A stretch of 64,000 nt of DNA, from the NCBI RefSeq assembly GCF_017309385.1, contig NZ_JAFJMJ010000003.1, forward strand, positions 310,001 through 374,000, written 5' to 3'. The position numbers and the translations under genes are program-made. The notes under the pieces are model-generated. The model was given only the letters and a program-made list of their open reading frames with translations, searched no databases and was not told the origin of the DNA. The stretch comes from Amycolatopsis sp. 195334CR. GTDB lineage: Bacteria; Actinomycetota; Actinomycetes; Mycobacteriales; Pseudonocardiaceae. Every line of letters starts with the position of its first letter. Position 1 is the first letter of the stretch. Positions 1-64,000 of this stretch are shown one piece after another.

Positions 1-345
1 CTCGTACGCGGTGTCGACGCCCTGGGCGATGTCCGGCGACTGCGCGCCGATCGCGACGTTCACCCCGCACGAGTTGCCGTCGAAGCCCTTGGCCGACGAG
101 TCGTACCCGATCCGCAGGATCACGTCGCGGACGATGGTCGGGATGTCCGCGTAGGCCTCGGTGGTCACCTCGCCCGCCACGTGCACCTGGCCGGTGGTGA
201 TCAGGGTCTCCACGGCTACCCGGCTGCGCGGGTCCTTGCTCAGCAGGGCGTCCAGGATCGAGTCGCTGATCGCATCGCAGATCTTGTCCGGATGCCCCTC
301 GGTCACCGACTCGGAAGTGAACAGCCTGCGGTTCGACGCACTCAC
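1..345 (-). CDS. metK: S-adenosylmethionine synthetase (partial, C-terminus off the left edge)
   Basis: MetK makes S-adenosylmethionine from ATP and methionine in the cytoplasm. Only the first 115 codons lie in the window. The N-terminal reading shows the family signatures: [17 protein letters not shown] near the start (ATP and methionine contacts), then [15 protein letters not shown] and [14 protein letters not shown]. The GTG start at 345 is chosen because a purine-rich GGGAAG stretch lies about 10 bases upstream and the protein then begins at the usual place, about 8 residues before LFTSESV. It is the last visible gene of the minus-strand series that begins at pyrR; the gap to coaBC is 63 bases. 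Identity is not in doubt; the C-terminal two thirds cannot be checked. Confidence 0.95.
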
Positions 346-408
346 GATCTCGTCACTTCCCTTTCTTAGGGTCCCCTGGTCACCCATCAGAGTACTGGGC
401 GGCGGCGG

Positions 409-1653
409 TCAAACACCTTGAGTCTTGCGCAAGCTCGCGACGGCGTCCCACACCGCGGCGGCCAGTTGCGCCTTCGCGCCGAACGGGATAGGGACCTCGG
501 TTCCGTCGGCCCCCAGCAACCAGCCCGAATTGTCCTCGACCTCGAAGGCCTTGCCGTCGCCGACGGCGTTGACCACCAGCAGGTCGGCGCCCTTGCGCTT
601 AAGCTTGGCCCGGGCGTGGTGCAGTACGTCACCGCCGGCGTCCCCGGTTTCGGCGGCGAAACCGACCACCACCTGACCGGGATGCCGGTCTTCGACCAAT
701 CCGGCCAGAATGTCCGGATTGCGCACCAATTCGACCGTGGGCGCGCCACCGTCGTCGCTTTTCTTGATTTTGTGCTCCGCGCGCGACGCCGGCCGGAAAT
801 CGGCCACCGCGGCGGCCATCACCACGACGTCGGCGCTCGTGGCTTCCGCGCGCACGGTCTCGGCGAGCTGCTCGGCGGTGGACACGTGCCGGACCGTCGC
901 GCCCGCGGGATCGGGCAGGTCGACGGTGTGCGCGGCGACCAGGGTGACGTCGGCGCCCCGCTGGGCGGCCACCCGCGCCAGCGCGTAGCCCTGCTTGCCG
1001 GATGAGCGGTTGCCCAGGTAGCGGACCGGGTCGAGCGGCTCACGCGTGCCACCGGCGGAGACCACCACGCGCACGCCCTCCAGGTCGCGCGGCAGCGCGT
1101 CCGGGGCGGCGAGCAGCAGTTTCGCCAGGTCGACGATCTCGCGGGGGTCGGCCAGCCTGCCCTTGCCGCTGTCCACCCCGGTCAACCGGCCCGAATCCGG
1201 CTCGGTGACCACCAAGCCACGCGAGCGCAGCAGCGCCACGTTGTCCTGGGTGGCCGGGTGGTGCCACATCTCGGTGTGCATGGCCGGGAAGAACGCCACC
1301 GGGCAGCGCGCCATCAGCAGCGTGCCGGTGAGCAGGTCGTCGGCACGCCCATGGGCGGCCCGGGCCAGCAGGTCGGCGGTGGCGGGTACGACCAGCACCA
1401 GATCCGCCTCGTGGCCGATCCGCACGTGCTGCACGCTGGGCACGTCGCTGAACACCCCGGTGTGCACGGGGTGACCGGACAACGCCTCGAACGTGGCCGC
1501 ACCGACGAAGTTCAGCGCGGCTTCGGTGGGCACCACGCGCACGTCGTGCCCGGACTCGGTCAGCCCGCGCAGCACCTCGCAGGCCTTGTAGGCGGCGATG
1601 CCGCCGCCCACCCCGAGCACCACCCTGGGCTTGCGCCCCGGGGACTGGCTCAT
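409..1653 (-). CDS. coaBC: Bifunctional phosphopantothenoylcysteine decarboxylase / phosphopantothenate-cysteine ligase
   Basis: Two consecutive steps of coenzyme A synthesis: 4'-phosphopantothenate is joined to cysteine (CoaB) and the product is decarboxylated (CoaC, FMN flavoprotein). The 414-residue length is normal for the fused enzyme. The N-terminal CoaC half shows [16 protein letters not shown] and the PAMHTEMW segment (PxMNxxMW family motif, with His for Asn); the C-terminal CoaB half shows [20 protein letters not shown] followed by [10 protein letters not shown] and, later, EHKIKKSD. The ATG start overlaps the rpoZ stop by 4 bases (ATGA), which indicates translational coupling. The neighbouring order gmk-rpoZ-coaBC-metK is conserved in actinobacteria. 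Confidence 0.96.
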
Positions 1654-1922
1654 TCGCCCTCGGTGTGCTCGAGCAGCCCGGCGTGGATCTCGCGCAGCGC
1701 GATCGACAGCGGCTTCTCCCGGGGACCCGGCTCGACGAGCGGGCCGACGTACTCCAGCAGGCCCTCGCCGAGCTGCGCGTAGTAGTCGTTGATCTGGCGG
1801 GCGCGCTTGGCCGAGTAGATCACCAGCGCGTACTTCGAGCTGACCTTTTCGAGCAGGTCGTCGATGGGCGGGTTGGTGATGCCTTCGAGTTCCTCGTGCT
1901 GTGCACCCAGGGTGATGGTCAC
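1650..1922 (-). CDS. rpoZ: DNA-directed RNA polymerase subunit omega
   Basis: Small subunit (90 residues) that helps fold and assemble the beta' subunit of RNA polymerase. The segment [20 protein letters not shown] and the following [10 protein letters not shown] are the conserved omega core; the C-terminal part ([14 protein letters not shown]) is typical of the actinobacterial form. Initiates at GTG (MTITLG) 33 bases after the gmk stop, and overlaps coaBC by 4 bases. No anomaly seen. Confidence 0.96.
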
Positions 1923-1955
1923 GCGCAGTACTCCTGAACGGTTGTGGAAAACAAG

Positions 1956-2558
1956 CTAGCTCGTCATCAAGCTTAACAACTCCGCCGCGGCGGTCTTCAC
2001 GTCGGCGTTCACCACGGTCGCGTCGAACTCGCCGGACGCGGCCAGTTCACGCTCCGCTTCCGCCAGCCGGGCCTTGACCGCGTCGTCCGCTTCGGTGCCG
2101 CGGCCGGTCAGCCTGCCCACCAGCACCCCCCAGGACGGCGGGACCAGCATGACCAGCCTGGCTTCCGGCATCGCCACGCGGACCTGGCGGGCGCCCTGGA
2201 GTTCGATCTCCAGTATCGCCTGCTTGCCCTCGGCCAGCGCCTTCTCCACCGGGGCGCGCGGGGTGCCGTAGCAGTTGCCGGTGAACTCGGCGTGCTCCAG
2301 CAGTTCGCCCTTGGCCACCATGGCGTCGAAGGCGGGCCGGTCGATGAAGTGGTAGTGCTCGCCGTCCACCTCGCCCGGTCGCGGGCGGCGGGTGGTCACC
2401 GAGACGCTGAAGAAGATCTCCGGGTCCAGCCTGCGCAGCTCGGTGACGACACTGGACTTGCCGACCCCGGACGGCCCGGATACGACGGTGAGCCGGTGCC
2501 GGTTCCCCGCCACCGGCCCACCCTCAGCTGTGGTGCCGCCGTGTTCCGCGCCGCTCAC
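1956..2558 (-). CDS. gmk: Guanylate kinase
   Basis: Phosphorylates GMP to GDP using ATP. The P-loop VVSGPSGVGKSSVV lies at about residues 25-38, followed by the GMP-binding segment SVSVTTRRPRPGEVDGEHYH and the E-F-T-G-N-C-Y-G-T-P region. The 200-residue length is normal; the roughly 20 residues before the P-loop fold are poorly conserved, so the true start could be slightly further in. The GTG start overlaps the mihF stop by 4 bases (GTGA). It belongs to the pyr/housekeeping minus-strand series. Confidence 0.96.
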   Translation of the reverse strand: MSGAEHGGTTAEGGPVAGNRHRLTVVSGPSGVGKSSVVTELRRLDPEIFFSVSVTTRRPRPGEVDGEHYHFIDRPAFDAMVAKGELLEHAEFTGNCYGTPRAPVEKALAEGKQAILEIELQGARQVRVAMPEARLVMLVPPSWGVLVGRLTGRGTEADDAVKARLAEAERELAASGEFDATVVNADVKTAAAELLSLMTS

Positions 2559-2872
2559 TCGCCGCTGAACTCGGCGAGCAGCGCCTTGCGCTGCCGGTCG
2601 CCGAGTCCACGCAGGCGACGGCTAGGAGCGATTTCGAGCCGCTCCATCGTCTGCTGCGCGCGGACCTTGCCAACGCCGGGTAGGGCCTCCAGCAGAGCGG
2701 AAACCTTCATCTTGCCGAGAACCTCGTCCTCGTCCGCCTGCTTGAGCACGTCGACCAGCGTGGTGCCACCCCGCTTGAGCCGCTCCTTGAGCTCGGCGCG
2801 AGCGCGACGGGCAGCAGCGGCCTTCTTCAGCGCCTCAGCACGCTGTTCCTCGGTCAGCTGGGGAAGTGCCAC
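2555..2872 (-). CDS. mihF: Integration host factor, actinobacterial type
   Basis: Actinobacterial nucleoid protein, unrelated to the HU/IHF fold, that binds and bends DNA through a helix-two-turn-helix domain. The conserved C-terminal block KMKVSALLEALPGVGKVRA followed by QQTMERLEIAPSRRLRGLG is present; the N-terminal lysine- and alanine-rich helix (EALKKAAAARRARAELKERL) is typical. 105 residues. The GTG start at 2872 has a clear GGAGG about 8 bases upstream. The 181-base gap between it and pyrF suggests that it also has its own promoter, although it continues the pyr transcription direction. Confidence 0.95.
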   Translation of the reverse strand: MALPQLTEEQRAEALKKAAAARRARAELKERLKRGGTTLVDVLKQADEDEVLGKMKVSALLEALPGVGKVRAQQTMERLEIAPSRRLRGLGDRQRKALLAEFSGE

Positions 2873-3053
2873 GATTTCCTCCGGTATTACTCAATAATTC
2901 GGCCGTCCTCGGGACGGTACCCACCTGCCATACCTGCCACAATGCGGGGGTGGGCCTCCACCTGGGAACGCGGGTGGTGGTATCGGCGTGCCGCACGCCT
3001 GTTCGGACCACTTCCCCGCACCCGTCGAACAACGTGCGGCAAGCACGGAAGGT

Positions 3054-3877
3054 TCAGTCCCGCAACGAATCCCGCACCCGGAACACGGCCTCACGCAGGG
3101 CCGACGGGGCCGGTCCGTGACGCAGGATGTCGCGTGAGGAAGCCGCCAGCACGGCCGGTGAACCCGCCCCGAAAAGAGCACGTAAATCCGCCGCGGTGGC
3201 GCCCTGCGCACCGAAACCCGGCGCCAGGATTGGGCCGTTCAGCCTATTCAGGTCCAGTTCCCCGCGGCCGATGGTGGCGCCGGCGACCACGCCGATGTCG
3301 CCCAGTGGCGCGGTCCCCGTGTTGCGCTCGGCCACCGCGTCGACGATTTCCTGGGCCACCGTGCGGCCGGACGGGGTCACCGTGCCCTGCAGCCCGGCGC
3401 TCTCCGGGTTGGACGTGCGCGCGAGCACGAAAACCCCGCGCCCGCTGGTTTCGGCGGCCGTCAGCGCGGCTTCCAGCGAGCCGAAACCGAGGTAGGGCGA
3501 GACGGTGATGGCGTCGGCCGCCAGCGGCGCCCCGTCGGCCAGGTAGGCCGCGGTGTAGGCGGCCATGGTCGACCCGACGTCCCCGCGCTTGACGTCGAGC
3601 AGGACCAGCGCACCGGCCTCGCGGGCCAGTGCGACGACCCGCTCCAGCACCGCGATGCCCTTCGAGCCGTAGGTCTCGAAGAACGCCGACTGCGGCTTGA
3701 TGATCGCCACGTGCTCGGCGATCGCCTCGGTGGCGCTCAGCGCGAACCGCTCCAGCCCGTTCGCGTCCTCCGGCAGCTCCCACGCCCGCAGCAGGCCGGG
3801 GTGGGGGTCCACCCCGGCGCACAGCGAGCCACGGGCGGCGATCGCCTTCGCCAGCCGGGCCCCGAACCGCTCCATGA

Positions 3878-3881
<4 letters not shown>
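3054..3881 (-). CDS. pyrF: Orotidine 5'-phosphate decarboxylase
   Basis: Last step of UMP synthesis: decarboxylates OMP. 275 residues, the long mycobacterial-type (group 2) PyrF. Seen: [12 protein letters not shown] near residue 22, the catalytic segment [21 protein letters not shown] (D-x-K-x-x-D), [11 protein letters not shown], and the phosphate-binding end [14 protein letters not shown]. The ATG start overlaps the carB stop by 4 bases; a second in-frame ATG two codons later is an alternative start. Its position after carB completes the pyrRBC-carAB-pyrF operon. Confidence 0.96.
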
Positions 3882-7191
<3,310 letters not shown>

Positions 7192-7192
<1 letters not shown>

Positions 7193-8316
7193 TACTTGGC
7201 TGTCTCCATCAGGCTGACGAACTCGTCGAAGAGGGGGGCCGCGTCGTGCGGGCCGGCGGCGGCTTCGGGGTGGTACTGCACGGAGAACGCGGGGACGTCC
7301 TCGGCGCGCACGCCCTCCACCGTGTCGTCGTTCGGGCAGTAGTGGCTGATCGTCGCGGCGCCGAAGGGCGAGTCGAACCGCTGACCGGGCTCGCCCTCCA
7401 GGGCGAAGCCGTGGTTCTGCGCGGTGATGGCGACCCGGCCGGTGGCCACGTCGATCACCGGGATGTTGATGCCGCGGTGCCCGTAGCGCATCTTGTAGGT
7501 GCCCAGCCCCAGCGCGCGGCCGAGGATCTGGTTGCCGAAGCAGATGCCGAACAGCGGGACACGGCGTTCGAGCACCGCGCGGGTCAGCGCGGTGGCGTGC
7601 TCGGTGGTCGCCGGGTCGCCGGGGCCGTTGGACAGGAAGACGCCGTCGGGCTCGATCTCCAGCAGCTGGTCGAGCGAGCTGGACGAGGGCAGCACGTGCA
7701 CCTCGATGCCGCGCGCGGTCATCTGGCGCGGCGTGTTCGACTTGATCCCGAGGTCCAGCGCGGCGACGCGGAACCGCCGCTCGCCGACGGCGGGGACCAC
7801 GTACGGCTCGGCCGTGGTGACCTCGCCGGCCAGGTCGGCGCCCTTCATCGGCGGGCTGGCCAGCACCTCGCCGACCATCTCGTCGTCCGCGCGCAACGCG
7901 TCCCCGGAGAACACGCCCGACCGCATCGCGCCCTGCTCGCGCAGGTGGCGGGTGAGGGTGCGGGTGTCCACCCCGGAGATGCCGACCACGCCCTGCTCGG
8001 CGAGCGCGTCGTCGAGGGTGCGCGTGGCGCGCCAGTTGGACGGGGTGCGGGCGGGGTCGCGGACCACGTAGCCCGAGACCCAGATGCGCGCGGACTCGTC
8101 GTCCTCGTCGTTCCACCCGGTGTTGCCGATCTGCGGTGCGGTCTGCACGACGATCTGGCGGTGGTACGAGGGATCGGTCAGCGTTTCCTGGTACCCGGTC
8201 ATCCCGGTGCAGAACACGGCCTCCCCGAGGGTGCGCCCCTCGGCCCCGTATGCGGTGCCCCGGAAGACGCGGCCGTCCTCCAGTACCAGCGCGGCGGGTG
8301 TCCGGCTACTCGTCAT
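7192..8316 (-). CDS. carA: Carbamoyl-phosphate synthase small (glutaminase) subunit
   Basis: Class I glutamine amidotransferase subunit that hydrolyses glutamine and passes ammonia to CarB. 374 residues. The N-terminal domain starts [15 protein letters not shown] and contains the [14 protein letters not shown] motif; the C-terminal amidotransferase domain has the nucleophile Cys in [13 protein letters not shown] and the His-Glu pair in [11 protein letters not shown]. The ATG at 8316 is chosen over upstream in-frame positions because it starts the canonical N-terminus and overlaps the preceding membrane-protein gene by 4 bases (ATGA). Fifth gene of the pyr operon. Confidence 0.97.
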
Positions 8317-8831
8317 GATTGGGCACTTCCCTTGATCTCCGTACCGTTCTTGCCAAGTTCTTCGAGCCAGCGGGGGTAGACCTCGAGGTCGTCCCCGCGG
8401 AACCCGGTGTCCAGTTCCTCGCTGTCGCTGCCGGGGCGCCAGGTGAGCACCAGCAGGCTGTCGGTGCCCATCACCTTCCCGGCCATGCCCTTGTCCGTGC
8501 GGATCCCGGTGATCGAATCGCGCGGGATCCAGAATCCGGGCGCGCGGCCGCGGTCGACTTCGACGCCCGTGTCGTACAGGCGCAACGTCGCGTACCCGCG
8601 CAGCCCGGCGCCGCGGGTGACGACGCGCTCCTGCCACCGGCCGGCGATCGTGGTGCTCACGTACAACCCGTCGGCGGTCAGCAGTGGTTCACCTGGTTCG
8701 ACCGGCACCTCCGGGAACGGCGCGATCCGGGCGCTCTGGGACCGCGCCTTGCGGCGCCAGCCCAGCCACATGCCGTAGACGCACAGCGCGAAGAAAGCCG
8801 CGACCAGCAGGGTCAGCAGAAAACGCTCCAT
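8313..8831 (-). CDS. PH-like (transporter-associated) membrane-anchored protein
   Basis: 172 residues. One N-terminal transmembrane helix (FLLTLLVAAFFALCVYGMWL, residues about 4-23) is followed by an Arg/Lys stop-transfer segment and a soluble domain of about 130 residues. The soluble part (GLYVSTTIAGRWQERVV, GLRGYATLRLYDTGVEVDR, FWIPRDSITGIR, DSLLVLTWR) resembles the PH-like domain of a small actinobacterial family that sits in pyr operons between pyrC and carA. It overlaps pyrC by one base and carA by 4 bases, so it is translationally locked into the operon. Function unknown; a structural or membrane-tethering role for the pyrimidine enzymes is only a guess. Confidence 0.8.
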   Translation of the reverse strand: MERFLLTLLVAAFFALCVYGMWLGWRRKARSQSARIAPFPEVPVEPGEPLLTADGLYVSTTIAGRWQERVVTRGAGLRGYATLRLYDTGVEVDRGRAPGFWIPRDSITGIRTDKGMAGKVMGTDSLLVLTWRPGSDSEELDTGFRGDDLEVYPRWLEELGKNGTEIKGSAQS

Positions 8832-10132
8832 CAGGCCAGTTTCCCTTCTCGCACGGTGAACCGCCCGCGCAGCAGGGTCGCGGTGACCGCGCCGGGCAGC
8901 CGCATCCCCTCGTACGGGGTGTTCGACGCGATGCTCGCCAGCTCGGCGCCGCGCACGGTCCACTCGGCGTCGGGGTCGACCAGGGTGAGGTTGGCCGGCT
9001 CGCCCACCTCGATCGGGCGGCCGTGGTCGGGCAGCCCGGCGATCTCGGCGGGCCGCTCGCTCATCACCCTGGCCACCCCGCGCCAGTCGAGCAGGCCGGG
9101 GCGGACCATGGTCTCGGTCACGATGGACAGCGCGGTCTGCAGGCCGAGCATGCCCGGCTTGGCCGCCGCCCATTCGCAGTCCTTGTCCTGCACGGCGTGC
9201 GGCGCGTGGTCGGTGGCGACGCAGTCGATCACCCCGTCGGCCAGCGCGCGGCGCAACCGCTCGGCGTCCGCGCCGGTGCGCAGCGGCGGGTTCACCTTGT
9301 TGACCGGGTCGTACCCGGTCAACCGCTCGTCGGTCAGCAGCAGGTGGTGCGGGGTGACCTCGGCGCTGACCCGGGTGCCGCGTTCCTTCGCCCAGGCCAG
9401 CACGTCGGCGGTGCCCGCGGTCGACACGTGGCAGATGTGCAGCCGGGCCCCGGCGTGCAGGGCGAGCAGGCAGTCCCGCGCCACGATGGACTCCTCGGCG
9501 GAGGCGGGCCAACCCGCGTAACCGAGACGGGCGGCCTGCTCACCTTCGTGTGCCTGCGCGCCGACGGTGAGTCGCGGCTCCTCGGCGTGCTGCGCGATCA
9601 CCGCGTCCAGCGCGATCGAGTACTCCAGCGCGCGGCGCATCAGCAGCGGGTCGTGCACGCACTTGCCGTCGTCCGAGAAGACCCGCACCCCGGCGGCGGA
9701 GGCGGCCATCGTGCCCAGCTCGGCGAGCTTCTCGCCGCCGAGGCCGACGGTGACCGCGCCGACCGGGTGCACGTCGACCAGCCCGGCCGCCTGGCCGAGG
9801 CGCCACACGTGCTCGACCACGACCGCGTTGTCGGCGACCGGGTCGGTGTTGGCCATGGCGAAGACCGCGGTGTACCCGCCGAGCGCGGCGGCGGCCGACC
9901 CGGTGGCGATGGTCTCGGTGTCCTCGCGGCCGGGTTCGCGCAGGTGGGTGTGCAGGTCGACGAAGCCAGGCAGAAGCACCTGACCAGCGGCTTCGACCAC
10001 CTCGGCGCCCTCGGTCGCACTGGTTGAACCCGGTGCCCCGATCGCGGTGATCTCACCGTCGGCGAGCAGCACGTCGACCGGATCGCCTTCGCCGTAGAGC
10101 CGGACACCCTTCAGCAGGATCTCGGTGGTCAT
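8831..10132 (-). CDS. pyrC: Dihydroorotase
   Basis: Zinc amidohydrolase that cyclises carbamoyl aspartate to dihydroorotate. 433 residues, class I type. Metal ligands are visible in [18 protein letters not shown] (H-x-H) and in [26 protein letters not shown] is the usual adjoining segment, and a later AQHAEE and [10 protein letters not shown] supply further His ligands. The ATG start overlaps the pyrB stop by 4 bases. Downstream it overlaps the PH-like gene by one base. Confidence 0.96.
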
Positions 10133-11082
10133 GCGGCGACTCCTTCTTCCTCACCCGCGAGCAGGTGGTACAGCACAGCCATGCGGACGTGGACCCCGTT
10201 GCGCACCTGCTCGGTGATCGCCGAGGCCGGCGAGTCGGCGACCGCCGAGGCGATCTCCATGCCGCGCAGCATCGGCCCCGGGTGCAGGACGACCGCGTGG
10301 TCCGACAGCAGCGCGAGGCGCTTCTCGTTCAACCCGTAGGCGATCGAGTACTCGCGCGCCGACGGGAAGAAACTCTGCCCCGGGCCCCCGCCTGTCATGC
10401 GTTCCGCCTGCACCCGCAGCATCATCACCGCGTCGGCCGCCGGCAGTTCCGCGTCCAACTGGTGCGACACCGTCACCGGCCAGCTTTCCACGCCGACCGG
10501 CAGCAGGGTCGGTGGTGCGACGAGCACCACCTCCGCCCCGAGCGCGGCGAGCAGGTGCACGTTGGACCGGGCGACCCGGCTGTGCACGACGTCACCCACG
10601 ATGGCGACGCGGCGGCCGTCCAGCGAGCCGAGCCGGTCCCGCAGGGTGGCCGCGTCGAGCAGCGCCTGCGTCGGGTGCTCGTGCGTGCCGTCGCCCGCGT
10701 TGACCACCTTCGTGCCGGTCTCCCCCAGCCAGCCGGCCAGCCGGTGCGCGGCGCCGGAGGCGGGGTGGCGGATGATCACGCAGTCGGCCCCGGCCGCGGA
10801 CAGGGTCAGCGCGGTGTCCCGCAGCGACTCCCCCTTGCCCACCGAGGAGCCGCCCGCCGAGACGTTCACCACGTCGGCGCTCATCCACTTGCCGGCGATC
10901 TCGAAGGAGACGCGGGTGCGGGTGGAGTTCTCGTAGAACAGCGTGATCACGGTGCGGCCGCGCAGCGTCGGCAGCTTGCGCACCTCGCGCCCGAGCAGGG
11001 TGCGCTTGAGCTCGTCGGCGGTGTCCAGGATGGACGTCGCCAGCTCCGGATCCAGCCCGTCGGTGGCGAGCAGATGCTTCAC
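10129..11082 (-). CDS. pyrB: Aspartate carbamoyltransferase catalytic subunit
   Basis: Commits carbamoyl phosphate to pyrimidine synthesis by transfer to aspartate. 317 residues. The carbamoyl-phosphate loop [21 protein letters not shown], and the aspartate-loop region [10 protein letters not shown] are all present. There is no pyrI-like regulatory subunit nearby, as expected for the actinobacterial enzyme. The GTG start overlaps the pyrR stop by 4 bases, and it is the second gene of the operon. Confidence 0.96.
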
Positions 11083-11696
11083 GATTTCCCTTCCTCGGCG
11101 GGCGCATCCGGTGCGCCCGGTTCGCCGCGCAGCAGCACCGCGTCGCGCCCGTCCACTTCGGACAACAGCACGGCGACCTCCTCGGCGCGCGACGTGGGCA
11201 CGTTCTTGCCCACGTAGTCGGCGCGGATCGGCAGCTCGCGGTGGCCGCGGTCGACCAGTACCGCCAGCTGGACCGCGCGGGGGCGGCCGTGGTCGCGCAG
11301 GGCGTCGAGCGCGGCGCGGATGGTGCGGCCGGAGAACAGCACGTCGTCGACGAGCACCACCACCCGGTTGTCGATCCCGGTGGCCGGGAGCTGGGTCTGC
11401 TCCAGCGGGCGGGTCGGGCGGCGGCGGAGGTCGTCGCGGTAGAGGGTTACGTCGAGTGCGCCGATCGGCACGTCGACCCCGGAGAACTCGGTCACCCTGG
11501 CGGCGAGCCGGGCCGCGAGCGGTGTGCCCCGGGTGGGTATGCCCAGCAACACGGGCGGGGCCGAGTGGCCCGCACCGAGTGCGGTCTTCTCGATGACCTG
11601 ATGGGCCATTCGAGCGATGGTGCGTGCGACGTCTCCGGCCGACAGGAGCTCGCGCTCACCGGCCGGATCCGTCACACCGCGCGGACGCGATGTCAC
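11079..11696 (-). CDS. pyrR: Bifunctional pyr operon regulator / uracil phosphoribosyltransferase PyrR
   Basis: RNA-binding regulator that senses UMP and represses its own operon; it also has uracil phosphoribosyltransferase activity. 205 residues with the PRPP loop [19 protein letters not shown] at about residues 130-148, and [14 protein letters not shown] upstream of it. The frame is open further upstream, but the GTG at 11696 is chosen because a perfect AAGGAGG (11703-11709) lies 6 bases upstream. The PyrR-binding hairpin abuts this ribosome binding site, so PyrR probably blocks its own translation and, through overlapping stop/start codons, the rest of the operon. Confidence 0.95.
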
Positions 11697-11702
11697 GGTG
11701 GA

Positions 11703-11728
11703 CCTCCTTCCCCGCCTCACTGGACGGG
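11703..11728 (-). promoter_or_regulatory. PyrR-binding RNA hairpin abutting the pyrR ribosome binding site
   Basis: In the minus-strand transcript, positions 11728 down to 11711 read CCCG-UCCAGUGAGG-CGGG: a 4-bp stem closing a loop that matches the PyrR consensus core UCCNGNGAGGY. The AAGGAGG ribosome binding site (11709-11703) follows after one base. In Bacillus the same loop works through transcription attenuation, whereas in Mycobacterium smegmatis a single loop overlapping the ribosome binding site acts by translational repression. The layout here matches the second case, and no terminator-like hairpin with a U-run was seen in the leader. Confidence 0.85.
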
Positions 11729-11848
11729 TCGTTAAAGGACGTCGATTCCCCAGGTAATCAGCGGAAATCGAGCACAGGGTAACAGGATCGACCACTCAGC
11801 CTTACGGGTGGTGTGCCCTGTTCGGACCACCCCCGCGCAATGATCTGC

Positions 11849-11876
11849 TTGACCTGGTGACGACAACGCGTAACCA
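11849..11876 (+). promoter_or_regulatory. Possible bldD promoter
   Basis: TTGACC at 11849-11854 is followed after 16 bases by TAACCA at 11871-11876, about 80 bases before the bldD start. The -10 is a poor match. The intervening ACGCGTAAC resembles half of a BldD box on the opposite strand, which would fit the autoregulation known for BldD, but the match is partial. The 258-base gap 11697-11954 must also hold the minus-strand pyr promoter, which I could not place. Confidence 0.3.
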
Positions 11877-11954
11877 TTACTCTGAGTATTCGACTCAAGA
11901 AGTGCCCCTCCGGTCGTTCGGCCGGGCGGGGACGACGAAACGGAGAACCACCAG

Positions 11955-12443
11955 ATGGGCGATTACGCCAAGGCGCTCGGGGCCAAGCTCCGCGGGATCC
12001 GCCAGCAGCAGGGTCTGTCCCTGCACGGGGTCGAGCAGAAGTCCGGCGGACGCTGGAAGGCGGTCGTCGTGGGTTCGTACGAGCGCGGCGACCGGGCCGT
12101 GACCGTGCAGAAGCTCGCCGAGCTGGCGGACTTCTACGGGGTACCGGTGGTCGAGCTGCTGCCCGAGGGCCGCGTTCCGTCTGGGGCGGAGCCGGCCACG
12201 AAGATCGTGATCAACCTGGAGCGGCTCCAGCAGCTGCCCGCGGAGAAGGTCGGGCCGCTGGCGCGGTACGCCGCCACCATTCAGAGCCAGCGCGGGGACT
12301 ACAACGGCAAGGTGCTCTCCATCCGCACCGAGGACCTGCGCTCGCTCGCGATCATCTACGACATGACGCCCGGGGAGCTGACGGAGCAGTTGATCGACTG
12401 GGGAGTGCTGCCCCCGGAAGCACGGCCGTCCAAAGAGGACTGA
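11955..12443 (+). CDS. bldD: Developmental transcriptional regulator BldD
   Basis: Master repressor of development in filamentous actinobacteria; it dimerises around tetrameric c-di-GMP and then binds DNA. 162 residues: an N-terminal XRE-type helix-turn-helix (residues about 8-65, KLRGIRQQQGLSLHGVEQKS then VVVGSYERGDRAVTVQKLA) and a C-terminal domain. The c-di-GMP signature RGD-X8-RxxD is intact (RGDYNGKVLSIRTED, about residues 112-126). The ATG at 11955 is preceded by a weak GGAG-like purine stretch. It is divergent from pyrR and convergent with nusB, the usual neighbourhood for this gene. Confidence 0.95.
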   Translation: MGDYAKALGAKLRGIRQQQGLSLHGVEQKSGGRWKAVVVGSYERGDRAVTVQKLAELADFYGVPVVELLPEGRVPSGAEPATKIVINLERLQQLPAEKVGPLARYAATIQSQRGDYNGKVLSIRTEDLRSLAIIYDMTPGELTEQLIDWGVLPPEARPSKED

Positions 12444-12476
12444 GCCGTGCGGTCCGGCACGGCCGCACCGAGAACA

Positions 12477-12529
12477 GGCCGAAGGGGCCTTCGGCGACGA
12501 ACCAGGGTTCGCCGGAGGCCCCTTCGGTG
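12477..12529. terminator. Bidirectional terminator between bldD and nusB
   Basis: A long imperfect inverted repeat: GGCCGAAGGGGCC-TTCGGCG on the left pairs with CGCC-GGAGGCCCCTTCGG on the right, with GACGAACC/GGTTCGCC extending the stem around a short loop. It lies between the convergent bldD and nusB genes and is followed by a T-rich TGTGTCTGTGTT on the plus side. It probably serves both directions. Confidence 0.75.
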
Positions 12530-12558
12530 TGTCTGTGTTACTTCAGGCGTTATGTCCG

Positions 12559-13011
12559 TTACAGCACCGCGCGCAACCGGTCGGCGATCGTGCCGATCCG
12601 GCCGAGCACGCCGTTGACGAAGCGCGGCGAGTCGTCCGTGGACAGCTCCTTAGCGATGCCGACGGCCTCGTCGATCGCCACCGGGTCCGGCACGTCGGCG
12701 GCCCACAGCAGCTCGTAGACCCCCACCCGCAGTACCGCCAGGTCGACCGGCGGCATCCGGTCCAGCGACCAGCCCTGCGCGTGCTCGGCGAGCAGCTCGT
12801 CGATCTGCTCGCGCCGCGTGGTGACCCCCTCGACCAGCGAGACCGTGTAGTCGCTGATCGGATCCACCTCGGTCGAACCCACGCGACCGGCGAGCAGCGT
12901 CACCGCGTCGGAGTCCCGCTGGGCAGCCTCGTACAACATCTCGACGGCGCGTTTGCGCGAAGCCCGGCGGCCGATGGGGCCACCGCGCTTGGGCGAACCG
13001 GCTGAACTCAA
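12559..13011 (-). CDS. nusB: Transcription antitermination factor NusB
   Basis: RNA-binding partner of NusE (S10) in rRNA antitermination. 150 residues, all-helical. The first conserved helix [15 protein letters not shown] (about 15-29) and the C-terminal core [15 protein letters not shown], then [19 protein letters not shown] and VNGVLGRI, are typical. The assigned TTG start at 13011 overlaps the efp stop (TTGA), which suggests coupling; no better start with a ribosome binding site was seen upstream of the conserved helix. Confidence 0.93.
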
Positions 13012-13571
13012 CTCGAAACCCGGCCGAGGTAGCGACCGTCGCGGGTGTCGACCTTGACCTTCTCACCCGTGGTCAGGAACAGCGGCACCTGGATCTCGGC
13101 GCCGGTCTCCAGCGTGGCCGGCTTGGTGCCGCCGGTGGAGCGGTCGCCCTGCAGGCCCGGGTCGGTGTGCTGGACCACCAGCTCGACCGAGGTGGGCAGC
13201 TCGACGTAGAGCGGGGTGTTCTCGTGGATGGCGACCTGGACCTCGGTGTTCTCCAGCAGGTAGTTCGCCCCGTCGCCGACGATCTCGCGCGCCACGTTGA
13301 TCTGGTCGTAGGTGTCGCCGTCCATGAAGACGAAGTCGCTGCCGTCGTTGTACAGGTACGTCATCGTGCGGCGGTCCACCGTCGCGGTGTCGACCTTGGT
13401 GCCGGCGTTGAACGTCTTGTCCACGACCTTGCCGCTCAGGACGTGCTTGAGCGTGGTGCGCACGAAGGCGCCGCCCTTGCCCGGCTTGACGTGCTGGAAG
13501 TTCACGACCGACCACAGCTGTCCGTCGAGGTTGAGGACCAAGCCGTTCTTCAGGTCGTTGGTGGTGGCCAC
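13008..13571 (-). CDS. efp: Translation elongation factor P
   Basis: Binds between the P and E sites of the ribosome and relieves stalling at polyproline. 187 residues, three beta-barrel domains. The loop [12 protein letters not shown] near residues 27-38 carries the conserved Lys32 that is modified in some bacteria; the C-terminal block [20 protein letters not shown] is diagnostic. No epmA/epmB homologue is present in the window. The GTG start has an AGGAG about 11 bases upstream. It lies between pepQ and nusB, a conserved actinobacterial order. Confidence 0.96.
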
Positions 13572-13612
13572 GGGTCTGGGATCTCCTGTGTCTGCTCGAA
13601 GCGGGCCGCGGT

Positions 13613-14710
13613 TTAGACGACCACGAGTTCCTTGGTGCTCAGGGTGAGGACCTCCCCCGTACCGTCACGGACGATCAGCGTGTCCTCGATGCGCACGCCA
13701 CCGCGGCCGGCGAGGTACACGCCAGGCTCGACGGTGACCGCCATACCGGCGGACAGTGTACCGACCCCCGTGGTGGCCAGGCTGGGTGCCTCGTGCACCT
13801 GGAGGCCGACGCCGTGGCCGAGACCGTGCGAGAAGTGCTCGCCGTGCCCGGCCTGTTCGATCACCTCGCGGGCGGCCTTGTCCACCGCGGAGACCTCGGC
13901 GCCGGGCAGCACCGCGGCCAGCCCGGCGGCCTGCGCGCGGTGGACCAGCTCGTACAGCTCGCGCTGCCAGCTCGCCGGTTCACCCAGCACGACCGTCCGG
14001 GTCATGTCGGAGTGGTAGCCGTCGATGATCGCGCCGAAGTCCAGCTTGACGAAGTCGCCCTTGGCCAGCTGCCGGTCGGTCGGCCGGTGGTGCGGGATGG
14101 CCGAGTTCGGCCCCGCGGCGACGATCGATTCGAAGGAGGCGCCCGCCGACCCGTGGTCGAGCATGCGGTTCTCCAGCGCGCGGGCCACCTCGCGCTCGGT
14201 GCGGCCGACGCTGAGGTCGCCGTGCTCGATCAGGCCGCTCAGCGCGCGGTCGGCCGCGGCGCAGGCCATGCGCAGCGCCTCGATCTCGGCCTGGTCCTTG
14301 ACCAGTCGCAGCCGCTCGACCAGGTTCGGCGAGCGGTGCAGCTCGATCCCCTCGGCGATCTTCTTGGTCGACTCGTACTGCTCCACGCTCACGTGCTGGC
14401 TCTCGAACCCGGTGCGGCCGTAGTCGCGCTGGTGCGACGCGGCGTGCCGGGCGAGCGCGGCGGCACTGGCGCGGTCGAGCACCCGCTGCAGGTCGGGGAC
14501 CTGGACCTCGGACTGGGTGGTGTACCGGCCGTCCGTGCAGAACAGCGTGCGGTCCTCGGACTCGGCGTGCACGAGCAGCGCCGCGTTCGACCCGGTGAAC
14601 CCGGTGAGGTAGCGGATGTTGAGCAGGTCGGTGACCAGGAGCGCGTCGAGCCCGGTCTCCCGGATCAGGGACCGGAGCGAGGCGCGGCGGGCGGCGTGGG
14701 TTTCAGGCAC
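13613..14710 (-). CDS. pepQ: M24-family aminopeptidase (Xaa-Pro peptidase / PepQ type)
   Basis: Metallopeptidase of the creatinase/prolidase fold, expected to remove residues next to proline. 365 residues: an N-terminal creatinase-type domain (about 1-135) and a C-terminal pita-bread catalytic domain. Metal ligands can be read as the Asp pair in [18 protein letters not shown], His in [15 protein letters not shown], Glu in VTVEPGVYL and Glu in RIEDTLIV. The GTG start lies only 27 bases from the start of the divergent membrane-protein gene, so its leader must be very short. A functional link with the adjacent efp (proline-rich proteins) is a common speculation. Confidence 0.92.
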
Positions 14711-14737
14711 CGGGTCAGTTTATGACACAGTGTTCGG

Positions 14738-15178
14738 ATGGCAGGCTGGGTTACGCGCGCACTGGTCCTCGCGGTGCTGCACGCGGTCGCGGCGGTGCTG
14801 CGGGCGAAGGCCGCGGTGTTCCGGCCGACCGATCTGGACACGCTGACCGTGGGCATCATCGCGCTGCTGGTCGGCGCCTCGGCGCTGTGGGCCGCGCTCG
14901 ACGCGTGGCGAGGCATGCCCGACCGTGGCCGCACCTGGTTCATCGCCGCGCTGGTCGCGGGCCCGGTGTCGGGTGTGCTCGACGTGGCGGGCCGCGCGAT
15001 GTTCGTCGACCGGACCGGCCTCGAGGCCCTCCCGGACGCGCTGACCGGCGGCGCCGCGTTCACCGCGTTGCTCATCCTCGTGCCCGCGTGGCTGGGCCTG
15101 TTCGCCGGCGAGCGGATCGGCCGTCGCGCTGGTGAGACCGCCGAGCCCGATCAGCCCAAGGCCAAGCCCGCCGGATAG
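14738..15178 (+). CDS. Small four-helix membrane protein (B-4DMT family-like)
   Basis: 146 residues with four predicted transmembrane segments (about 4-20, 33-55, 66-88 and 106-122) and a charged Pro/Lys C-terminus. Small integral membrane proteins of this kind occupy the same slot, between pepQ and the aroD/aroQ end, as M. tuberculosis Rv2536; some databases call them B-4DMT transporters. The substrate is unknown. It is divergent from pepQ with a 27-base gap, and its 3' end overlaps the end of the lipoprotein gene by 28 bases. Confidence 0.75.
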   Translation: MAGWVTRALVLAVLHAVAAVLRAKAAVFRPTDLDTLTVGIIALLVGASALWAALDAWRGMPDRGRTWFIAALVAGPVSGVLDVAGRAMFVDRTGLEALPDALTGGAAFTALLILVPAWLGLFAGERIGRRAGETAEPDQPKAKPAG

Positions 15179-16728
15179 GTGTTCCACCGCTCGTCGGTGA
15201 TCGGCGTGATGGGCGAGGCGTTCAACTCGGCCACGCCGGGCGGGCGGACCGCCCACAGCTTGCCGTCGTCGAGCAGCAGGCCGGTGCCGCCGGTCGGGGC
15301 CTGCACGGCGGCCACGCCGGTGGTCAGGTTCGCGGCCACCGGGACCCGGTCCAGCCCGGGAACGCGGCGGTCGAGCAGCCGGACGGCGAGCAGGTCGGCT
15401 ACCGTGCGGCGGTCAACCCGGACGACACTGCCGCCCGCGACCAGGTCCATCGTACGCACCGGCGAGGGCATCGCGAAACCGTCGAGCACGGTGAGCATGC
15501 GGTTCACGTCGCCGCAGCCGTCGATGCCGTGCAGGTCGATGCCGAAGTGCTTGAGGTGCGTGGGGGCGCCCGCCTCACCGATCATCGTCGCGCGCACCAC
15601 GTCCAGCGGCACCCGGCCGCAGGGGTCCTCCACCGAGATGGGGGCGTGCCCGTCGGGCTGGCGCAACAGGCCGGGGCCCTCCTTCCACGGTCCTGGGATC
15701 AGCACCGGCGGGTAGGGCCGCAGGCTGAAGTTCCGGTCGAGGAAGGTGATCGTGGTGCCGTCCTGCGTCTCGTGGGCGACACCGAAGGATTCGAGGGCCT
15801 CGATCCACATCAGGTCCGCGCTGAAGGCGTCGACCAGGGAACGCGTGCGCGGCACCTGCGTGCTCGGCGCGGGTTCGAAGCCGCGCTCCCCCAGCGCCTC
15901 CACGGCGGTGGTGAACGCCGGGTCCTTCGAACGCACGATGAACTGGCCCGCGCCGTTCCAGCCGGCCGCGCGGCCGGTCGTGTCGGTGAACATGAGGTAG
16001 AACCAGCCGTCGAGGAAGACCACGGCGGGCTGGCCGGCGCCGTAGGTGTTCTCGCGCGCTGTGTCGCGGGCGGGGTTGAGGATCGGGTTGCCGCCGTTGG
16101 CCCTGGTCCAGTTGAGCCCGTCGGGGCTGGTGGCCATGCCGATGGAGTTGCCGAGCGCGTGGTCGCCCGCGGCGCCGGTGTAGTAGAGGTAGTAGACCCC
16201 GTCGACCTTGACCACCGAGGGGTCGCACGTGTGCACCCCGTCGAACGCGCCGGGGTTGCCGGACAGCACGGACTGCGCGGGCCCGCCGCCCGTCCCGGTG
16301 AACGGCCCGGCGATGCCCGCCGATTCCGCGTGCAGGATGTCGTCGCCCGGCGGGCGCGCGGCGGGGTACTGGCTGCACCACCACATCCGGGTGCGGTCCC
16401 CGTCCTGCATGACGGCGGGACCGTAGTTGTAGGGCGCCCCGATGCCACCGGCCGCGACCACCCCCGCCGACTGCCGACCCGCGTCCACCGAGGGCGACGC
16501 ACCCGGCGGGATGACCGGCGGCGGCACGGGACTGCCGGGCGGCGGTGCCTCCCCGCCGACCACCGCTCCGGTACCGGCGCCCTCGGCCTGCGGCTGCGCC
16601 CGGCTCGGCGTGCACCCCGCGACCAGGGCGGCACCCAGCAGCCAGGTGAGCGTGCCTCGCACACGCGGGTACCTGCGGAACGTCAATCCTGCTCCCGAGC
16701 CGGTGGACACGATCGTGTCGACGGGCAC
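15151..16728 (-). CDS. Secreted lipoprotein with a family-43-like beta-propeller glycosidase fold
   Basis: 525 residues as drawn. A lipoprotein signal is visible (TWLLGAALVAGC, lipobox L-V-A-G-C), after which comes a Gly/Pro-rich linker. The body holds repeated propeller-like segments (GPAVMQDGDRTRMWWCS, DPSVVKVDGVYYLYYTGAA, QPAVVFLDGWFYLMFTDTTG) typical of five-bladed beta-propeller glycosidases and levanases. The signal peptide is better placed if translation starts at an in-frame GTG at 16662, so the first 22 residues may not be translated. Substrate unknown; an outer-surface carbohydrate enzyme is the likeliest role. Four cysteines in the mature part suggest disulphides. Confidence 0.7.
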   Translation of the reverse strand: MPVDTIVSTGSGAGLTFRRYPRVRGTLTWLLGAALVAGCTPSRAQPQAEGAGTGAVVGGEAPPPGSPVPPPVIPPGASPSVDAGRQSAGVVAAGGIGAPYNYGPAVMQDGDRTRMWWCSQYPAARPPGDDILHAESAGIAGPFTGTGGGPAQSVLSGNPGAFDGVHTCDPSVVKVDGVYYLYYTGAAGDHALGNSIGMATSPDGLNWTRANGGNPILNPARDTARENTYGAGQPAVVFLDGWFYLMFTDTTGRAAGWNGAGQFIVRSKDPAFTTAVEALGERGFEPAPSTQVPRTRSLVDAFSADLMWIEALESFGVAHETQDGTTITFLDRNFSLRPYPPVLIPGPWKEGPGLLRQPDGHAPISVEDPCGRVPLDVVRATMIGEAGAPTHLKHFGIDLHGIDGCGDVNRMLTVLDGFAMPSPVRTMDLVAGGSVVRVDRRTVADLLAVRLLDRRVPGLDRVPVAANLTTGVAAVQAPTGGTGLLLDDGKLWAVRPPGVAELNASPITPITDERWNTYPAGLALG

Positions 16729-16767
16729 GCGACACGGAAGTAACTACGACTCAGTGTACGGAGAGGT

Positions 16768-17682
16768 TCACCCGTTCGAGTGCGGACCTGGTGGAGTGGC
16801 GACGAGTTCCACTTCGAAGCCGTGAGCGTTTTCCAAGTACGCCGCGTAGTGCTGGTCACCACCCGCATGCGGATACCGGTCCGCGAACAGCGGTTTCCAG
16901 CCGTGCGCACCGGATTCCTCGAGCAACCGGTCGACCTGTCGGCGCGTGGAGACGTGCAACGCCAGGTGGTTCAGCCCCGGGTCACAGCGCCGGTGCTCCC
17001 GCGCGGTCAACGCGGGCGACTGCTCCACGACGAGGTAGGTCGCGCCGAGCTTCCAGCTCACGCCGTCCGGCCACCGTTGGAACTCGCGCCAGCCCAGTTC
17101 GCCCAGCAGCCAGCCGAAGCCGGCCTCCGCTTCGGCGAGGTCGGGCACCCAGAGTTCGATGTGGTGGACCTTGCCGTGCGTGCCCGGCAGCTTCACGTAG
17201 ACGTGGTGTTCGGCGCCGTAAGCGGTCCTGCTGCCGATGTCCAGGAAGCCGAGGCGTTGCGCCAGTTTGACACTGGACACATTGGACTCCCGGATCAGCG
17301 CCCAGACGGCGGGCACCCCGAGTTCGCCGAGCCCGTAGTCCAGCAACCGCGCGGCGGCCTCGGTCGCCAGCCCGCTGCCGCCGTGCCGCGGTTCGATGAA
17401 GTAGCCGATTTCGGTGACGTCCCCCGGCAGTTCCCACGACGGCCGCAGGTGCGCGAGGCCGATCACCTCGCCGTCCCGTTCGAGCACCCAGTGCCCGAGC
17501 TCCGGCGGTCCGGCGTAAGACAGCCGACGTTCGACCATTTCGCGGCACTGCACGGGGTCGGACAGGTCCGCCTCGAAGAACCGGCTCATCGCCGGGTCCG
17601 CGAAGATCCGCAGCACCGCGTCGGTGTCGTCGCGGTTCAACCCGCGCAACGTGAGCCGCTCGGTGGTCAGCATCGGAACCAT
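16768..17682 (-). CDS. GNAT N-acetyltransferase fused to a VOC (glyoxalase-like) domain
   Basis: 304 residues. Residues 1-168 form a RimJ/RimL-type acetyltransferase (TERLTLRGLNRDDTDAVLRI; acetyl-CoA region IGYFIEPRHGGSGLATEAAA; NVSSVKLAQRLGF). Residues about 170-298 form a vicinal-oxygen-chelate fold (HGKVHHIELWVPDLAEAEA; HLALHVSTRRQVDRLL; YAAYLENAHGFEVELVA). The substrate of either half is unknown. It stands 31 bases from aroQ on the same strand and could be cotranscribed with the aro genes, although there is no metabolic link visible. Confidence 0.82.
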   Translation of the reverse strand: MVPMLTTERLTLRGLNRDDTDAVLRIFADPAMSRFFEADLSDPVQCREMVERRLSYAGPPELGHWVLERDGEVIGLAHLRPSWELPGDVTEIGYFIEPRHGGSGLATEAAARLLDYGLGELGVPAVWALIRESNVSSVKLAQRLGFLDIGSRTAYGAEHHVYVKLPGTHGKVHHIELWVPDLAEAEAGFGWLLGELGWREFQRWPDGVSWKLGATYLVVEQSPALTAREHRRCDPGLNHLALHVSTRRQVDRLLEESGAHGWKPLFADRYPHAGGDQHYAAYLENAHGFEVELVATPPGPHSNG

Positions 17683-17713
17683 CGCATCCCCCCAGATGTC
17701 GTCCGCGGTGGAG

Positions 17714-19789
<2,076 letters not shown>

Positions 19790-19793
<4 letters not shown>

Positions 19794-20977
19794 CAGCGCT
19801 CCTCGAGCGCCCGCAGGTAGCCCTCCGCGTTCCGCTTGCTCTCCGCCAGCGAGTCGCCGCCGAACTTCTCCAGTGCGGCGTCGGCGAGCACCAGCGCCAC
19901 CACGGATTCCAGCACGACGCCCGCGCGCGGCACCGCGCACACGTCCGACCGCTGGTGAATGGCCACAGCGGGTTCACCGGTTGTGACGTCCACAGTGGAC
20001 AAAGCCTTCGGCACCGTGGAGATCGGCTTCATCGCGACGCGCACGCGGAGCGGCTCACCGTTGGTGATCCCGCCTTCAAGGCCACCGGCGCGGTTCGACC
20101 GGCGCGTCACGCCCACAGGACCGGAGCCACGGTCGATTTCGTCGTGTGCCTGGCTCCCCCACCGCTTGGCAGTCGTGAAGCCGTCACCGACCTCCACGCC
20201 CTTCATCGCCTGGACGCCCATCAACGCACCGGCCAGCCGCGCGTCGAGCCGGCGGTCCCAGTGCACGTGGGAGCCGAGGCCCGGCGGCAGCCCGTACGCG
20301 ATCACCTCGATCACACCACCGACCGTGTCACCGGCCTTCCGCACGGCGTCCACCTCGGCGACCATCGCCTCGGTGCCCTCCGCGCTGAACGCCCGCACCG
20401 GGCTCTCGTCGATCGCGGCCAGGTCACCCGGACCGGGCAGCGGCCCGTCCGGCGCCTCGGCGCCACCGATCGACACGACGTGGCTGACGATCTCGACGCC
20501 GAGCAACTGCCGCAGGTATGCCCGTGCGACCGTGCCGAGCGCCGTGCGCGAAGCGGTCTCCCGCGCGCTGGCCCGCTCCAGCACGGGACGCGCCTCGGGG
20601 AAGTCGTACTTCTGCATGCCGGGCAGGTCGGCGTGGCCGGGCCGCGGCCGGGTCAGCGGCTCGTTGCGGGCCAGGCCTTCGAGTTCGGCCGGGTCCACCG
20701 GGTCGGCCGACATAACCTTTTCCCACTTGGGCCACTCGGCGTTCTCGATCTGCACGGCGACCGGGCCGCCCTGCGTGAGCCCGTGCCGCACCCCGCCGAG
20801 AAACTCGATGCGGTCCTTCTCGAAACCCATCCTGGGGCTCCGGCCGAACCCGAGCCGCCGGCGAGCCAGCTGTTCGGTCACGTCGGCGGTGGTGACCTCG
20901 ACTCCGGCCACCATGCCCTCGAGCACGGCGGCCAAGGCGGGCCCGTGCGATTCACCTGCGGTCATCCAGCGCAACAC
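19790..20977 (-). CDS. aroC: Chorismate synthase
   Basis: Last step of the shikimate pathway, a reduced-FMN-dependent elimination. 395 residues. The signatures are the N-terminal [24 protein letters not shown], the [18 protein letters not shown] helix, and the C-terminal [17 protein letters not shown]. First gene of the aroC-K-B-Q operon. In M. tuberculosis aroE lies upstream with only the prepilin-peptidase gene and a few small genes between; here aroE is about 20 kb away. Confidence 0.97.
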
Positions 20978-21043
20978 GCCACGATCCTGTCACGTCCGCG
21001 GCATGTCCGGGCGCACACCCTCCACGCCGTGCCGGACCGGTGT

Positions 21044-21667
21044 TCACTGGCTGGGAAACAACGTGACCAGCGAGGTGGCGATCAGCAGCCCAGGACCGTG
21101 CGGAACACCATCTTCCCAGGTCGGCGAGCCGCGAATGCGCGCGAACACGCCTAAGACGGCGCTCACCACCGCGGCGATGACTACCACCGCGACCATCGCT
21201 GCCCAACCAGTCGCACCGAGAACCAGCCCGAGCGAGCCAGCCAGCTTGACGTCACCGGCGCCGAGTGCGTGCGGAATCACCCGATGGGTCACCGCGTGCA
21301 ACCCACCGAACACGAGTCCACCGAGCAGCGCTCCCCACAGCAACTCCGCTCCACCTTCGATCGCGGCGAAGGCGAGCGCGGCCGCGAAGATCGGGTAAGC
21401 GCGCAGGGTCAGGGCGTCCGGCAGCCGCCGCTCCCGCAGGTCGACGACGGTCAACGGAACAGCGAAGGCGACCACCGCCAGCGGCACGGGCAGCCACCAC
21501 CACGGCCCACCGAACCAGGCGACCAGAGACCACAGCAGGCCCACCGATACGACGGCGCCCCAGCCGGGCTGTCGCACCGGCGGAACAGTACGACGCAGCG
21601 CCCATCGACCGGCGAGCCCAGCGATGCAACCGGCGAGAGCGAGAAGAGGAAAGTGAATCCAAGGCAC
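21044..21667 (-). CDS. A24-family prepilin peptidase
   Basis: Integral membrane aspartic protease that would cleave type IV prepilin/Flp-type leader peptides. About 207 residues, with six or so transmembrane segments. Both catalytic aspartate motifs are visible: VVDLRERRLPD on the first cytoplasmic loop and GAGDVKLAGSLGL (the G-x-G-D motif). No pilin genes lie nearby. The GTG at 21667 is a tentative start, immediately before the first hydrophobic helix; the frame extends 24 codons further to a TTG. A peptidase gene of this family sits between aroE and aroC in related genomes. Confidence 0.85.
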   Translation of the reverse strand: MPWIHFPLLALAGCIAGLAGRWALRRTVPPVRQPGWGAVVSVGLLWSLVAWFGGPWWWLPVPLAVVAFAVPLTVVDLRERRLPDALTLRAYPIFAAALAFAAIEGGAELLWGALLGGLVFGGLHAVTHRVIPHALGAGDVKLAGSLGLVLGATGWAAMVAVVVIAAVVSAVLGVFARIRGSPTWEDGVPHGPGLLIATSLVTLFPSQ

Positions 21668-21766
21668 ACGGTCAGGTTCCGGCGAGTTCCGCCGGGCTGG
21701 CAAACGAGGACGGGTGCCTACGGAACAAGTCCACGGCAAACCGACGCAAACGGGCCGTGGGCGTGG

Positions 21767-22393
21767 TCAGGGCTCCCAGCGCAGCAGGGGTTTGCCCGCC
21801 GTCGTGCGGATCTCCAGCGCGGCGATATCGGCGCGGTGCCACGTCGTGGCGACCGAGATCTGCGCCGTGTCGTCGGGAATGGCCCGCCAGCTGGCGAGTT
21901 CGTCGACCTGGCCTTCGCGGTTGACCGCGACCAGCAGGTAGTCCCCGACCTTGCCGCCCTCGTAGCTGCACTTCATGTCGACCCGGGATCCGCCGGGCAC
22001 TTCCTTGACCTGTGCGACGGCTTCGACCGGGAACTCGCCGAGCGCGACCATCGCGGTGCCCGGTTCTTCCTGCGCGGTCAGCGGGAAGGCCACCACGACG
22101 ACCAGCGCGGCCGCCGCGGCGAGAGCACCGGCGGTCGTCCAGCGACGACGCAACCGGATCCGCCGCACGCGTCGCATCAGCGACGACCGCAGGCCGCGAG
22201 GTTCGTGCGCGACCGGGTCCAGCGCGTCGGCCGGCACCTGCGAGAGCAATCCTGGCAGCCCCGCCAGTTCACGCACGGCGCGGGCGCATTCGCGGCACAC
22301 CTCCAGGTGCGCTTCGAACGCGTAACGGTCCTCCGGGGTGAGCGCGCCGAGCACGTAGGCCGCGTCGTAGGACGCGAAGGGGTCATCAGTCAT
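21767..22393 (-). CDS. Zinc-binding anti-sigma factor (membrane-anchored)
   Basis: 208 residues. The N-terminal cytoplasmic domain has the zinc anti-sigma motif H-x3-C-x2-C (AHLEVCRECA, about residues 24-33). One transmembrane helix follows (TAGALAAAAALVVVVAFPLT, about 88-107), then an extracytoplasmic domain of about 100 residues. It is expected to sequester the ECF sigma factor encoded just upstream and to release it on redox or envelope stress, as RslA does for SigL in mycobacteria. Its ATG overlaps the sigma-factor stop by 4 bases, which supports the pairing. Confidence 0.88.
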   Translation of the reverse strand: MTDDPFASYDAAYVLGALTPEDRYAFEAHLEVCRECARAVRELAGLPGLLSQVPADALDPVAHEPRGLRSSLMRRVRRIRLRRRWTTAGALAAAAALVVVVAFPLTAQEEPGTAMVALGEFPVEAVAQVKEVPGGSRVDMKCSYEGGKVGDYLLVAVNREGQVDELASWRAIPDDTAQISVATTWHRADIAALEIRTTAGKPLLRWEP

Positions 22394-22902
22394 CGCACGA
22401 CCCCCTTCTCCTCCAGCGCCATCTTCAACGCCCTGAGCGCATAATGCGTCCTCGACTTCACGGTGCCTTCGGCGACCCCCAGCCGCCTGGCCGCGTCGGC
22501 GACCGAGTAGCCCTGGAAGAAGCAGAGCACGAGCACTTCGCGGTGCCGGTCGGACAACTGGCCGAGCGCCTCCGCCACCAGCCAGCCCTGCAACGCGCGT
22601 TCGGTGTCGTCGGGTACGGGCTGCTCCGGGGGTGCGTCGGTGGTGACTTCGGAACGGGTGGCCGCCGAGCGCCAGTCGTCGATCGCGATCCGGCGGGCCA
22701 CGGTGAACAACCAGGCACGCGCCGAGCCCTGGGACTGGTCGAGCACCCGCGGGTGCTTCCAGGCCCGCAACAGTGTTTCCTGCACGACGTCCTCTGCACG
22801 GGCGGTGTTGCCGCCGGTCAGGCTCAGTGCGTAGGACCAGAGCGCCGCCGCGTGGTCGGAGTGCAGCGCGCGCATCAGTTCGTCTTCCGGCGCGTCCTTC
22901 AC
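22390..22902 (-). CDS. ECF-family RNA polymerase sigma factor
   Basis: 170 residues with region 2 (LWSYALSLTGGNTARAEDVV then QETLLRAWKHPRVL, about 20-55, and ARAWLFTVARRIAIDDWR) and region 4 (LSDRHREVLVLCFFQGYSVADAA then RRLGVAEGTVKSRTHYALRAL, about 115-160). The composition and the zinc anti-sigma partner make it SigL/SigK-like; I cannot assign a precise ECF group by eye. The GTG start overlaps the membrane-protein stop by 4 bases, so the three genes form one coupled operon. The promoter region is the 120-base divergent gap 23277-23396. Confidence 0.92.
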   Translation of the reverse strand: MKDAPEDELMRALHSDHAAALWSYALSLTGGNTARAEDVVQETLLRAWKHPRVLDQSQGSARAWLFTVARRIAIDDWRSAATRSEVTTDAPPEQPVPDDTERALQGWLVAEALGQLSDRHREVLVLCFFQGYSVADAARRLGVAEGTVKSRTHYALRALKMALEEKGVVR

Positions 22903-23276
22903 ACCCGGGCGCCATCCCGGTCGCGCACCGCGATCGCCACGAGGCCGAACAGCAGGCAGGCGCCCTCGGCGATGGCCGCCCACACCTGCGACGAGCCCCA
23001 GTACAGCTCGTTCTTCATGCCGAACAGCCCGACGGTCACCGAGAGGAAGAACGCCGCCAGGGTCACCGCACCGAACCCGGCCGCGGCGAGCAGCGGCAGC
23101 CAGTGGTGCCAGAACAACACGGCGAGCGCCAGCACGACCCCGGCGACCACGTTGACCATGAACAGCGGGCCGATCACGTCGATATCGCGGTACCCCAGCT
23201 GCCAGAGGTCGAAGTGGATCCACGCGGAGCCCAGCAACCCCGCGACCACCACCAACCGTAACGCCCATGTGACCAT
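22899..23276 (-). CDS. Four-helix integral membrane protein in the sigma-factor operon
   Basis: 125 residues with four hydrophobic helices (about 5-22, 34-55, 60-80 and 92-115). I do not recognise the family. The ATG at 23276 (MVTWALRLVVVAG) is chosen over upstream positions because it begins directly before the first helix. It is the first gene of a three-gene unit with the ECF sigma and its anti-sigma factor, so it is either the signal-handling component or a target of the sigma factor. A Rieske protein gene diverges from it. Confidence 0.7.
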   Translation of the reverse strand: MVTWALRLVVVAGLLGSAWIHFDLWQLGYRDIDVIGPLFMVNVVAGVVLALAVLFWHHWLPLLAAAGFGAVTLAAFFLSVTVGLFGMKNELYWGSSQVWAAIAEGACLLFGLVAIAVRDRDGARV

Positions 23277-23296
23277 GGCCGACTCCCTGCGCGCGT

Positions 23297-23375
23297 GTGG
23301 AAGGACACTACTTCCACCACACGGGCGCGGCACCCCGTTGGTTCAGTCGGCGGACCGATTTTGAACCGAATCGGT
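23297..23375. promoter_or_regulatory. Two inverted repeats in the divergent sigma-operon/Rieske gap
   Basis: Two perfect inverted repeats lie in the 120-base gap: GTGGAAG-N7-CTTCCAC (23297-23317), close to the membrane-protein/sigma operon, and ACCGATT-N8-AATCGGT (23354-23375), 21 bases before the Rieske start. The spacings (14-16 bases centre to centre) suit dimeric regulators. No cognate regulator gene is adjacent apart from the sigma factor itself. Confidence 0.45.
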
Positions 23376-23396
23376 ACCTACGTCGTGTCACAGGGC

Positions 23397-23813
23397 ATGA
23401 CTGCCGAACAACACACCCGCCGCACCGTACTGGTCACCGGAGCCGCCGTCGCCGGCGTGGCCGCTGGAACAGCCGCGCTCTCGGCCTGCGGAACGGACGA
23501 TTCCCCGCCCGCCGCCGCGGGTGGCGGCTCGCTCGTGGCACTGGCCGACATCCCGGTCGGCGAAGCGAAAGCCGTCAAATCAGGTGACCAGGAAATCATC
23601 GTCGCGCGGCCGACCGACGCGACCGCGGTCGCGTTCAGCGCCGTGTGCACCCACCAGGGCTGCGCGGTCAAGGCCGAGGGCAAGGACCTCACCTGCCCGT
23701 GCCACGGCTCGGTGTTCGACGCCCTCACCGGCCAGGTTCGGCAGGGCCCTGCGGAGACCCCGCTCCCCGCGGTGGCGGTGAAGGTGGAGAACGGCCAGGT
23801 GCTCAGCGCCTGA
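23397..23813 (+). CDS. Exported Rieske (2Fe-2S) lipoprotein
   Basis: 138 residues. The N-terminus has a twin-arginine-like start (TRRTVLVTGAAVAGVAAG) ending in a lipobox-like cysteine (L-S-A-C, about residue 32), so the protein is probably Tat-exported folded with its cluster and lipid-anchored. The Rieske ligands are intact: CTHQGCAV and CPCHGSVFD (C-x-H ... C-x-x-H). Stand-alone Rieske proteins of this type are common in actinobacteria; the redox partner is unknown. The ATG at 23397 is chosen because it gives the signal peptide; upstream in-frame sequence is poor. Confidence 0.88.
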   Translation: MTAEQHTRRTVLVTGAAVAGVAAGTAALSACGTDDSPPAAAGGGSLVALADIPVGEAKAVKSGDQEIIVARPTDATAVAFSAVCTHQGCAVKAEGKDLTCPCHGSVFDALTGQVRQGPAETPLPAVAVKVENGQVLSA

Positions 23814-23819
23814 GCCGAG

Positions 23820-23855
23820 CGGCCCCGGGAGTCCTGAGCCCAGCTCCCGGGGCCG
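23820..23855. terminator. Bidirectional terminator between the Rieske gene and crr
   Basis: A perfect 12-bp inverted repeat, CGGCCCCGGGAG and CTCCCGGGGCCG, around a 12-base loop, placed between two convergent genes. There is no T-run on either side, so it would be of the actinobacterial stem-only type. Confidence 0.7.
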
Positions 23856-23865
23856 TCCCGACCGT

Positions 23866-24321
23866 TCAGTCGTTCCAGGTGAACAGGGCGTCGCCCTCGG
23901 TGACCTCGGCGCCGGTGGTCACCGCTGAGAGCGCCTCCGCCGGTGCGTCCAGTGCGACCACCGGCACCACGGCCGAGTAGCCGGCGGCCACGACCGCCTC
24001 CGGGTCCCAGCTGATCAGCGGCTGGCCCGCGCGCACGGACTCGCCCTTGACCACGTGCAGGGTGAAGCCCTCGCCCTTCTGCTGCACCGTGTCGATGCCC
24101 AGGTGGACCAGCACCCCGCGACCGCCTTCGGTGGCCACGACGAACGCGTGCGGGTGCAGCGTCACAACCGTGCCATCGACCGGCGAGACCGCGTCCGCGC
24201 GACCGCCGGAGGGCTGCACCGCGATCCCCGGGCCCACCATCGCCTGCGCGAAGACCTGGTCGGGCACCTCGCTCATCGGCACCGTGCGCCCGGGCACCGG
24301 GCTCAGGATCTCCAAGCTCAC
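23866..24321 (-). CDS. crr: PTS glucose/N-acetylglucosamine EIIA component
   Basis: Cytoplasmic phosphocarrier of the sugar PTS: takes phosphate from HPr and passes it to EIIB. 151 residues. The phosphorylated histidine is in VLVHLGIDTV, with the second active-site His in LHPHAFVVATEG. AVSPVDGTVV and GFTLHVVKGESVRAGQPL are typical of the family. The GTG start overlaps the eiiB stop by 4 bases; the two are cotranscribed away from dasR. In Streptomyces this protein (Crr) serves GlcNAc uptake through NagE2. Confidence 0.92.
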   Translation of the reverse strand: MSLEILSPVPGRTVPMSEVPDQVFAQAMVGPGIAVQPSGGRADAVSPVDGTVVTLHPHAFVVATEGGRGVLVHLGIDTVQQKGEGFTLHVVKGESVRAGQPLISWDPEAVVAAGYSAVVPVVALDAPAEALSAVTTGAEVTEGDALFTWND

Positions 24322-24554
24322 ATCAGGTCCTGGATGTCGCTGGCGATCGTGTCCGCCTCCGGGCCCACGATGACCTGCACCACCGAGCCCACCTTCACCA
24401 CGCCCATCGCGCCGGCCTTCTTCAGCGCCGCCTCGTCGATGACCGAGCCGTCCTCCAGCTCGCAGCGAAGGCGGGTGATGCAGCCCTCGATCTCGATCAC
24501 GTTGTCCGCGCCGCCGAGCGCCGCGAGGATCTTTTCCGGCCTGTCGTCCGCCAC
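24318..24554 (-). CDS. nagF: PTS EIIB component (glucose/GlcNAc family, free-standing)
   Basis: Free-standing EIIB domain of 78 residues, which phosphorylates the sugar bound to EIIC. The phosphocysteine motif is intact: EIEGCITRLRCEL, about residues 20-32. The GTG at 24554 is chosen because AGGAGG (24561-24566) lies 6 bases upstream. Streptomyces NagF is the equivalent. A perfect 9-bp hairpin lies just upstream of its ribosome binding site. Confidence 0.9.
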   Translation of the reverse strand: MADDRPEKILAALGGADNVIEIEGCITRLRCELEDGSVIDEAALKKAGAMGVVKVGSVVQVIVGPEADTIASDIQDLM

Positions 24555-24575
24555 CGGTGACCTCCTGAAATCCGG

Positions 24576-24597
24576 GCCTGGCGCATTCGCGCCAGGC
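24576..24597 (-). promoter_or_regulatory. Perfect hairpin in the leader of the EIIB-EIIA operon
   Basis: GCCTGGCGC-ATTC-GCGCCAGGC: 9 perfect base pairs around a 4-base loop, starting 9 bases upstream of the EIIB ribosome binding site. It is either an RNA hairpin that affects translation or a DNA palindrome for a regulator. It does not resemble a DasR site. Confidence 0.55.
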
Positions 24598-24655
24598 ACA
24601 ACTACGCCGATCGCCGGTACCGGTGCCGATCACGAGCACGAACTCGTAACGGCTG

Positions 24656-24685
24656 TTGACACCCGATCAGTCAGCGGAGCATTCT
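24656..24685 (+). promoter_or_regulatory. Likely dasR promoter
   Basis: TTGACA (24656-24661), 18-base spacer, CATTCT (24680-24685). The -35 is a perfect consensus and the -10 keeps the last T. The DasR operator begins 12 bases after the -10, where it would block transcription. Confidence 0.45.
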
Positions 24686-24697
24686 GCCCCATCAATG

Positions 24698-24713
24698 AAT
24701 GGTCTAGACCGGA
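24698..24713. promoter_or_regulatory. DasR operator (dre site)
   Basis: AATGGTCTAGACCGGA holds the palindromic core TGGTCTAGACC of the DasR responsive element (consensus ACTGGTCTAGACCACT). It lies between the divergent eiiB and dasR genes, and could repress both. DasR is released from such sites by glucosamine-6-phosphate or GlcNAc-6-phosphate, the products of the PTS encoded here. Confidence 0.88.
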
Positions 24714-24780
24714 ACGTACCAATCTTCGCGGCCCGGTGCGAGCACCAGGGTCACGAAGTCGGCGGAAGGAGGTGGAGGAG

Positions 24781-25566
24781 ATGAGCGCGGCCGCGTTCCC
24801 CTCCCGGCCCGACCGCGTCGTGGACGGTCCGACTCCGAAACACGCTCAGCTGCGGGAGATCCTGCGGCACGCGGTCGAACGGGAGCTGCCACCCGGCTCT
24901 CCCATCCCCTCCGAGCGCGAGCTCGCGGAGCGCTACCAGGTTTCGCGGCTCACGGTCCGGTCGGCGATCGGCAAGCTGGTCGAGGAAGGGCTGCTGTCCA
25001 GGGTGCGCGGCAAGGGCACGTTCACCGCCAGCCGCCGGATGGAGTTGCAGCTCTACCTGATGTCGTTCACCGACGACATGCGCCGCCGGGGCCTCGAACC
25101 GACCACCGAGGTACTCGGCACCACCACCGAGGTCCCGCCCGCGGCGACCGCGAACGCGCTCGGTCTCCCCGAGGGCGCCGCTGCACTGCGGCTCAAGCGG
25201 CTACGCCGCGCCGACGGGATACCGCTGGCCGTGGAACGCGGCTGGTACCACCCCGTCAAGGTGGCGGGGTTGTTCGAACTGGACCTCACCCGGTCGCTGT
25301 ACGCGCAGCTGGCCGAGCAAGACATCCGCCTCGACCACGCCTGGCAAACCGTCTGGGCCGAGTCGGCGGACAAGGAAACCGCACGGCTGCTCGGTATCCG
25401 TACCGGCAGTCCGCTGCTCGTCTTCCGCCGCGTCTCCAGCATGGCCGGAGCACCGGTGGAGGACATGACTTCCTGGTACCGGGGAGATCACTACCAGGTG
25501 ACTATGCAGTTGGACCGGAGTTCCCCGGATTCCGGTAACCCCGCCAAACATGGAGGTACCCGATGA
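24781..25566 (+). CDS. dasR: GntR/HutC-family transcriptional regulator DasR
   Basis: Global repressor linking amino-sugar uptake to chitin use, development and antibiotic production. 261 residues: N-terminal winged helix (PKHAQLREILRHAVERELPP then IPSERELAERYQVSRLTVRSA, about 20-75) and C-terminal UTRA effector domain (PEGAAALRLKRLRRADGIPL, VERGWYHPVKVAGLFELDL, EDMTSWYRGDHYQV). The ATG is preceded by a GGAAGGAGG with suitable spacing. The dre site upstream and the overlap with the EIIC gene (4 bases) make the DasR identity more secure than sequence alone. Confidence 0.9.
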   Translation: MSAAAFPSRPDRVVDGPTPKHAQLREILRHAVERELPPGSPIPSERELAERYQVSRLTVRSAIGKLVEEGLLSRVRGKGTFTASRRMELQLYLMSFTDDMRRRGLEPTTEVLGTTTEVPPAATANALGLPEGAAALRLKRLRRADGIPLAVERGWYHPVKVAGLFELDLTRSLYAQLAEQDIRLDHAWQTVWAESADKETARLLGIRTGSPLLVFRRVSSMAGAPVEDMTSWYRGDHYQVTMQLDRSSPDSGNPAKHGGTR

Positions 25567-26792
25567 GCGCCACCACAACGGGGGCGAAGGGTAGGGGGCT
25601 GGCCGGTCTGCAGCGGTTCGGCCGCAGCCTGATGCTCCCGATCGCGACCCTGCCGGCCGCCGGCCTGTTGCTGCGGCTGGGCCAGGACGACCTGCTCGGC
25701 AAGGACGGTCTCGGCTGGGACAAGGTCGCCGCCGTGCTCAGCGCCGCCGGGGGTGGCCTGCTGGACTGGCTGCCGCTGCTGTTCGCCGTGGGCATCGCGG
25801 TCGGTTTCGCCCGCAAGGGTGACGGTTCCACCGGCGTCGCCGCAGTCGTCGGCTTCGTCGTGTTCAACAAGGTCGTCCAGGTGTTCGCCCCGATCAACGA
25901 GATGGAGGGCTTCAAGGAGGGCTGGTTCCTCGCACCGGTCAAGTGGCCCTACTCGGTGCTTTCGGGTGTGATCGTCGGCCTGGTCACCGCGGTGCTGTGG
26001 CAGCGGTTCCACCGCATCAAGCTGCCCACCTACCTGGCCTTCTTCGGTGGCCGCCGGTTCGTGCCGATCATCAACTCGCTGGCCCTGCTGGTGCTCGGCG
26101 TGATCTTCGGCCTGATCTTCCCGGTCATCGACGCCGGCATGCAGAACCTCGGCGAGGCGGTCACCAGCAGCGACGTGGTCGGTGGCGGCATCTACGGCCT
26201 GCTCAACCGCCTGCTCATCCCGATCGGCCTGCACCAGCTGATCAACGTGCCGGTGTGGTTCATCTTCGACGGTGGTGACCTGACCAAGTTCCTCGACGGC
26301 GACCCGACCGCGGGCGCGTTCATGACCGGCTTCTTCCCGATCTTCATGTTCGCCCTGCCCGCCGCCGCGCTGGCGATCTGGCAGACCGCGAAGCCGTCGC
26401 AGAAGAAGGTCGTCGGCGGTGTGATGGTGGCCGCGGCGTTCACCTCGTTCCTCACCGGTGTGACCGAGCCGATCGAGTTCGCGTTCATGTTCGTGGCCTG
26501 GCCGCTGTACCTGATCCACGCGGTCCTGACCGGTATCTCGCTGGCCCTGGTCAACGCGCTGGACATCCACCTCGGGTTCTCGTTCTCGGCGGGTGCCATC
26601 GACTTCGCGCTGAACTCGACGCACCCGGCGGCGAGCTCGAACGTCTGGCTGCTCATCCCGATCGGCCTGGTCTACGCCCTGATCTACTACTTCCTGTTCC
26701 GGTTCGTCATCATCAAGTGGAACCTGCGCACCCCCGGACGTGAGGAAGACGACTCGATCGAGGCCGATCTCGACGCCACGGCCGCGAAGTAA
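25563..26792 (+). CDS. nagE2: PTS N-acetylglucosamine-specific EIIC permease
   Basis: Membrane permease that carries GlcNAc and receives phosphate from EIIB. 409 residues, about ten transmembrane segments, domain IIC only. Typical: FGRSLMLPIATLPAAGLLLRL at the start, KLPTYLAFFGGRRFVPII, and TGVTEPIEFAFMFVAW (the E-P-I/L-E-F motif of the glucose superfamily). GlcNAc specificity is inferred from the DasR context and from the separate EIIA and EIIB. Its ATG overlaps the dasR stop by 4 bases. Confidence 0.9.
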   Translation: MSATTTGAKGRGLAGLQRFGRSLMLPIATLPAAGLLLRLGQDDLLGKDGLGWDKVAAVLSAAGGGLLDWLPLLFAVGIAVGFARKGDGSTGVAAVVGFVVFNKVVQVFAPINEMEGFKEGWFLAPVKWPYSVLSGVIVGLVTAVLWQRFHRIKLPTYLAFFGGRRFVPIINSLALLVLGVIFGLIFPVIDAGMQNLGEAVTSSDVVGGGIYGLLNRLLIPIGLHQLINVPVWFIFDGGDLTKFLDGDPTAGAFMTGFFPIFMFALPAAALAIWQTAKPSQKKVVGGVMVAAAFTSFLTGVTEPIEFAFMFVAWPLYLIHAVLTGISLALVNALDIHLGFSFSAGAIDFALNSTHPAASSNVWLLIPIGLVYALIYYFLFRFVIIKWNLRTPGREEDDSIEADLDATAAK

Positions 26793-26834
26793 GCGCACCA
26801 CGATAACCAAGCACCACAAGGAAAGGACGGCTCA

Positions 26835-27101
26835 ATGCCGGAGCGACGTGTCAAGGTGGCGAGCAAGGTGGGCCTGCACGCCCGGCCGGCCGCGCTGGTC
26901 GCCAAGGCCGCGGCGGCCCAGCCGGTGGCGGTCAGCATCGCCAAGGACGGCGGCACGCCCGTCGCCGCGGGCAGCGTGCTCAGCCTCATGACGCTGGGCG
27001 CCGCCCATGGCGACGAAGTGATCATCACGGCCGAAGGAGACGGCGCGGAAGCCGCGATCGAAGCAGTGGCCGAGCTGATCGAGAGCGACCTGGACGCGTA
27101 G
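26835..27101 (+). CDS. ptsH: Phosphocarrier protein HPr
   Basis: Small general PTS phosphocarrier, 88 residues. The phosphorylated histidine is in KVGLHARPAALVA (His15), and the regulatory serine region VLSLMTLGA is also present. It lies 42 bases after the EIIC gene with AAGGA upstream of the ATG and ends at a strong terminator. No ptsI (enzyme I) gene lies in the window, so enzyme I must be encoded elsewhere. Confidence 0.94.
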   Translation: MPERRVKVASKVGLHARPAALVAKAAAAQPVAVSIAKDGGTPVAAGSVLSLMTLGAAHGDEVIITAEGDGAEAAIEAVAELIESDLDA

Positions 27102-27111
27102 CGACAGAGCC

Positions 27112-27151
27112 GAAAAGCCGCCCCGGGGCAAGTCCTCTGGGGCGGCTTTTC
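27112..27151 (+). terminator. Intrinsic terminator after ptsH
   Basis: GAAAAGCCGCCCC and GGGGCGGCTTTTC form a 13-bp stem with a 14-base loop, 10 bases after the ptsH stop. The T-run in the right arm makes it a classical intrinsic terminator that ends the dasR-nagE2-ptsH unit. Confidence 0.9.
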
Positions 27152-27460
27152 CTATTCAGGGTCAACCCGGAAGACAGCATTCTCACCACTACCACGGCGC
27201 TCGACGGCAGTGGCCCGCCGCCGTGCCGCGGCCCTCACCATTCTGCGCGAACGGGCCGTTCACCCACTTATTTTTTCGCCGCTTCCAACCTCCAGCAACA
27301 TCAACATCGAGCCCCTGACCAGGCATTTCGCCAGAATTTCTGGTCGACGACAGGCCTCCGGCGCGTCACCGTAACCGCCACCCCCGACAGTTCCGCAGCA
27401 CTGACAGAGGCTCACGATCGTGTGCTTCGAAACGTCGGACATCGCGGTTACCGTCGAGCC
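27152..27460. other. Intergenic stretch before the HNH gene
   Basis: About 309 bases without a supported gene. It includes a TTATTTTTTC run near 27268 that is unusual for this GC-rich chromosome. TTACCGT about 10 bases before the HNH start could be a -10 of a short-leader promoter. I see no repeat or RNA gene. Confidence 0.5.
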
Positions 27461-28669
27461 ATGGAAACCACAACCACGAAGCCCACCGAGCTTCACCGCA
27501 TCGTCGTCGAACTGCAGCAGAACGAGAAGGAGGTAGCGCGGCTCCACGCACGGAGAATGAAGTTGGTCGCGGAGTTCTGCCGAAGATCCGAGGCGAGACG
27601 GGGCCTCCCCGAGCAGATCGCCATGGCCCTGTCGATGACCAAGCACCGGGCCGCCGCCACCATCACAGCTGCCGAAAAGCTGACCGCGCACATGCCCAAG
27701 ACCTTCGCGTTGCTGGAGAAGGGCAGCATCCCCTTGACCGTGGCCGAGCGCGTTCGGGACGCGACCTCCTGGCTCCCCGACAGCAAGTTGGCCGAAGTCG
27801 ACAGCCTGCTGGAGAACACCCTCGAGGGTCGCAACCCGACACAGGCCAGGAGGATCACGACCCGGACGGTCGCCAAAGTCGACCAGGAGGGCCATGCCGA
27901 TCGAGCCAAGGGCAGCCGCAGAGGCCGCCAAGTGCGCCTCCGTCACGGTGATGCGGGGACTGCTTCTCTTGCGGTGACGTCCGCCCCGATCGAGCACGCC
28001 CTCGCCGCGTACGCCAACGTCGACCAGCTCGCCCGGCGGCTGAAGACCGCCGACGAGACGCGCACGCTGGACCAGCTCCGCGCCGACACGATGCTGGACC
28101 TGCTGATGGGCAAGCAGTTCGGTGGCGAGGTCCGGACCCACTGCTATCTCTACCTGGACGCGACCACGTACGCCGGGCTGAACAACAGGCCCGCAGAGTT
28201 GGCCGGGCACGGCCTCATCCCCGCGTGGCTCGCTAAGGAAATGTGCAGCGGGCGGAACACCGTGTTTCAGCGGATCATCACCGAACCGCAGAGCGGGCAG
28301 GTCACCGAACTGGGCGAGGCCAAGCACAGCAGCACGGGCAACGTCACCGAACTCGTCCGGGTACGCGACCGGGAGTGCCGTCGGCCCGGGTGCACCAAGC
28401 CGGCCAAACTGACCGAACTCGAGCTGTGCGAGCACCACGACGGCCGGACCGAGAGCGCGCACATCGGCACCTGCGCGGCCGACCACAAGCTCCCAGCCAT
28501 TCGAGGCTGGCATCACACCCTCGAAGCGGACGGCTCGCTCACCGTCACCACGCCCAGCGGCGAGACTTACACCAGCAGGCCAGAGCCGCTGCACGAACCA
28601 CGCTCCATTCAGGACGACTCCTCAGCAGGCACGGACCATCAAGGCCACACCTACTGCCGCTGCGCGTGA
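27461..28669 (+). CDS. DUF222-type HNH endonuclease-like protein
   Basis: 402 residues of the DUF222/13E12-repeat family, many copies of which occur in actinobacterial genomes. The N-terminal half is helical (EQIAMALSMTKHRAAATITA then AEKLTAHMPKTFALLEKG). The C-terminal HNH zinc domain is visible from about residue 305: RDRECRRPGCTKPAKLTELE, then CEHHDGRT and ADHKLPAIRGWHH. The central H-x-x-P/H-x-x-x-W spacing of the family looks altered (CAADHKL in place of the more common DHxxPW), so nuclease activity is uncertain. The ATG at 27461 is preferred over an earlier start by family length. It marks the left flank of the NRPS-type cluster. Confidence 0.75.
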   Translation: METTTTKPTELHRIVVELQQNEKEVARLHARRMKLVAEFCRRSEARRGLPEQIAMALSMTKHRAAATITAAEKLTAHMPKTFALLEKGSIPLTVAERVRDATSWLPDSKLAEVDSLLENTLEGRNPTQARRITTRTVAKVDQEGHADRAKGSRRGRQVRLRHGDAGTASLAVTSAPIEHALAAYANVDQLARRLKTADETRTLDQLRADTMLDLLMGKQFGGEVRTHCYLYLDATTYAGLNNRPAELAGHGLIPAWLAKEMCSGRNTVFQRIITEPQSGQVTELGEAKHSSTGNVTELVRVRDRECRRPGCTKPAKLTELELCEHHDGRTESAHIGTCAADHKLPAIRGWHHTLEADGSLTVTTPSGETYTSRPEPLHEPRSIQDDSSAGTDHQGHTYCRCA

Positions 28670-29520
28670 CAGCGGACACGCCAGAGTCACATTGCTCACC
28701 TTGCACACCGCCGACGCCAATGCGCGCCAACAAAACGAAAACCGCCGTTGGCAAAAGTGTGCGCCAGATGCACAAATCCCGTTGAAGGCCGACGAGCAAC
28801 GGTGTCGAAAATGGCGCAAACAACCGCGCGCGATACTCAATCTGACCGCCGCCTGAACGCTCAGCGGACAGGTTGAACGATTTCGACACCAGCACGCACC
28901 CGATTCGCGGCGTGACCCTGCGACAGATGGAGGCACCAGAAGCAGCCGATAGCACCAGGCACGCCAGTTCGCCGAACAACCTGCGTTCATTCGGTGGATG
29001 TACCCGCACAAGAGTCGGGCGGACACTGAGAGCGAGAGCTGGCAATGTTGCCATGCCCGCTGCACTAGTCCCGCCTCGCGGGCGACCCCAAAGGCCAGAA
29101 GGGAGACCAACCACGGCAAGGTAACAAACCCCGCATGCGCCCGACGCCACTCGGCTGCATGACGCCACCGCAGCCTTCGCACAGTGAGCCAACTGCACGA
29201 AAGTTCGGCGACCAATTGGCGCAAGACGCCAGGCGTCATGATGCGAAGGATGCCATTAATTCCTGAGCCTCCCACCAATACGGACGAACGGCTTATTCGC
29301 TTGTGCAACTTCAATCAGGTGTTGATAACACAGTTGGCACGGGACAAGTAACGCACTACAATCAAGCCCAGTCGGCGGACAACCACTTTATTCAGTTCCC
29401 GCCCTCACGCCACGCGAAATTCATTCTTCGCGGTCACCTGAGTACTTTCGGAGATTATTGTTGCGACTTCAGGGCCATCGCGAGCCCCAAGTGACGTCGT
29501 CTCCGCCGGAAGGAGCGTTC
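28670..29520. other. 851-base non-coding, AT-richer stretch upstream of the P450/NRPS operon
   Basis: No reading frame here has convincing coding character: minus-strand frames of about 220 residues are rich in Cys, Ser and Trp with no recognisable motif. The last 250 bases are plainly less GC-rich than the surroundings. It probably holds the promoter and operators of the operon starting at 29521, and perhaps remnants of an insertion. Confidence 0.55.
29301..29328 (+). promoter_or_regulatory. Possible promoter of the P450/NRPS operon
   Basis: TTGTGC (29301-29306), 16 bases, TGATAA (29323-29328), about 190 bases before the first gene. Weak on its own; supported only by its AT-richness and position. 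Confidence 0.25.
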
Positions 29521-30765
29521 GTGTCCTCGTGCAAAGTGGCCGACGGTCAGCCACATCTGCCTCCGGCCCGCGACCGAAGGCAAGCGGCCTGTCCGAAGGA
29601 ACTCAGTGTCTACAACCTCATCCTCCGCCCCACCGCGGCTCGGGAGCAATTGACCGCGCTGACCGAACGTGCAGCGGTGCACTGGGACCCCTACGTGTCC
29701 GCCTGGTTGATTTGCGGCACGGCCGAAGCTTCCTTGGTGCTTACGGATGAACGGTTCTCGTCAAAACGGCTCAACGTCAACGGTGACACAGTACCCTCGC
29801 CCGACACTACGGAATCCACTATGGACGCGATGGTGTCTCGGATGATGCTCCTGAAGGATGGGGCCGAACACCTGCGGTTGAAGAAGGTCGCCCGGGCCGT
29901 CCTCACTCCACAACGGATCCAGGCACTCGAACCATCGATGCGCGAACTCGCCGCCGAACTGCTGCCGCTCGACAAGCCGGGTGATCTCGACTTCGTGGAA
30001 CACGTAGCGAAGGAGTTTCCGTTGCGGGTGCTCGGCGAACTGCTCGGCATCGACGAGTCCGACCTGGACATGGTGCTCGCCGGGTCGGACGCGATCACGG
30101 CCATTGTCAGCGGACTGGACCACACGATCGATCCAGAGATCCACCGCAGAGCGCGCACCTTGTACGAATACGCCTTTCGACTCGTCCGCGAACGCCGGGA
30201 AAATCCTGGCGACGATGGCATCAGCGCGCTCGTGCGCGCCGCCGACGACGAAGGCCTCGCCGACGCGGATATCGCCGCCAATCTGGTCATGCTGATCGCG
30301 TCAGGCCATCAGACCATGCCCGGTTTCCTCTCGATCTCCCTGCACAGCGCCCTGACCTCCGACGCATCTGCGTTGGAACTACCCGGCGCGCTGGCCAACG
30401 TCACACCGTCTCGTTTCGTCGGCAGGGTTGCGACGGCAGACATCGACGTGGGCGGATGCCGGATTCGCGCTGGTGACAAGGTGCTCGTTCTCCTCGCCGC
30501 GGCGAACTGGCACAGGGGCTCGGCCGACCGAGGGCAACGCCACCTGGCGTTCGGCTACGGCCGGCATCGCTGTGCGGGCGCCGCGATGGCCGAACTCGAA
30601 GGGGCTGTGATGTTCGAGCGAATGACCGAAGCCATGCGGGCAGGTGTCCGACTGGCCGACGCCGGTGTCGAGTGGAATAACGACGCGAACTTGCCTTCTC
30701 TCACCAAGTTACCCATCCGGCTCGGCAAGACATCCAAGGCTTCGACACCGCTGTCCGATCGGTGA
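29521..30765 (+). CDS. Shortened cytochrome P450 lacking the ExxR motif
   Basis: 414 residues. The GTG at 29521 is chosen because AAGGAG lies 6 bases upstream. The P450 fold is clear: VHWDPYVSAWLICG near residue 53, ERFSSKR, C-helix EHLRLKK, and an intact haem-binding loop HLAFGYGRHRCAG with Cys351. Two features are abnormal. The I-helix reads ASGHQT (260-265), so the usual acid before Thr is Gln. Between it and the RVATADIDVGG strand (302-312) there are only 36 residues instead of about 55, and no ExxR is present; the meander before the haem loop is also about 15 residues short. It heads a coupled operon; its stop overlaps the next GTG by 4 bases. Activity on a carrier-bound or unusual substrate, or a non-canonical reaction, is possible. 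Confidence 0.85.
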   Translation: MSSCKVADGQPHLPPARDRRQAACPKELSVYNLILRPTAAREQLTALTERAAVHWDPYVSAWLICGTAEASLVLTDERFSSKRLNVNGDTVPSPDTTESTMDAMVSRMMLLKDGAEHLRLKKVARAVLTPQRIQALEPSMRELAAELLPLDKPGDLDFVEHVAKEFPLRVLGELLGIDESDLDMVLAGSDAITAIVSGLDHTIDPEIHRRARTLYEYAFRLVRERRENPGDDGISALVRAADDEGLADADIAANLVMLIASGHQTMPGFLSISLHSALTSDASALELPGALANVTPSRFVGRVATADIDVGGCRIRAGDKVLVLLAAANWHRGSADRGQRHLAFGYGRHRCAGAAMAELEGAVMFERMTEAMRAGVRLADAGVEWNNDANLPSLTKLPIRLGKTSKASTPLSDR

Positions 30766-32264
30766 GTGTTGTGCGCATTGGGATAGTGGGCGCTGGGGCC
30801 ACGGGAACAAGCGTGCTGGACATACTGGTACGAGATCTTGGCCAAGTCGCTCCCCGAGCACAGGAGCACGAAGTCACGGTCTTCGACCCGACCATGCGGT
30901 TCGGACCGGGCCGGGCTTATCTTCCGGGAAGCGAGAAGGCCCTGCTCAACCTGCCGGCCCGGATGATGTCCGTGCGCCCCGGCGATCCCGGGCATTTTGT
31001 TGACTGGCTGGCTGAACGTGGCCGCGGGCCCGTGACCGGCGGGGAGTTCTTGAGTCGGAGCATCTACGCGCGCTACTTGGAAGACGTCGTCGCTGCTGCG
31101 GTGTCGACGGGGCGCCACAGCAACGTTCGGGTCAGGTTGGTGGGCGACCGTGCCTCCGCGATCAGCCGTGCAACCGACGCGTTCGCCGTACACACCGCAG
31201 CTGACGAGCATCACTGTTTCGACGCCATCTTCTTGTGCCCGGGCACCACTGAACCGGTCGACACCTATGGTCTTACCGGTAGGCCTGGCTTTGTCGTCGA
31301 TCCATACCCGCTCCGCGAAACGGTGTCACGAATCGGAAGTGGACAGACGGTGGCCGTGCTGGGCACCGGCCTTACCGCCATCGATTTTGTCCTCGAACTG
31401 GCAGGTTCGGGCCATCAAGGACAGATACTGGCCGTCTCGCGCAGCGGATACCTGCCCAGTGTTCGTTACCCAGGGCCGGGGCCCAATCTGCTCGCGACGA
31501 GCGACGACACCGTCCTCACTCTCGCCAAGGAGCGCGGCTACCTGTCCTTACTGGACATCTACCGGGTGCTGCGAGCCGAGTTCCGCGAGCGCAACGTCCC
31601 GATGTCCGATCTGTGGCACGAACTGCGCAGCCACGAAGATCCAGCAGCCCGCTTTCTCCGCCATGTCGACGAGGCCCGCGGCGGCAGTCCATGGCACCTG
31701 GTGCTCATAGCCGTCGCGCGGTATCTCGTCGACAAGGCATGGCATCTCTTCGACGACGCCACCAAAGCAGCTCTCATCCACCAGTGGCACGGCGTCTGCG
31801 CTCGCTTGTGCGCCCCCATGCCTCAGGAGTCGGCTGTTGAACTGGCGAGACTGTTGCGCGCTGGTCAACTTCAGCTCGTCGGCGGGGTTGAAATGGTCAC
31901 CGCCAACGAGCACGGGTTTCTGATTGACACGACGTCGAGCTGGCATGTGGCTGACTGCGTCGTCAACTCGGTTCGACCGCGTGTGCCAGTAGTTCCGCGC
32001 CGGGCGCGGCAGTTGATCGGGTCGATGGTTCGCGACGGGTTGGCCGTGCCCCACCCGTTCGGCGGGATACGCATCGACACCGACACCGGCCTGGTGCAGG
32101 ACGCCACCGGATCCGCCGTCCCCGGTTTGTACGCCCTGGGCGAGCTGACGGTCGGCGAACGTTACGTGGAGACGACCATTCTCGGCGCCATCACCCGGCG
32201 CGCAGCACAAGCGGTGAAACACCTCATCGACCGTGATCCGGCCCTGAGACAGGAGCGACCATGA
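30762..32264 (+). CDS. FAD/NAD(P)-binding oxidoreductase (PF13454-like)
   Basis: 500 residues. Two dinucleotide-binding motifs are visible: RIGIVGAGATGTSVLDIL at the N-terminus (FAD) and VAVLGTGLTAIDFVLEL at about residues 196-212 (NAD(P)). The end PGLYALGELTVGERYVETTI is the FAD-closing segment of two-dinucleotide flavoproteins. The architecture resembles the HCR/SidA-distant flavoproteins grouped as NAD_binding_9; these are oxidoreductases or N-/C-monooxygenases of mostly unknown substrate. The GTG start overlaps the P450 stop (GTGA) and its own stop overlaps the A-T gene by 4 bases, so it belongs to the cluster. A redox role on the tethered amino acid, or as electron donor, is inference. 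Confidence 0.75.
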   Translation: MSVVRIGIVGAGATGTSVLDILVRDLGQVAPRAQEHEVTVFDPTMRFGPGRAYLPGSEKALLNLPARMMSVRPGDPGHFVDWLAERGRGPVTGGEFLSRSIYARYLEDVVAAAVSTGRHSNVRVRLVGDRASAISRATDAFAVHTAADEHHCFDAIFLCPGTTEPVDTYGLTGRPGFVVDPYPLRETVSRIGSGQTVAVLGTGLTAIDFVLELAGSGHQGQILAVSRSGYLPSVRYPGPGPNLLATSDDTVLTLAKERGYLSLLDIYRVLRAEFRERNVPMSDLWHELRSHEDPAARFLRHVDEARGGSPWHLVLIAVARYLVDKAWHLFDDATKAALIHQWHGVCARLCAPMPQESAVELARLLRAGQLQLVGGVEMVTANEHGFLIDTTSSWHVADCVVNSVRPRVPVVPRRARQLIGSMVRDGLAVPHPFGGIRIDTDTGLVQDATGSAVPGLYALGELTVGERYVETTILGAITRRAAQAVKHLIDRDPALRQERP

Positions 32265-33970
32265 ACTCGTGCGTCGGCGTAGCCGACCGGACCGTAGGCG
32301 ACCTCATCGAACGGCGGGCCCGCGCGCAGGGTGACCGTCCGTGCGTGTCCGCGGTGGACGGTGACCTCAGCTATGCCCAGTTCGGGGCGTTGGTCGAGAC
32401 GATCGCCGCTCAGTTGACCCGGCGGAACCTCGTTCGCGGAGAGCTTGTCGCGGTCGCGATACCGCGCTCGGCGCTGACCGTCGCGGCCGCACTCGCGGTG
32501 TGGCGTGCCGGCGGCGCGTTCCTGCTGATTGAACCGACGTTGCCGGAGTTGCGCCGCAGCGAACTGATTCGTGACGCGGGCGTTCGACTCGTGGTGTCTC
32601 CCCCAGAACGATCCGGGGTTCTCGGTGGCGCGGTGGAGATCACCGAGAACGGTGAATGGCGCTGCCCCGCCGAGGTCGTCGAGCCAGCGGAACTGGCCTA
32701 CGTCGTCTACACCTCCGGGTCCACCGGCAAGCCCAAGGGAGTCCTCGGCCGTCATTCTTCGTTGCTGTCGGTGGTTCGCACGGGCGAGCGGCATTTCAAG
32801 GTGCGCGCGTACGACCGGGTGGCCATGCTCGCGCCGCAACATGTCGAAGCGGCGTTCTTCGAGATGTTCGCGACGCTGGCGCTCGGTGCGCACCTCTGCA
32901 TTCCCACCGAACAGCAGCGAGTACCCGGTCCCGAGCTGGATCGATTCCTGCAGCAAGAGCGGGTGAGCGTGCTGGTCGCGACGCCGTCGCGGTTGCGCGA
33001 GATGAACCCCGACCTCTTCCCCGCGCTTCGGGTCGTGATCTGCGGGGGTGAGGACCTGCCCCCGGATGTCGCCCAGCGCTGGGCTTTCGGGCGCACGCTC
33101 GTCAACAGCTACGGCGTGTCGGAAGCGACGATCGCCAGCACCTACATCGAGATCGATCCGGATAAGGCCCGGCGGATCCCGATCGGCCGGACGTGCGACG
33201 GCAGTGAGATCGTCGTGCTGGACGACGAGTTGCGCCCGGTTCCCGACGGCACTCCCGGCGAACTGTTCATCGGCGGCGACGGCGTGGCGCTGGGCTACCT
33301 GGGACGACCGGAGCTGACCGCGGAGCGATTCGTCGACGTCGGTGGCCAGCGCATGTATCGCACCGGCGACCGTGGGGTGCGCGAGGCGGACGGCCTGCTC
33401 TACTTCCTCGGCCGCAACGACGACCAGGTGCAGATCGGTGGCTTCCGGGTTGAACTCGGCGAGGTCCGCGCCGTGCTGCGGGAGCACCCCGCGGTCCGCG
33501 ACTGCGCGGTGCGCGAGGACGCCGGGAGGCTGGTGGCCCACGTCGTGGGCGACGCGAATCTCGATGTCGCGCTCATTCGACGCTGGTTGGCCGAGCGGCT
33601 TCCTTCGTACATGGTTCCGGCCTTATTCATCCCGGTCGACGACCTGCCGTTGACTTCGTGGGGCAAAGTCGATCCCACCGCGCTGACCCTGCCCACCCAG
33701 TTCAACGAGCGAAACGGCGACGGTGAAAGCCTCAGCGAAACGCAGGCCGCGCTCGGTGAGATCGCTGCCGACCTGCTCGGCCTGGAACGGTTCGACTCGG
33801 CTGACCTGCGTGCGGACCTCTTCCTGCTGGGGATGACGTCGTCGCTGATCACCCGCTTCGTGCGCCGGGTCGCCGTCGATCTTGGTACCGAGTTGAGCCC
33901 GGTGGACGTGTTCGAGCGTCCGACGGTGGCCGAACTGGCCGGAGTCGTCGACGGGAACGAGGCGGGCTGA
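32261..33970 (+). CDS. Free-standing NRPS adenylation-thiolation (A-T) didomain
   Basis: 569 residues. Adenylation core motifs: A3 YVVYTSGSTGKPKG (148-160), A5 NSYGVSEATIAS, A7 MYRTGDRG, A8 LGRNDDQVQIGGFRVELGEV, and A10 Lys469 in SWGKVD. A carrier domain follows (about 490-565) with the pantetheine site LLGMTSSL, Ser527. At the position that is normally Asp235 (GrsA numbering), which binds the alpha-amino group, I read Glu196 (HVEAAFFEMF). My by-eye pocket reading is E-A-F-V-I-G-S-I-A-K, which I cannot assign. There is no condensation domain and no MbtH gene. It probably loads an amino or other acid for modification on the carrier. ATG overlaps the flavoprotein stop by 4 bases. Confidence 0.88.
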   Translation: MNSCVGVADRTVGDLIERRARAQGDRPCVSAVDGDLSYAQFGALVETIAAQLTRRNLVRGELVAVAIPRSALTVAAALAVWRAGGAFLLIEPTLPELRRSELIRDAGVRLVVSPPERSGVLGGAVEITENGEWRCPAEVVEPAELAYVVYTSGSTGKPKGVLGRHSSLLSVVRTGERHFKVRAYDRVAMLAPQHVEAAFFEMFATLALGAHLCIPTEQQRVPGPELDRFLQQERVSVLVATPSRLREMNPDLFPALRVVICGGEDLPPDVAQRWAFGRTLVNSYGVSEATIASTYIEIDPDKARRIPIGRTCDGSEIVVLDDELRPVPDGTPGELFIGGDGVALGYLGRPELTAERFVDVGGQRMYRTGDRGVREADGLLYFLGRNDDQVQIGGFRVELGEVRAVLREHPAVRDCAVREDAGRLVAHVVGDANLDVALIRRWLAERLPSYMVPALFIPVDDLPLTSWGKVDPTALTLPTQFNERNGDGESLSETQAALGEIAADLLGLERFDSADLRADLFLLGMTSSLITRFVRRVAVDLGTELSPVDVFERPTVAELAGVVDGNEAG

Positions 33971-34755
33971 TGGCACCCGGTGCGGAAGGGCCGTGGTTCC
34001 CCCAGGTCGACCGAAGGCAGCGGCCAGCGGTCCGGCTGGTCTGCCTCGGTGCCGCCGGCACGGGAGCCTCCCAGTTCGGTGCGTGGTCAGAAGCGCTGCC
34101 CGAGTCGATCGAGGTCTGGCCGGTGCTGCTGCCTGGACGCGAGCGCCGGATTCGGGAGGAACCGCTGCGGCGGATCGACCTGATCGCCGACGAACTGCTC
34201 GCGGAGCTGGTTCGGCTGGTTGAACCAGGTGGACCGCCATGGGCCTTCCTCGGGCACAGCTTCGGGGCGCTGGTCGCCTACGAAACGGCGCGGAGGCTAC
34301 TGGACTCCACGGACCTGGCCGTGGAGGGGCTTGTCGCGTGCTCGATGCCTGCGCCGCATGTGCAGGCCGATCGGCTGCCGGTAGCCACCGACGACGATGC
34401 CGCCCTGCTCGACTGGGTCAGGACGTCCGGTGGCGTGGACGACGTGCTGCTCGGCGACGCGCGCTTCGCCCGTTGGCTGGCCGCCGACCTGCGAGCGACA
34501 TTGGACTGCCGCCGGTCGTACCGGTTGGACCGGCCGGTGAAGCTCGACTGCCCGGTGCTGGTCGCCTCCGGTGCGGATGATCCGGAGGTCGTTCCGGACG
34601 ACCTCGACGAGTGGCGGTACTGCACAACGGCCACCTTCGAACGGATCACCGTCGGGCGGGGGCACTACTTCCTGCGAAGCCATCAGGACGCGCTGCTGGA
34701 GCTGGTCCACGACCGGCTCACGCGGTGGCGCTCCGCGCGATCCAGCAGTTCCTGA
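33970..34755 (+). CDS. Type II thioesterase (alpha/beta hydrolase)
   Basis: 261 residues of the GrsT/TesA family that hydrolyses acyl groups from carrier domains. Catalytic serine in WAFLGHSFGALVAYE (about residue 96), Asp in VASGADDPEV and His in VGRGHYFLRS. The start overlaps the A-T stop by one base (TGATG). In the NikP2-type arrangement the hydrolase releases a modified amino acid from an A-T didomain; here it could do that or remove misloaded groups. Confidence 0.88.
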   Translation: MAPGAEGPWFPQVDRRQRPAVRLVCLGAAGTGASQFGAWSEALPESIEVWPVLLPGRERRIREEPLRRIDLIADELLAELVRLVEPGGPPWAFLGHSFGALVAYETARRLLDSTDLAVEGLVACSMPAPHVQADRLPVATDDDAALLDWVRTSGGVDDVLLGDARFARWLAADLRATLDCRRSYRLDRPVKLDCPVLVASGADDPEVVPDDLDEWRYCTTATFERITVGRGHYFLRSHQDALLELVHDRLTRWRSARSSSS

Positions 34756-34768
34756 AGGGAGCCGTGCC

Positions 34769-36109
34769 ATGACGCGAGAAGGATCCCGTCCCCCGGTCGC
34801 ACCGGGTGGACGGCCTGTGGTCGGGCATGCGCTGCGGCTGTTCCGGCGGCCTCTCGAATTCGTCGATCGGCAGCGGGCCTGCGGCAACGTGGTGTCGTTC
34901 CGCCTCGGCCGCGAGCCCGCGTTCCTGGTGAACAGCCCCGCCACGGTGCGCGAACTGCTCGTCGAGCACAACCAGGTGACCAAGAACGGGGTGCTCTTCG
35001 AGAAGCTCAAAGTGCTCGGCGGGGACGGGATCGGCAGTTCCTGGGGCGAACCGCACCGGCAACGGCGTCGGATGCTCGCGCCGCTGTTCACCCAGGAGCG
35101 CGTCACGGGGTACGCGAGCACGATGCGCGCGGCGGCCGAGGAGCAGACGTCGAACTGGGTGGACGGCGCGCCGCTCGAACTGGGCCGCGAGTTGAACGAG
35201 ATCGCCGCCGCGATCCTGGTCCGGTGCATGTTCTCGTCCGACGCGGGCAGCGAGACCGCTCGGGAGGCCGCTCGCTGGTTGCCGGTCGTGTTCCGTGGCG
35301 TGGGCAAGCGGGCCTACGCGCCAACCGGCCTGTTGTACGCGCTGCCCACGCGGTCCAACCGGTTGTACACGGAGGCGGGCAAGCGCGTGCACGCGCTGAT
35401 CGACGAGGTCATCGCGGTCTACCGACGAGAGGGCACGGCAGGCCGGGACATGCTGTCGGCGCTGCTCAAGGCCCGCGACCCCGAGACCGGCGAGACGCTC
35501 ACCGACCAGCAGGTGCACGACGAGGTCATGACCATGTTCTTCGTCGGCACCGAGGTCTCGTCGGCGGCGCTGGGCTGGCTGTTCCTCCAGTTGGACCGGC
35601 ACCCGAACATCGCCGACCAGGTGTACCGCGAACTCGACGACGTGCTCGGCGACCGGCCCGTCGAGTTCGACGACCTGCCGAAACTCGAGTACGTCGCGCG
35701 GGTGGTCCACGAGACGCTGCGCCTGTACCCACCGGGCTGGTTGTTTCCGCGCATCCCGACGGTCGACATCGAGGTGGGCGGCTACGCGATCCCGGCCGGC
35801 GCGAACGTGTTCTACAGCCCGTACGTGCTGCATCGCGATCCCCGGCTGTTCCCCGACCCGGACCGCTTCGACCCCGACCGGTGGTTGCCCGAGCGGACCG
35901 GGCGCGTGCCGCGCGGGGCGTTCATCCCGTACGGCGAGGGCGTGCGGGTGTGCATGGGCGGCTCGTTCGCGGCGGCGGAGATGCTGATCGTGCTCGCGGT
36001 GGTCCTCCGGCACTGGCGGCTGCCGCTGCGGCCGGGCGCGCGCGTTCGACCCGTCGCGTCGACCACGCTGCACCCCGACCACTTGCCGGTGGTGGCGCGC
36101 CGGCGCTGA
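34769..36109 (+). CDS. Cytochrome P450 (full-length)
   Basis: 446 residues. Contains HRQRRRMLAPLFT (C-helix region), I-helix FFVGTEVSSAALGW (acid present, usual Thr replaced by Val), K-helix ETLRLYPP (intact ExxR), PERF-type FDPDRWLPER, and haem loop FIPYGEGVRVCMGG. It is thus a canonical P450 of the PYGxGxRxCxG class, in contrast to the shortened one at the other end of the cluster. The ATG at 34769 follows the thioesterase by 13 bases with GAAGGGA upstream. Substrate unknown. Its stop is one base away from the stop of the convergent methyltransferase. Confidence 0.92.
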   Translation: MTREGSRPPVAPGGRPVVGHALRLFRRPLEFVDRQRACGNVVSFRLGREPAFLVNSPATVRELLVEHNQVTKNGVLFEKLKVLGGDGIGSSWGEPHRQRRRMLAPLFTQERVTGYASTMRAAAEEQTSNWVDGAPLELGRELNEIAAAILVRCMFSSDAGSETAREAARWLPVVFRGVGKRAYAPTGLLYALPTRSNRLYTEAGKRVHALIDEVIAVYRREGTAGRDMLSALLKARDPETGETLTDQQVHDEVMTMFFVGTEVSSAALGWLFLQLDRHPNIADQVYRELDDVLGDRPVEFDDLPKLEYVARVVHETLRLYPPGWLFPRIPTVDIEVGGYAIPAGANVFYSPYVLHRDPRLFPDPDRFDPDRWLPERTGRVPRGAFIPYGEGVRVCMGGSFAAAEMLIVLAVVLRHWRLPLRPGARVRPVASTTLHPDHLPVVARRR

Positions 36110-36110
36110 C

Positions 36111-36908
36111 TCAGCGTTTGCGCGCCACGACGGCGTAGTGGCCGGAGCGCTCGGGATCGGCGGCGGGCGGGCCGCCCAGTTCCGGGCGCCACTTCGCGGT
36201 GAGCACGACGCCCGGCACCACCGGCTCCAGGGCGCCCAGCAATCCGGTTATCTGCTCGGCGGACCGCAGCGTGATCGGCGCCGCGGTTTCGGCGAAATAC
36301 TCCACCGCGGCCGCCATTTCCTCCTCCATGTTCCGCGAGGTGAAATGGGTCATCGCGAGCAGACTTCCTGGGGCCACCGCATCCGCATATCTCGCAATCA
36401 GGCCTGCCGGATTACCGGAATCCGGAATGTACTGGACGACGCCGAGCAGAAAGAGCGCGATCGGGCGGCCGAAATCGAGCAGTGCGCGGGTCTCCGGGTG
36501 CGACACGACCGCCTCGGCGTCGCGGAGGTCGGCGCGCAGGACGGTCGCGTGCGGGTTGTCCGCCAGCAGGACCTCGCTGTGCGCCACCGCGATCGGGTCG
36601 TGGTCCACGTAGACCACGCGGCTCTCCCGGTTCGACTCCTGGGCGATTTCGTGCACGTTTCCCGAGGCCGGGATGCCGGAGCCGAGGTCGAGGAACTGGT
36701 GCACGCCGGACTCGACGCAGAAGCGGACCGCGCGCCGGAGGAAATGCCGGTTGAGCCTGGCCATCTCGCGAAACGGTCCCACCTTGGCGATGCGTTCGGC
36801 CAGCGCGCGGTCCTCCGGGAAGTTCAGGGAACCGCCGAGCATGTAGTCGTAAACGCGCGCCAAGGCCGGTTTCGTGACGTCGACGCCGGCTGCCGTCCAA
36901 TCCACCAT
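36111..36908 (-). CDS. SAM-dependent methyltransferase (DUF574 / Methyltransf_19 family)
   Basis: 265 residues. Members are abundant in actinomycetes, mostly without known substrate. Motifs: KPALARVYDYMLGGSLNFPE, the SAM-binding FLDLGSGIPASGNVHEIAQ, YVDHDPIAVAHSEVLL, and the DFGRPIALFLLGVVQYIPD block. The ATG at 36908 gives the standard N-terminus MVDWTAAGVDVTKPALARV. It is convergent with the NRPS-type cluster, with no terminator between, and is probably not part of it. Confidence 0.87.
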   Translation of the reverse strand: MVDWTAAGVDVTKPALARVYDYMLGGSLNFPEDRALAERIAKVGPFREMARLNRHFLRRAVRFCVESGVHQFLDLGSGIPASGNVHEIAQESNRESRVVYVDHDPIAVAHSEVLLADNPHATVLRADLRDAEAVVSHPETRALLDFGRPIALFLLGVVQYIPDSGNPAGLIARYADAVAPGSLLAMTHFTSRNMEEEMAAAVEYFAETAAPITLRSAEQITGLLGALEPVVPGVVLTAKWRPELGGPPAADPERSGHYAVVARKR

Positions 36909-37020
36909 TCGCGCACCTCTCGCCAATCCGGAAGTGAATCTCCAAATACCGGAAGCAGATTCTAAAATGACGCGGAGGGCACTCAGTAGGCCATTCGGCC
37001 GCTGATTGTAGGGTGGGCCC

Positions 37021-37836
37021 ATGGAGAGCTTGCGGTTGATCGACCAGTGGCCGGTGGAGAACGCGGCAGCGGCGGTGGTGCGCGCCGACGGCACCGTGGC
37101 CGGCCGCCACGGCGACGCGGGCCGGGAGTTCCCGCTGGCCTCGGTCACCAAGCCGCTCACCGCCTACGCGGCGCTGATCGCCATCGAAGAGGGCGTCGTC
37201 GAGCTGGACACCCCGGCCGGTCCAACCGGCGCGACCGTCCGGCACCTGCTCGCCCACACCTCCGGCCTGGCCTTCGACTCACCCAAGACCCAGGCCGAGC
37301 CGGGGAACCGCAGGATCTACTCGAACACCGGGTTCGAGCAGCTCACCGAGGTGCTGACCGAGCACTCCGGCATCCCGTTCGCCTCCTACCTGGACCAGGC
37401 GCTGTTCGAGCCGTTGGGCATGGCGAACACCCGGCTCGACGGCTCCCCCGCCGCGGGCGCCGTGTCCACCGTGGACGACATGGTCCGGTTCGCCGCCGAG
37501 GTGCAGCAGCCCAAACTGCTCGACGCGTCGACCGTGGCGGAGGCGACGTCCGTGGTGTTCCCCGGGCTGACCGGCGTGCTGCCGGGCTACGGCAACCAGA
37601 AGCCGAACGACTGGGGCCTCGGCTTCGAGATCCGCGACCACAAGAGCCCGCACTGGACGGGTTCGGCCAGCTCACCGCGCACGTTCGGCCACTTCGGGCA
37701 GTCCGGCACGTTCCTCTGGTTCGACCCGGACGCCGGGGCGGCGTGTGTCGCGCTGGCTGACCGCGCCTTCGGCCCGTGGGCGATCGAGGCGTGGCCGCCG
37801 TTCACCGACGCCGTGCTCGCGGAACTGGGCGGCTAG
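37021..37836 (+). CDS. Serine hydrolase (class C beta-lactamase fold)
   Basis: 271 residues. Active-site motifs S-x-x-K in PLASVTKPLTAYAAL, Y-x-N in IYSNTGFEQL, and H-x-G in FGHFGQSGTFLWF. There is no signal peptide, so it is cytoplasmic and more likely an esterase or peptidase than a resistance beta-lactamase. It is divergent from the methyltransferase across a 112-base gap. Its stop overlaps that of the convergent dehydrogenase. Confidence 0.85.
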   Translation: MESLRLIDQWPVENAAAAVVRADGTVAGRHGDAGREFPLASVTKPLTAYAALIAIEEGVVELDTPAGPTGATVRHLLAHTSGLAFDSPKTQAEPGNRRIYSNTGFEQLTEVLTEHSGIPFASYLDQALFEPLGMANTRLDGSPAAGAVSTVDDMVRFAAEVQQPKLLDASTVAEATSVVFPGLTGVLPGYGNQKPNDWGLGFEIRDHKSPHWTGSASSPRTFGHFGQSGTFLWFDPDAGAACVALADRAFGPWAIEAWPPFTDAVLAELGG

Positions 37837-38777
37837 GGCTCCATCACCCGGATCGGGCTGCCCGCCTGGTAGGCGGCGATGTCCTCGACGGCGTCGCCGT
37901 AGAAGATCTCGTAGACCTCGCGGGTGACGTAGCCGATGTGCGGGGTGAGCACGGCGTTGTCCAGTTCGCGGATGGGGTGGTCCGCGGCCAGCGGTTCCTC
38001 GTCGTAGACGTCGATCGCGGCCGCGCGGATCGTCTTGGCGCGGAGGGCGTCGAGCAGCGCGGTTTCGTCGATGATCGGGCCGCGCGAGGTGTTGACCAGC
38101 AGCGCGGTCGGCTTCATCAGCGCGAACTCGTCCGCGCCGACCAGGCCGCGCGACCGGTCGCTGAGCACCAGGTGCACCGACAGCACGTCCGACTGGCGGA
38201 ACAGGTCCTCCTTGTTCACCGCGGTGACACCGTGCTCGGCGGCCCGCGCCTGGGTTAGGTTCTGGCTCCAGGCGATGGTCTCCATGCCGAACGCCTGTCC
38301 GATCCGCGCGACACGGGCGCCGAGCCTGCCCAGGCCGAGCAGGCCAAGCGTCTTGCCGTGCAGGCCGGTGCCGACGGTGCGCTGCCAGCCGCCGTCGCGC
38401 ACGGACTGGAACTCGGTCGGCAGGTTCCGCGAGGCGGCGAGGATCAGCGCCCACGTGTGCTCGGCGGTCGGGTGCGCGATGTAGCCCGTGGACGACACCA
38501 CCACGCCGAGGCGGTTCGCCGCGGCCACGTCGATCGCCGCGTTCCGGCGACCGGTGCTCACCAGGAGCTTCAGGTCGGGCAAGCGGGACAGCAGCGCCTC
38601 GTCGAAGCGGGTGCGCTCGCGCATCGCCACGACCGCCTCCACCCCGGCGAGCCGCCGAACCAGTTCGTCCTGGTCGCCGATGTGCTCGGTGAACACCTCG
38701 ACCTCGGCCCCGAGTGAGTCCCAGTCGGCGAAGCTGAGCGCGACGTTCTGGTAGTCGTCCAGGATGGCGATCTTCAT
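37833..38777 (-). CDS. D-2-hydroxyacid dehydrogenase family protein
   Basis: 314 residues. NAD-binding motif LGLLGLGRLGARVARIG, the catalytic Arg in VNTSRGPIIDE, Glu in VYDEEPLAADHP and His in LTPHIGYVT. Substrate cannot be read from the sequence. The stop overlaps the serine hydrolase stop by 4 bases (convergent). Confidence 0.9.
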   Translation of the reverse strand: MKIAILDDYQNVALSFADWDSLGAEVEVFTEHIGDQDELVRRLAGVEAVVAMRERTRFDEALLSRLPDLKLLVSTGRRNAAIDVAAANRLGVVVSSTGYIAHPTAEHTWALILAASRNLPTEFQSVRDGGWQRTVGTGLHGKTLGLLGLGRLGARVARIGQAFGMETIAWSQNLTQARAAEHGVTAVNKEDLFRQSDVLSVHLVLSDRSRGLVGADEFALMKPTALLVNTSRGPIIDETALLDALRAKTIRAAAIDVYDEEPLAADHPIRELDNAVLTPHIGYVTREVYEIFYGDAVEDIAAYQAGSPIRVMEP

Positions 38778-38798
38778 GGCGGCCAGGCTAACTCCCGC

Positions 38799-40016
38799 TC
38801 AGAACCACCGGGGCACCAGCACGTCGACCCGGACCAGGCGGTGGTCGGAGGCGTCGTTCAGCCTGGCCAGCGGCGAGTCCGGCAGCGGCCAGAAGACCTC
38901 GGCCCGCCACGGGACCAGCCCGTGCGACGGCAAGACGTAGTCGACGCGGAGATTGCCGGGCGTGTTGTCCGCGAAGTCGCCGGTGTCCAGGAACGCCGGA
39001 CCGCGGTGCGTGGTGTTCGCGCCGCCCTGGTCACGCGCGGCCTGTGCGCCGCCGAGGCTGCCGGGGTGCGGGTCGATCACGCGCGGTGCGCGCAGGAGGC
39101 GCTCGATGCCGCCGTCGATGCCGTCGCCGTCGTGCTGGTCGGCGTTGTTGTCACCGGCCACGACGAAGCGGTCGCGCGGGCCGAGCCCACCCCGGCCGCC
39201 GCGGTCGTCGTAGATGTACCCGGCTTTGCCCGGGGTGACGTAGTCGGCCCAGAACCGGACCTCGTCGTGGTTCTTCGTGCCGTTGCGGTCCTCCGGTCCG
39301 TCGAAGACCGGCGGCGTCGGGTGCGACACGAGGAAGTGCACGTCCGACCCGGCGACGCGAATCGGCAGGTCCCAGTGCGATTTCGAGGACAGGCGCAGGA
39401 CGTTCAGGATCTCCGGGGAGTACCAGTCGCCCTTCGCCGGGGTGGCCGGGTCGTCGGGCAGCAGCGCGTCGGGCATGTCGACCCAGCGGAACCGCTGGAA
39501 CGTCCGCGCGGCGGCGATGTCGATCGGGTACTTCGACAGCACGAGCATGCCGTACTGGCCTTCGAAGGTGCCGAACCCGTGGGCGTCGTTGCCGCCCTCG
39601 ACCTTGCCGTTCCGGTCCAGGTCGAACCCGGTGGGCACACCCGTGTTGGCCGGCGCGGTGAAGGCGTACGGGTAGTCGATCGGCGCGGCACCGTTCTGGC
39701 CGACGCCCAGGTAGTTCTTCCGGAACAGGTCGGCCGCCGCGTTGCCGGGGACGTAGTCGAACTCGTTGACCAGCAGCACGTCGGGGCGGTTGCGCTGGAT
39801 GACCTCGGCGGCCTCGCGGGCCTGCGCGTTGTCCGGGGTGGACAGGTCGGCCACGAGCTGGCCGGCCTGCGCGCGGTTCAGCGACGCGTTGAACGTGGCG
39901 AACCGGACGCTCTTCGACGCGCTGGCCTCCGCTGCCGGGGTGGCCGCCGGAGTGGTCGCGGCGACCAACGCGGCCACCGCGAGCACGGACGTCAGGAACC
40001 ACCTGGATCGCTGCAT
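38799..40016 (-). CDS. Secreted endonuclease/exonuclease/phosphatase-family protein
   Basis: 405 residues. A signal peptide is visible (WFLTSVLAVAALVAATTPA) after MQRSR; the ATG at 40016 has a GGGAGG about 8 bases upstream. The EEP fold shows VRFATFNASLNR, VLLVNEFDYV, VAGDNNADQHDGD, and ASDHRLVRVDVLV (catalytic Asp-His). Related secreted proteins act on DNA, phosphodiesters or sphingolipids; substrate here unknown. Confidence 0.85.
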   Translation of the reverse strand: MQRSRWFLTSVLAVAALVAATTPAATPAAEASASKSVRFATFNASLNRAQAGQLVADLSTPDNAQAREAAEVIQRNRPDVLLVNEFDYVPGNAAADLFRKNYLGVGQNGAAPIDYPYAFTAPANTGVPTGFDLDRNGKVEGGNDAHGFGTFEGQYGMLVLSKYPIDIAAARTFQRFRWVDMPDALLPDDPATPAKGDWYSPEILNVLRLSSKSHWDLPIRVAGSDVHFLVSHPTPPVFDGPEDRNGTKNHDEVRFWADYVTPGKAGYIYDDRGGRGGLGPRDRFVVAGDNNADQHDGDGIDGGIERLLRAPRVIDPHPGSLGGAQAARDQGGANTTHRGPAFLDTGDFADNTPGNLRVDYVLPSHGLVPWRAEVFWPLPDSPLARLNDASDHRLVRVDVLVPRWF

Positions 40017-40092
40017 GTGTTCTACCTCCCGGGTCGGCGTCACCCTAGGCGAACACGACCGGGTGAAACAGAACCCGGGAGGTGAACACTCG

Positions 40093-41394
40093 CTACGCCT
40101 CCGGCGTGAACGCGCGGAAGTAGAGGAACCGCGGCGCGGTGGTCAGGGACACGAACGCGCGGGGCGACACCTCGCGGCACTCCGGCAGCGGCATCGGCTC
40201 GTCGATCACGTCCACGGTGAACCCGGCTTCGCGCAGCGCGCCGAACGTCTGGCTCAGCGGACGCCGGTAGAACCGCACGTCGACCTCGCGGTCGCCGAGT
40301 TCGAACTGGTCGGTCACCTGCTCGCGGCGGAAGTAGTCCGGCCGGTCGAACCAGTGCCAGTCCTCGGGGTGGTGCACCGACATGACCAGCGCGCCGCCCG
40401 GGCGCAGGACGCGCCGGAACTCGGCGAGCACCGGGCCCCAGTCCTCCAGGTAGTGCAGCACCAACGACGCGGTCACCAGGTCGAACGCGTCGTCCGCGAA
40501 GGCGAGCGGTTCAGCCAGGTCGCCCTGCTCGAACCGGGCGCGGTCGCCGTACTCGCGTTTCGCCACGTCGACCATCGCCGGGCTGCCGTCGAGGCCGACC
40601 ACGTCGGCACCTCGCTCGGCGAGTGCGGCGGTGAGGTGCCCGGCCGCGCAGCCGACGTCGAGCACGGTGCGCCCGGCGAGCTCACCGGCCAGGCGCAGGA
40701 TCGCGGGCCGGTCGTACAACTCCTGGTACGGGTTGTGCCGGGAGTGCTCGGCGTAGTCGGCGGCGAAGCCGTCGTACTGGTCGTGCTCGGTGGACGCGAC
40801 CGCGGCGCGGCGCGACACCGGCTCACCGAGCGCGCGGCCCATGATCTCGTCGACCACGTCGTTCTTGGCATCGGCGTAGTTCTGGATGTACTTCCACTTC
40901 CGCGCGGCGAGCTGGCGTTTTGTCGCGGCGTAGAGCTCGCGGTCGTCCTGGTTGGACCGCAGGCGGTCGCGGAAGGTCCGGTACCGCTCGATCTCCTTCG
41001 TGTCGGGTGAATAGACGTGCAGGTTGATGTTCGTGTCCGGTCCTTTGAACGCCCGGTGCCGCTCCCAGTCGGGTTCGCGGATCGTCAGCACGTAGCCGGC
41101 GGCTTCCAGCTGCGGCACGTAGGCGCCTTCGTCGTCGGAGTCAGGCACGATCAGCATGATGTCGATGATCGGCTTGGCGCACAGGCCGGGCACCGAGGTC
41201 GAGCCGACGTGTTCCATCAGCACGACCGTGTCCCCCAGGACCTGTCGGATGCGGGCGGCCTCGCGCTCGTACAACGCGGGCCACGCGGGGTCGTAGTCGA
41301 CGAGCGTGACGGTGGAGTTGAGCACCGGCGGCTTGTCGACCCAGGCGGTTTCCACGTCGGAATCGGAATACTTCTCGCGATCCGGTTTCGGCAT
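40093..41394 (-). CDS. GrpB/UPF0157 nucleotidyltransferase domain fused to a SAM-dependent methyltransferase
   Basis: 433 residues. Residues 1-185 are a GrpB domain (VTLVDYDPAWPALYEREAAR; MEHVGSTSVPGLCAKPIIDI with the G-S-T/S nucleotidyltransferase motif). Residues about 205-433 are a class I methyltransferase (TVLDVGCAAGHLTAALAERG; VVGLDGSPAMVDVAK; FDLVTASLVLHYLEDWG). Each family is common alone; the joined form is unusual. Substrates unknown. It is not coupled to aroE, from which it is separated by 41 bases on the same strand. Confidence 0.85.
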   Translation of the reverse strand: MPKPDREKYSDSDVETAWVDKPPVLNSTVTLVDYDPAWPALYEREAARIRQVLGDTVVLMEHVGSTSVPGLCAKPIIDIMLIVPDSDDEGAYVPQLEAAGYVLTIREPDWERHRAFKGPDTNINLHVYSPDTKEIERYRTFRDRLRSNQDDRELYAATKRQLAARKWKYIQNYADAKNDVVDEIMGRALGEPVSRRAAVASTEHDQYDGFAADYAEHSRHNPYQELYDRPAILRLAGELAGRTVLDVGCAAGHLTAALAERGADVVGLDGSPAMVDVAKREYGDRARFEQGDLAEPLAFADDAFDLVTASLVLHYLEDWGPVLAEFRRVLRPGGALVMSVHHPEDWHWFDRPDYFRREQVTDQFELGDREVDVRFYRRPLSQTFGALREAGFTVDVIDEPMPLPECREVSPRAFVSLTTAPRFLYFRAFTPEA

Positions 41395-41435
41395 GACTGG
41401 CTTGGTCCTTCCTCAAGGCAGTCCGCCAACGTAAC

Positions 41436-42296
41436 TCAGCCCAGGGGCAGCGGCAAGATCTTTCCGGTGGCCTCGCGCAGCGCGTCCCGCATCGCTTCCC
41501 GGGGCGCGGTGCGGCCGGTGATGTGCTCGAACTGCCGGAACGCCTGGTGCAGCAGCATGTCCAACCCGGTGGCCAGGCGGCCGCCCCGCGCGGCCACCGC
41601 TTCGGCGAGCGGGGTGGGCCACGGGTGGTAGATGACGTCCAACAGGCACGACGCGGTGGCCAGCTCGGCCAGGTGCGGTTCGATCGCGGCCGGCGGCACG
41701 GTGTTGACCAGCACGCCGGCCTTCGCGACGGCGTCGCCGAAGTCGGTGTCCGACCAGCGCGACACGTCCACCGCCACGCCCGCGCGTTCGGCTGCCGCGA
41801 CCGTCTCCCCCGCCCTGACCGGGTCCCGGACGATCAGCCGCACCGAGCGCACGCCGAGTTCAGCCAGTGCGACCACGGTCGCCGCCGCGGTGCCGCCCGC
41901 GCCGAGCACCACCCCGGTGTCGCCGCTCGCGGGCTGGTAACCGCCCGCGGCGAGCAGGGCGCCGGTCACGCCGTCGACGTCGGTGCAGTCGGCGAACCAG
42001 CGGCCGTCGCGGCGGACGAGCGTGTTGATCGCGCCGACCGCGCGGCCGCGTTCGGTCACTTCGTCGGCGAGTGCGATCGCGGCGCGCTTGCCGGGCATGG
42101 TCACCGAGAACCCGGCCCACTCCGGGCCGAGGTCCCGGATGAACGCGGGCAGGCCCTCGCCGTCCATCTCGATCCGGTCGTAGCGCCAGTTCGACATGCC
42201 CAGCGCCGCGTAGCCCGCGCCGTGCAGCACGGGCGACAGCGAGTGCGCGACGGGCTTGCCGAGGATCCCGGACCGGTGGGGCGACTCAGTAGGCAC
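41436..42296 (-). CDS. aroE: Shikimate dehydrogenase
   Basis: Fourth step of the shikimate pathway. 286 residues. Shikimate-binding KPVAHSLSPVLHGAGYAALG, VTMPGKRAAIALAD with the catalytic Lys, NADP-binding VVLGAGGTAAATVVAL, and GLDMLLHQAFRQFE near the end. It overlaps the mltG end by 11 bases. It is separated from the other aro genes by about 20 kb. Confidence 0.95.
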   Translation of the reverse strand: MPTESPHRSGILGKPVAHSLSPVLHGAGYAALGMSNWRYDRIEMDGEGLPAFIRDLGPEWAGFSVTMPGKRAAIALADEVTERGRAVGAINTLVRRDGRWFADCTDVDGVTGALLAAGGYQPASGDTGVVLGAGGTAAATVVALAELGVRSVRLIVRDPVRAGETVAAAERAGVAVDVSRWSDTDFGDAVAKAGVLVNTVPPAAIEPHLAELATASCLLDVIYHPWPTPLAEAVAARGGRLATGLDMLLHQAFRQFEHITGRTAPREAMRDALREATGKILPLPLG

Positions 42297-44127
42297 CGCG
42301 TTCCTTGGCGAGCGTCCGGTTCTGGTTGTGTTCTTCCAGCGTCTCGGCGAAGCAGGACAGCCCGTTCTTCTCGCACTTGACGAAGAAGAGCATCGGCCCC
42401 TCGGCCGGTTTCGCCGCCGCGTCGATCGCTTCCTTGCTCGCCGACGAGATCGGCCCCGGGGTCAGGCCCTTGTTCTGGTACGTGTTGTACGCACCGGCCT
42501 TCGCCCGGTCCTCCGGGGTGGTGGTCACGATCGGCCGGTCCAGCACGTAGTTGATGGTGGAGTCCATCTCCAGGCGCATGTCGTCGTCGAGCCGGTTGTA
42601 GATCACCCGCGCGATCTTGGTGAAGTCCTGCTGCACGCCTTCGCGCTCCACGATCGAGGCGATCACCAGCAGCTCGTAGGGCGTCTTCCCGGTGCCGTCG
42701 GCCGCCTTCGGCAGGCCGGCCGCCTGGAGGCGCGAGGTCGACACCTTCAGCACCTCGGTGAGCAGTTGGGTGGCGTCCCAGCCGGGCTTCACGTCGTACA
42801 CGCCGGGCTGGATCAGCCCTTCGATGCGTCGCTTGGGTTCGACCTTGCCCGCGCCTTCGAGCGCCCAGTCGGGCACGCCGAGCGCGGCCAGGTCGGCGGT
42901 CTCGGAGACCTTGCGCAGCTCCTCGACCGGGACGCAGGTGCTCGCGCCGTTGACCGTCGCACACGAGGACTTCGACAGCAGCGAGATCACGCCGTCGGTG
43001 GTCTTGCCGTCGGGCTGGACGATGTCGTCGAGCTGGGTGCCGCCGCGGATCTGCAGCACGCCCTTGCGCGAGCCGGGGTCGACCAGCTTGCCCACCGCGC
43101 TGGTGCCCGACATCTTGGTCTTCATCTGGTAGTAGCCGGGCTGGATGCTGCGGACCTTGTTCTCGTCCTCGGCCGCCTTGGTGAACGCCTTCTGGCTGGC
43201 GACCACGCCGGCCTGCGTCATCTTCGTGGCGATCGCGTTGGTGGAGTCGCCCGCGGCGACCTCGACCAGCACGTCGGACTCGCCGGTGCCCTCGAAGTCG
43301 TCGTAACCGAACCCGAGCAGTTCCTGCGCGCCGAACCAGGCGGCGCCGCCGACCACGACGATCACCAGGATCGCGGCGACCCAGCCGAACGCGCGCTTGC
43401 TGCGCTTCTTGCGGCGGGGGCGCGGCTCGTCCGGCGGCTCCTCGCCGATGCGCTCCGGCGCCGCGCGGTCCTCGTCGTCGTACTCGGCGTACTCGTCTTC
43501 GTCGTAGTAGTCGTCGTCGTAGAACTCGTCGTCGGCGAAGCTCTCGTAGTCGTCGTCACGGTCACGGCTGCGGTCACGCTCGTCGAACTCGGGCACCGGT
43601 TCAGGGTCCGGTTCGCGGCCGTATCGCGCCACCTGACCGGCGTCGATCACCTCGGTCGGGCGATCGTCGGGCGGCGGCTGCGGCGGTGCCGGGGGCGGAG
43701 TGGGGCGACGGCGCGCCGGGGGCGGCGGTGCCGGGCTCTCGGCGCGGGGACGTCGCACCGGTTGAACCGGCGGGCGCGCGGGGGCGCGGCGCGGCGGCTG
43801 CGGTTCCACCGGCGCGGGTTCCGCAGGCGCGGGGACGCCGAGCTCCGGCGTGGCGAGCGAGTCCTCGTCGACGTAGCGGTGGCGGCGCCGCGGGGGCGCG
43901 GGGTCGGGCCGTGAAGGCGGTTCGTCGGCGCGCAGGCGCCGTCGGCCGCCGCCGCCCTCGCGGGGTGGCGGCATGCGGAGTTCACCTTCGCGGCGGACCG
44001 GCTCGTCGTCCTCACGCAACCGGCGACGCCCGGCAGCACGCGGCCGAGCGGGCTCAGGAGGCACGTCGGTCTCCCGCCGCCGTCGTCTGCCGCCGCCCTC
44101 GGGTACCCCGGGAGACTCGCTCCTCAC
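42286..44127 (-). CDS. mltG: Endolytic murein transglycosylase MltG
   Basis: Membrane enzyme that cuts nascent peptidoglycan glycan strands. 613 residues. The first 240 residues are a predicted disordered cytoplasmic tail: Arg/Pro-rich to about 165, then Asp/Glu/Tyr-rich (about 180-222), then a basic [10 protein letters not shown] just before the transmembrane helix (about 246-268). The extracytoplasmic YceG domain has [20 protein letters not shown] (LysM-like part) and the catalytic Glu in [15 protein letters not shown]. The GTG start overlaps the ruvX stop by 4 bases. Confidence 0.94.
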
Positions 44128-44611
44128 GACTCACCCTTCCGCGCGCGGAACGCCGCACGCCCGTCCAGCCAGCCTTGGAGAATCTCGACGGCGGCCGCCT
44201 GGTCGACCACCGCGCGCTGCTTGCGTCCCTTCACACCGCGCTGCGAGAGCATGCGCGACGCGGTCACCGTGGTGAGCCGCTCGTCGGCGAAGCGCACCGG
44301 GACCGGGGCCACCCGCTCCGCGAGCAGTTCACCGTATTCGACCGCGATGACGGCGGCGGAGCCGTGCCGGTCCGCGAGCGTCCGGGGAAGTCCCACGATC
44401 ACCTCGACCACCTCGTGCTCGACGACCAGGCCCGCCAGCTGCTCAACGTCACCATTGTCTGCCGCATCACGCTTTAGGGTAACGAGTGGCGAGGCAAGAA
44501 GGGGCGCCGGATCACTGAGCGCAACGCCGACCCGGACCGAGCCGACATCCACCGCAAGCCGACGGCCGGCCCCGGGATCCTGCTCCCCGGGCCGGTCCGC
44601 CTTCCGCTGGG

Positions 44612-44615
<4 letters not shown>
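44124..44615 (-). CDS. ruvX: Putative Holliday junction resolvase / pre-16S rRNA nuclease YqgF
   Basis: 163 residues of the YqgF/RuvX family (RNase H fold). Motifs: [17 protein letters not shown] near the start, [18 protein letters not shown], and the C-terminal [16 protein letters not shown]. In E. coli YqgF processes the 16S rRNA 5' end; a resolvase role was proposed in mycobacteria. Overlaps both alaS and mltG by 4 bases. Confidence 0.92.
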
Positions 44616-47269
<2,654 letters not shown>

Positions 47270-47384
47270 TGGTCTTTCCTTGCGCTGGGGCTCGGCCGCG
47301 GGCAGGCGGCCACGCGCCGAGCCGGGATCAGGGGCTGGCTGCGGCGGCGGAGGGTCCGGCGCGGCGTCGGCGGACGCGGCCCGG

Positions 47385-47672
47385 TCAGCCCTCCGCCCGG
47401 CGAGCTCGCCGCACCGCGGCGTGCCTGCCCTGCGGGCGCGACGGAAGACCGGTGCGGTCCTCGACCATGTCGTTCAGCTCCTGCTCGCGCTCGTTCATTC
47501 CCGCGCGGACCTCCGCGCCGAACGAGCCGACGGCGCCGGCGAGTTCGCGCATGGCGTCACCGAGGTTCGCCGCGACACCGGCCGGGGTGGCCTGCCGCGC
47601 GGTTTCGGTCGCCTTGCGCGAGAGGGCGACGCCGGCGACCACTCCGACTCCGAGCCAGAACAGCCGCTTCAT
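47385..47672 (-). CDS. DUF6167-like small membrane-associated protein
   Basis: 95 residues: one N-terminal hydrophobic helix ([15 protein letters not shown]), an amphipathic helical middle ([20 protein letters not shown]), and a basic tail. Conserved upstream of alaS in actinobacteria. Function unknown. The ATG overlaps the DUF948 stop by 4 bases. Confidence 0.8.
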
Positions 47673-48067
47673 GACTTCTTGCTCCTCTTCCGGCCGCGGA
47701 CCGGCTTCCCGTTCGCCTTGGCCCGGCGCGCCTTGACGGCCTTGCTGATGCCGTAGGACAGCGCCGCGGTCTTGACCAGCGGCCCGCCGAGCGTCGCGGT
47801 GAACACCGACGACAGCGCCGAGACGTTGCCGCTGACCGCCTGCGCGTTGGCGGTGATCCCGTCCACCCGCTCGAGCTGGGTGTTGACGTGGGTGATGGTC
47901 TGGTTGGCCCCGGTGAGCAGCGGATCGGTGTTCTCGTGCGCCTTGCGGATGGCGATGGTCGCCTCGTCCAGCGTGCGGCCGAGCTTGAGCAACGGGATCG
48001 CCAGCAGCACCACCAGCACAACGAAGGCGCCTGCGGCGATGAGCGCGGCGATCTGCCCTGCCGACAC
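47669..48067 (-). CDS. DUF948 domain-containing membrane protein
   Basis: 132 residues: N-terminal transmembrane helix (IAALIAAGAFVVLVVLLAIP), a long helical segment with heptad-like repeats (TLDEATIAIRKAHENTDPLL, VNTQLERVDGITANAQAVSG), and a Lys/Arg-rich C-terminus. Function unknown; conserved at the head of the DUF948-DUF6167-alaS-ruvX-mltG-aroE operon. Confidence 0.85.
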   Translation of the reverse strand: MSAGQIAALIAAGAFVVLVVLLAIPLLKLGRTLDEATIAIRKAHENTDPLLTGANQTITHVNTQLERVDGITANAQAVSGNVSALSSVFTATLGGPLVKTAALSYGISKAVKARRAKANGKPVRGRKRSKKS

Positions 48068-48111
48068 GGGGTCCTCCCTGGAGATTCGGGGCGAGCTGAT
48101 TGCCGGTCAGG

Positions 48112-48975
48112 CTACCGTGCGTGGCTGTCCTCCACCGTACTGGCCCGGTGCTGTCCCAGCCGCCGCAGGAACTGCGTGCTTTCGCGCACGCCGAGGGCCC
48201 GCTCGCGCAACGCGGTGAACCGCTCGACGGCGTCGCGCAGCGCGGCGGGGCGGTCGCAGAAGACGTCCCGGTCGTGCCCGCTGGTGATCATCACCGCGGG
48301 CGCGGGGCGCGGGAAGAAGTGCAGGGTGAGGGTGCGCCCGAGGAAAGGGTGCGCGCCCGCGCCGGTGGGCAGCACGTGGATCTCGACGTTCGGCGCGGTC
48401 TCGTTCAACCAGCACAACCGCGCCAGTTGCGCGGCCATCACCGCCTCACCGCCGATCCCGGCGCGCAGCGCCGCTTCGCCGAGCACGCAGCGCAACCGCA
48501 GGCGCGGCCGGTCGGTGCGTTCGAGGCACTCGCGCCGGGAGAGGTGGAGTTCAACCAGTTTGACCGGCTCACCCGGGAGCAGGGCCTCGGCGTACGCGCG
48601 CACCTGCAGCACGGGCGGGATCAGCTCACCGGAGTAGTGGGCGGTCTCGCGGGCCTGCGCTTCGAGGGCGAGCACGCGGCGCAGGTTCGCCGGAACGGGT
48701 ATCGCGCCGTAGGTGCCGCGCGGCTTGCGGCTGCGGGACGCCCGCGCGAACCGGATCATCTCCTCGCGCTGACCGGCCCCGGCGCCGTAGCGGACGAGGA
48801 GCTTCTCGAGTTCCGCCGGTTTCGCGCCGGACCGCCCGAGTTCGAGGTCGCCGATCTTGGACGGGGTGCAGCCGAGCAGTTCGGCCGCCTCGCCGCGGGT
48901 GACGCCCGCCTGCTCGCGCATCCGGCGCAGCACGGCCGCGACCTGCACCCGTTCGGTGGGGATGGGCTGGGACAC
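48112..48975 (-). CDS. XRE-family regulator with DUF5753 domain
   Basis: 287 residues. Helix-turn-helix at residues about 8-60 (VAAVLRRMREQAGVTRGEAA; ELLGCTPSKIGDLELGRSGA), then a DUF5753 domain (YSGELIPPVLQVRAYAEALL; HVLPTGAGAHPFLGRTLTLH). Such proteins are abundant in actinomycetes and often paired with a small DUF397 protein; no DUF397 gene is seen next to this one. The GTG at 48975 is chosen because it begins just ahead of the HTH. Divergent from purC. Confidence 0.88.
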   Translation of the reverse strand: MSQPIPTERVQVAAVLRRMREQAGVTRGEAAELLGCTPSKIGDLELGRSGAKPAELEKLLVRYGAGAGQREEMIRFARASRSRKPRGTYGAIPVPANLRRVLALEAQARETAHYSGELIPPVLQVRAYAEALLPGEPVKLVELHLSRRECLERTDRPRLRLRCVLGEAALRAGIGGEAVMAAQLARLCWLNETAPNVEIHVLPTGAGAHPFLGRTLTLHFFPRPAPAVMITSGHDRDVFCDRPAALRDAVERFTALRERALGVRESTQFLRRLGQHRASTVEDSHAR

Positions 48976-49070
48976 CGCGTCACGGTAGCACAAGTGGCCT
49001 ATGCCACTACTCCGTGTGCTAGAACGCTGTGAAGCCGCTGGAGAACGACCACGCACCGACGGGATGACGC

Positions 49071-49907
49071 ATGAAGCACGTGCACGCAGGCAAGGTCCGC
49101 GATCTGTACGAGTGGGAAGGCGACATCCTGCTCGTGGCGTCCGACCGCGTCTCCGTCTACGACGTGTCGCTGCCGACGCCGGTGCCGGACAAGGGCAAGC
49201 TGCTCACCCAGCTGTCGGTCTGGTGGTTCGAGCACCTGCGCGAGGTGGTGCCCAACCACCTGATCTCGGCCACCGACGTGCCCGCCGAATTCGCCGGGCG
49301 CGCGATCCGCTGCAAGCCGCTGAAGATGATCCAGGTCGAATGCATCGCGCGCGGGCACCTGACCGGGCTCGGCCTGCGGGAGTACCAGCGCGACGGCGCG
49401 GTGTCCGGCATCCGCCTGCCCGAGGGCCTGGTCGAGGGTGACAAGCTGCCGGAGCCGATCTTCACGCCGACCACGAAGATCTCCGACACCGGGCACGACG
49501 AGTTCATGACCTTCGACGAGGTGGTGAACGAGATCGGGCAGGACACCGCGGACCGCCTGCGCGACCTGACCCTGGAGATCTACCGCAAGGGCGCCGAGCA
49601 CGCCGCGGGCAAGGGCGTGATCATCGCGGACACCAAGCTGGAGTTCGGCTTCGACGCCGACGGCACGCTGACCCTCGGCGACGAGGTGCTCACCTCCGAC
49701 TCATCGCGGTTCTGGCCGGCCGATGAGTGGGAGCCGGGACGGCCGCAGCGCTCGTTCGACAAGCAGTTCGTGCGCGACTGGTCGATGACGACCGGCTGGG
49801 ACCAGACCCCGCCGGGCCCGGAGATCCCCGCCGACGTGGTCGCCGCGACGAAGGCCAAGTACGCCGAGGTCTACGAGCGGATCACCGGCAACACCTGGAC
49901 AAGCTGA
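49071..49907 (+). CDS. purC: Phosphoribosylaminoimidazole-succinocarboxamide synthase (SAICAR synthetase)
   Basis: Purine synthesis step that joins CAIR to aspartate. 278 residues. Seen: HAGKVRDLYEWEGDILLVAS, FDRVSVYDV-like SDRVSVYDVSLPTPVPDKG, IQVECIARGHLTGLGLREY, and the catalytic IIADTKLEFGFDADGTLTLG. No other pur genes lie nearby. Confidence 0.96.
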   Translation: MKHVHAGKVRDLYEWEGDILLVASDRVSVYDVSLPTPVPDKGKLLTQLSVWWFEHLREVVPNHLISATDVPAEFAGRAIRCKPLKMIQVECIARGHLTGLGLREYQRDGAVSGIRLPEGLVEGDKLPEPIFTPTTKISDTGHDEFMTFDEVVNEIGQDTADRLRDLTLEIYRKGAEHAAGKGVIIADTKLEFGFDADGTLTLGDEVLTSDSSRFWPADEWEPGRPQRSFDKQFVRDWSMTTGWDQTPPGPEIPADVVAATKAKYAEVYERITGNTWTS

Positions 49908-49948
49908 AGTTCTTGTTCCGTTCACCGGGTTAGGCAAGGGTTCGGGCC

Positions 49949-52015
49949 ATGCCTGAACTGTCACGCCGCCGGGTGCTGGCCACCACCGGGGCCGCCGTCG
50001 CCGGCTCGCTGCTGCCACCCTCACTGCACGCCGCCATGGCCGCGCCGATGCGCCGGGGCCGCGGCCTCGCCGACGTCGAGCACGTCATCGTGCTCATGCA
50101 GGAGAACCGCTCGTTCGACCACTACTACGGGACGCTGCGGGGTGTGCGCGGGTTCGGCGACGCGCACCCGCTCCCGCTGCCCGGCGGTGGCGACGTGTTC
50201 AACCAGCCGAACCCGGCCGGTGGTGTGGTGCTGCCGTTCTCGCTGCGCGAGGGCGCGGCGAGGGCGGGGCGCGACCCGGACGACATCCAGTACCTCGGCG
50301 ACCTCGACCACAGCTGGGGCGGCAGCGGCAAGGCGTGGGCCAAGGGCTGGAACAACGCGTGGATCGCGGCGAAGGGCCCGGCCACGATGACCTACTACGA
50401 CCGCGCGGACATCGCGCTGCAGTACGAACTGGCCGACACGTTCACCATCTGCGACGCGTACCACTGCTCGATCTTCGGTTCCACCAACCCGAACCGGAAC
50501 TTCCTGATGACCGGCACCACCGGGTTCGAACCGAACGGGTCGCGGGCGGTGACCAACGCGGCCTACTCGTACGACCACCCCGGTTACTCCTGGACGACCT
50601 ATCCGGAGCGGTTGCAGGCCGCCGGCGTGTCGTGGCGGATCTACCAGGAGTGGGACAACTTCACCGACAACGCGGTCGAGTACTTCGTGCCGTTCAAGAA
50701 GATCGGGCACAAAATCCTCGCCGGGGTGCCGGGTGGGTACCGCACGACCGAGGAGTTCTACTTCGCGCTGTTCGACAAGTCGCCGGAGGAACGGAAGGCG
50801 CTGCTCGCGAAGTTCGACGAAGGGGTCGCGGGGTTGACCGCGGCCGAGCGCGAGCTGTTCGACCGGGCGCTGTTCCGCGGGGAGCCGGAGTCGCTGGCCG
50901 GGCGGCTGCGCGCGGACATCGCGGCGGGCACGCTGCCGAAGGTCAGCTGGCTGGTCCCGTCGGCGGCGGACTCGGAGCACCCGGGCGCGTCGACCCCGGT
51001 GGGCAGCGCGAACCTGATCTACGACGTGCTCGACGCGATCGCCGCCGATCAGGAGACGTGGTCGAAGACCGTGTTGCTGCTGAACTTCGACGAGAACGAC
51101 GGCTACTTCGACCACGTGCCGCCGCCGGTGCCGCCGGCCACCGCGCCGGACGACGCCGATCACGCGGGCGGGCAGCCGCTCGGGTTCGGCCCGCGGGTGC
51201 CGATGACCGTGGTGTCGCCGTGGACGATCGGCGGTTACGTGGATTCGACCGTGTACGACCACACCTCGGTGATCCGGCTGCTGGAGAAGTGGACCGGGGT
51301 CGCCGAACCGAACATCTCGGCGTGGCGGCGGACCGTCGCGGGCGACCTGACCGGGGCGTTCGACTTCGACCGCGCGGGACAGCCGCCGTCGGTGGCCAAG
51401 CCGGGGCCGGTTCCCGAGCCGATCTCGCGCTGGCACCCGACTCCCCCGGCCGAGCAGGCCCTGCCGACGCCCGAGCCGGGCCGACGCCGCGCGCGGGCGC
51501 TGCCGTACCAGGCGTCGGTGTCCGGCGGGCTGACCCCGGGCGGCGAGCTCGCGATCTCGCTGCACAACGGGGGCGCCGCCGCCGCGCACTTCGCGATCTA
51601 CGCGTACACGGGCGAATTGGTTGAACCGGCGCACCGCGATGTGACCGGCACGCTCACCGAGACCCTCCCGAACAAGGGCGACGAGTACCGCGTGCTCGTG
51701 CAGGGTCCGAACCGCGGTTGGTGGGAGCTGCGCGGCAGCCGCTCGGGGGCGGCGGCCGGGGTGAACGTGAGCACGCGGTTCCTGCCGCACCGGAACGGGC
51801 TGGAGCTGACCCTCCAGAACTCCGGCGCGGCCGCGGTGTCGCTGCGCTTGGACGGCGGCCGTGTCGTGCGGGTTGAACCGGGCAAGTCCGCGCAGGTCCC
51901 GGTGCGCACCGAGGCCGGCTGGTACGACATCCGCGTCACCGCGGACGGCGACCCCGCCTTCCTCCGCGCGTTGACCGGGCACGTGGAGAACGGGCAGCCC
52001 AGCTTCACGCCGTAA
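49949..52015 (+). CDS. plcC: Phosphocholine-specific phospholipase C
   Basis: Exported lipase that cleaves phosphatidylcholine or sphingomyelin. 688 residues. Tat signal: LSRRRVLATTGAAVAGSLLP. Catalytic domain: EHVIVLMQENRSFDHYYGTL at about residues 46-65, NPNRNFLMTGTTG, NFDENDGYFDHVPPP. Two C-terminal DUF756 (all-beta) domains follow (about 515-600 and 605-685). Mycobacterial PlcA-D are homologues. The gene letter is nominal. It starts 41 bases after purC, probably with its own promoter. Confidence 0.92.
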   Translation: MPELSRRRVLATTGAAVAGSLLPPSLHAAMAAPMRRGRGLADVEHVIVLMQENRSFDHYYGTLRGVRGFGDAHPLPLPGGGDVFNQPNPAGGVVLPFSLREGAARAGRDPDDIQYLGDLDHSWGGSGKAWAKGWNNAWIAAKGPATMTYYDRADIALQYELADTFTICDAYHCSIFGSTNPNRNFLMTGTTGFEPNGSRAVTNAAYSYDHPGYSWTTYPERLQAAGVSWRIYQEWDNFTDNAVEYFVPFKKIGHKILAGVPGGYRTTEEFYFALFDKSPEERKALLAKFDEGVAGLTAAERELFDRALFRGEPESLAGRLRADIAAGTLPKVSWLVPSAADSEHPGASTPVGSANLIYDVLDAIAADQETWSKTVLLLNFDENDGYFDHVPPPVPPATAPDDADHAGGQPLGFGPRVPMTVVSPWTIGGYVDSTVYDHTSVIRLLEKWTGVAEPNISAWRRTVAGDLTGAFDFDRAGQPPSVAKPGPVPEPISRWHPTPPAEQALPTPEPGRRRARALPYQASVSGGLTPGGELAISLHNGGAAAAHFAIYAYTGELVEPAHRDVTGTLTETLPNKGDEYRVLVQGPNRGWWELRGSRSGAAAGVNVSTRFLPHRNGLELTLQNSGAAAVSLRLDGGRVVRVEPGKSAQVPVRTEAGWYDIRVTADGDPAFLRALTGHVENGQPSFTP

Positions 52016-52051
52016 AGCCACGCGGTATAGGTCGTTATACGGGTGCCGGGG

Positions 52052-53422
52052 CTACTGCCCGCGAATGGTCCGGCGCAGCTTCGGCACCCGTTCGGCCAGC
52101 GTGCGCTCGGCGCCGCGCTGGGTCGGGTGGTAGTAGTCCGTGCCGACCAGCACGTCCGGCGGGTACTGCTGGCTGAGCACGCCCTCCGGCACGTTGTGCG
52201 GGTACCGGTACCCCTGCGCGTGGCCGAGTTTCTCCGCGCCCGCGTAGTGACCGTCGCGCAGGTGCGGCGGCACCGTGCCGAGCTTGCCCGCCCGCACATC
52301 GGCCAGCGCGGCGTCGATGCCGGTGATCACCGCGTTCGACTTCGGCGCGGTGGCCAGGTGCACCGTCGCCTGCGCGAGCGCGAGCCTGCCCTCGGGCATG
52401 CCGATGAACTGCACGGCGTGCGCGGCGGCGATGGCCGACTGCAGCGCGGTCGGGTCCGCCATGCCGATGTCCTCGCTGGCGTGCACCACCAGCCGCCTGG
52501 CCAGGAAGCGCGGGTCCTCCCCCGCCTCGATCATCCTGGCCAGGTAGTGCAGCGCGGCGTCCACGTCCGAGCCCCGGATGGACTTGATGAACGCGCTGAT
52601 CACGTCGTAGTGCTGGTCGCCGTCGCGGTCGTAGCGCACCGCCGCCTTGTCGACCGTGGATTCGACGGTGGCCAGGTCGATCACGCCGTGCTCGGTGGCA
52701 CCGGCCGCGTCAGCCGCGGCTTCGAGGGCCGTCAGCGCACGCCGCGCGTCCCCGGAGGCGAGCCGGACCAGGTGCTCGCGGGCATCGTCGGCGAGTTCGA
52801 GCGCACCGCCGAGGCCGCGTTCGTCGGTCAGCGCGCGGTCGATGAGGTCGCTCACGTCGTCGTCGGTAAGCGGTCGAAGCTGCAGGACCAACGAGCGCGA
52901 CAGCAGCGGGGAGACCACCGAGAAAGACGGGTTCTCCGTGGTCGCGGCGACCAGCAGCACCGTGCGGTCCTCGACCGCGCCGAGCAGGGCGTCCTGCTGG
53001 GTCTTCGAGAAGCGGTGCACCTCGTCGATGAACAGCACGGTGTTCTCGGCGTTGTAGTTGCGGCGGCGCCGGGCCTCCTCGATGACCCCGCGCACCTCCT
53101 TGACCCCGGCGGACAGCGCCGACAGCGCGACGAACCGGCGGCCCGTCGCGGTGGACACCAGGTTGGCCAGCGTGGTCTTGCCCGTGCCCGGCGGGCCGTA
53201 GAGCAGCACCGACGCGGGCGCGGCGCCCTCGACCAGCCGTCGCAGCGGCGCGCCTTCGCCGAGGAGGTGCTGCTGGCCGACCACCTCGCCGAGCGAGCGC
53301 GGCCGCATCCGCACCGCCAGCGGGGAGCCGGGCGGAACCGGCCGCTCGGCTGCCGGTTTCGCGGGCTCCGGCGGTGGAGCCGCCACGTCCGGGTTCACCG
53401 TGAAGAGTTCGTCCTGCGCCAC
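52052..53422 (-). CDS. rarA: Replication-associated recombination protein RarA (MgsA)
   Basis: AAA+ ATPase acting at stalled replication forks. 456 residues. Walker [18 protein letters not shown], Walker [31 protein letters not shown] sensor, and C-terminal tetramerisation part ([20 protein letters not shown] then [14 protein letters not shown]). The frame continues upstream, antisense to the next gene, but the GTG at 53422 gives the normal N-terminus, VAQDELFTV. Convergent with plcC. Confidence 0.95.
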
Positions 53423-53513
53423 GGCGTTGACGTTAGCCGCTGGGTACGACAGCGACTCCGCTGCCCGCGAACACCCCTGCCCGCGGCAGCGCGGTACGAG
53501 CAGACTCGGGCGC

Positions 53514-54275
53514 ATGGTCGAACGGGTCGCGGTGCTGTCCGACATCCACGGCGTGTTGCCCGCGTTGGACGCGGTGCTGGCCGAACCGGACGTGGCTGGC
53601 GCGGACCGGATCGTGCTGACCGGGGACATCGCGGCCGGACCGCAGCCGGTCGAGGTGTTGGACCGGCTCGTCGCGCTCGGCGACCGGGCGGTGTGGGTCA
53701 ACGGCAACGCCGACCGGGAACTGGTGCAGCTGGCTCGCGACGGCGACACGAACATCCCGGATCCCATCGCGCCGTGGGCGGCAGGGCAGCTGCGGTCGAA
53801 CCAGGTCGACCTGCTGGCGAGCCTGCCCGCGACGGCCCGGTTGGAGGTCGACGGGCTGGGGCCGGTGCTGTTCTGCCACGCCACCCCGCGCGACGACGAG
53901 GAGGTCGTGCTCGTGGACAGCTCGCTCGAACGGTGGGCCGAGGTGCTCGACGGCGTGACCGAGCCGACCGTGGTGTGCGGGCACACGCACATGCCGTTCA
54001 GCAGGCTCGTCGACCGGCGGCTGGTGGTGAACGCGGGCAGCATTGGCATGCCGTACGGATCGCCGGGTGCGCACTGGGCGTTGCTCGGCGGCGCCGAGGG
54101 GCCGGCCGTGCAGCACCGCCGCACGCTGTTCGACGCCGGGGCCGCCGCGGACTCGATCGCGGCGACGTCGAGCTACGACGACATCGAGGAGTGGGTGCGC
54201 TACTTCGTGCGGACTCCGCCGTCGGACGCGGAGGGGCTCGCGGTGTTCGCCCCGCGCGACGGACGCGGCTCGTGA
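53514..54275 (+). CDS. Metallophosphoesterase (YfcE/CpdA-like)
   Basis: 253 residues. Metal-binding motifs in order: [34 protein letters not shown], and [14 protein letters not shown]. Phosphodiesterase of unknown substrate. The ATG at 53514 lies directly before the first motif. The end overlaps the convergent monooxygenase gene by 76 bases. Confidence 0.88.
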
Positions 54276-55333
54276 CGGCCGAGGAGCCCGGCGGCGCCGA
54301 AGGTCAGGTCGCGTAGGCGCGACAGGCCCGGCCGGAGCGTGAAGCCGCCGAGCAGCCGCGCCGCGGTCGCGACGCGCTGAGCAGGGCGTCTGCGCTCGCG
54401 GTCGTACTGGTTCAACGCACGTGCGAGGTCGTCGCTGCCGGCGAGGTGTCGTCCCAGCGCGACGCCGTCGACGAGGGCCTGACAGGCACCCTGGCCGAGG
54501 TCGGCGGTCATGAGGTGGGCCGCGTCGCCGATCAGCACGGCGTTGCCGGAGACGAAGGCCGGCAGCCGCGGCGCGAGGTAGCGGATCGGGTAGTGCAGGA
54601 TTTCCGCACCCGCGCTGCGCTCGATCAGCGACGGGACCGGGTCGCACCAGTCGCCGAACAGTTCACGCAGTTGAACCATCGGGTCCTCGCCGAGGCCGCC
54701 GTGCGGGACCCGGATCGGGGCGTACCAGTTGGTCAGGCCGCCCTCGGCCGGGGTGATGCCGAACTTGCGACCCCTGCCGAAGATCTCCTGACTGTCCTCC
54801 CCGTCGGACGGCACCATGCCGATCCACGCCGAGTAGCCCGAGTAACGCGGCCGGTGCGCGGCGCCGAAGCACGCCTCGCGCACGGCGCTGCCGATGCCGT
54901 CCGCGCCGACGACCACGTCGTACTCCGCGCACAGGTCACGGACGTCGGCCGGTTCAACTGGTTGACCCGTGCGCACGAGATCCGCGGGCAGGGCGTCCCG
55001 GAGCAGGCGGATCAACGCGGCGCGCGAGAGCAGCACCGGCAGGTCGCCGGTGCGCCGCTCCAGGCGGCCGACGTCGAGCCGGGCGAGCGTCCGGCCGTCC
55101 GACCGGCGGAAGCGCATCTCCCGCTGTGCGACGCCGGTGCGCCGCACCCGCTCCCCCAGTCGGATCGTGTCCAACGCGCGCAACGCGTCGGGCCACATGC
55201 CGAGCGCCGTGCCCCGGCCCTCGATCCGCGCGCGGCGCTCGAACACCGTGACGTCCAGGTTCTGCTGGTTCAACGCGAGCGCGCAGGCCAGCCCGCCGAT
55301 CCCGCCGCCGACCACCGCGATTCTCGCTGTCAT
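54200..55333 (-). CDS. FAD-dependent monooxygenase (UbiH/PHBH fold)
   Basis: 377 residues. FAD motif IAVVGGGIGGLACALALNQQ, the DG motif DVVVGADGIGSAVREACFG, and the GD motif VLIGDAAHLMTADLGQGACQ. Aromatic hydroxylase type; substrate unknown. Its C-terminal 25 codons overlap the metallophosphoesterase gene. Divergent from a TetR gene with a palindromic operator between them, so probably repressed by it and induced by its substrate. Confidence 0.9.
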   Translation of the reverse strand: MTARIAVVGGGIGGLACALALNQQNLDVTVFERRARIEGRGTALGMWPDALRALDTIRLGERVRRTGVAQREMRFRRSDGRTLARLDVGRLERRTGDLPVLLSRAALIRLLRDALPADLVRTGQPVEPADVRDLCAEYDVVVGADGIGSAVREACFGAAHRPRYSGYSAWIGMVPSDGEDSQEIFGRGRKFGITPAEGGLTNWYAPIRVPHGGLGEDPMVQLRELFGDWCDPVPSLIERSAGAEILHYPIRYLAPRLPAFVSGNAVLIGDAAHLMTADLGQGACQALVDGVALGRHLAGSDDLARALNQYDRERRRPAQRVATAARLLGGFTLRPGLSRLRDLTFGAAGLLGRHEPRPSRGANTASPSASDGGVRTK

Positions 55334-55342
55334 GCGCCCACG

Positions 55343-55372
55343 GTACTACAGGTGTAGTCACAGATGTAGTAC
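55343..55372. promoter_or_regulatory. TetR-type operator between monooxygenase and regulator
   Basis: A 14-bp palindrome ACTACA-GG-TGTAGT (55345-55358) lies within a wider inverted repeat GTACTACA-N14-TGTAGTAC (55343-55372). It occupies most of the 51-base gap between the two divergent starts and would overlap both promoters. Confidence 0.75.
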
Positions 55373-55384
55373 TAGGCTGTCGGG

Positions 55385-55960
55385 GTGCCTTCCTCCAGAG
55401 AACGGTCGCGCCGGGACGACGTGGTGGCAGCGGCGACCACGGTGCTCGGTAGCCAGGGCGCGCGCGGACTGACCCACCGCGCCGTCGACGCGGAAGCCGG
55501 GCTGCCCGCCGGGACGACGTCGAACCACTTCCGCACGCGCGGCGCGTTGCTCGCCGGGGTGCTGGCCGGACTGGCCGAGCGCGACTTCACCGTGGCCACC
55601 GAACTCGCGGAGGTCGGCCTCGTCGAGGGCGCCGCGCGGTTCGCCCGTCACATGGCCGGGCCGGATCGGGTCGCGACGCTCGCGCGGTACGCCCTGTTCC
55701 TCGAAGCGGCGTGGGATCCGCAGCTGCGGGTTCAGCTCGATGTGACGGGCGCGCGGGCGGCGGCGCCGCTGCGGGCGTTGCTCGTCGCGTCCGGTTCAGC
55801 CGACCCGGACCTGCACGCGAAGATCCTGCTCGACCACATCGAGGGCATGGTGTTGCACGAGCTGACCCGGCCTTCGGGCGACTTCCGGCCGGAGGAATCG
55901 CTCGGGCTGCTGGTCAGCGCGATGGGGCTGGACGGTCCTCCCAGTACGACCGCCACATGA
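55385..55960 (+). CDS. TetR-family transcriptional regulator
   Basis: 191 residues. N-terminal HTH (DDVVAAATTVLGSQGARGLT then HRAVDAEAGLPAGTTSNHF, about 8-48), helical ligand domain after it. Start GTG at 55385. Presumed repressor of the divergent monooxygenase and of itself. Its 3' end overlaps the SGNH hydrolase gene by 47 bases (convergent). Confidence 0.9.
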   Translation: MPSSRERSRRDDVVAAATTVLGSQGARGLTHRAVDAEAGLPAGTTSNHFRTRGALLAGVLAGLAERDFTVATELAEVGLVEGAARFARHMAGPDRVATLARYALFLEAAWDPQLRVQLDVTGARAAAPLRALLVASGSADPDLHAKILLDHIEGMVLHELTRPSGDFRPEESLGLLVSAMGLDGPPSTTAT

Positions 55961-56756
55961 TCCGCGCCGCGTAGGGCAGCAGGTCGCGGCCGCGCCGCCA
56001 GAGCCACGGGATGCCCTTCAGCACCAGCCAGCCGACGTGCTGCACGGCCCCCGCGGTCGCGCCACCGGAACACTCCAGGCTGACCGGCACGCGGATCTCG
56101 ACCCCCGCGTCGGTGAGCAGGCCGGCGAACCCCTGCGCCAGCATGCGGTGCCCCAGCTCCGACGGGTGCAGCCGGTCCACGCTCCAGGCGTCCAGCTCGT
56201 AGGCGCCCGGCAGGGTCATCAGGTCGAGGCACGGCACACCCCGGGCGGCGACCACGCCGTCGATCACCGCGTTCAGCTCGTCGATACGGGACCGCAGCGC
56301 CCGGTACAGCGAGCCGGGCAGGCGGAAGACGCGGCCGTGGTCGTGGAAGCGCACCGGGATGACCACCGAACCGGCGGCCGACAGCTCGGTGACCACGTGG
56401 TCGAGGTCGTCGGCGATGGCCTCGGCGTCGAAATCGGAGCGCAGGGTGTCGTTCATACCGACGATCACCAGCACCACCTCGGGGCGGTGCGCCAGCGCGA
56501 CCGGCAACTGCTCGGTACGCACGCACCGCATCCGCGCGCCGGTGAACGAGGCGTTCAGGTAGCCGTCCGGCTCGATGCCCAGCGCGTCGGCGACCAGCGG
56601 GCCGACTCCGCGCCACTGCCCGCCGGGCAACGGGTCACCGAGGCCGACCGCGGTCGAATCGCCCAGCACCGCCAGTCGGGAGACGCGGCGCGGCGCCGGT
56701 GCGGAAAAGTCGGGAACCTCGGATGCCAGGGTGAATTCTTCACGCAGCACGGTCAC
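55914..56756 (-). CDS. SGNH/GDSL hydrolase family protein
   Basis: 280 residues. Block I LAVLGDSTAVGLGDPLPGG with the nucleophile Ser, block III VVLVIVGMNDTLRSDF (G-x-N-D), and block V VDRLHPSELGHRML (D-x-x-H). No signal peptide. C-terminal basic helix region may bind membrane or partner. The GTG at 56756 is chosen; upstream frame has no homology. Esterase/lipase of unknown substrate. Confidence 0.87.
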   Translation of the reverse strand: MTVLREEFTLASEVPDFSAPAPRRVSRLAVLGDSTAVGLGDPLPGGQWRGVGPLVADALGIEPDGYLNASFTGARMRCVRTEQLPVALAHRPEVVLVIVGMNDTLRSDFDAEAIADDLDHVVTELSAAGSVVIPVRFHDHGRVFRLPGSLYRALRSRIDELNAVIDGVVAARGVPCLDLMTLPGAYELDAWSVDRLHPSELGHRMLAQGFAGLLTDAGVEIRVPVSLECSGGATAGAVQHVGWLVLKGIPWLWRRGRDLLPYAARIMWRSYWEDRPAPSR

Positions 56757-56842
56757 ACCGCAGACCTTCCGGCACCCAGGCTCACCCGTGGTGAGAACCG
56801 GGTAACGGCGTGAGGACGCCTCGGGAAATCCTCGGTGCGGTG

Positions 56843-58084
56843 CTACCGGAACGCCGGGTACAGCGCCAGGCTCAGGCCCGGGCCGTGCCGCTCGTCCAAC
56901 GCGGTGGACACCTCGAGCGCGTGCGCCGCGACGTCGTCGAGCCCGGCGCGCTCCGCGTGCTTGCCCAGATCGCTCCACCAGCTGACCAGCGCCGCGGCCC
57001 GGCTCGTCGGCACGGCACCGCGGTCCGGGGTCAGCTCGGGCAGCAGCTCCCAGGTCGCCAGCCAGACGCGCAGCAGCTGGCTCTCCAGCAGGTGCTCGGA
57101 GAGGATGTCGTCGTCGGCGAGCGCGGGCCACACCCCGGCGACCTCGGCCCGCCAGGCGGCGACCATCGCCTCGCTCATGCCCGCAGGCAGCGCCAGGGCG
57201 TACGGGCACGACGCGAACGGCACGCGCAGGTACGCCGCGTCGACGAGCGCACTGCGCACGCAGCCGCGTTCGAAGTCGAGGAAGCTCACCCCGCCGCTGG
57301 TCGCGAGGTTGTTGTCCGGGCACAGGTCGACCGGGCTGAACGCGCGGTACCGCGGCGACGCCGCCAGTTCGGCGATCTGCTCGGCGTGCAGGCGCACCGT
57401 GTCCGGAGTCTCCACGCCGAGGAGTTCGGACAGCAGCGCGGGCAGTTGCGCGCAGGCGAGCACCGGCGTGGTGTCCTCGCCGAAGGTCCGGCCGCCGAGA
57501 CGGCGCAGCAGCGCGTTGAAGTCGGCTTCGCGGCCGGCCGTGTTGGCGTGCAGCCTGCCCAGCGACCGCGCCCACGACAGCAGGGCGCGCTCGGCGGCCC
57601 TGGCGTCCGAACCGCGCAGGCGGTCCTGCAGCGTCGGCGCGCGGCCGAGGTCGTCGAGCACGAGCACCCGGTGACCGCCGTCGTGCGCGACCAGTTCGGG
57701 GCACATGCGCTCGTCCTGGGCCAGCGCGGTGAACAGCTGGTAGCTGACCGCCTCCTGGGCGAACGGGTCCGGGCGGCCCTCCGGGGCCTCGCCCGGGTAG
57801 TGCTTGATCACCAGCGTGCGCGGCAACGCGAACGGCGAAGCGGCGACCCGCACCCTGACCACCGTGGCGGGGCCGGTGCCCCGCAGGTCCTCGGCGTCGA
57901 CCAGTGGGATCGCGCTGCCGAACCGGTGCGCCAGAACCGCTTCGCCCGCCTTGATCGCGGCTTGGAGCGCTTCGTCAGCCTCAGTGACCTTCATGGCTTC
58001 GCCGGCGGCAACCCTGGTGCCCGCCGAGACCACCGCCCCGTTGCCCGATTTGTTCGTGGAATCCTTCGAAGTGTCCACAGTCAT
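56843..58084 (-). CDS. Aminoglycoside phosphotransferase (APH)-fold protein
   Basis: 413 residues. Kinase-like fold: nucleotide Lys in TLVIKHYPGEAP, VLVLDDLGRAPTLQDRLRG hinge, catalytic loop FSPVDLCPDNNLATS and metal site VSFLDFERGC. The usual HGDLxxxN loop reads PVDLCPDNN (His replaced by Pro) and DFG reads DFE, so activity on an antibiotic is doubtful; phosphorylation of a metabolite is more likely. The start could be an internal ATG at codon 31. Confidence 0.75.
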   Translation of the reverse strand: MTVDTSKDSTNKSGNGAVVSAGTRVAAGEAMKVTEADEALQAAIKAGEAVLAHRFGSAIPLVDAEDLRGTGPATVVRVRVAASPFALPRTLVIKHYPGEAPEGRPDPFAQEAVSYQLFTALAQDERMCPELVAHDGGHRVLVLDDLGRAPTLQDRLRGSDARAAERALLSWARSLGRLHANTAGREADFNALLRRLGGRTFGEDTTPVLACAQLPALLSELLGVETPDTVRLHAEQIAELAASPRYRAFSPVDLCPDNNLATSGGVSFLDFERGCVRSALVDAAYLRVPFASCPYALALPAGMSEAMVAAWRAEVAGVWPALADDDILSEHLLESQLLRVWLATWELLPELTPDRGAVPTSRAAALVSWWSDLGKHAERAGLDDVAAHALEVSTALDERHGPGLSLALYPAFR

Positions 58085-58118
58085 TGTCCCCGACCCTACT
58101 CGTGAGCGTGCGTGCCCG

Positions 58119-59060
58119 TCACCCGCGTGAGAGTGGACGTTCCGTGGAGGCCTTGCGTTGTCCCCTGCGGCGCAGCATCAGCACAACGGCCGCGGCCACG
58201 ACGATCCCCACCAGGTTTATCACGAGCTGGACGACGGAACCGATACAGCGGCCCCACTCGTTAAGTACGGCCGCGACAACCGCGTAGCCGGCCGCCGGAA
58301 CCGTGGTCACCGAGATGAACACCCCGACCAGCGCGGCCGACTTCGCCGAGGTCAGCGAGAGCATCCCGGCCGCGCCGGCGAGCAGCGCGACGATCAGCGA
58401 GTACGGGCCCACCTGGTAGATGAAGTCCACTTCGTGGTCACCGAGCAGGGCCGCGCGGTCGAACAGGCCGGTCGCCTCCCCGAGCACCGTGCCGCCCAGG
58501 GTGATCAGCATCGCGACCGGGAAGCCGACCGCGAGCGCCGCCGCCGCGCGGCGCACCAGGTCCCACCGGCGCAACACCAGGCCGACGGCGATCGCGGCGA
58601 GCGGGCCGAACTCCGGGCCCACCACCATCGCGCCGACGATGGTCACCGAGGAGTCGGTCACCACCCCGACCGCGGCGAGCAGGCAGGCGATGGTCAGGAA
58701 GCTGATGAAGGTGGCGTTGGGCCGCGACTCCTCCCCCGTGCGGGCGAGGAGCTCCTGCCACACCACCGCGTCGGCGCCCTCGCCGGGCGCTTCCTCCTCG
58801 GCGCGGTCGGCGGCGTCGGACAGCGCGGTGTCGATCACCTCGAGCGTGATGCCGCCGGAGTGGTCGAGGTCGAGCACGCACAACGCGTCGATGATCTCGT
58901 CCGCCGACTCGCGGGCGATGTCGGCCTCCACCACATCGCCCGCGGGATCGATCGCGGCGTCCTTGATCAGCACGAGGTGCGTGGCCCCGCGGTGATCCGA
59001 CAGCACCTCGAGCACGCGGTCCGTCTTGTCCGGTGGCGAAACCGCTCTCAGGTGCAGCAC
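58119..59060 (-). CDS. DUF389 domain-containing membrane protein
   Basis: 313 residues. N-terminal soluble part (1-115, ferredoxin-like: RVLEVLSDHRGATHLVLIKD) then about six transmembrane segments with the conserved GAMVVGPEFGPLAAIAVGLV. Function unknown; family sometimes called 'hydrophobic domain' TIGR00341. Starts at GTG 4 bases after the aspS stop, so cotranscribed with it. Confidence 0.85.
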   Translation of the reverse strand: MLHLRAVSPPDKTDRVLEVLSDHRGATHLVLIKDAAIDPAGDVVEADIARESADEIIDALCVLDLDHSGGITLEVIDTALSDAADRAEEEAPGEGADAVVWQELLARTGEESRPNATFISFLTIACLLAAVGVVTDSSVTIVGAMVVGPEFGPLAAIAVGLVLRRWDLVRRAAAALAVGFPVAMLITLGGTVLGEATGLFDRAALLGDHEVDFIYQVGPYSLIVALLAGAAGMLSLTSAKSAALVGVFISVTTVPAAGYAVVAAVLNEWGRCIGSVVQLVINLVGIVVAAAVVLMLRRRGQRKASTERPLSRG

Positions 59061-59064
59061 CGGC

Positions 59065-60834
59065 TCACGCCTTGGCGGGGGCCGGCTTCGCGTCCACGCC
59101 GGCTTCCTTGCGCTGCTCGGCGGTGATCGGCGCGGGCGCGGCGGTCAGCGGGTCGTACCCGCCGCCCGTCTTCGGGAAGGCGATCACGTCGCGCAGCGAG
59201 TCCGCGCCGGCCAGCAGCATGGTGATGCGGTCCCAGCCGAAGGCGATGCCGCCGTGCGGCGGCGGGCCGAACTGGAAGGCGTCGAGCAGGAAGCCGAACT
59301 TCTCCTGGGCCTCCTCACCGGACAGGCCCATCAGCTCGAACACGCGCTTCTGCACGTCGGCGCGGTGGATACGGATGGAGCCGCCGCCGATCTCGTTGCC
59401 GTTGCAGACGATGTCGTAGGCGTAGGCCAGCGCGTTGCCCGGGTCCTGCTCGAACTTGTCGATCCACTCCGGCGTCGGCGAGGTGAACGCGTGGTGCAGG
59501 GCGTTCCAGCTGCCGCTGCCGACCGCGACGTCGTCGGACTCGTCGGCCGAGACGAACATCGGGAAGTCGACCACCCAGACCAGCGACCAGGCGTTCTCGT
59601 CGATCAGGCCGAGCCGGTGGCCGATCTCCACGCGCGCGGCGCCGAGCAGCGCACGGGCGTCGGTCGCCTTGCCCGCGGCGAAGAACACGCAGTCACCGGG
59701 CTTCGCGCCGACGGCCGCGGCGAGCCCTTCGCGCTCGGACTCGGACAGGTTCTTGGCGACCGGGCCGCCGAGCGTGCCGTCCTCGTTGAACAGCACGTAG
59801 GCGAGGCCGCGGTGGCCGCGCTGCTTGGCGAACTCCTGCCAGCCGTCGAGCGTGCGGCGCGGCTGGCTCGCGCCACCGGCCATCACCACGGCACCGACGT
59901 ACGGCGCCTGGAACACCCGGAACGGGGTGTCGGCGAAGTACTCGGTCATCTCGGTCAGTTCGAGGTCGAAGCGCAGGTCGGGCTTGTCCGAGCCGTACTT
60001 CGCCATGGCCTCGGCGTAGCTGAGGCGGCGGAACGGTCGCGGCAGTTCGACGTCGATCAGCTTCCACAGCGCGGTGACGATGTCCTCGCCGAGCGCGATC
60101 ACGTCGTCCTGCTCGACGAAGCTCATCTCGATGTCGAGCTGGGTGAACTCGGGCTGGCGGTCGGCGCGGAAGTCCTCGTCCCGGTAGCAGCGGGCGATCT
60201 GGTAGTACCGCTCCAGCCCGCCGACCATGAGCAGCTGCTTGAACAGCTGCGGCGACTGCGGCAGCGCGTACCAGGAGCCGGGCTTGAGCCGCGCCGGGAT
60301 GACGAAGTCGCGCGCGCCCTCGGGGGTCGACCGGGTCATGGTCGGGGTCTCGACCTCGACGAAGTCCTGCGCGTGGAGCACCTCGCGGGCCGCGCGGTTG
60401 ACCTCGCTGCGCAGGCGCATGGCCTTCGCCGGGCCGCTGCGGCGCAGGTCGAGGTAGCGGTGCTTGAGGCGCACCTCCTCGCCGACGTCGACCCGGTCGT
60501 CGATCGGGAACGGCAGCACGGCCGATTCGGACAGCACCTCGAGCTCGGTCACCAGGACCTCGATGGCGCCTGTCGGGATCTCGGGGTTCTCGTTGCCCTC
60601 GGGACGCGCGGAGACCTCGCCGGTGACGCGCAGGCAGAACTCCGAGCGCAGGCTGTGCGCGCGCTCGGCCATCTCGCCCTCGCGGAAGACGACCTGGGCG
60701 ACACCGCTGGCGTCGCGGAGGTCGATGAAGATCACGCCACCGTGATCGCGCCGACGGGCCACCCAGCCGGTGAGGACTACGGTCTGGCCGGCGTGCTCGG
60801 CACGCAGGGTGCCGGCGTTGTGGGTGCGAAGCAC
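59065..60834 (-). CDS. aspS: Aspartyl-tRNA synthetase
   Basis: 589 residues, bacterial type with anticodon-binding OB fold ([20 protein letters not shown]), class II core with motif 2 [19 protein letters not shown], an inserted GAD domain (about 300-420), and motif 3 [20 protein letters not shown]. Whether it is discriminating (Asp only) or also charges tRNA-Asn cannot be told here; no gatCAB genes are in the window. Confidence 0.97.
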
Positions 60835-60939
60835 TGCGGTTGCTCTCCTCGGACGTGGGTCGTCTTGCCGTTCGGCAGGGTTTTCCCCGGCAGTAGAGGC
60901 TAACGAACCACCGGCGGCGCGGCTGAGGCAGGTCAGCCG

Positions 60940-62448
60940 CTACAGCGGGAAGAGCGACTCCTGCACGGGTGCCGCCGATTCGCGGCGCTGCACGGGGAGC
61001 GCGCCGGCCGGTTCAACCGGTGCGACCTCGCTGGTCCGGAAGACGTTCGAATCGAGGCCGTGGCGTCGCATGAGCCGGGCGAACCGGGCGGACAGCTGCT
61101 TGCGGTAGACCGGTTTGGCGTAGCTGCCGCGGCCGTACAGCTCGCGGTACAACGGCACGAGCGCCGGGTGCTCCACGGCCAGCCAGCGGGCGAACCATTC
61201 CCGCGCGCCGGGCCGCAGGTGCAGGGCGATCGCGGTCACGCTGGTTGCACCCGCCGCGGCGATCGCGGCGAGCAGGCTGTCGAGCGCCTCGTCCGAATCG
61301 GTCAGGCCGGGCAGGATCGGCGCCACCAGCACGCCGCAGGGCAGCCCGGCATCGCGGATCCGGCGCACCAGCTCCAGCCGCGCCTGCGGGCTCGGTGTGC
61401 CGGGTTCGAGGCGCTGCTGCAGTTCGCGGTCCAGCAGCGCGATCGACACGCTCAGCCCGACCGGCACCTCGGTGCTGACCGAGGACAGCAGCGGCAGGTC
61501 CCTGGTCAGCACGGTGCCCTTGGTCAGGATGGAGAACGGCGTGCCCGAGTCGGCCAGCGCGGAGATGATGCCCGGCATCAGCCGGTACCGGCCTTCGGCG
61601 CGCTGGTAGGGATCGGTGTTCGTGCCCATCGCGACGTGCTCGCGCGTCCAGCTCGGCTTGCGCAGCTGGGCGGCCAGCACCTCGGGCGCGTTGACCTTGA
61701 CCACCACCTGGCTGTCGAAATCCTTGCCGGCGTCGAAATCCAGGTAGGTGTGCGACTTGCGGGCGAAGCAGTTGTGGCTCACCACGCCGTTCGCGATGAA
61801 GTCGCCGGTGCCGGTGGTCAGGTCGTACATCGGGATCTCGCGCCCGAGGTCCTCCACCCGCACGACCCCCAGCCGCGCGGGCAGTTCCGTGGTGTACAGG
61901 CTGATGCCGACCAGTTGCTCGCCCACCGCGAGGTGCGGTCGCGCGGCCGGCCCCGGGCGGTCGGCGACCACGTGCCGCCAGCCGCGTTCGGTCAGGAACC
62001 GGTGGTCACCGCTGGCGATCAGCTCGGCGCCGTTCTCCAGCACCACGCGGTACGCGCGCTTGACCGTCACCCAGTGCGCGAGCACGCGCGTGGGTGCGCC
62101 GCGGCGGTGCCCCTGGTGCGACCGGGTGCCGAACACCTCGTCGCCGACCTCGATCTCCTCGAGCGGTTTGAGGTCGCCGTCGGCCATCAGCACTTCGGTG
62201 TCGCCGGCCAGGCAGTAGGTGCACGCGTGGGAGCACCCGCGGTACGGGTTGACCGTCCAGCTGAACGGCACCGCGGACGAGCCGGGCACCTTGTTCAGCA
62301 CCGAGCGCGCGTGCACCTCGTGGAACGTCACACCGGCGAACTCGGGTGAAGTCACCGAGCGCACCAACCCGGCCAGCCCGGGAATCGCCTGTTCACCCTC
62401 GCCACCGATCCGCTGCCTGTCCCACCGCACACCGAGAGTCGAACACAC
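60940..62448 (-). CDS. Rv2578c-family radical SAM protein, interrupted by an intein
   Basis: 502 residues before splicing, 354 after. The extein is a radical SAM protein of the Rv2578c family (spore photoproduct-lyase-like): FHEVHARSVLNKVPGSSAVP, then NPYRGCSHACTY and, after the intein, CFARKSHTYLDFDAG; ALGTNTDPYQRAEGRY-like AMGTNTDPYQRAEGRYRLM; ILTKGTVLTRDLPLL. The cluster motif C-x3-C-x2-C is only formed after splicing, since the third Cys is the +1 extein residue. The GTG at 62448 has AGGAG 7 bases upstream; an in-frame GTG at 62430 matches homologue starts (V/MRWxRQ) and is an alternative. Function of the family unknown. Confidence 0.93.
   Translation of the reverse strand: MCSTLGVRWDRQRIGGEGEQAIPGLAGLVRSVTSPEFAGVTFHEVHARSVLNKVPGSSAVPFSWTVNPYRGCSHACTYCLAGDTEVLMADGDLKPLEEIEVGDEVFGTRSHQGHRRGAPTRVLAHWVTVKRAYRVVLENGAELIASGDHRFLTERGWRHVVADRPGPAARPHLAVGEQLVGISLYTTELPARLGVVRVEDLGREIPMYDLTTGTGDFIANGVVSHNCFARKSHTYLDFDAGKDFDSQVVVKVNAPEVLAAQLRKPSWTREHVAMGTNTDPYQRAEGRYRLMPGIISALADSGTPFSILTKGTVLTRDLPLLSSVSTEVPVGLSVSIALLDRELQQRLEPGTPSPQARLELVRRIRDAGLPCGVLVAPILPGLTDSDEALDSLLAAIAAAGATSVTAIALHLRPGAREWFARWLAVEHPALVPLYRELYGRGSYAKPVYRKQLSARFARLMRRHGLDSNVFRTSEVAPVEPAGALPVQRRESAAPVQESLFPL
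61771..62214 (-). other. Mini-intein in the radical SAM CxxxCxxC motif
   Basis: 148 residues (precursor residues 79-226). Block A CLAGDTEVLMADG with Cys1, block B LIASGDHRFLTERG, block F IPMYDLTTGTGDFIANG, block G GVVSHN with terminal Asn, and Cys+1 of the extein. No LAGLIDADG or other homing-endonuclease motif lies between blocks B and F, so it can splice but not home. It sits exactly before the third cluster cysteine, the conserved site of inteins in this family. Confidence 0.93.
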
Positions 62449-62527
62449 GTTCGAACTCCTGTCAAACGTCGTGCCCAGCGGGAAAAGCCGATCGCCACGA
62501 AGCGCCCGGTTGCCTAGGTTGAACCGC

Positions 62528-63256
62528 GTGCCGGACCCGATCTTCGCCCACCCCCGCCTCGCGCCGATCTACGACGCCTTCGACGGGGAGCGCGACGACC
62601 TGACCACCTACCTCGACATCGCCGACGAGTTAGGCGCGTCGCACGTACTCGACCTCGGCTGCGGCACCGGATCGCTGGCGGTCCTGCTGGTTGAACGCGG
62701 GTTCGCGGTCACCGGGGTCGATCCGGCCGAAGCCTCACTCGAAGTCGCGCGCGCCAAGGATCCCGACGGCAAGGTCACCTGGCTCCACGGCGACGCCGGC
62801 GCGTTGCCCGCGCTCGACGCCGACCTGGCGGTGATGACCGCGAACGTGGCGCAGGTCTTCCTCACCGACGACGACTGGGCACGGACGTTGCGCGGCATCC
62901 ACGCCGCGCTCCGCCCGGGCGGTCACCTCGCGTTCGAAACCAGGAGGCCCGCACGGAAGGCATGGCAGGACTGGGCCGCCGATCCGGCGCACGTCGTGCT
63001 CGACGTCGCCGGAGTGGGACCCGTGGAGCAATGGCGGGAGGTCACCTCGGTGGACCTTCCGCTCGTCTCCTTCCGCCACACCTACCGCTTCCACGCGGAC
63101 GGCACGGTGCTCACCTCCGACTCGACCCTCCGGTTCCGCGACCGCGACGAGGTGGAATCCACCTTGGCCGCCAACGGTTTCCGCGTGCTGGAGGTACGAG
63201 ACGCGCCCGACCGCCCCGGCCGCGAGTTCGTCTTCTTCGCCGAACGCACGACCTGA
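62528..63256 (+). CDS. Class I SAM-dependent methyltransferase
   Basis: 242 residues. Motif I VLDLGCGTGSLAVLLVERG, motif II VTGVDPAEASLEVARAK, VMTANVAQVFL and GGHLAFETRRPARKAW. Substrate unknown. GTG start at 62528, preceded by GGTTGAACC. Divergent from the radical SAM gene and convergent with the next gene (3-base gap). Confidence 0.88.
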   Translation: MPDPIFAHPRLAPIYDAFDGERDDLTTYLDIADELGASHVLDLGCGTGSLAVLLVERGFAVTGVDPAEASLEVARAKDPDGKVTWLHGDAGALPALDADLAVMTANVAQVFLTDDDWARTLRGIHAALRPGGHLAFETRRPARKAWQDWAADPAHVVLDVAGVGPVEQWREVTSVDLPLVSFRHTYRFHADGTVLTSDSTLRFRDRDEVESTLAANGFRVLEVRDAPDRPGREFVFFAERTT

Positions 63257-63259
63257 GCG

Positions 63260-64000
63260 TCAGAGGAGTTCGAAGCGCCAGTCGTTGCACTGCATCCAGT
63301 GCCCCGGCGGGTGTTCGAACTCGCACGGCGCGACGAAGGTGAAGCCCGCTTTCCGGCACAGCGCGTTGGATGGCGCGTTGTGCACCGACGGATAGGCGTG
63401 CACCTCGGCGAACCGCGCTTCTTCTCGCGCGCTCGCCAGTGCCAGCCGTACCGCCCGCACCGCGACGCCCTTGCCCCGGAACTCCGGAAACACTCCCCAG
63501 CCGGTTTCGTACACCTCCTTTCCCAGCCAGGTTCGCTTCCAGTAGCCCACGGTGCCCGCCAGTTCGCCGTCGAACCGGATCCGGAACATGCGGTCCACCG
63601 AATCGGGACGCGCGGTGTCCAGATAGCGCCGCTGCCGATCGAGCAGCTTCTCCTCCGTTTCCGGACCGCCCGTGTGCGCGGTCATTTCCGGCGTGTTGGC
63701 CCGCCGGAGCAGCCACAGATCATCGGCCGTCCACGGCTCGATACGCACTTTCGGCTCCGGGCGCAGCAAATCGCGCAACAGCGCCAGCTCCCGTCGCCAT
63801 GGTCCAGCGGCCTCGCCCTCCTCCCACAGTTCGGCCAGTTCGGACTCCGGTCCGCCCACCCGCGCGAGTGCGCGCGCGGCGATTTCCCGGTACTGCTCGC
63901 TCAGTGGTGGCACCGGAAGTTCCGGTCCGCCACGCATGTCCACGGCTGCTCCACCCGGCTGCCCGGCAGCGACCAACGCTGCCGCCGCGACCGCTCGTTG
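63260..64000 (-). CDS. DUF4259-GNAT fusion (5' end beyond the window)
   Basis: The frame is open to the right edge; 247 codons are visible. The first visible part (QRAVAAAALVAAGQPGGAA through ALARVGGPESELAELWEEGE and WRRELALLRDLLRP) matches the C-terminal half of a DUF4259 domain by eye. From about EPKVRIEPWTADDLWLLRRA onward it is a GNAT acetyltransferase (WGVFPEFRGKGVAVRAVRLA, acetyl-CoA loop; YPSVHNAPSNALCRKAGF). A start at 63976 (TTG) would cut the first domain, so the real start is probably off the window. Confidence 0.8.
   Translation of the reverse strand, partial: QRAVAAAALVAAGQPGGAAVDMRGGPELPVPPLSEQYREIAARALARVGGPESELAELWEEGEAAGPWRRELALLRDLLRPEPKVRIEPWTADDLWLLRRANTPEMTAHTGGPETEEKLLDRQRRYLDTARPDSVDRMFRIRFDGELAGTVGYWKRTWLGKEVYETGWGVFPEFRGKGVAVRAVRLALASAREEARFAEVHAYPSVHNAPSNALCRKAGFTFVAPCEFEHPPGHWMQCNDWRFELL

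Follow-up and report, generated by a model that had tools for sequence, protein, structure and literature searches.

Organization of the gene set

The DNA analysed here, referred to as the window, is a 64,000-nucleotide stretch of the 9.9 Mb genome of Amycolatopsis sp. 195334CR. Reading of its open reading frames bore out the five plus-strand genes described in the initial annotation, with overlaps of 4, 4 and 1 bases followed by a 13-base gap, and revealed that a sixth gene (MT19), which that annotation had overlooked, moves with the set. The features of the locus are, in window coordinates:

DUF222 gene: 27461–28669, plus strand, inside the island
P450a: 29521–30765, plus strand, P450-like protein (PF00067), GTG start
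FLV: 30762–32264, plus strand, PF13454 flavoprotein, GTG start
A-T: 32261–33970, plus strand, adenylation and carrier domain (PF00501, PF13193, PF00550)
TE: 33970–34755, plus strand, discrete, type II-like thioesterase
P450b: 34769–36109, plus strand, canonical P450 (PF00067)
MT19: 36114–36908, minus strand, PF04672 S-adenosyl methyltransferase, convergent to the five genes

Pfam analysis assigned P450a to PF00067 at 30.9 bits (cut-off 22.8), FLV to PF13454 at 114 bits, TE to Thioesterase at 111 bits and P450b to PF00067 at 260 bits. The 569-aa A-T matched AMP-binding, AMP-binding_C and PP-binding and nothing else, identifying it as a free-standing A-T didomain, and P450b retains its ETLR motif and Cys loop, with 3dbg as the nearest solved relative. 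Since dN/dS ranged from 0.06 to 0.26 across the five genes in comparison with three relatives and no internal stop was present (FLV of L115 is two codons shorter at its end), the five genes are coding; they are intact and under purifying selection.

The set lies on an island of about 27.1–36.95 kb that starts just after PTS genes and holds the DUF222 gene, the five genes and MT19. Only one of 17 same-genus relatives (G245) carries the set; P450b or MT19 was found at the corresponding site in none of the 16 other loci, and in 14 of these the PTS IIC gene adjoins a beta-lactamase-type gene, so the DNA between the PTS genes and about 36.95 kb has been inserted. MT19 was counted as part of the set because it also lies convergent beside it, about 58% identical, in two Kribbella-type loci. 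The DUF222 gene, 73–88% identical in three Amycolatopsis relatives carrying the set, is probably mobile-element cargo outside the pathway and may mark the way the island moved. A short ORF (26836–27101, plus strand), HPr-like by eye, follows the PTS IIC gene and is succeeded by a terminator-like inverted repeat at the left island edge; an ORF at 40093–41394 (minus strand) gives GrpB and methyltransferase domain matches in one frame, a fusion.

In agreement with the initial annotation, neither a condensation domain nor an MbtH, a transporter or a regulator was detected in the genes scanned from the PTS genes to the beta-lactamase-type gene; the absence of a regulator holds for this island only, a LuxR-type gene being present just upstream in both Kribbella-type loci and in Actinokineospora. 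MbtH matches numbered ten elsewhere in the genome and none in the window.

A core of three genes in eight loci

A flavoprotein probe matched 13 of 80 same-genus genomes at E 1e-20, and the four with at least 69% identity (window included) carry the whole set in the same place; at E 1e-30 the flavoprotein was found in 20 of 200 genomes of the window's family. A P450a profile (E 1e-75) recovered two of 38 genomes in the family of SID13031, SID13031 included. In the larger scans the best four to five candidates per genome were scored and the counts are lower bounds: 5/390 in the window's family (window included), 1/350 in the family to which an Asanoa genome belongs, none of the other 393 among 394 class genomes, and none of 343 Streptomyces, this last scan lacking a positive control; named Streptomyces and Nocardia members exist. 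The search of plasmids with P450a returned 118 records, all below 60% identity (28–33% for the eight listed), and only some metagenome A-Ts could be tied to a P450a (for example P0265 with P0147).

P450a, A-T and TE were present in all eight loci, across genera. The four Amycolatopsis loci have the order P450a-FLV-A-T-TE-P450b, with MT19 opposite. The two Kribbella-type loci, SID13031 (filed as Streptomyces) and G669 (putative Kribbella antibiotica), have the order P450a-halogenase-FLV-A-T-TE-flavin reductase-P450b, again with MT19 opposite and with the LuxR-type regulator upstream. In putative Actinokineospora inagensis (G167), the LuxR-type regulator is followed by P450a-A-T-TE with neither FLV nor P450b at the locus, and one partial FLV match (29%) lies on another contig; a gene for a one-module type I PKS (KS, AT, partial KR, ACP), which ends about 5.5 kb short of the trio, and a subtilase gene are located upstream. 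The P450a of this locus (L170, 11624–13306) is interrupted in its N-terminal part by a long insertion rich in Thr, Ala, Pro and Glu. Putative Micromonospora sp. WMMD1102 (G821), whose core trio is more distant than that of Actinokineospora, has P450a-A-T-TE followed directly by a second thioesterase and a second A-T (L132, 14516–17174; pocket DAFFLGCTF); P450b is absent from the locus and no FLV was found in the genome at E 1e-5.

Because the trio persists without FLV and P450b in Actinokineospora and Micromonospora, P450a, not P450b, is the lasting partner of the A-T, and the core consists of P450a, A-T and thioesterase, smaller than the five-gene set. The likeness to A-T/P450/thioesterase cassettes drawn in the initial annotation is thus upheld for the trio with the roles of the P450s reversed, as it is the abnormal P450, taken there to be the extra one, that remains beside A-T and TE when the other is absent. 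NikP1/NikQ/NikP2 and NovH/NovI presumably parallel this cassette. Large NRPS or PKS genes near homologous sets, which had been held to indicate a known sub-cluster, were found in part, namely as the one-module PKS gene of Actinokineospora; among the matches listed, titles of related literature named neither a known compound nor such a gene set.

Loss of the ExxR arginine and I-helix acid in P450a

The P450a clade comprises 28 matches besides the window's copy (at least 34% identity, down to E 1e-53) from several actinomycete genera, and A-T and thioesterase genes adjoin in every locus read. Twenty-four of them (leaving out P0132, P0134, P0142 and P0145) were aligned with the window protein, giving 25 sequences, plus five outgroup P450s. 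The ExxR arginine is lost in 25/25 (Ala in 22, Thr in three), the I-helix acid is Gln in 25/25 (Gln264 in the window's P450a), and the heme Cys loop (C351) is kept in 25/25; all three sites have the canonical residues in the five outgroup P450s. H117, T265, R302, H349 and C351, which we take to be heme and oxygen contacts, are invariant in all 30 sequences, and the meander is short, the stretch ahead of the Cys loop falling below outgroup length in 24 of the 25.

To our knowledge, ExxR is regarded as nearly universal among P450s. Bacterial P450s that lack its arginine are described as CYP157 in one study (PMC3599690), according to which they keep the Glu, have Trp in place of Arg (EVLW, EQSLW) and are found with conservons. 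P450a shares the loss of the arginine but has Ala or Thr at that site, and its neighbours are A-T and TE rather than conservons; assignment to CYP157 was rejected, since the E-x-x-W type motif is absent. TxtE-type nitration was also discarded, the match to TIGR04458 (96.9 bits) being far below the cut-off of 500.

The uniform loss of the arginine and of the acid, together with a weak match to the P450-derived activators of TIGR04515 (57.8 bits), would suit a non-catalytic P450a that recruits or stabilises, as P450-derived glycosyltransferase activators do, while P450b oxidises. We consider such a helper role improbable, as the Cys ligand is kept throughout, the TIGR04515 cut-off of 343 is not reached, P450a stays where P450b is absent from the locus (Actinokineospora and Micromonospora), and the dN/dS of P450a is 0.17–0.18.

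A glutamate at position 235 of the A domain

Nearly all A domains have Asp235, which normally binds the alpha-amino group. Alignment of the A-T gave the pocket letters EAFVIGSIA, in which Glu196 falls at the Asp235 site, occupied by Asp in the linear gramicidin A domain used for alignment; we know of no code that this pocket fits. Glu is present at 235 in 16/16 group-1 A-Ts and Asp in the six group-2 A-Ts, whose pocket, DAFVIAAI(W/C), we take to mix letters from Phe and Val codes. In a 32-row tree a branch with full support separated each group from the remaining rows, and the two together made up a supported group; the tree gives Glu235 a single origin, with Actinokineospora nested inside.

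A close tie of FLV to Glu235, at first suspected, lost weight with Actinokineospora, where Glu235 is present and the sole FLV match is the 29% partial one on another contig. Because no FLV lies at that locus, Glu235 is not simply the mark of an N-oxidised substrate; FLV was possibly gained on the Glu235 branch and later lost. Another locus of the same genus (L117, 6852–11986, genome G268) encodes a 418-aa protein with no Pfam match, a distant A-T (36%, Asp235), a PF13454 flavoprotein (30%) and a GNAT-like protein.

FLV resembles an aspartate N-hydroxylase

FLV is a class B flavin monooxygenase whose closest solved relative is the aspartate N-hydroxylase FzmM/CreE (8cp2, 8cp5). The two share PF13454, the overall fold including the helical substrate domain, and the catalytic Asn, with N63 of FLV aligned to Asn62 of FzmM/CreE and the Asn kept in 17/17 sequences. 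In contrast, FLV is about 100 residues shorter and has Thr14 at the position of FzmM Arg13 (the aspartate entry site), where no Arg occurs among the 16 relatives that have a residue at this position (one has a gap). Because the Asp-binding Arg13 is Thr14, the substrate of FLV must differ from aspartate. A role as aspartate N-hydroxylase for nitrous acid supply was accordingly dismissed, with Arg13 missing and no lyase among the island genes scanned. The nearest structure does not fix the reaction of FLV, because the FzmM entry was the only clear PF13454 relative from the PDB search and the family, we assume, also holds C-hydroxylases such as HpyO. Distant FLV relatives, each followed by a look-alike protein of 457–483 aa, occur in Longimycelium (L023, 9962–12886) and Streptosporangium (L024, 7053–10916); an upstream gene in the latter appears phytanoyl-type dioxygenase-like by eye.

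A halogenase points to tryptophan

The Kribbella-type sets contain a halogenase (PF04820, 539 bits) inside the operon, between P450a and FLV, that aligned end-to-end with tryptophan 6-/7-halogenases and scored 880.7 bits to 6ib5 and 824.7 bits to RebH, and it is of the free-tryptophan type. It is the strongest pointer to a substrate, namely tryptophan, and no proof that the Amycolatopsis A-T takes tryptophan.

Should the A-T use another amino or aryl acid, the set would feed a building block to a synthase elsewhere, and the Kribbella halogenase would act on another substrate or a later intermediate. Six of the eight loci lack the halogenase, the group-2 pocket mixes Phe- and Val-code letters, the Actinokineospora trio has a one-module PKS gene in its vicinity, and a second A-T sits beside the Micromonospora trio, all of which would be in keeping with this. 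The placement of a free-tryptophan halogenase within the operon of both Kribbella-type sets speaks for tryptophan, and we regard a different acid as improbable.

Proposed pathway

In echinomycin biosynthesis, Qui18, Qui15 and Qui14 accomplish tryptophan beta-hydroxylation, with Qui18/Qui15 oxidising the carrier-bound amino acid, so the trio fits the oxidation of an amino acid held on a carrier. Common to both systems are a free-standing A-T, a single P450 assigned (here by prediction) to the amino acid on the carrier, a discrete type II thioesterase and tryptophan as the likely substrate. The present set differs in a P450 lacking the ExxR arginine, Glu at Asp235, the extra flavoprotein, second P450 and methyltransferase, and the absence of MbtH beside the set and of a large NRPS in the island. 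In the polyoxypeptin cluster, PlyC, PlyD, PlyE and PlyR likewise bring together a free-standing A and carrier, thioesterases, a FAD monooxygenase proposed to N-hydroxylate and a NikQ-like P450, which provides a precedent for FAD N-oxygenation beside free-standing domains; they lie within a large NRPS/PKS cluster, with aliphatic amino acids and with separate A and carrier genes, unlike the set described here.

The correspondence in content between the trio and Qui18/Qui15/Qui14, and the two loci in which the trio lacks the flavoprotein, could also reflect an ordinary beta-hydroxy-amino-acid supply as in echinomycin, in which tryptophan on the A-T is beta-hydroxylated by P450a and released by TE, and FLV and P450b act afterwards on the free product, oxidising it at carbon with no N-oxygenation. 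However, the loss of the ExxR arginine and the I-helix acid would be odd for a plain hydroxylase and the nearest solved relatives of the flavoprotein are N-hydroxylases, making this account unlikely in our view.

From the genes and their joint inheritance, the conserved trio, the altered residues of P450a and of the A domain, and the FzmM-type fold of FLV, we infer, at slightly less than an even chance, a cassette of the Qui18/Qui15 kind in which a tryptophan-type acid is oxidised while bound to the carrier, N-oxygenation being probable. The A-T would activate a single aromatic amino acid, with tryptophan (chlorotryptophan in Kribbella) or an N-oxidised derivative of it as the most likely candidate, and hold it on its own carrier domain; P450a would oxidise the bound acid, which the thioesterase would then free. 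FLV would add oxygen to nitrogen, reaching an N-hydroxy or oxime stage either ahead of loading or once the substrate is carrier-bound, and P450b and the methyltransferase would finish the molecule. Weighing against this pathway are the presence of the halogenase in only two of eight loci, neither of them from Amycolatopsis, an A domain pocket that matches no code known to us, an island with no MbtH, and the pairing in another Amycolatopsis (L117) of an Asp235 A-T with a 30% PF13454 relative. Taken as a whole, this set on its chromosomal island is probably a small pathway working on a single monomer and leading to a new small molecule or building block.

It is conceivable, though somewhat doubtful, that the P450a lineage consists of active heme-thiolate enzymes lacking the K-helix arginine and the I-helix acid that take carrier-bound, perhaps N-oxidised, tryptophan from the Glu235 A domain and carry out a reaction different from plain hydroxylation, giving N-O-bearing indole metabolites, chlorinated in Kribbella. 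P450a relatives that have lost the ExxR arginine yet keep the heme cysteine offer a direct test of the purpose of this motif. The set is very small for an NRPS-type pathway and can be expressed whole, and it may yield indole N-O chemistry so far unlinked to genes.
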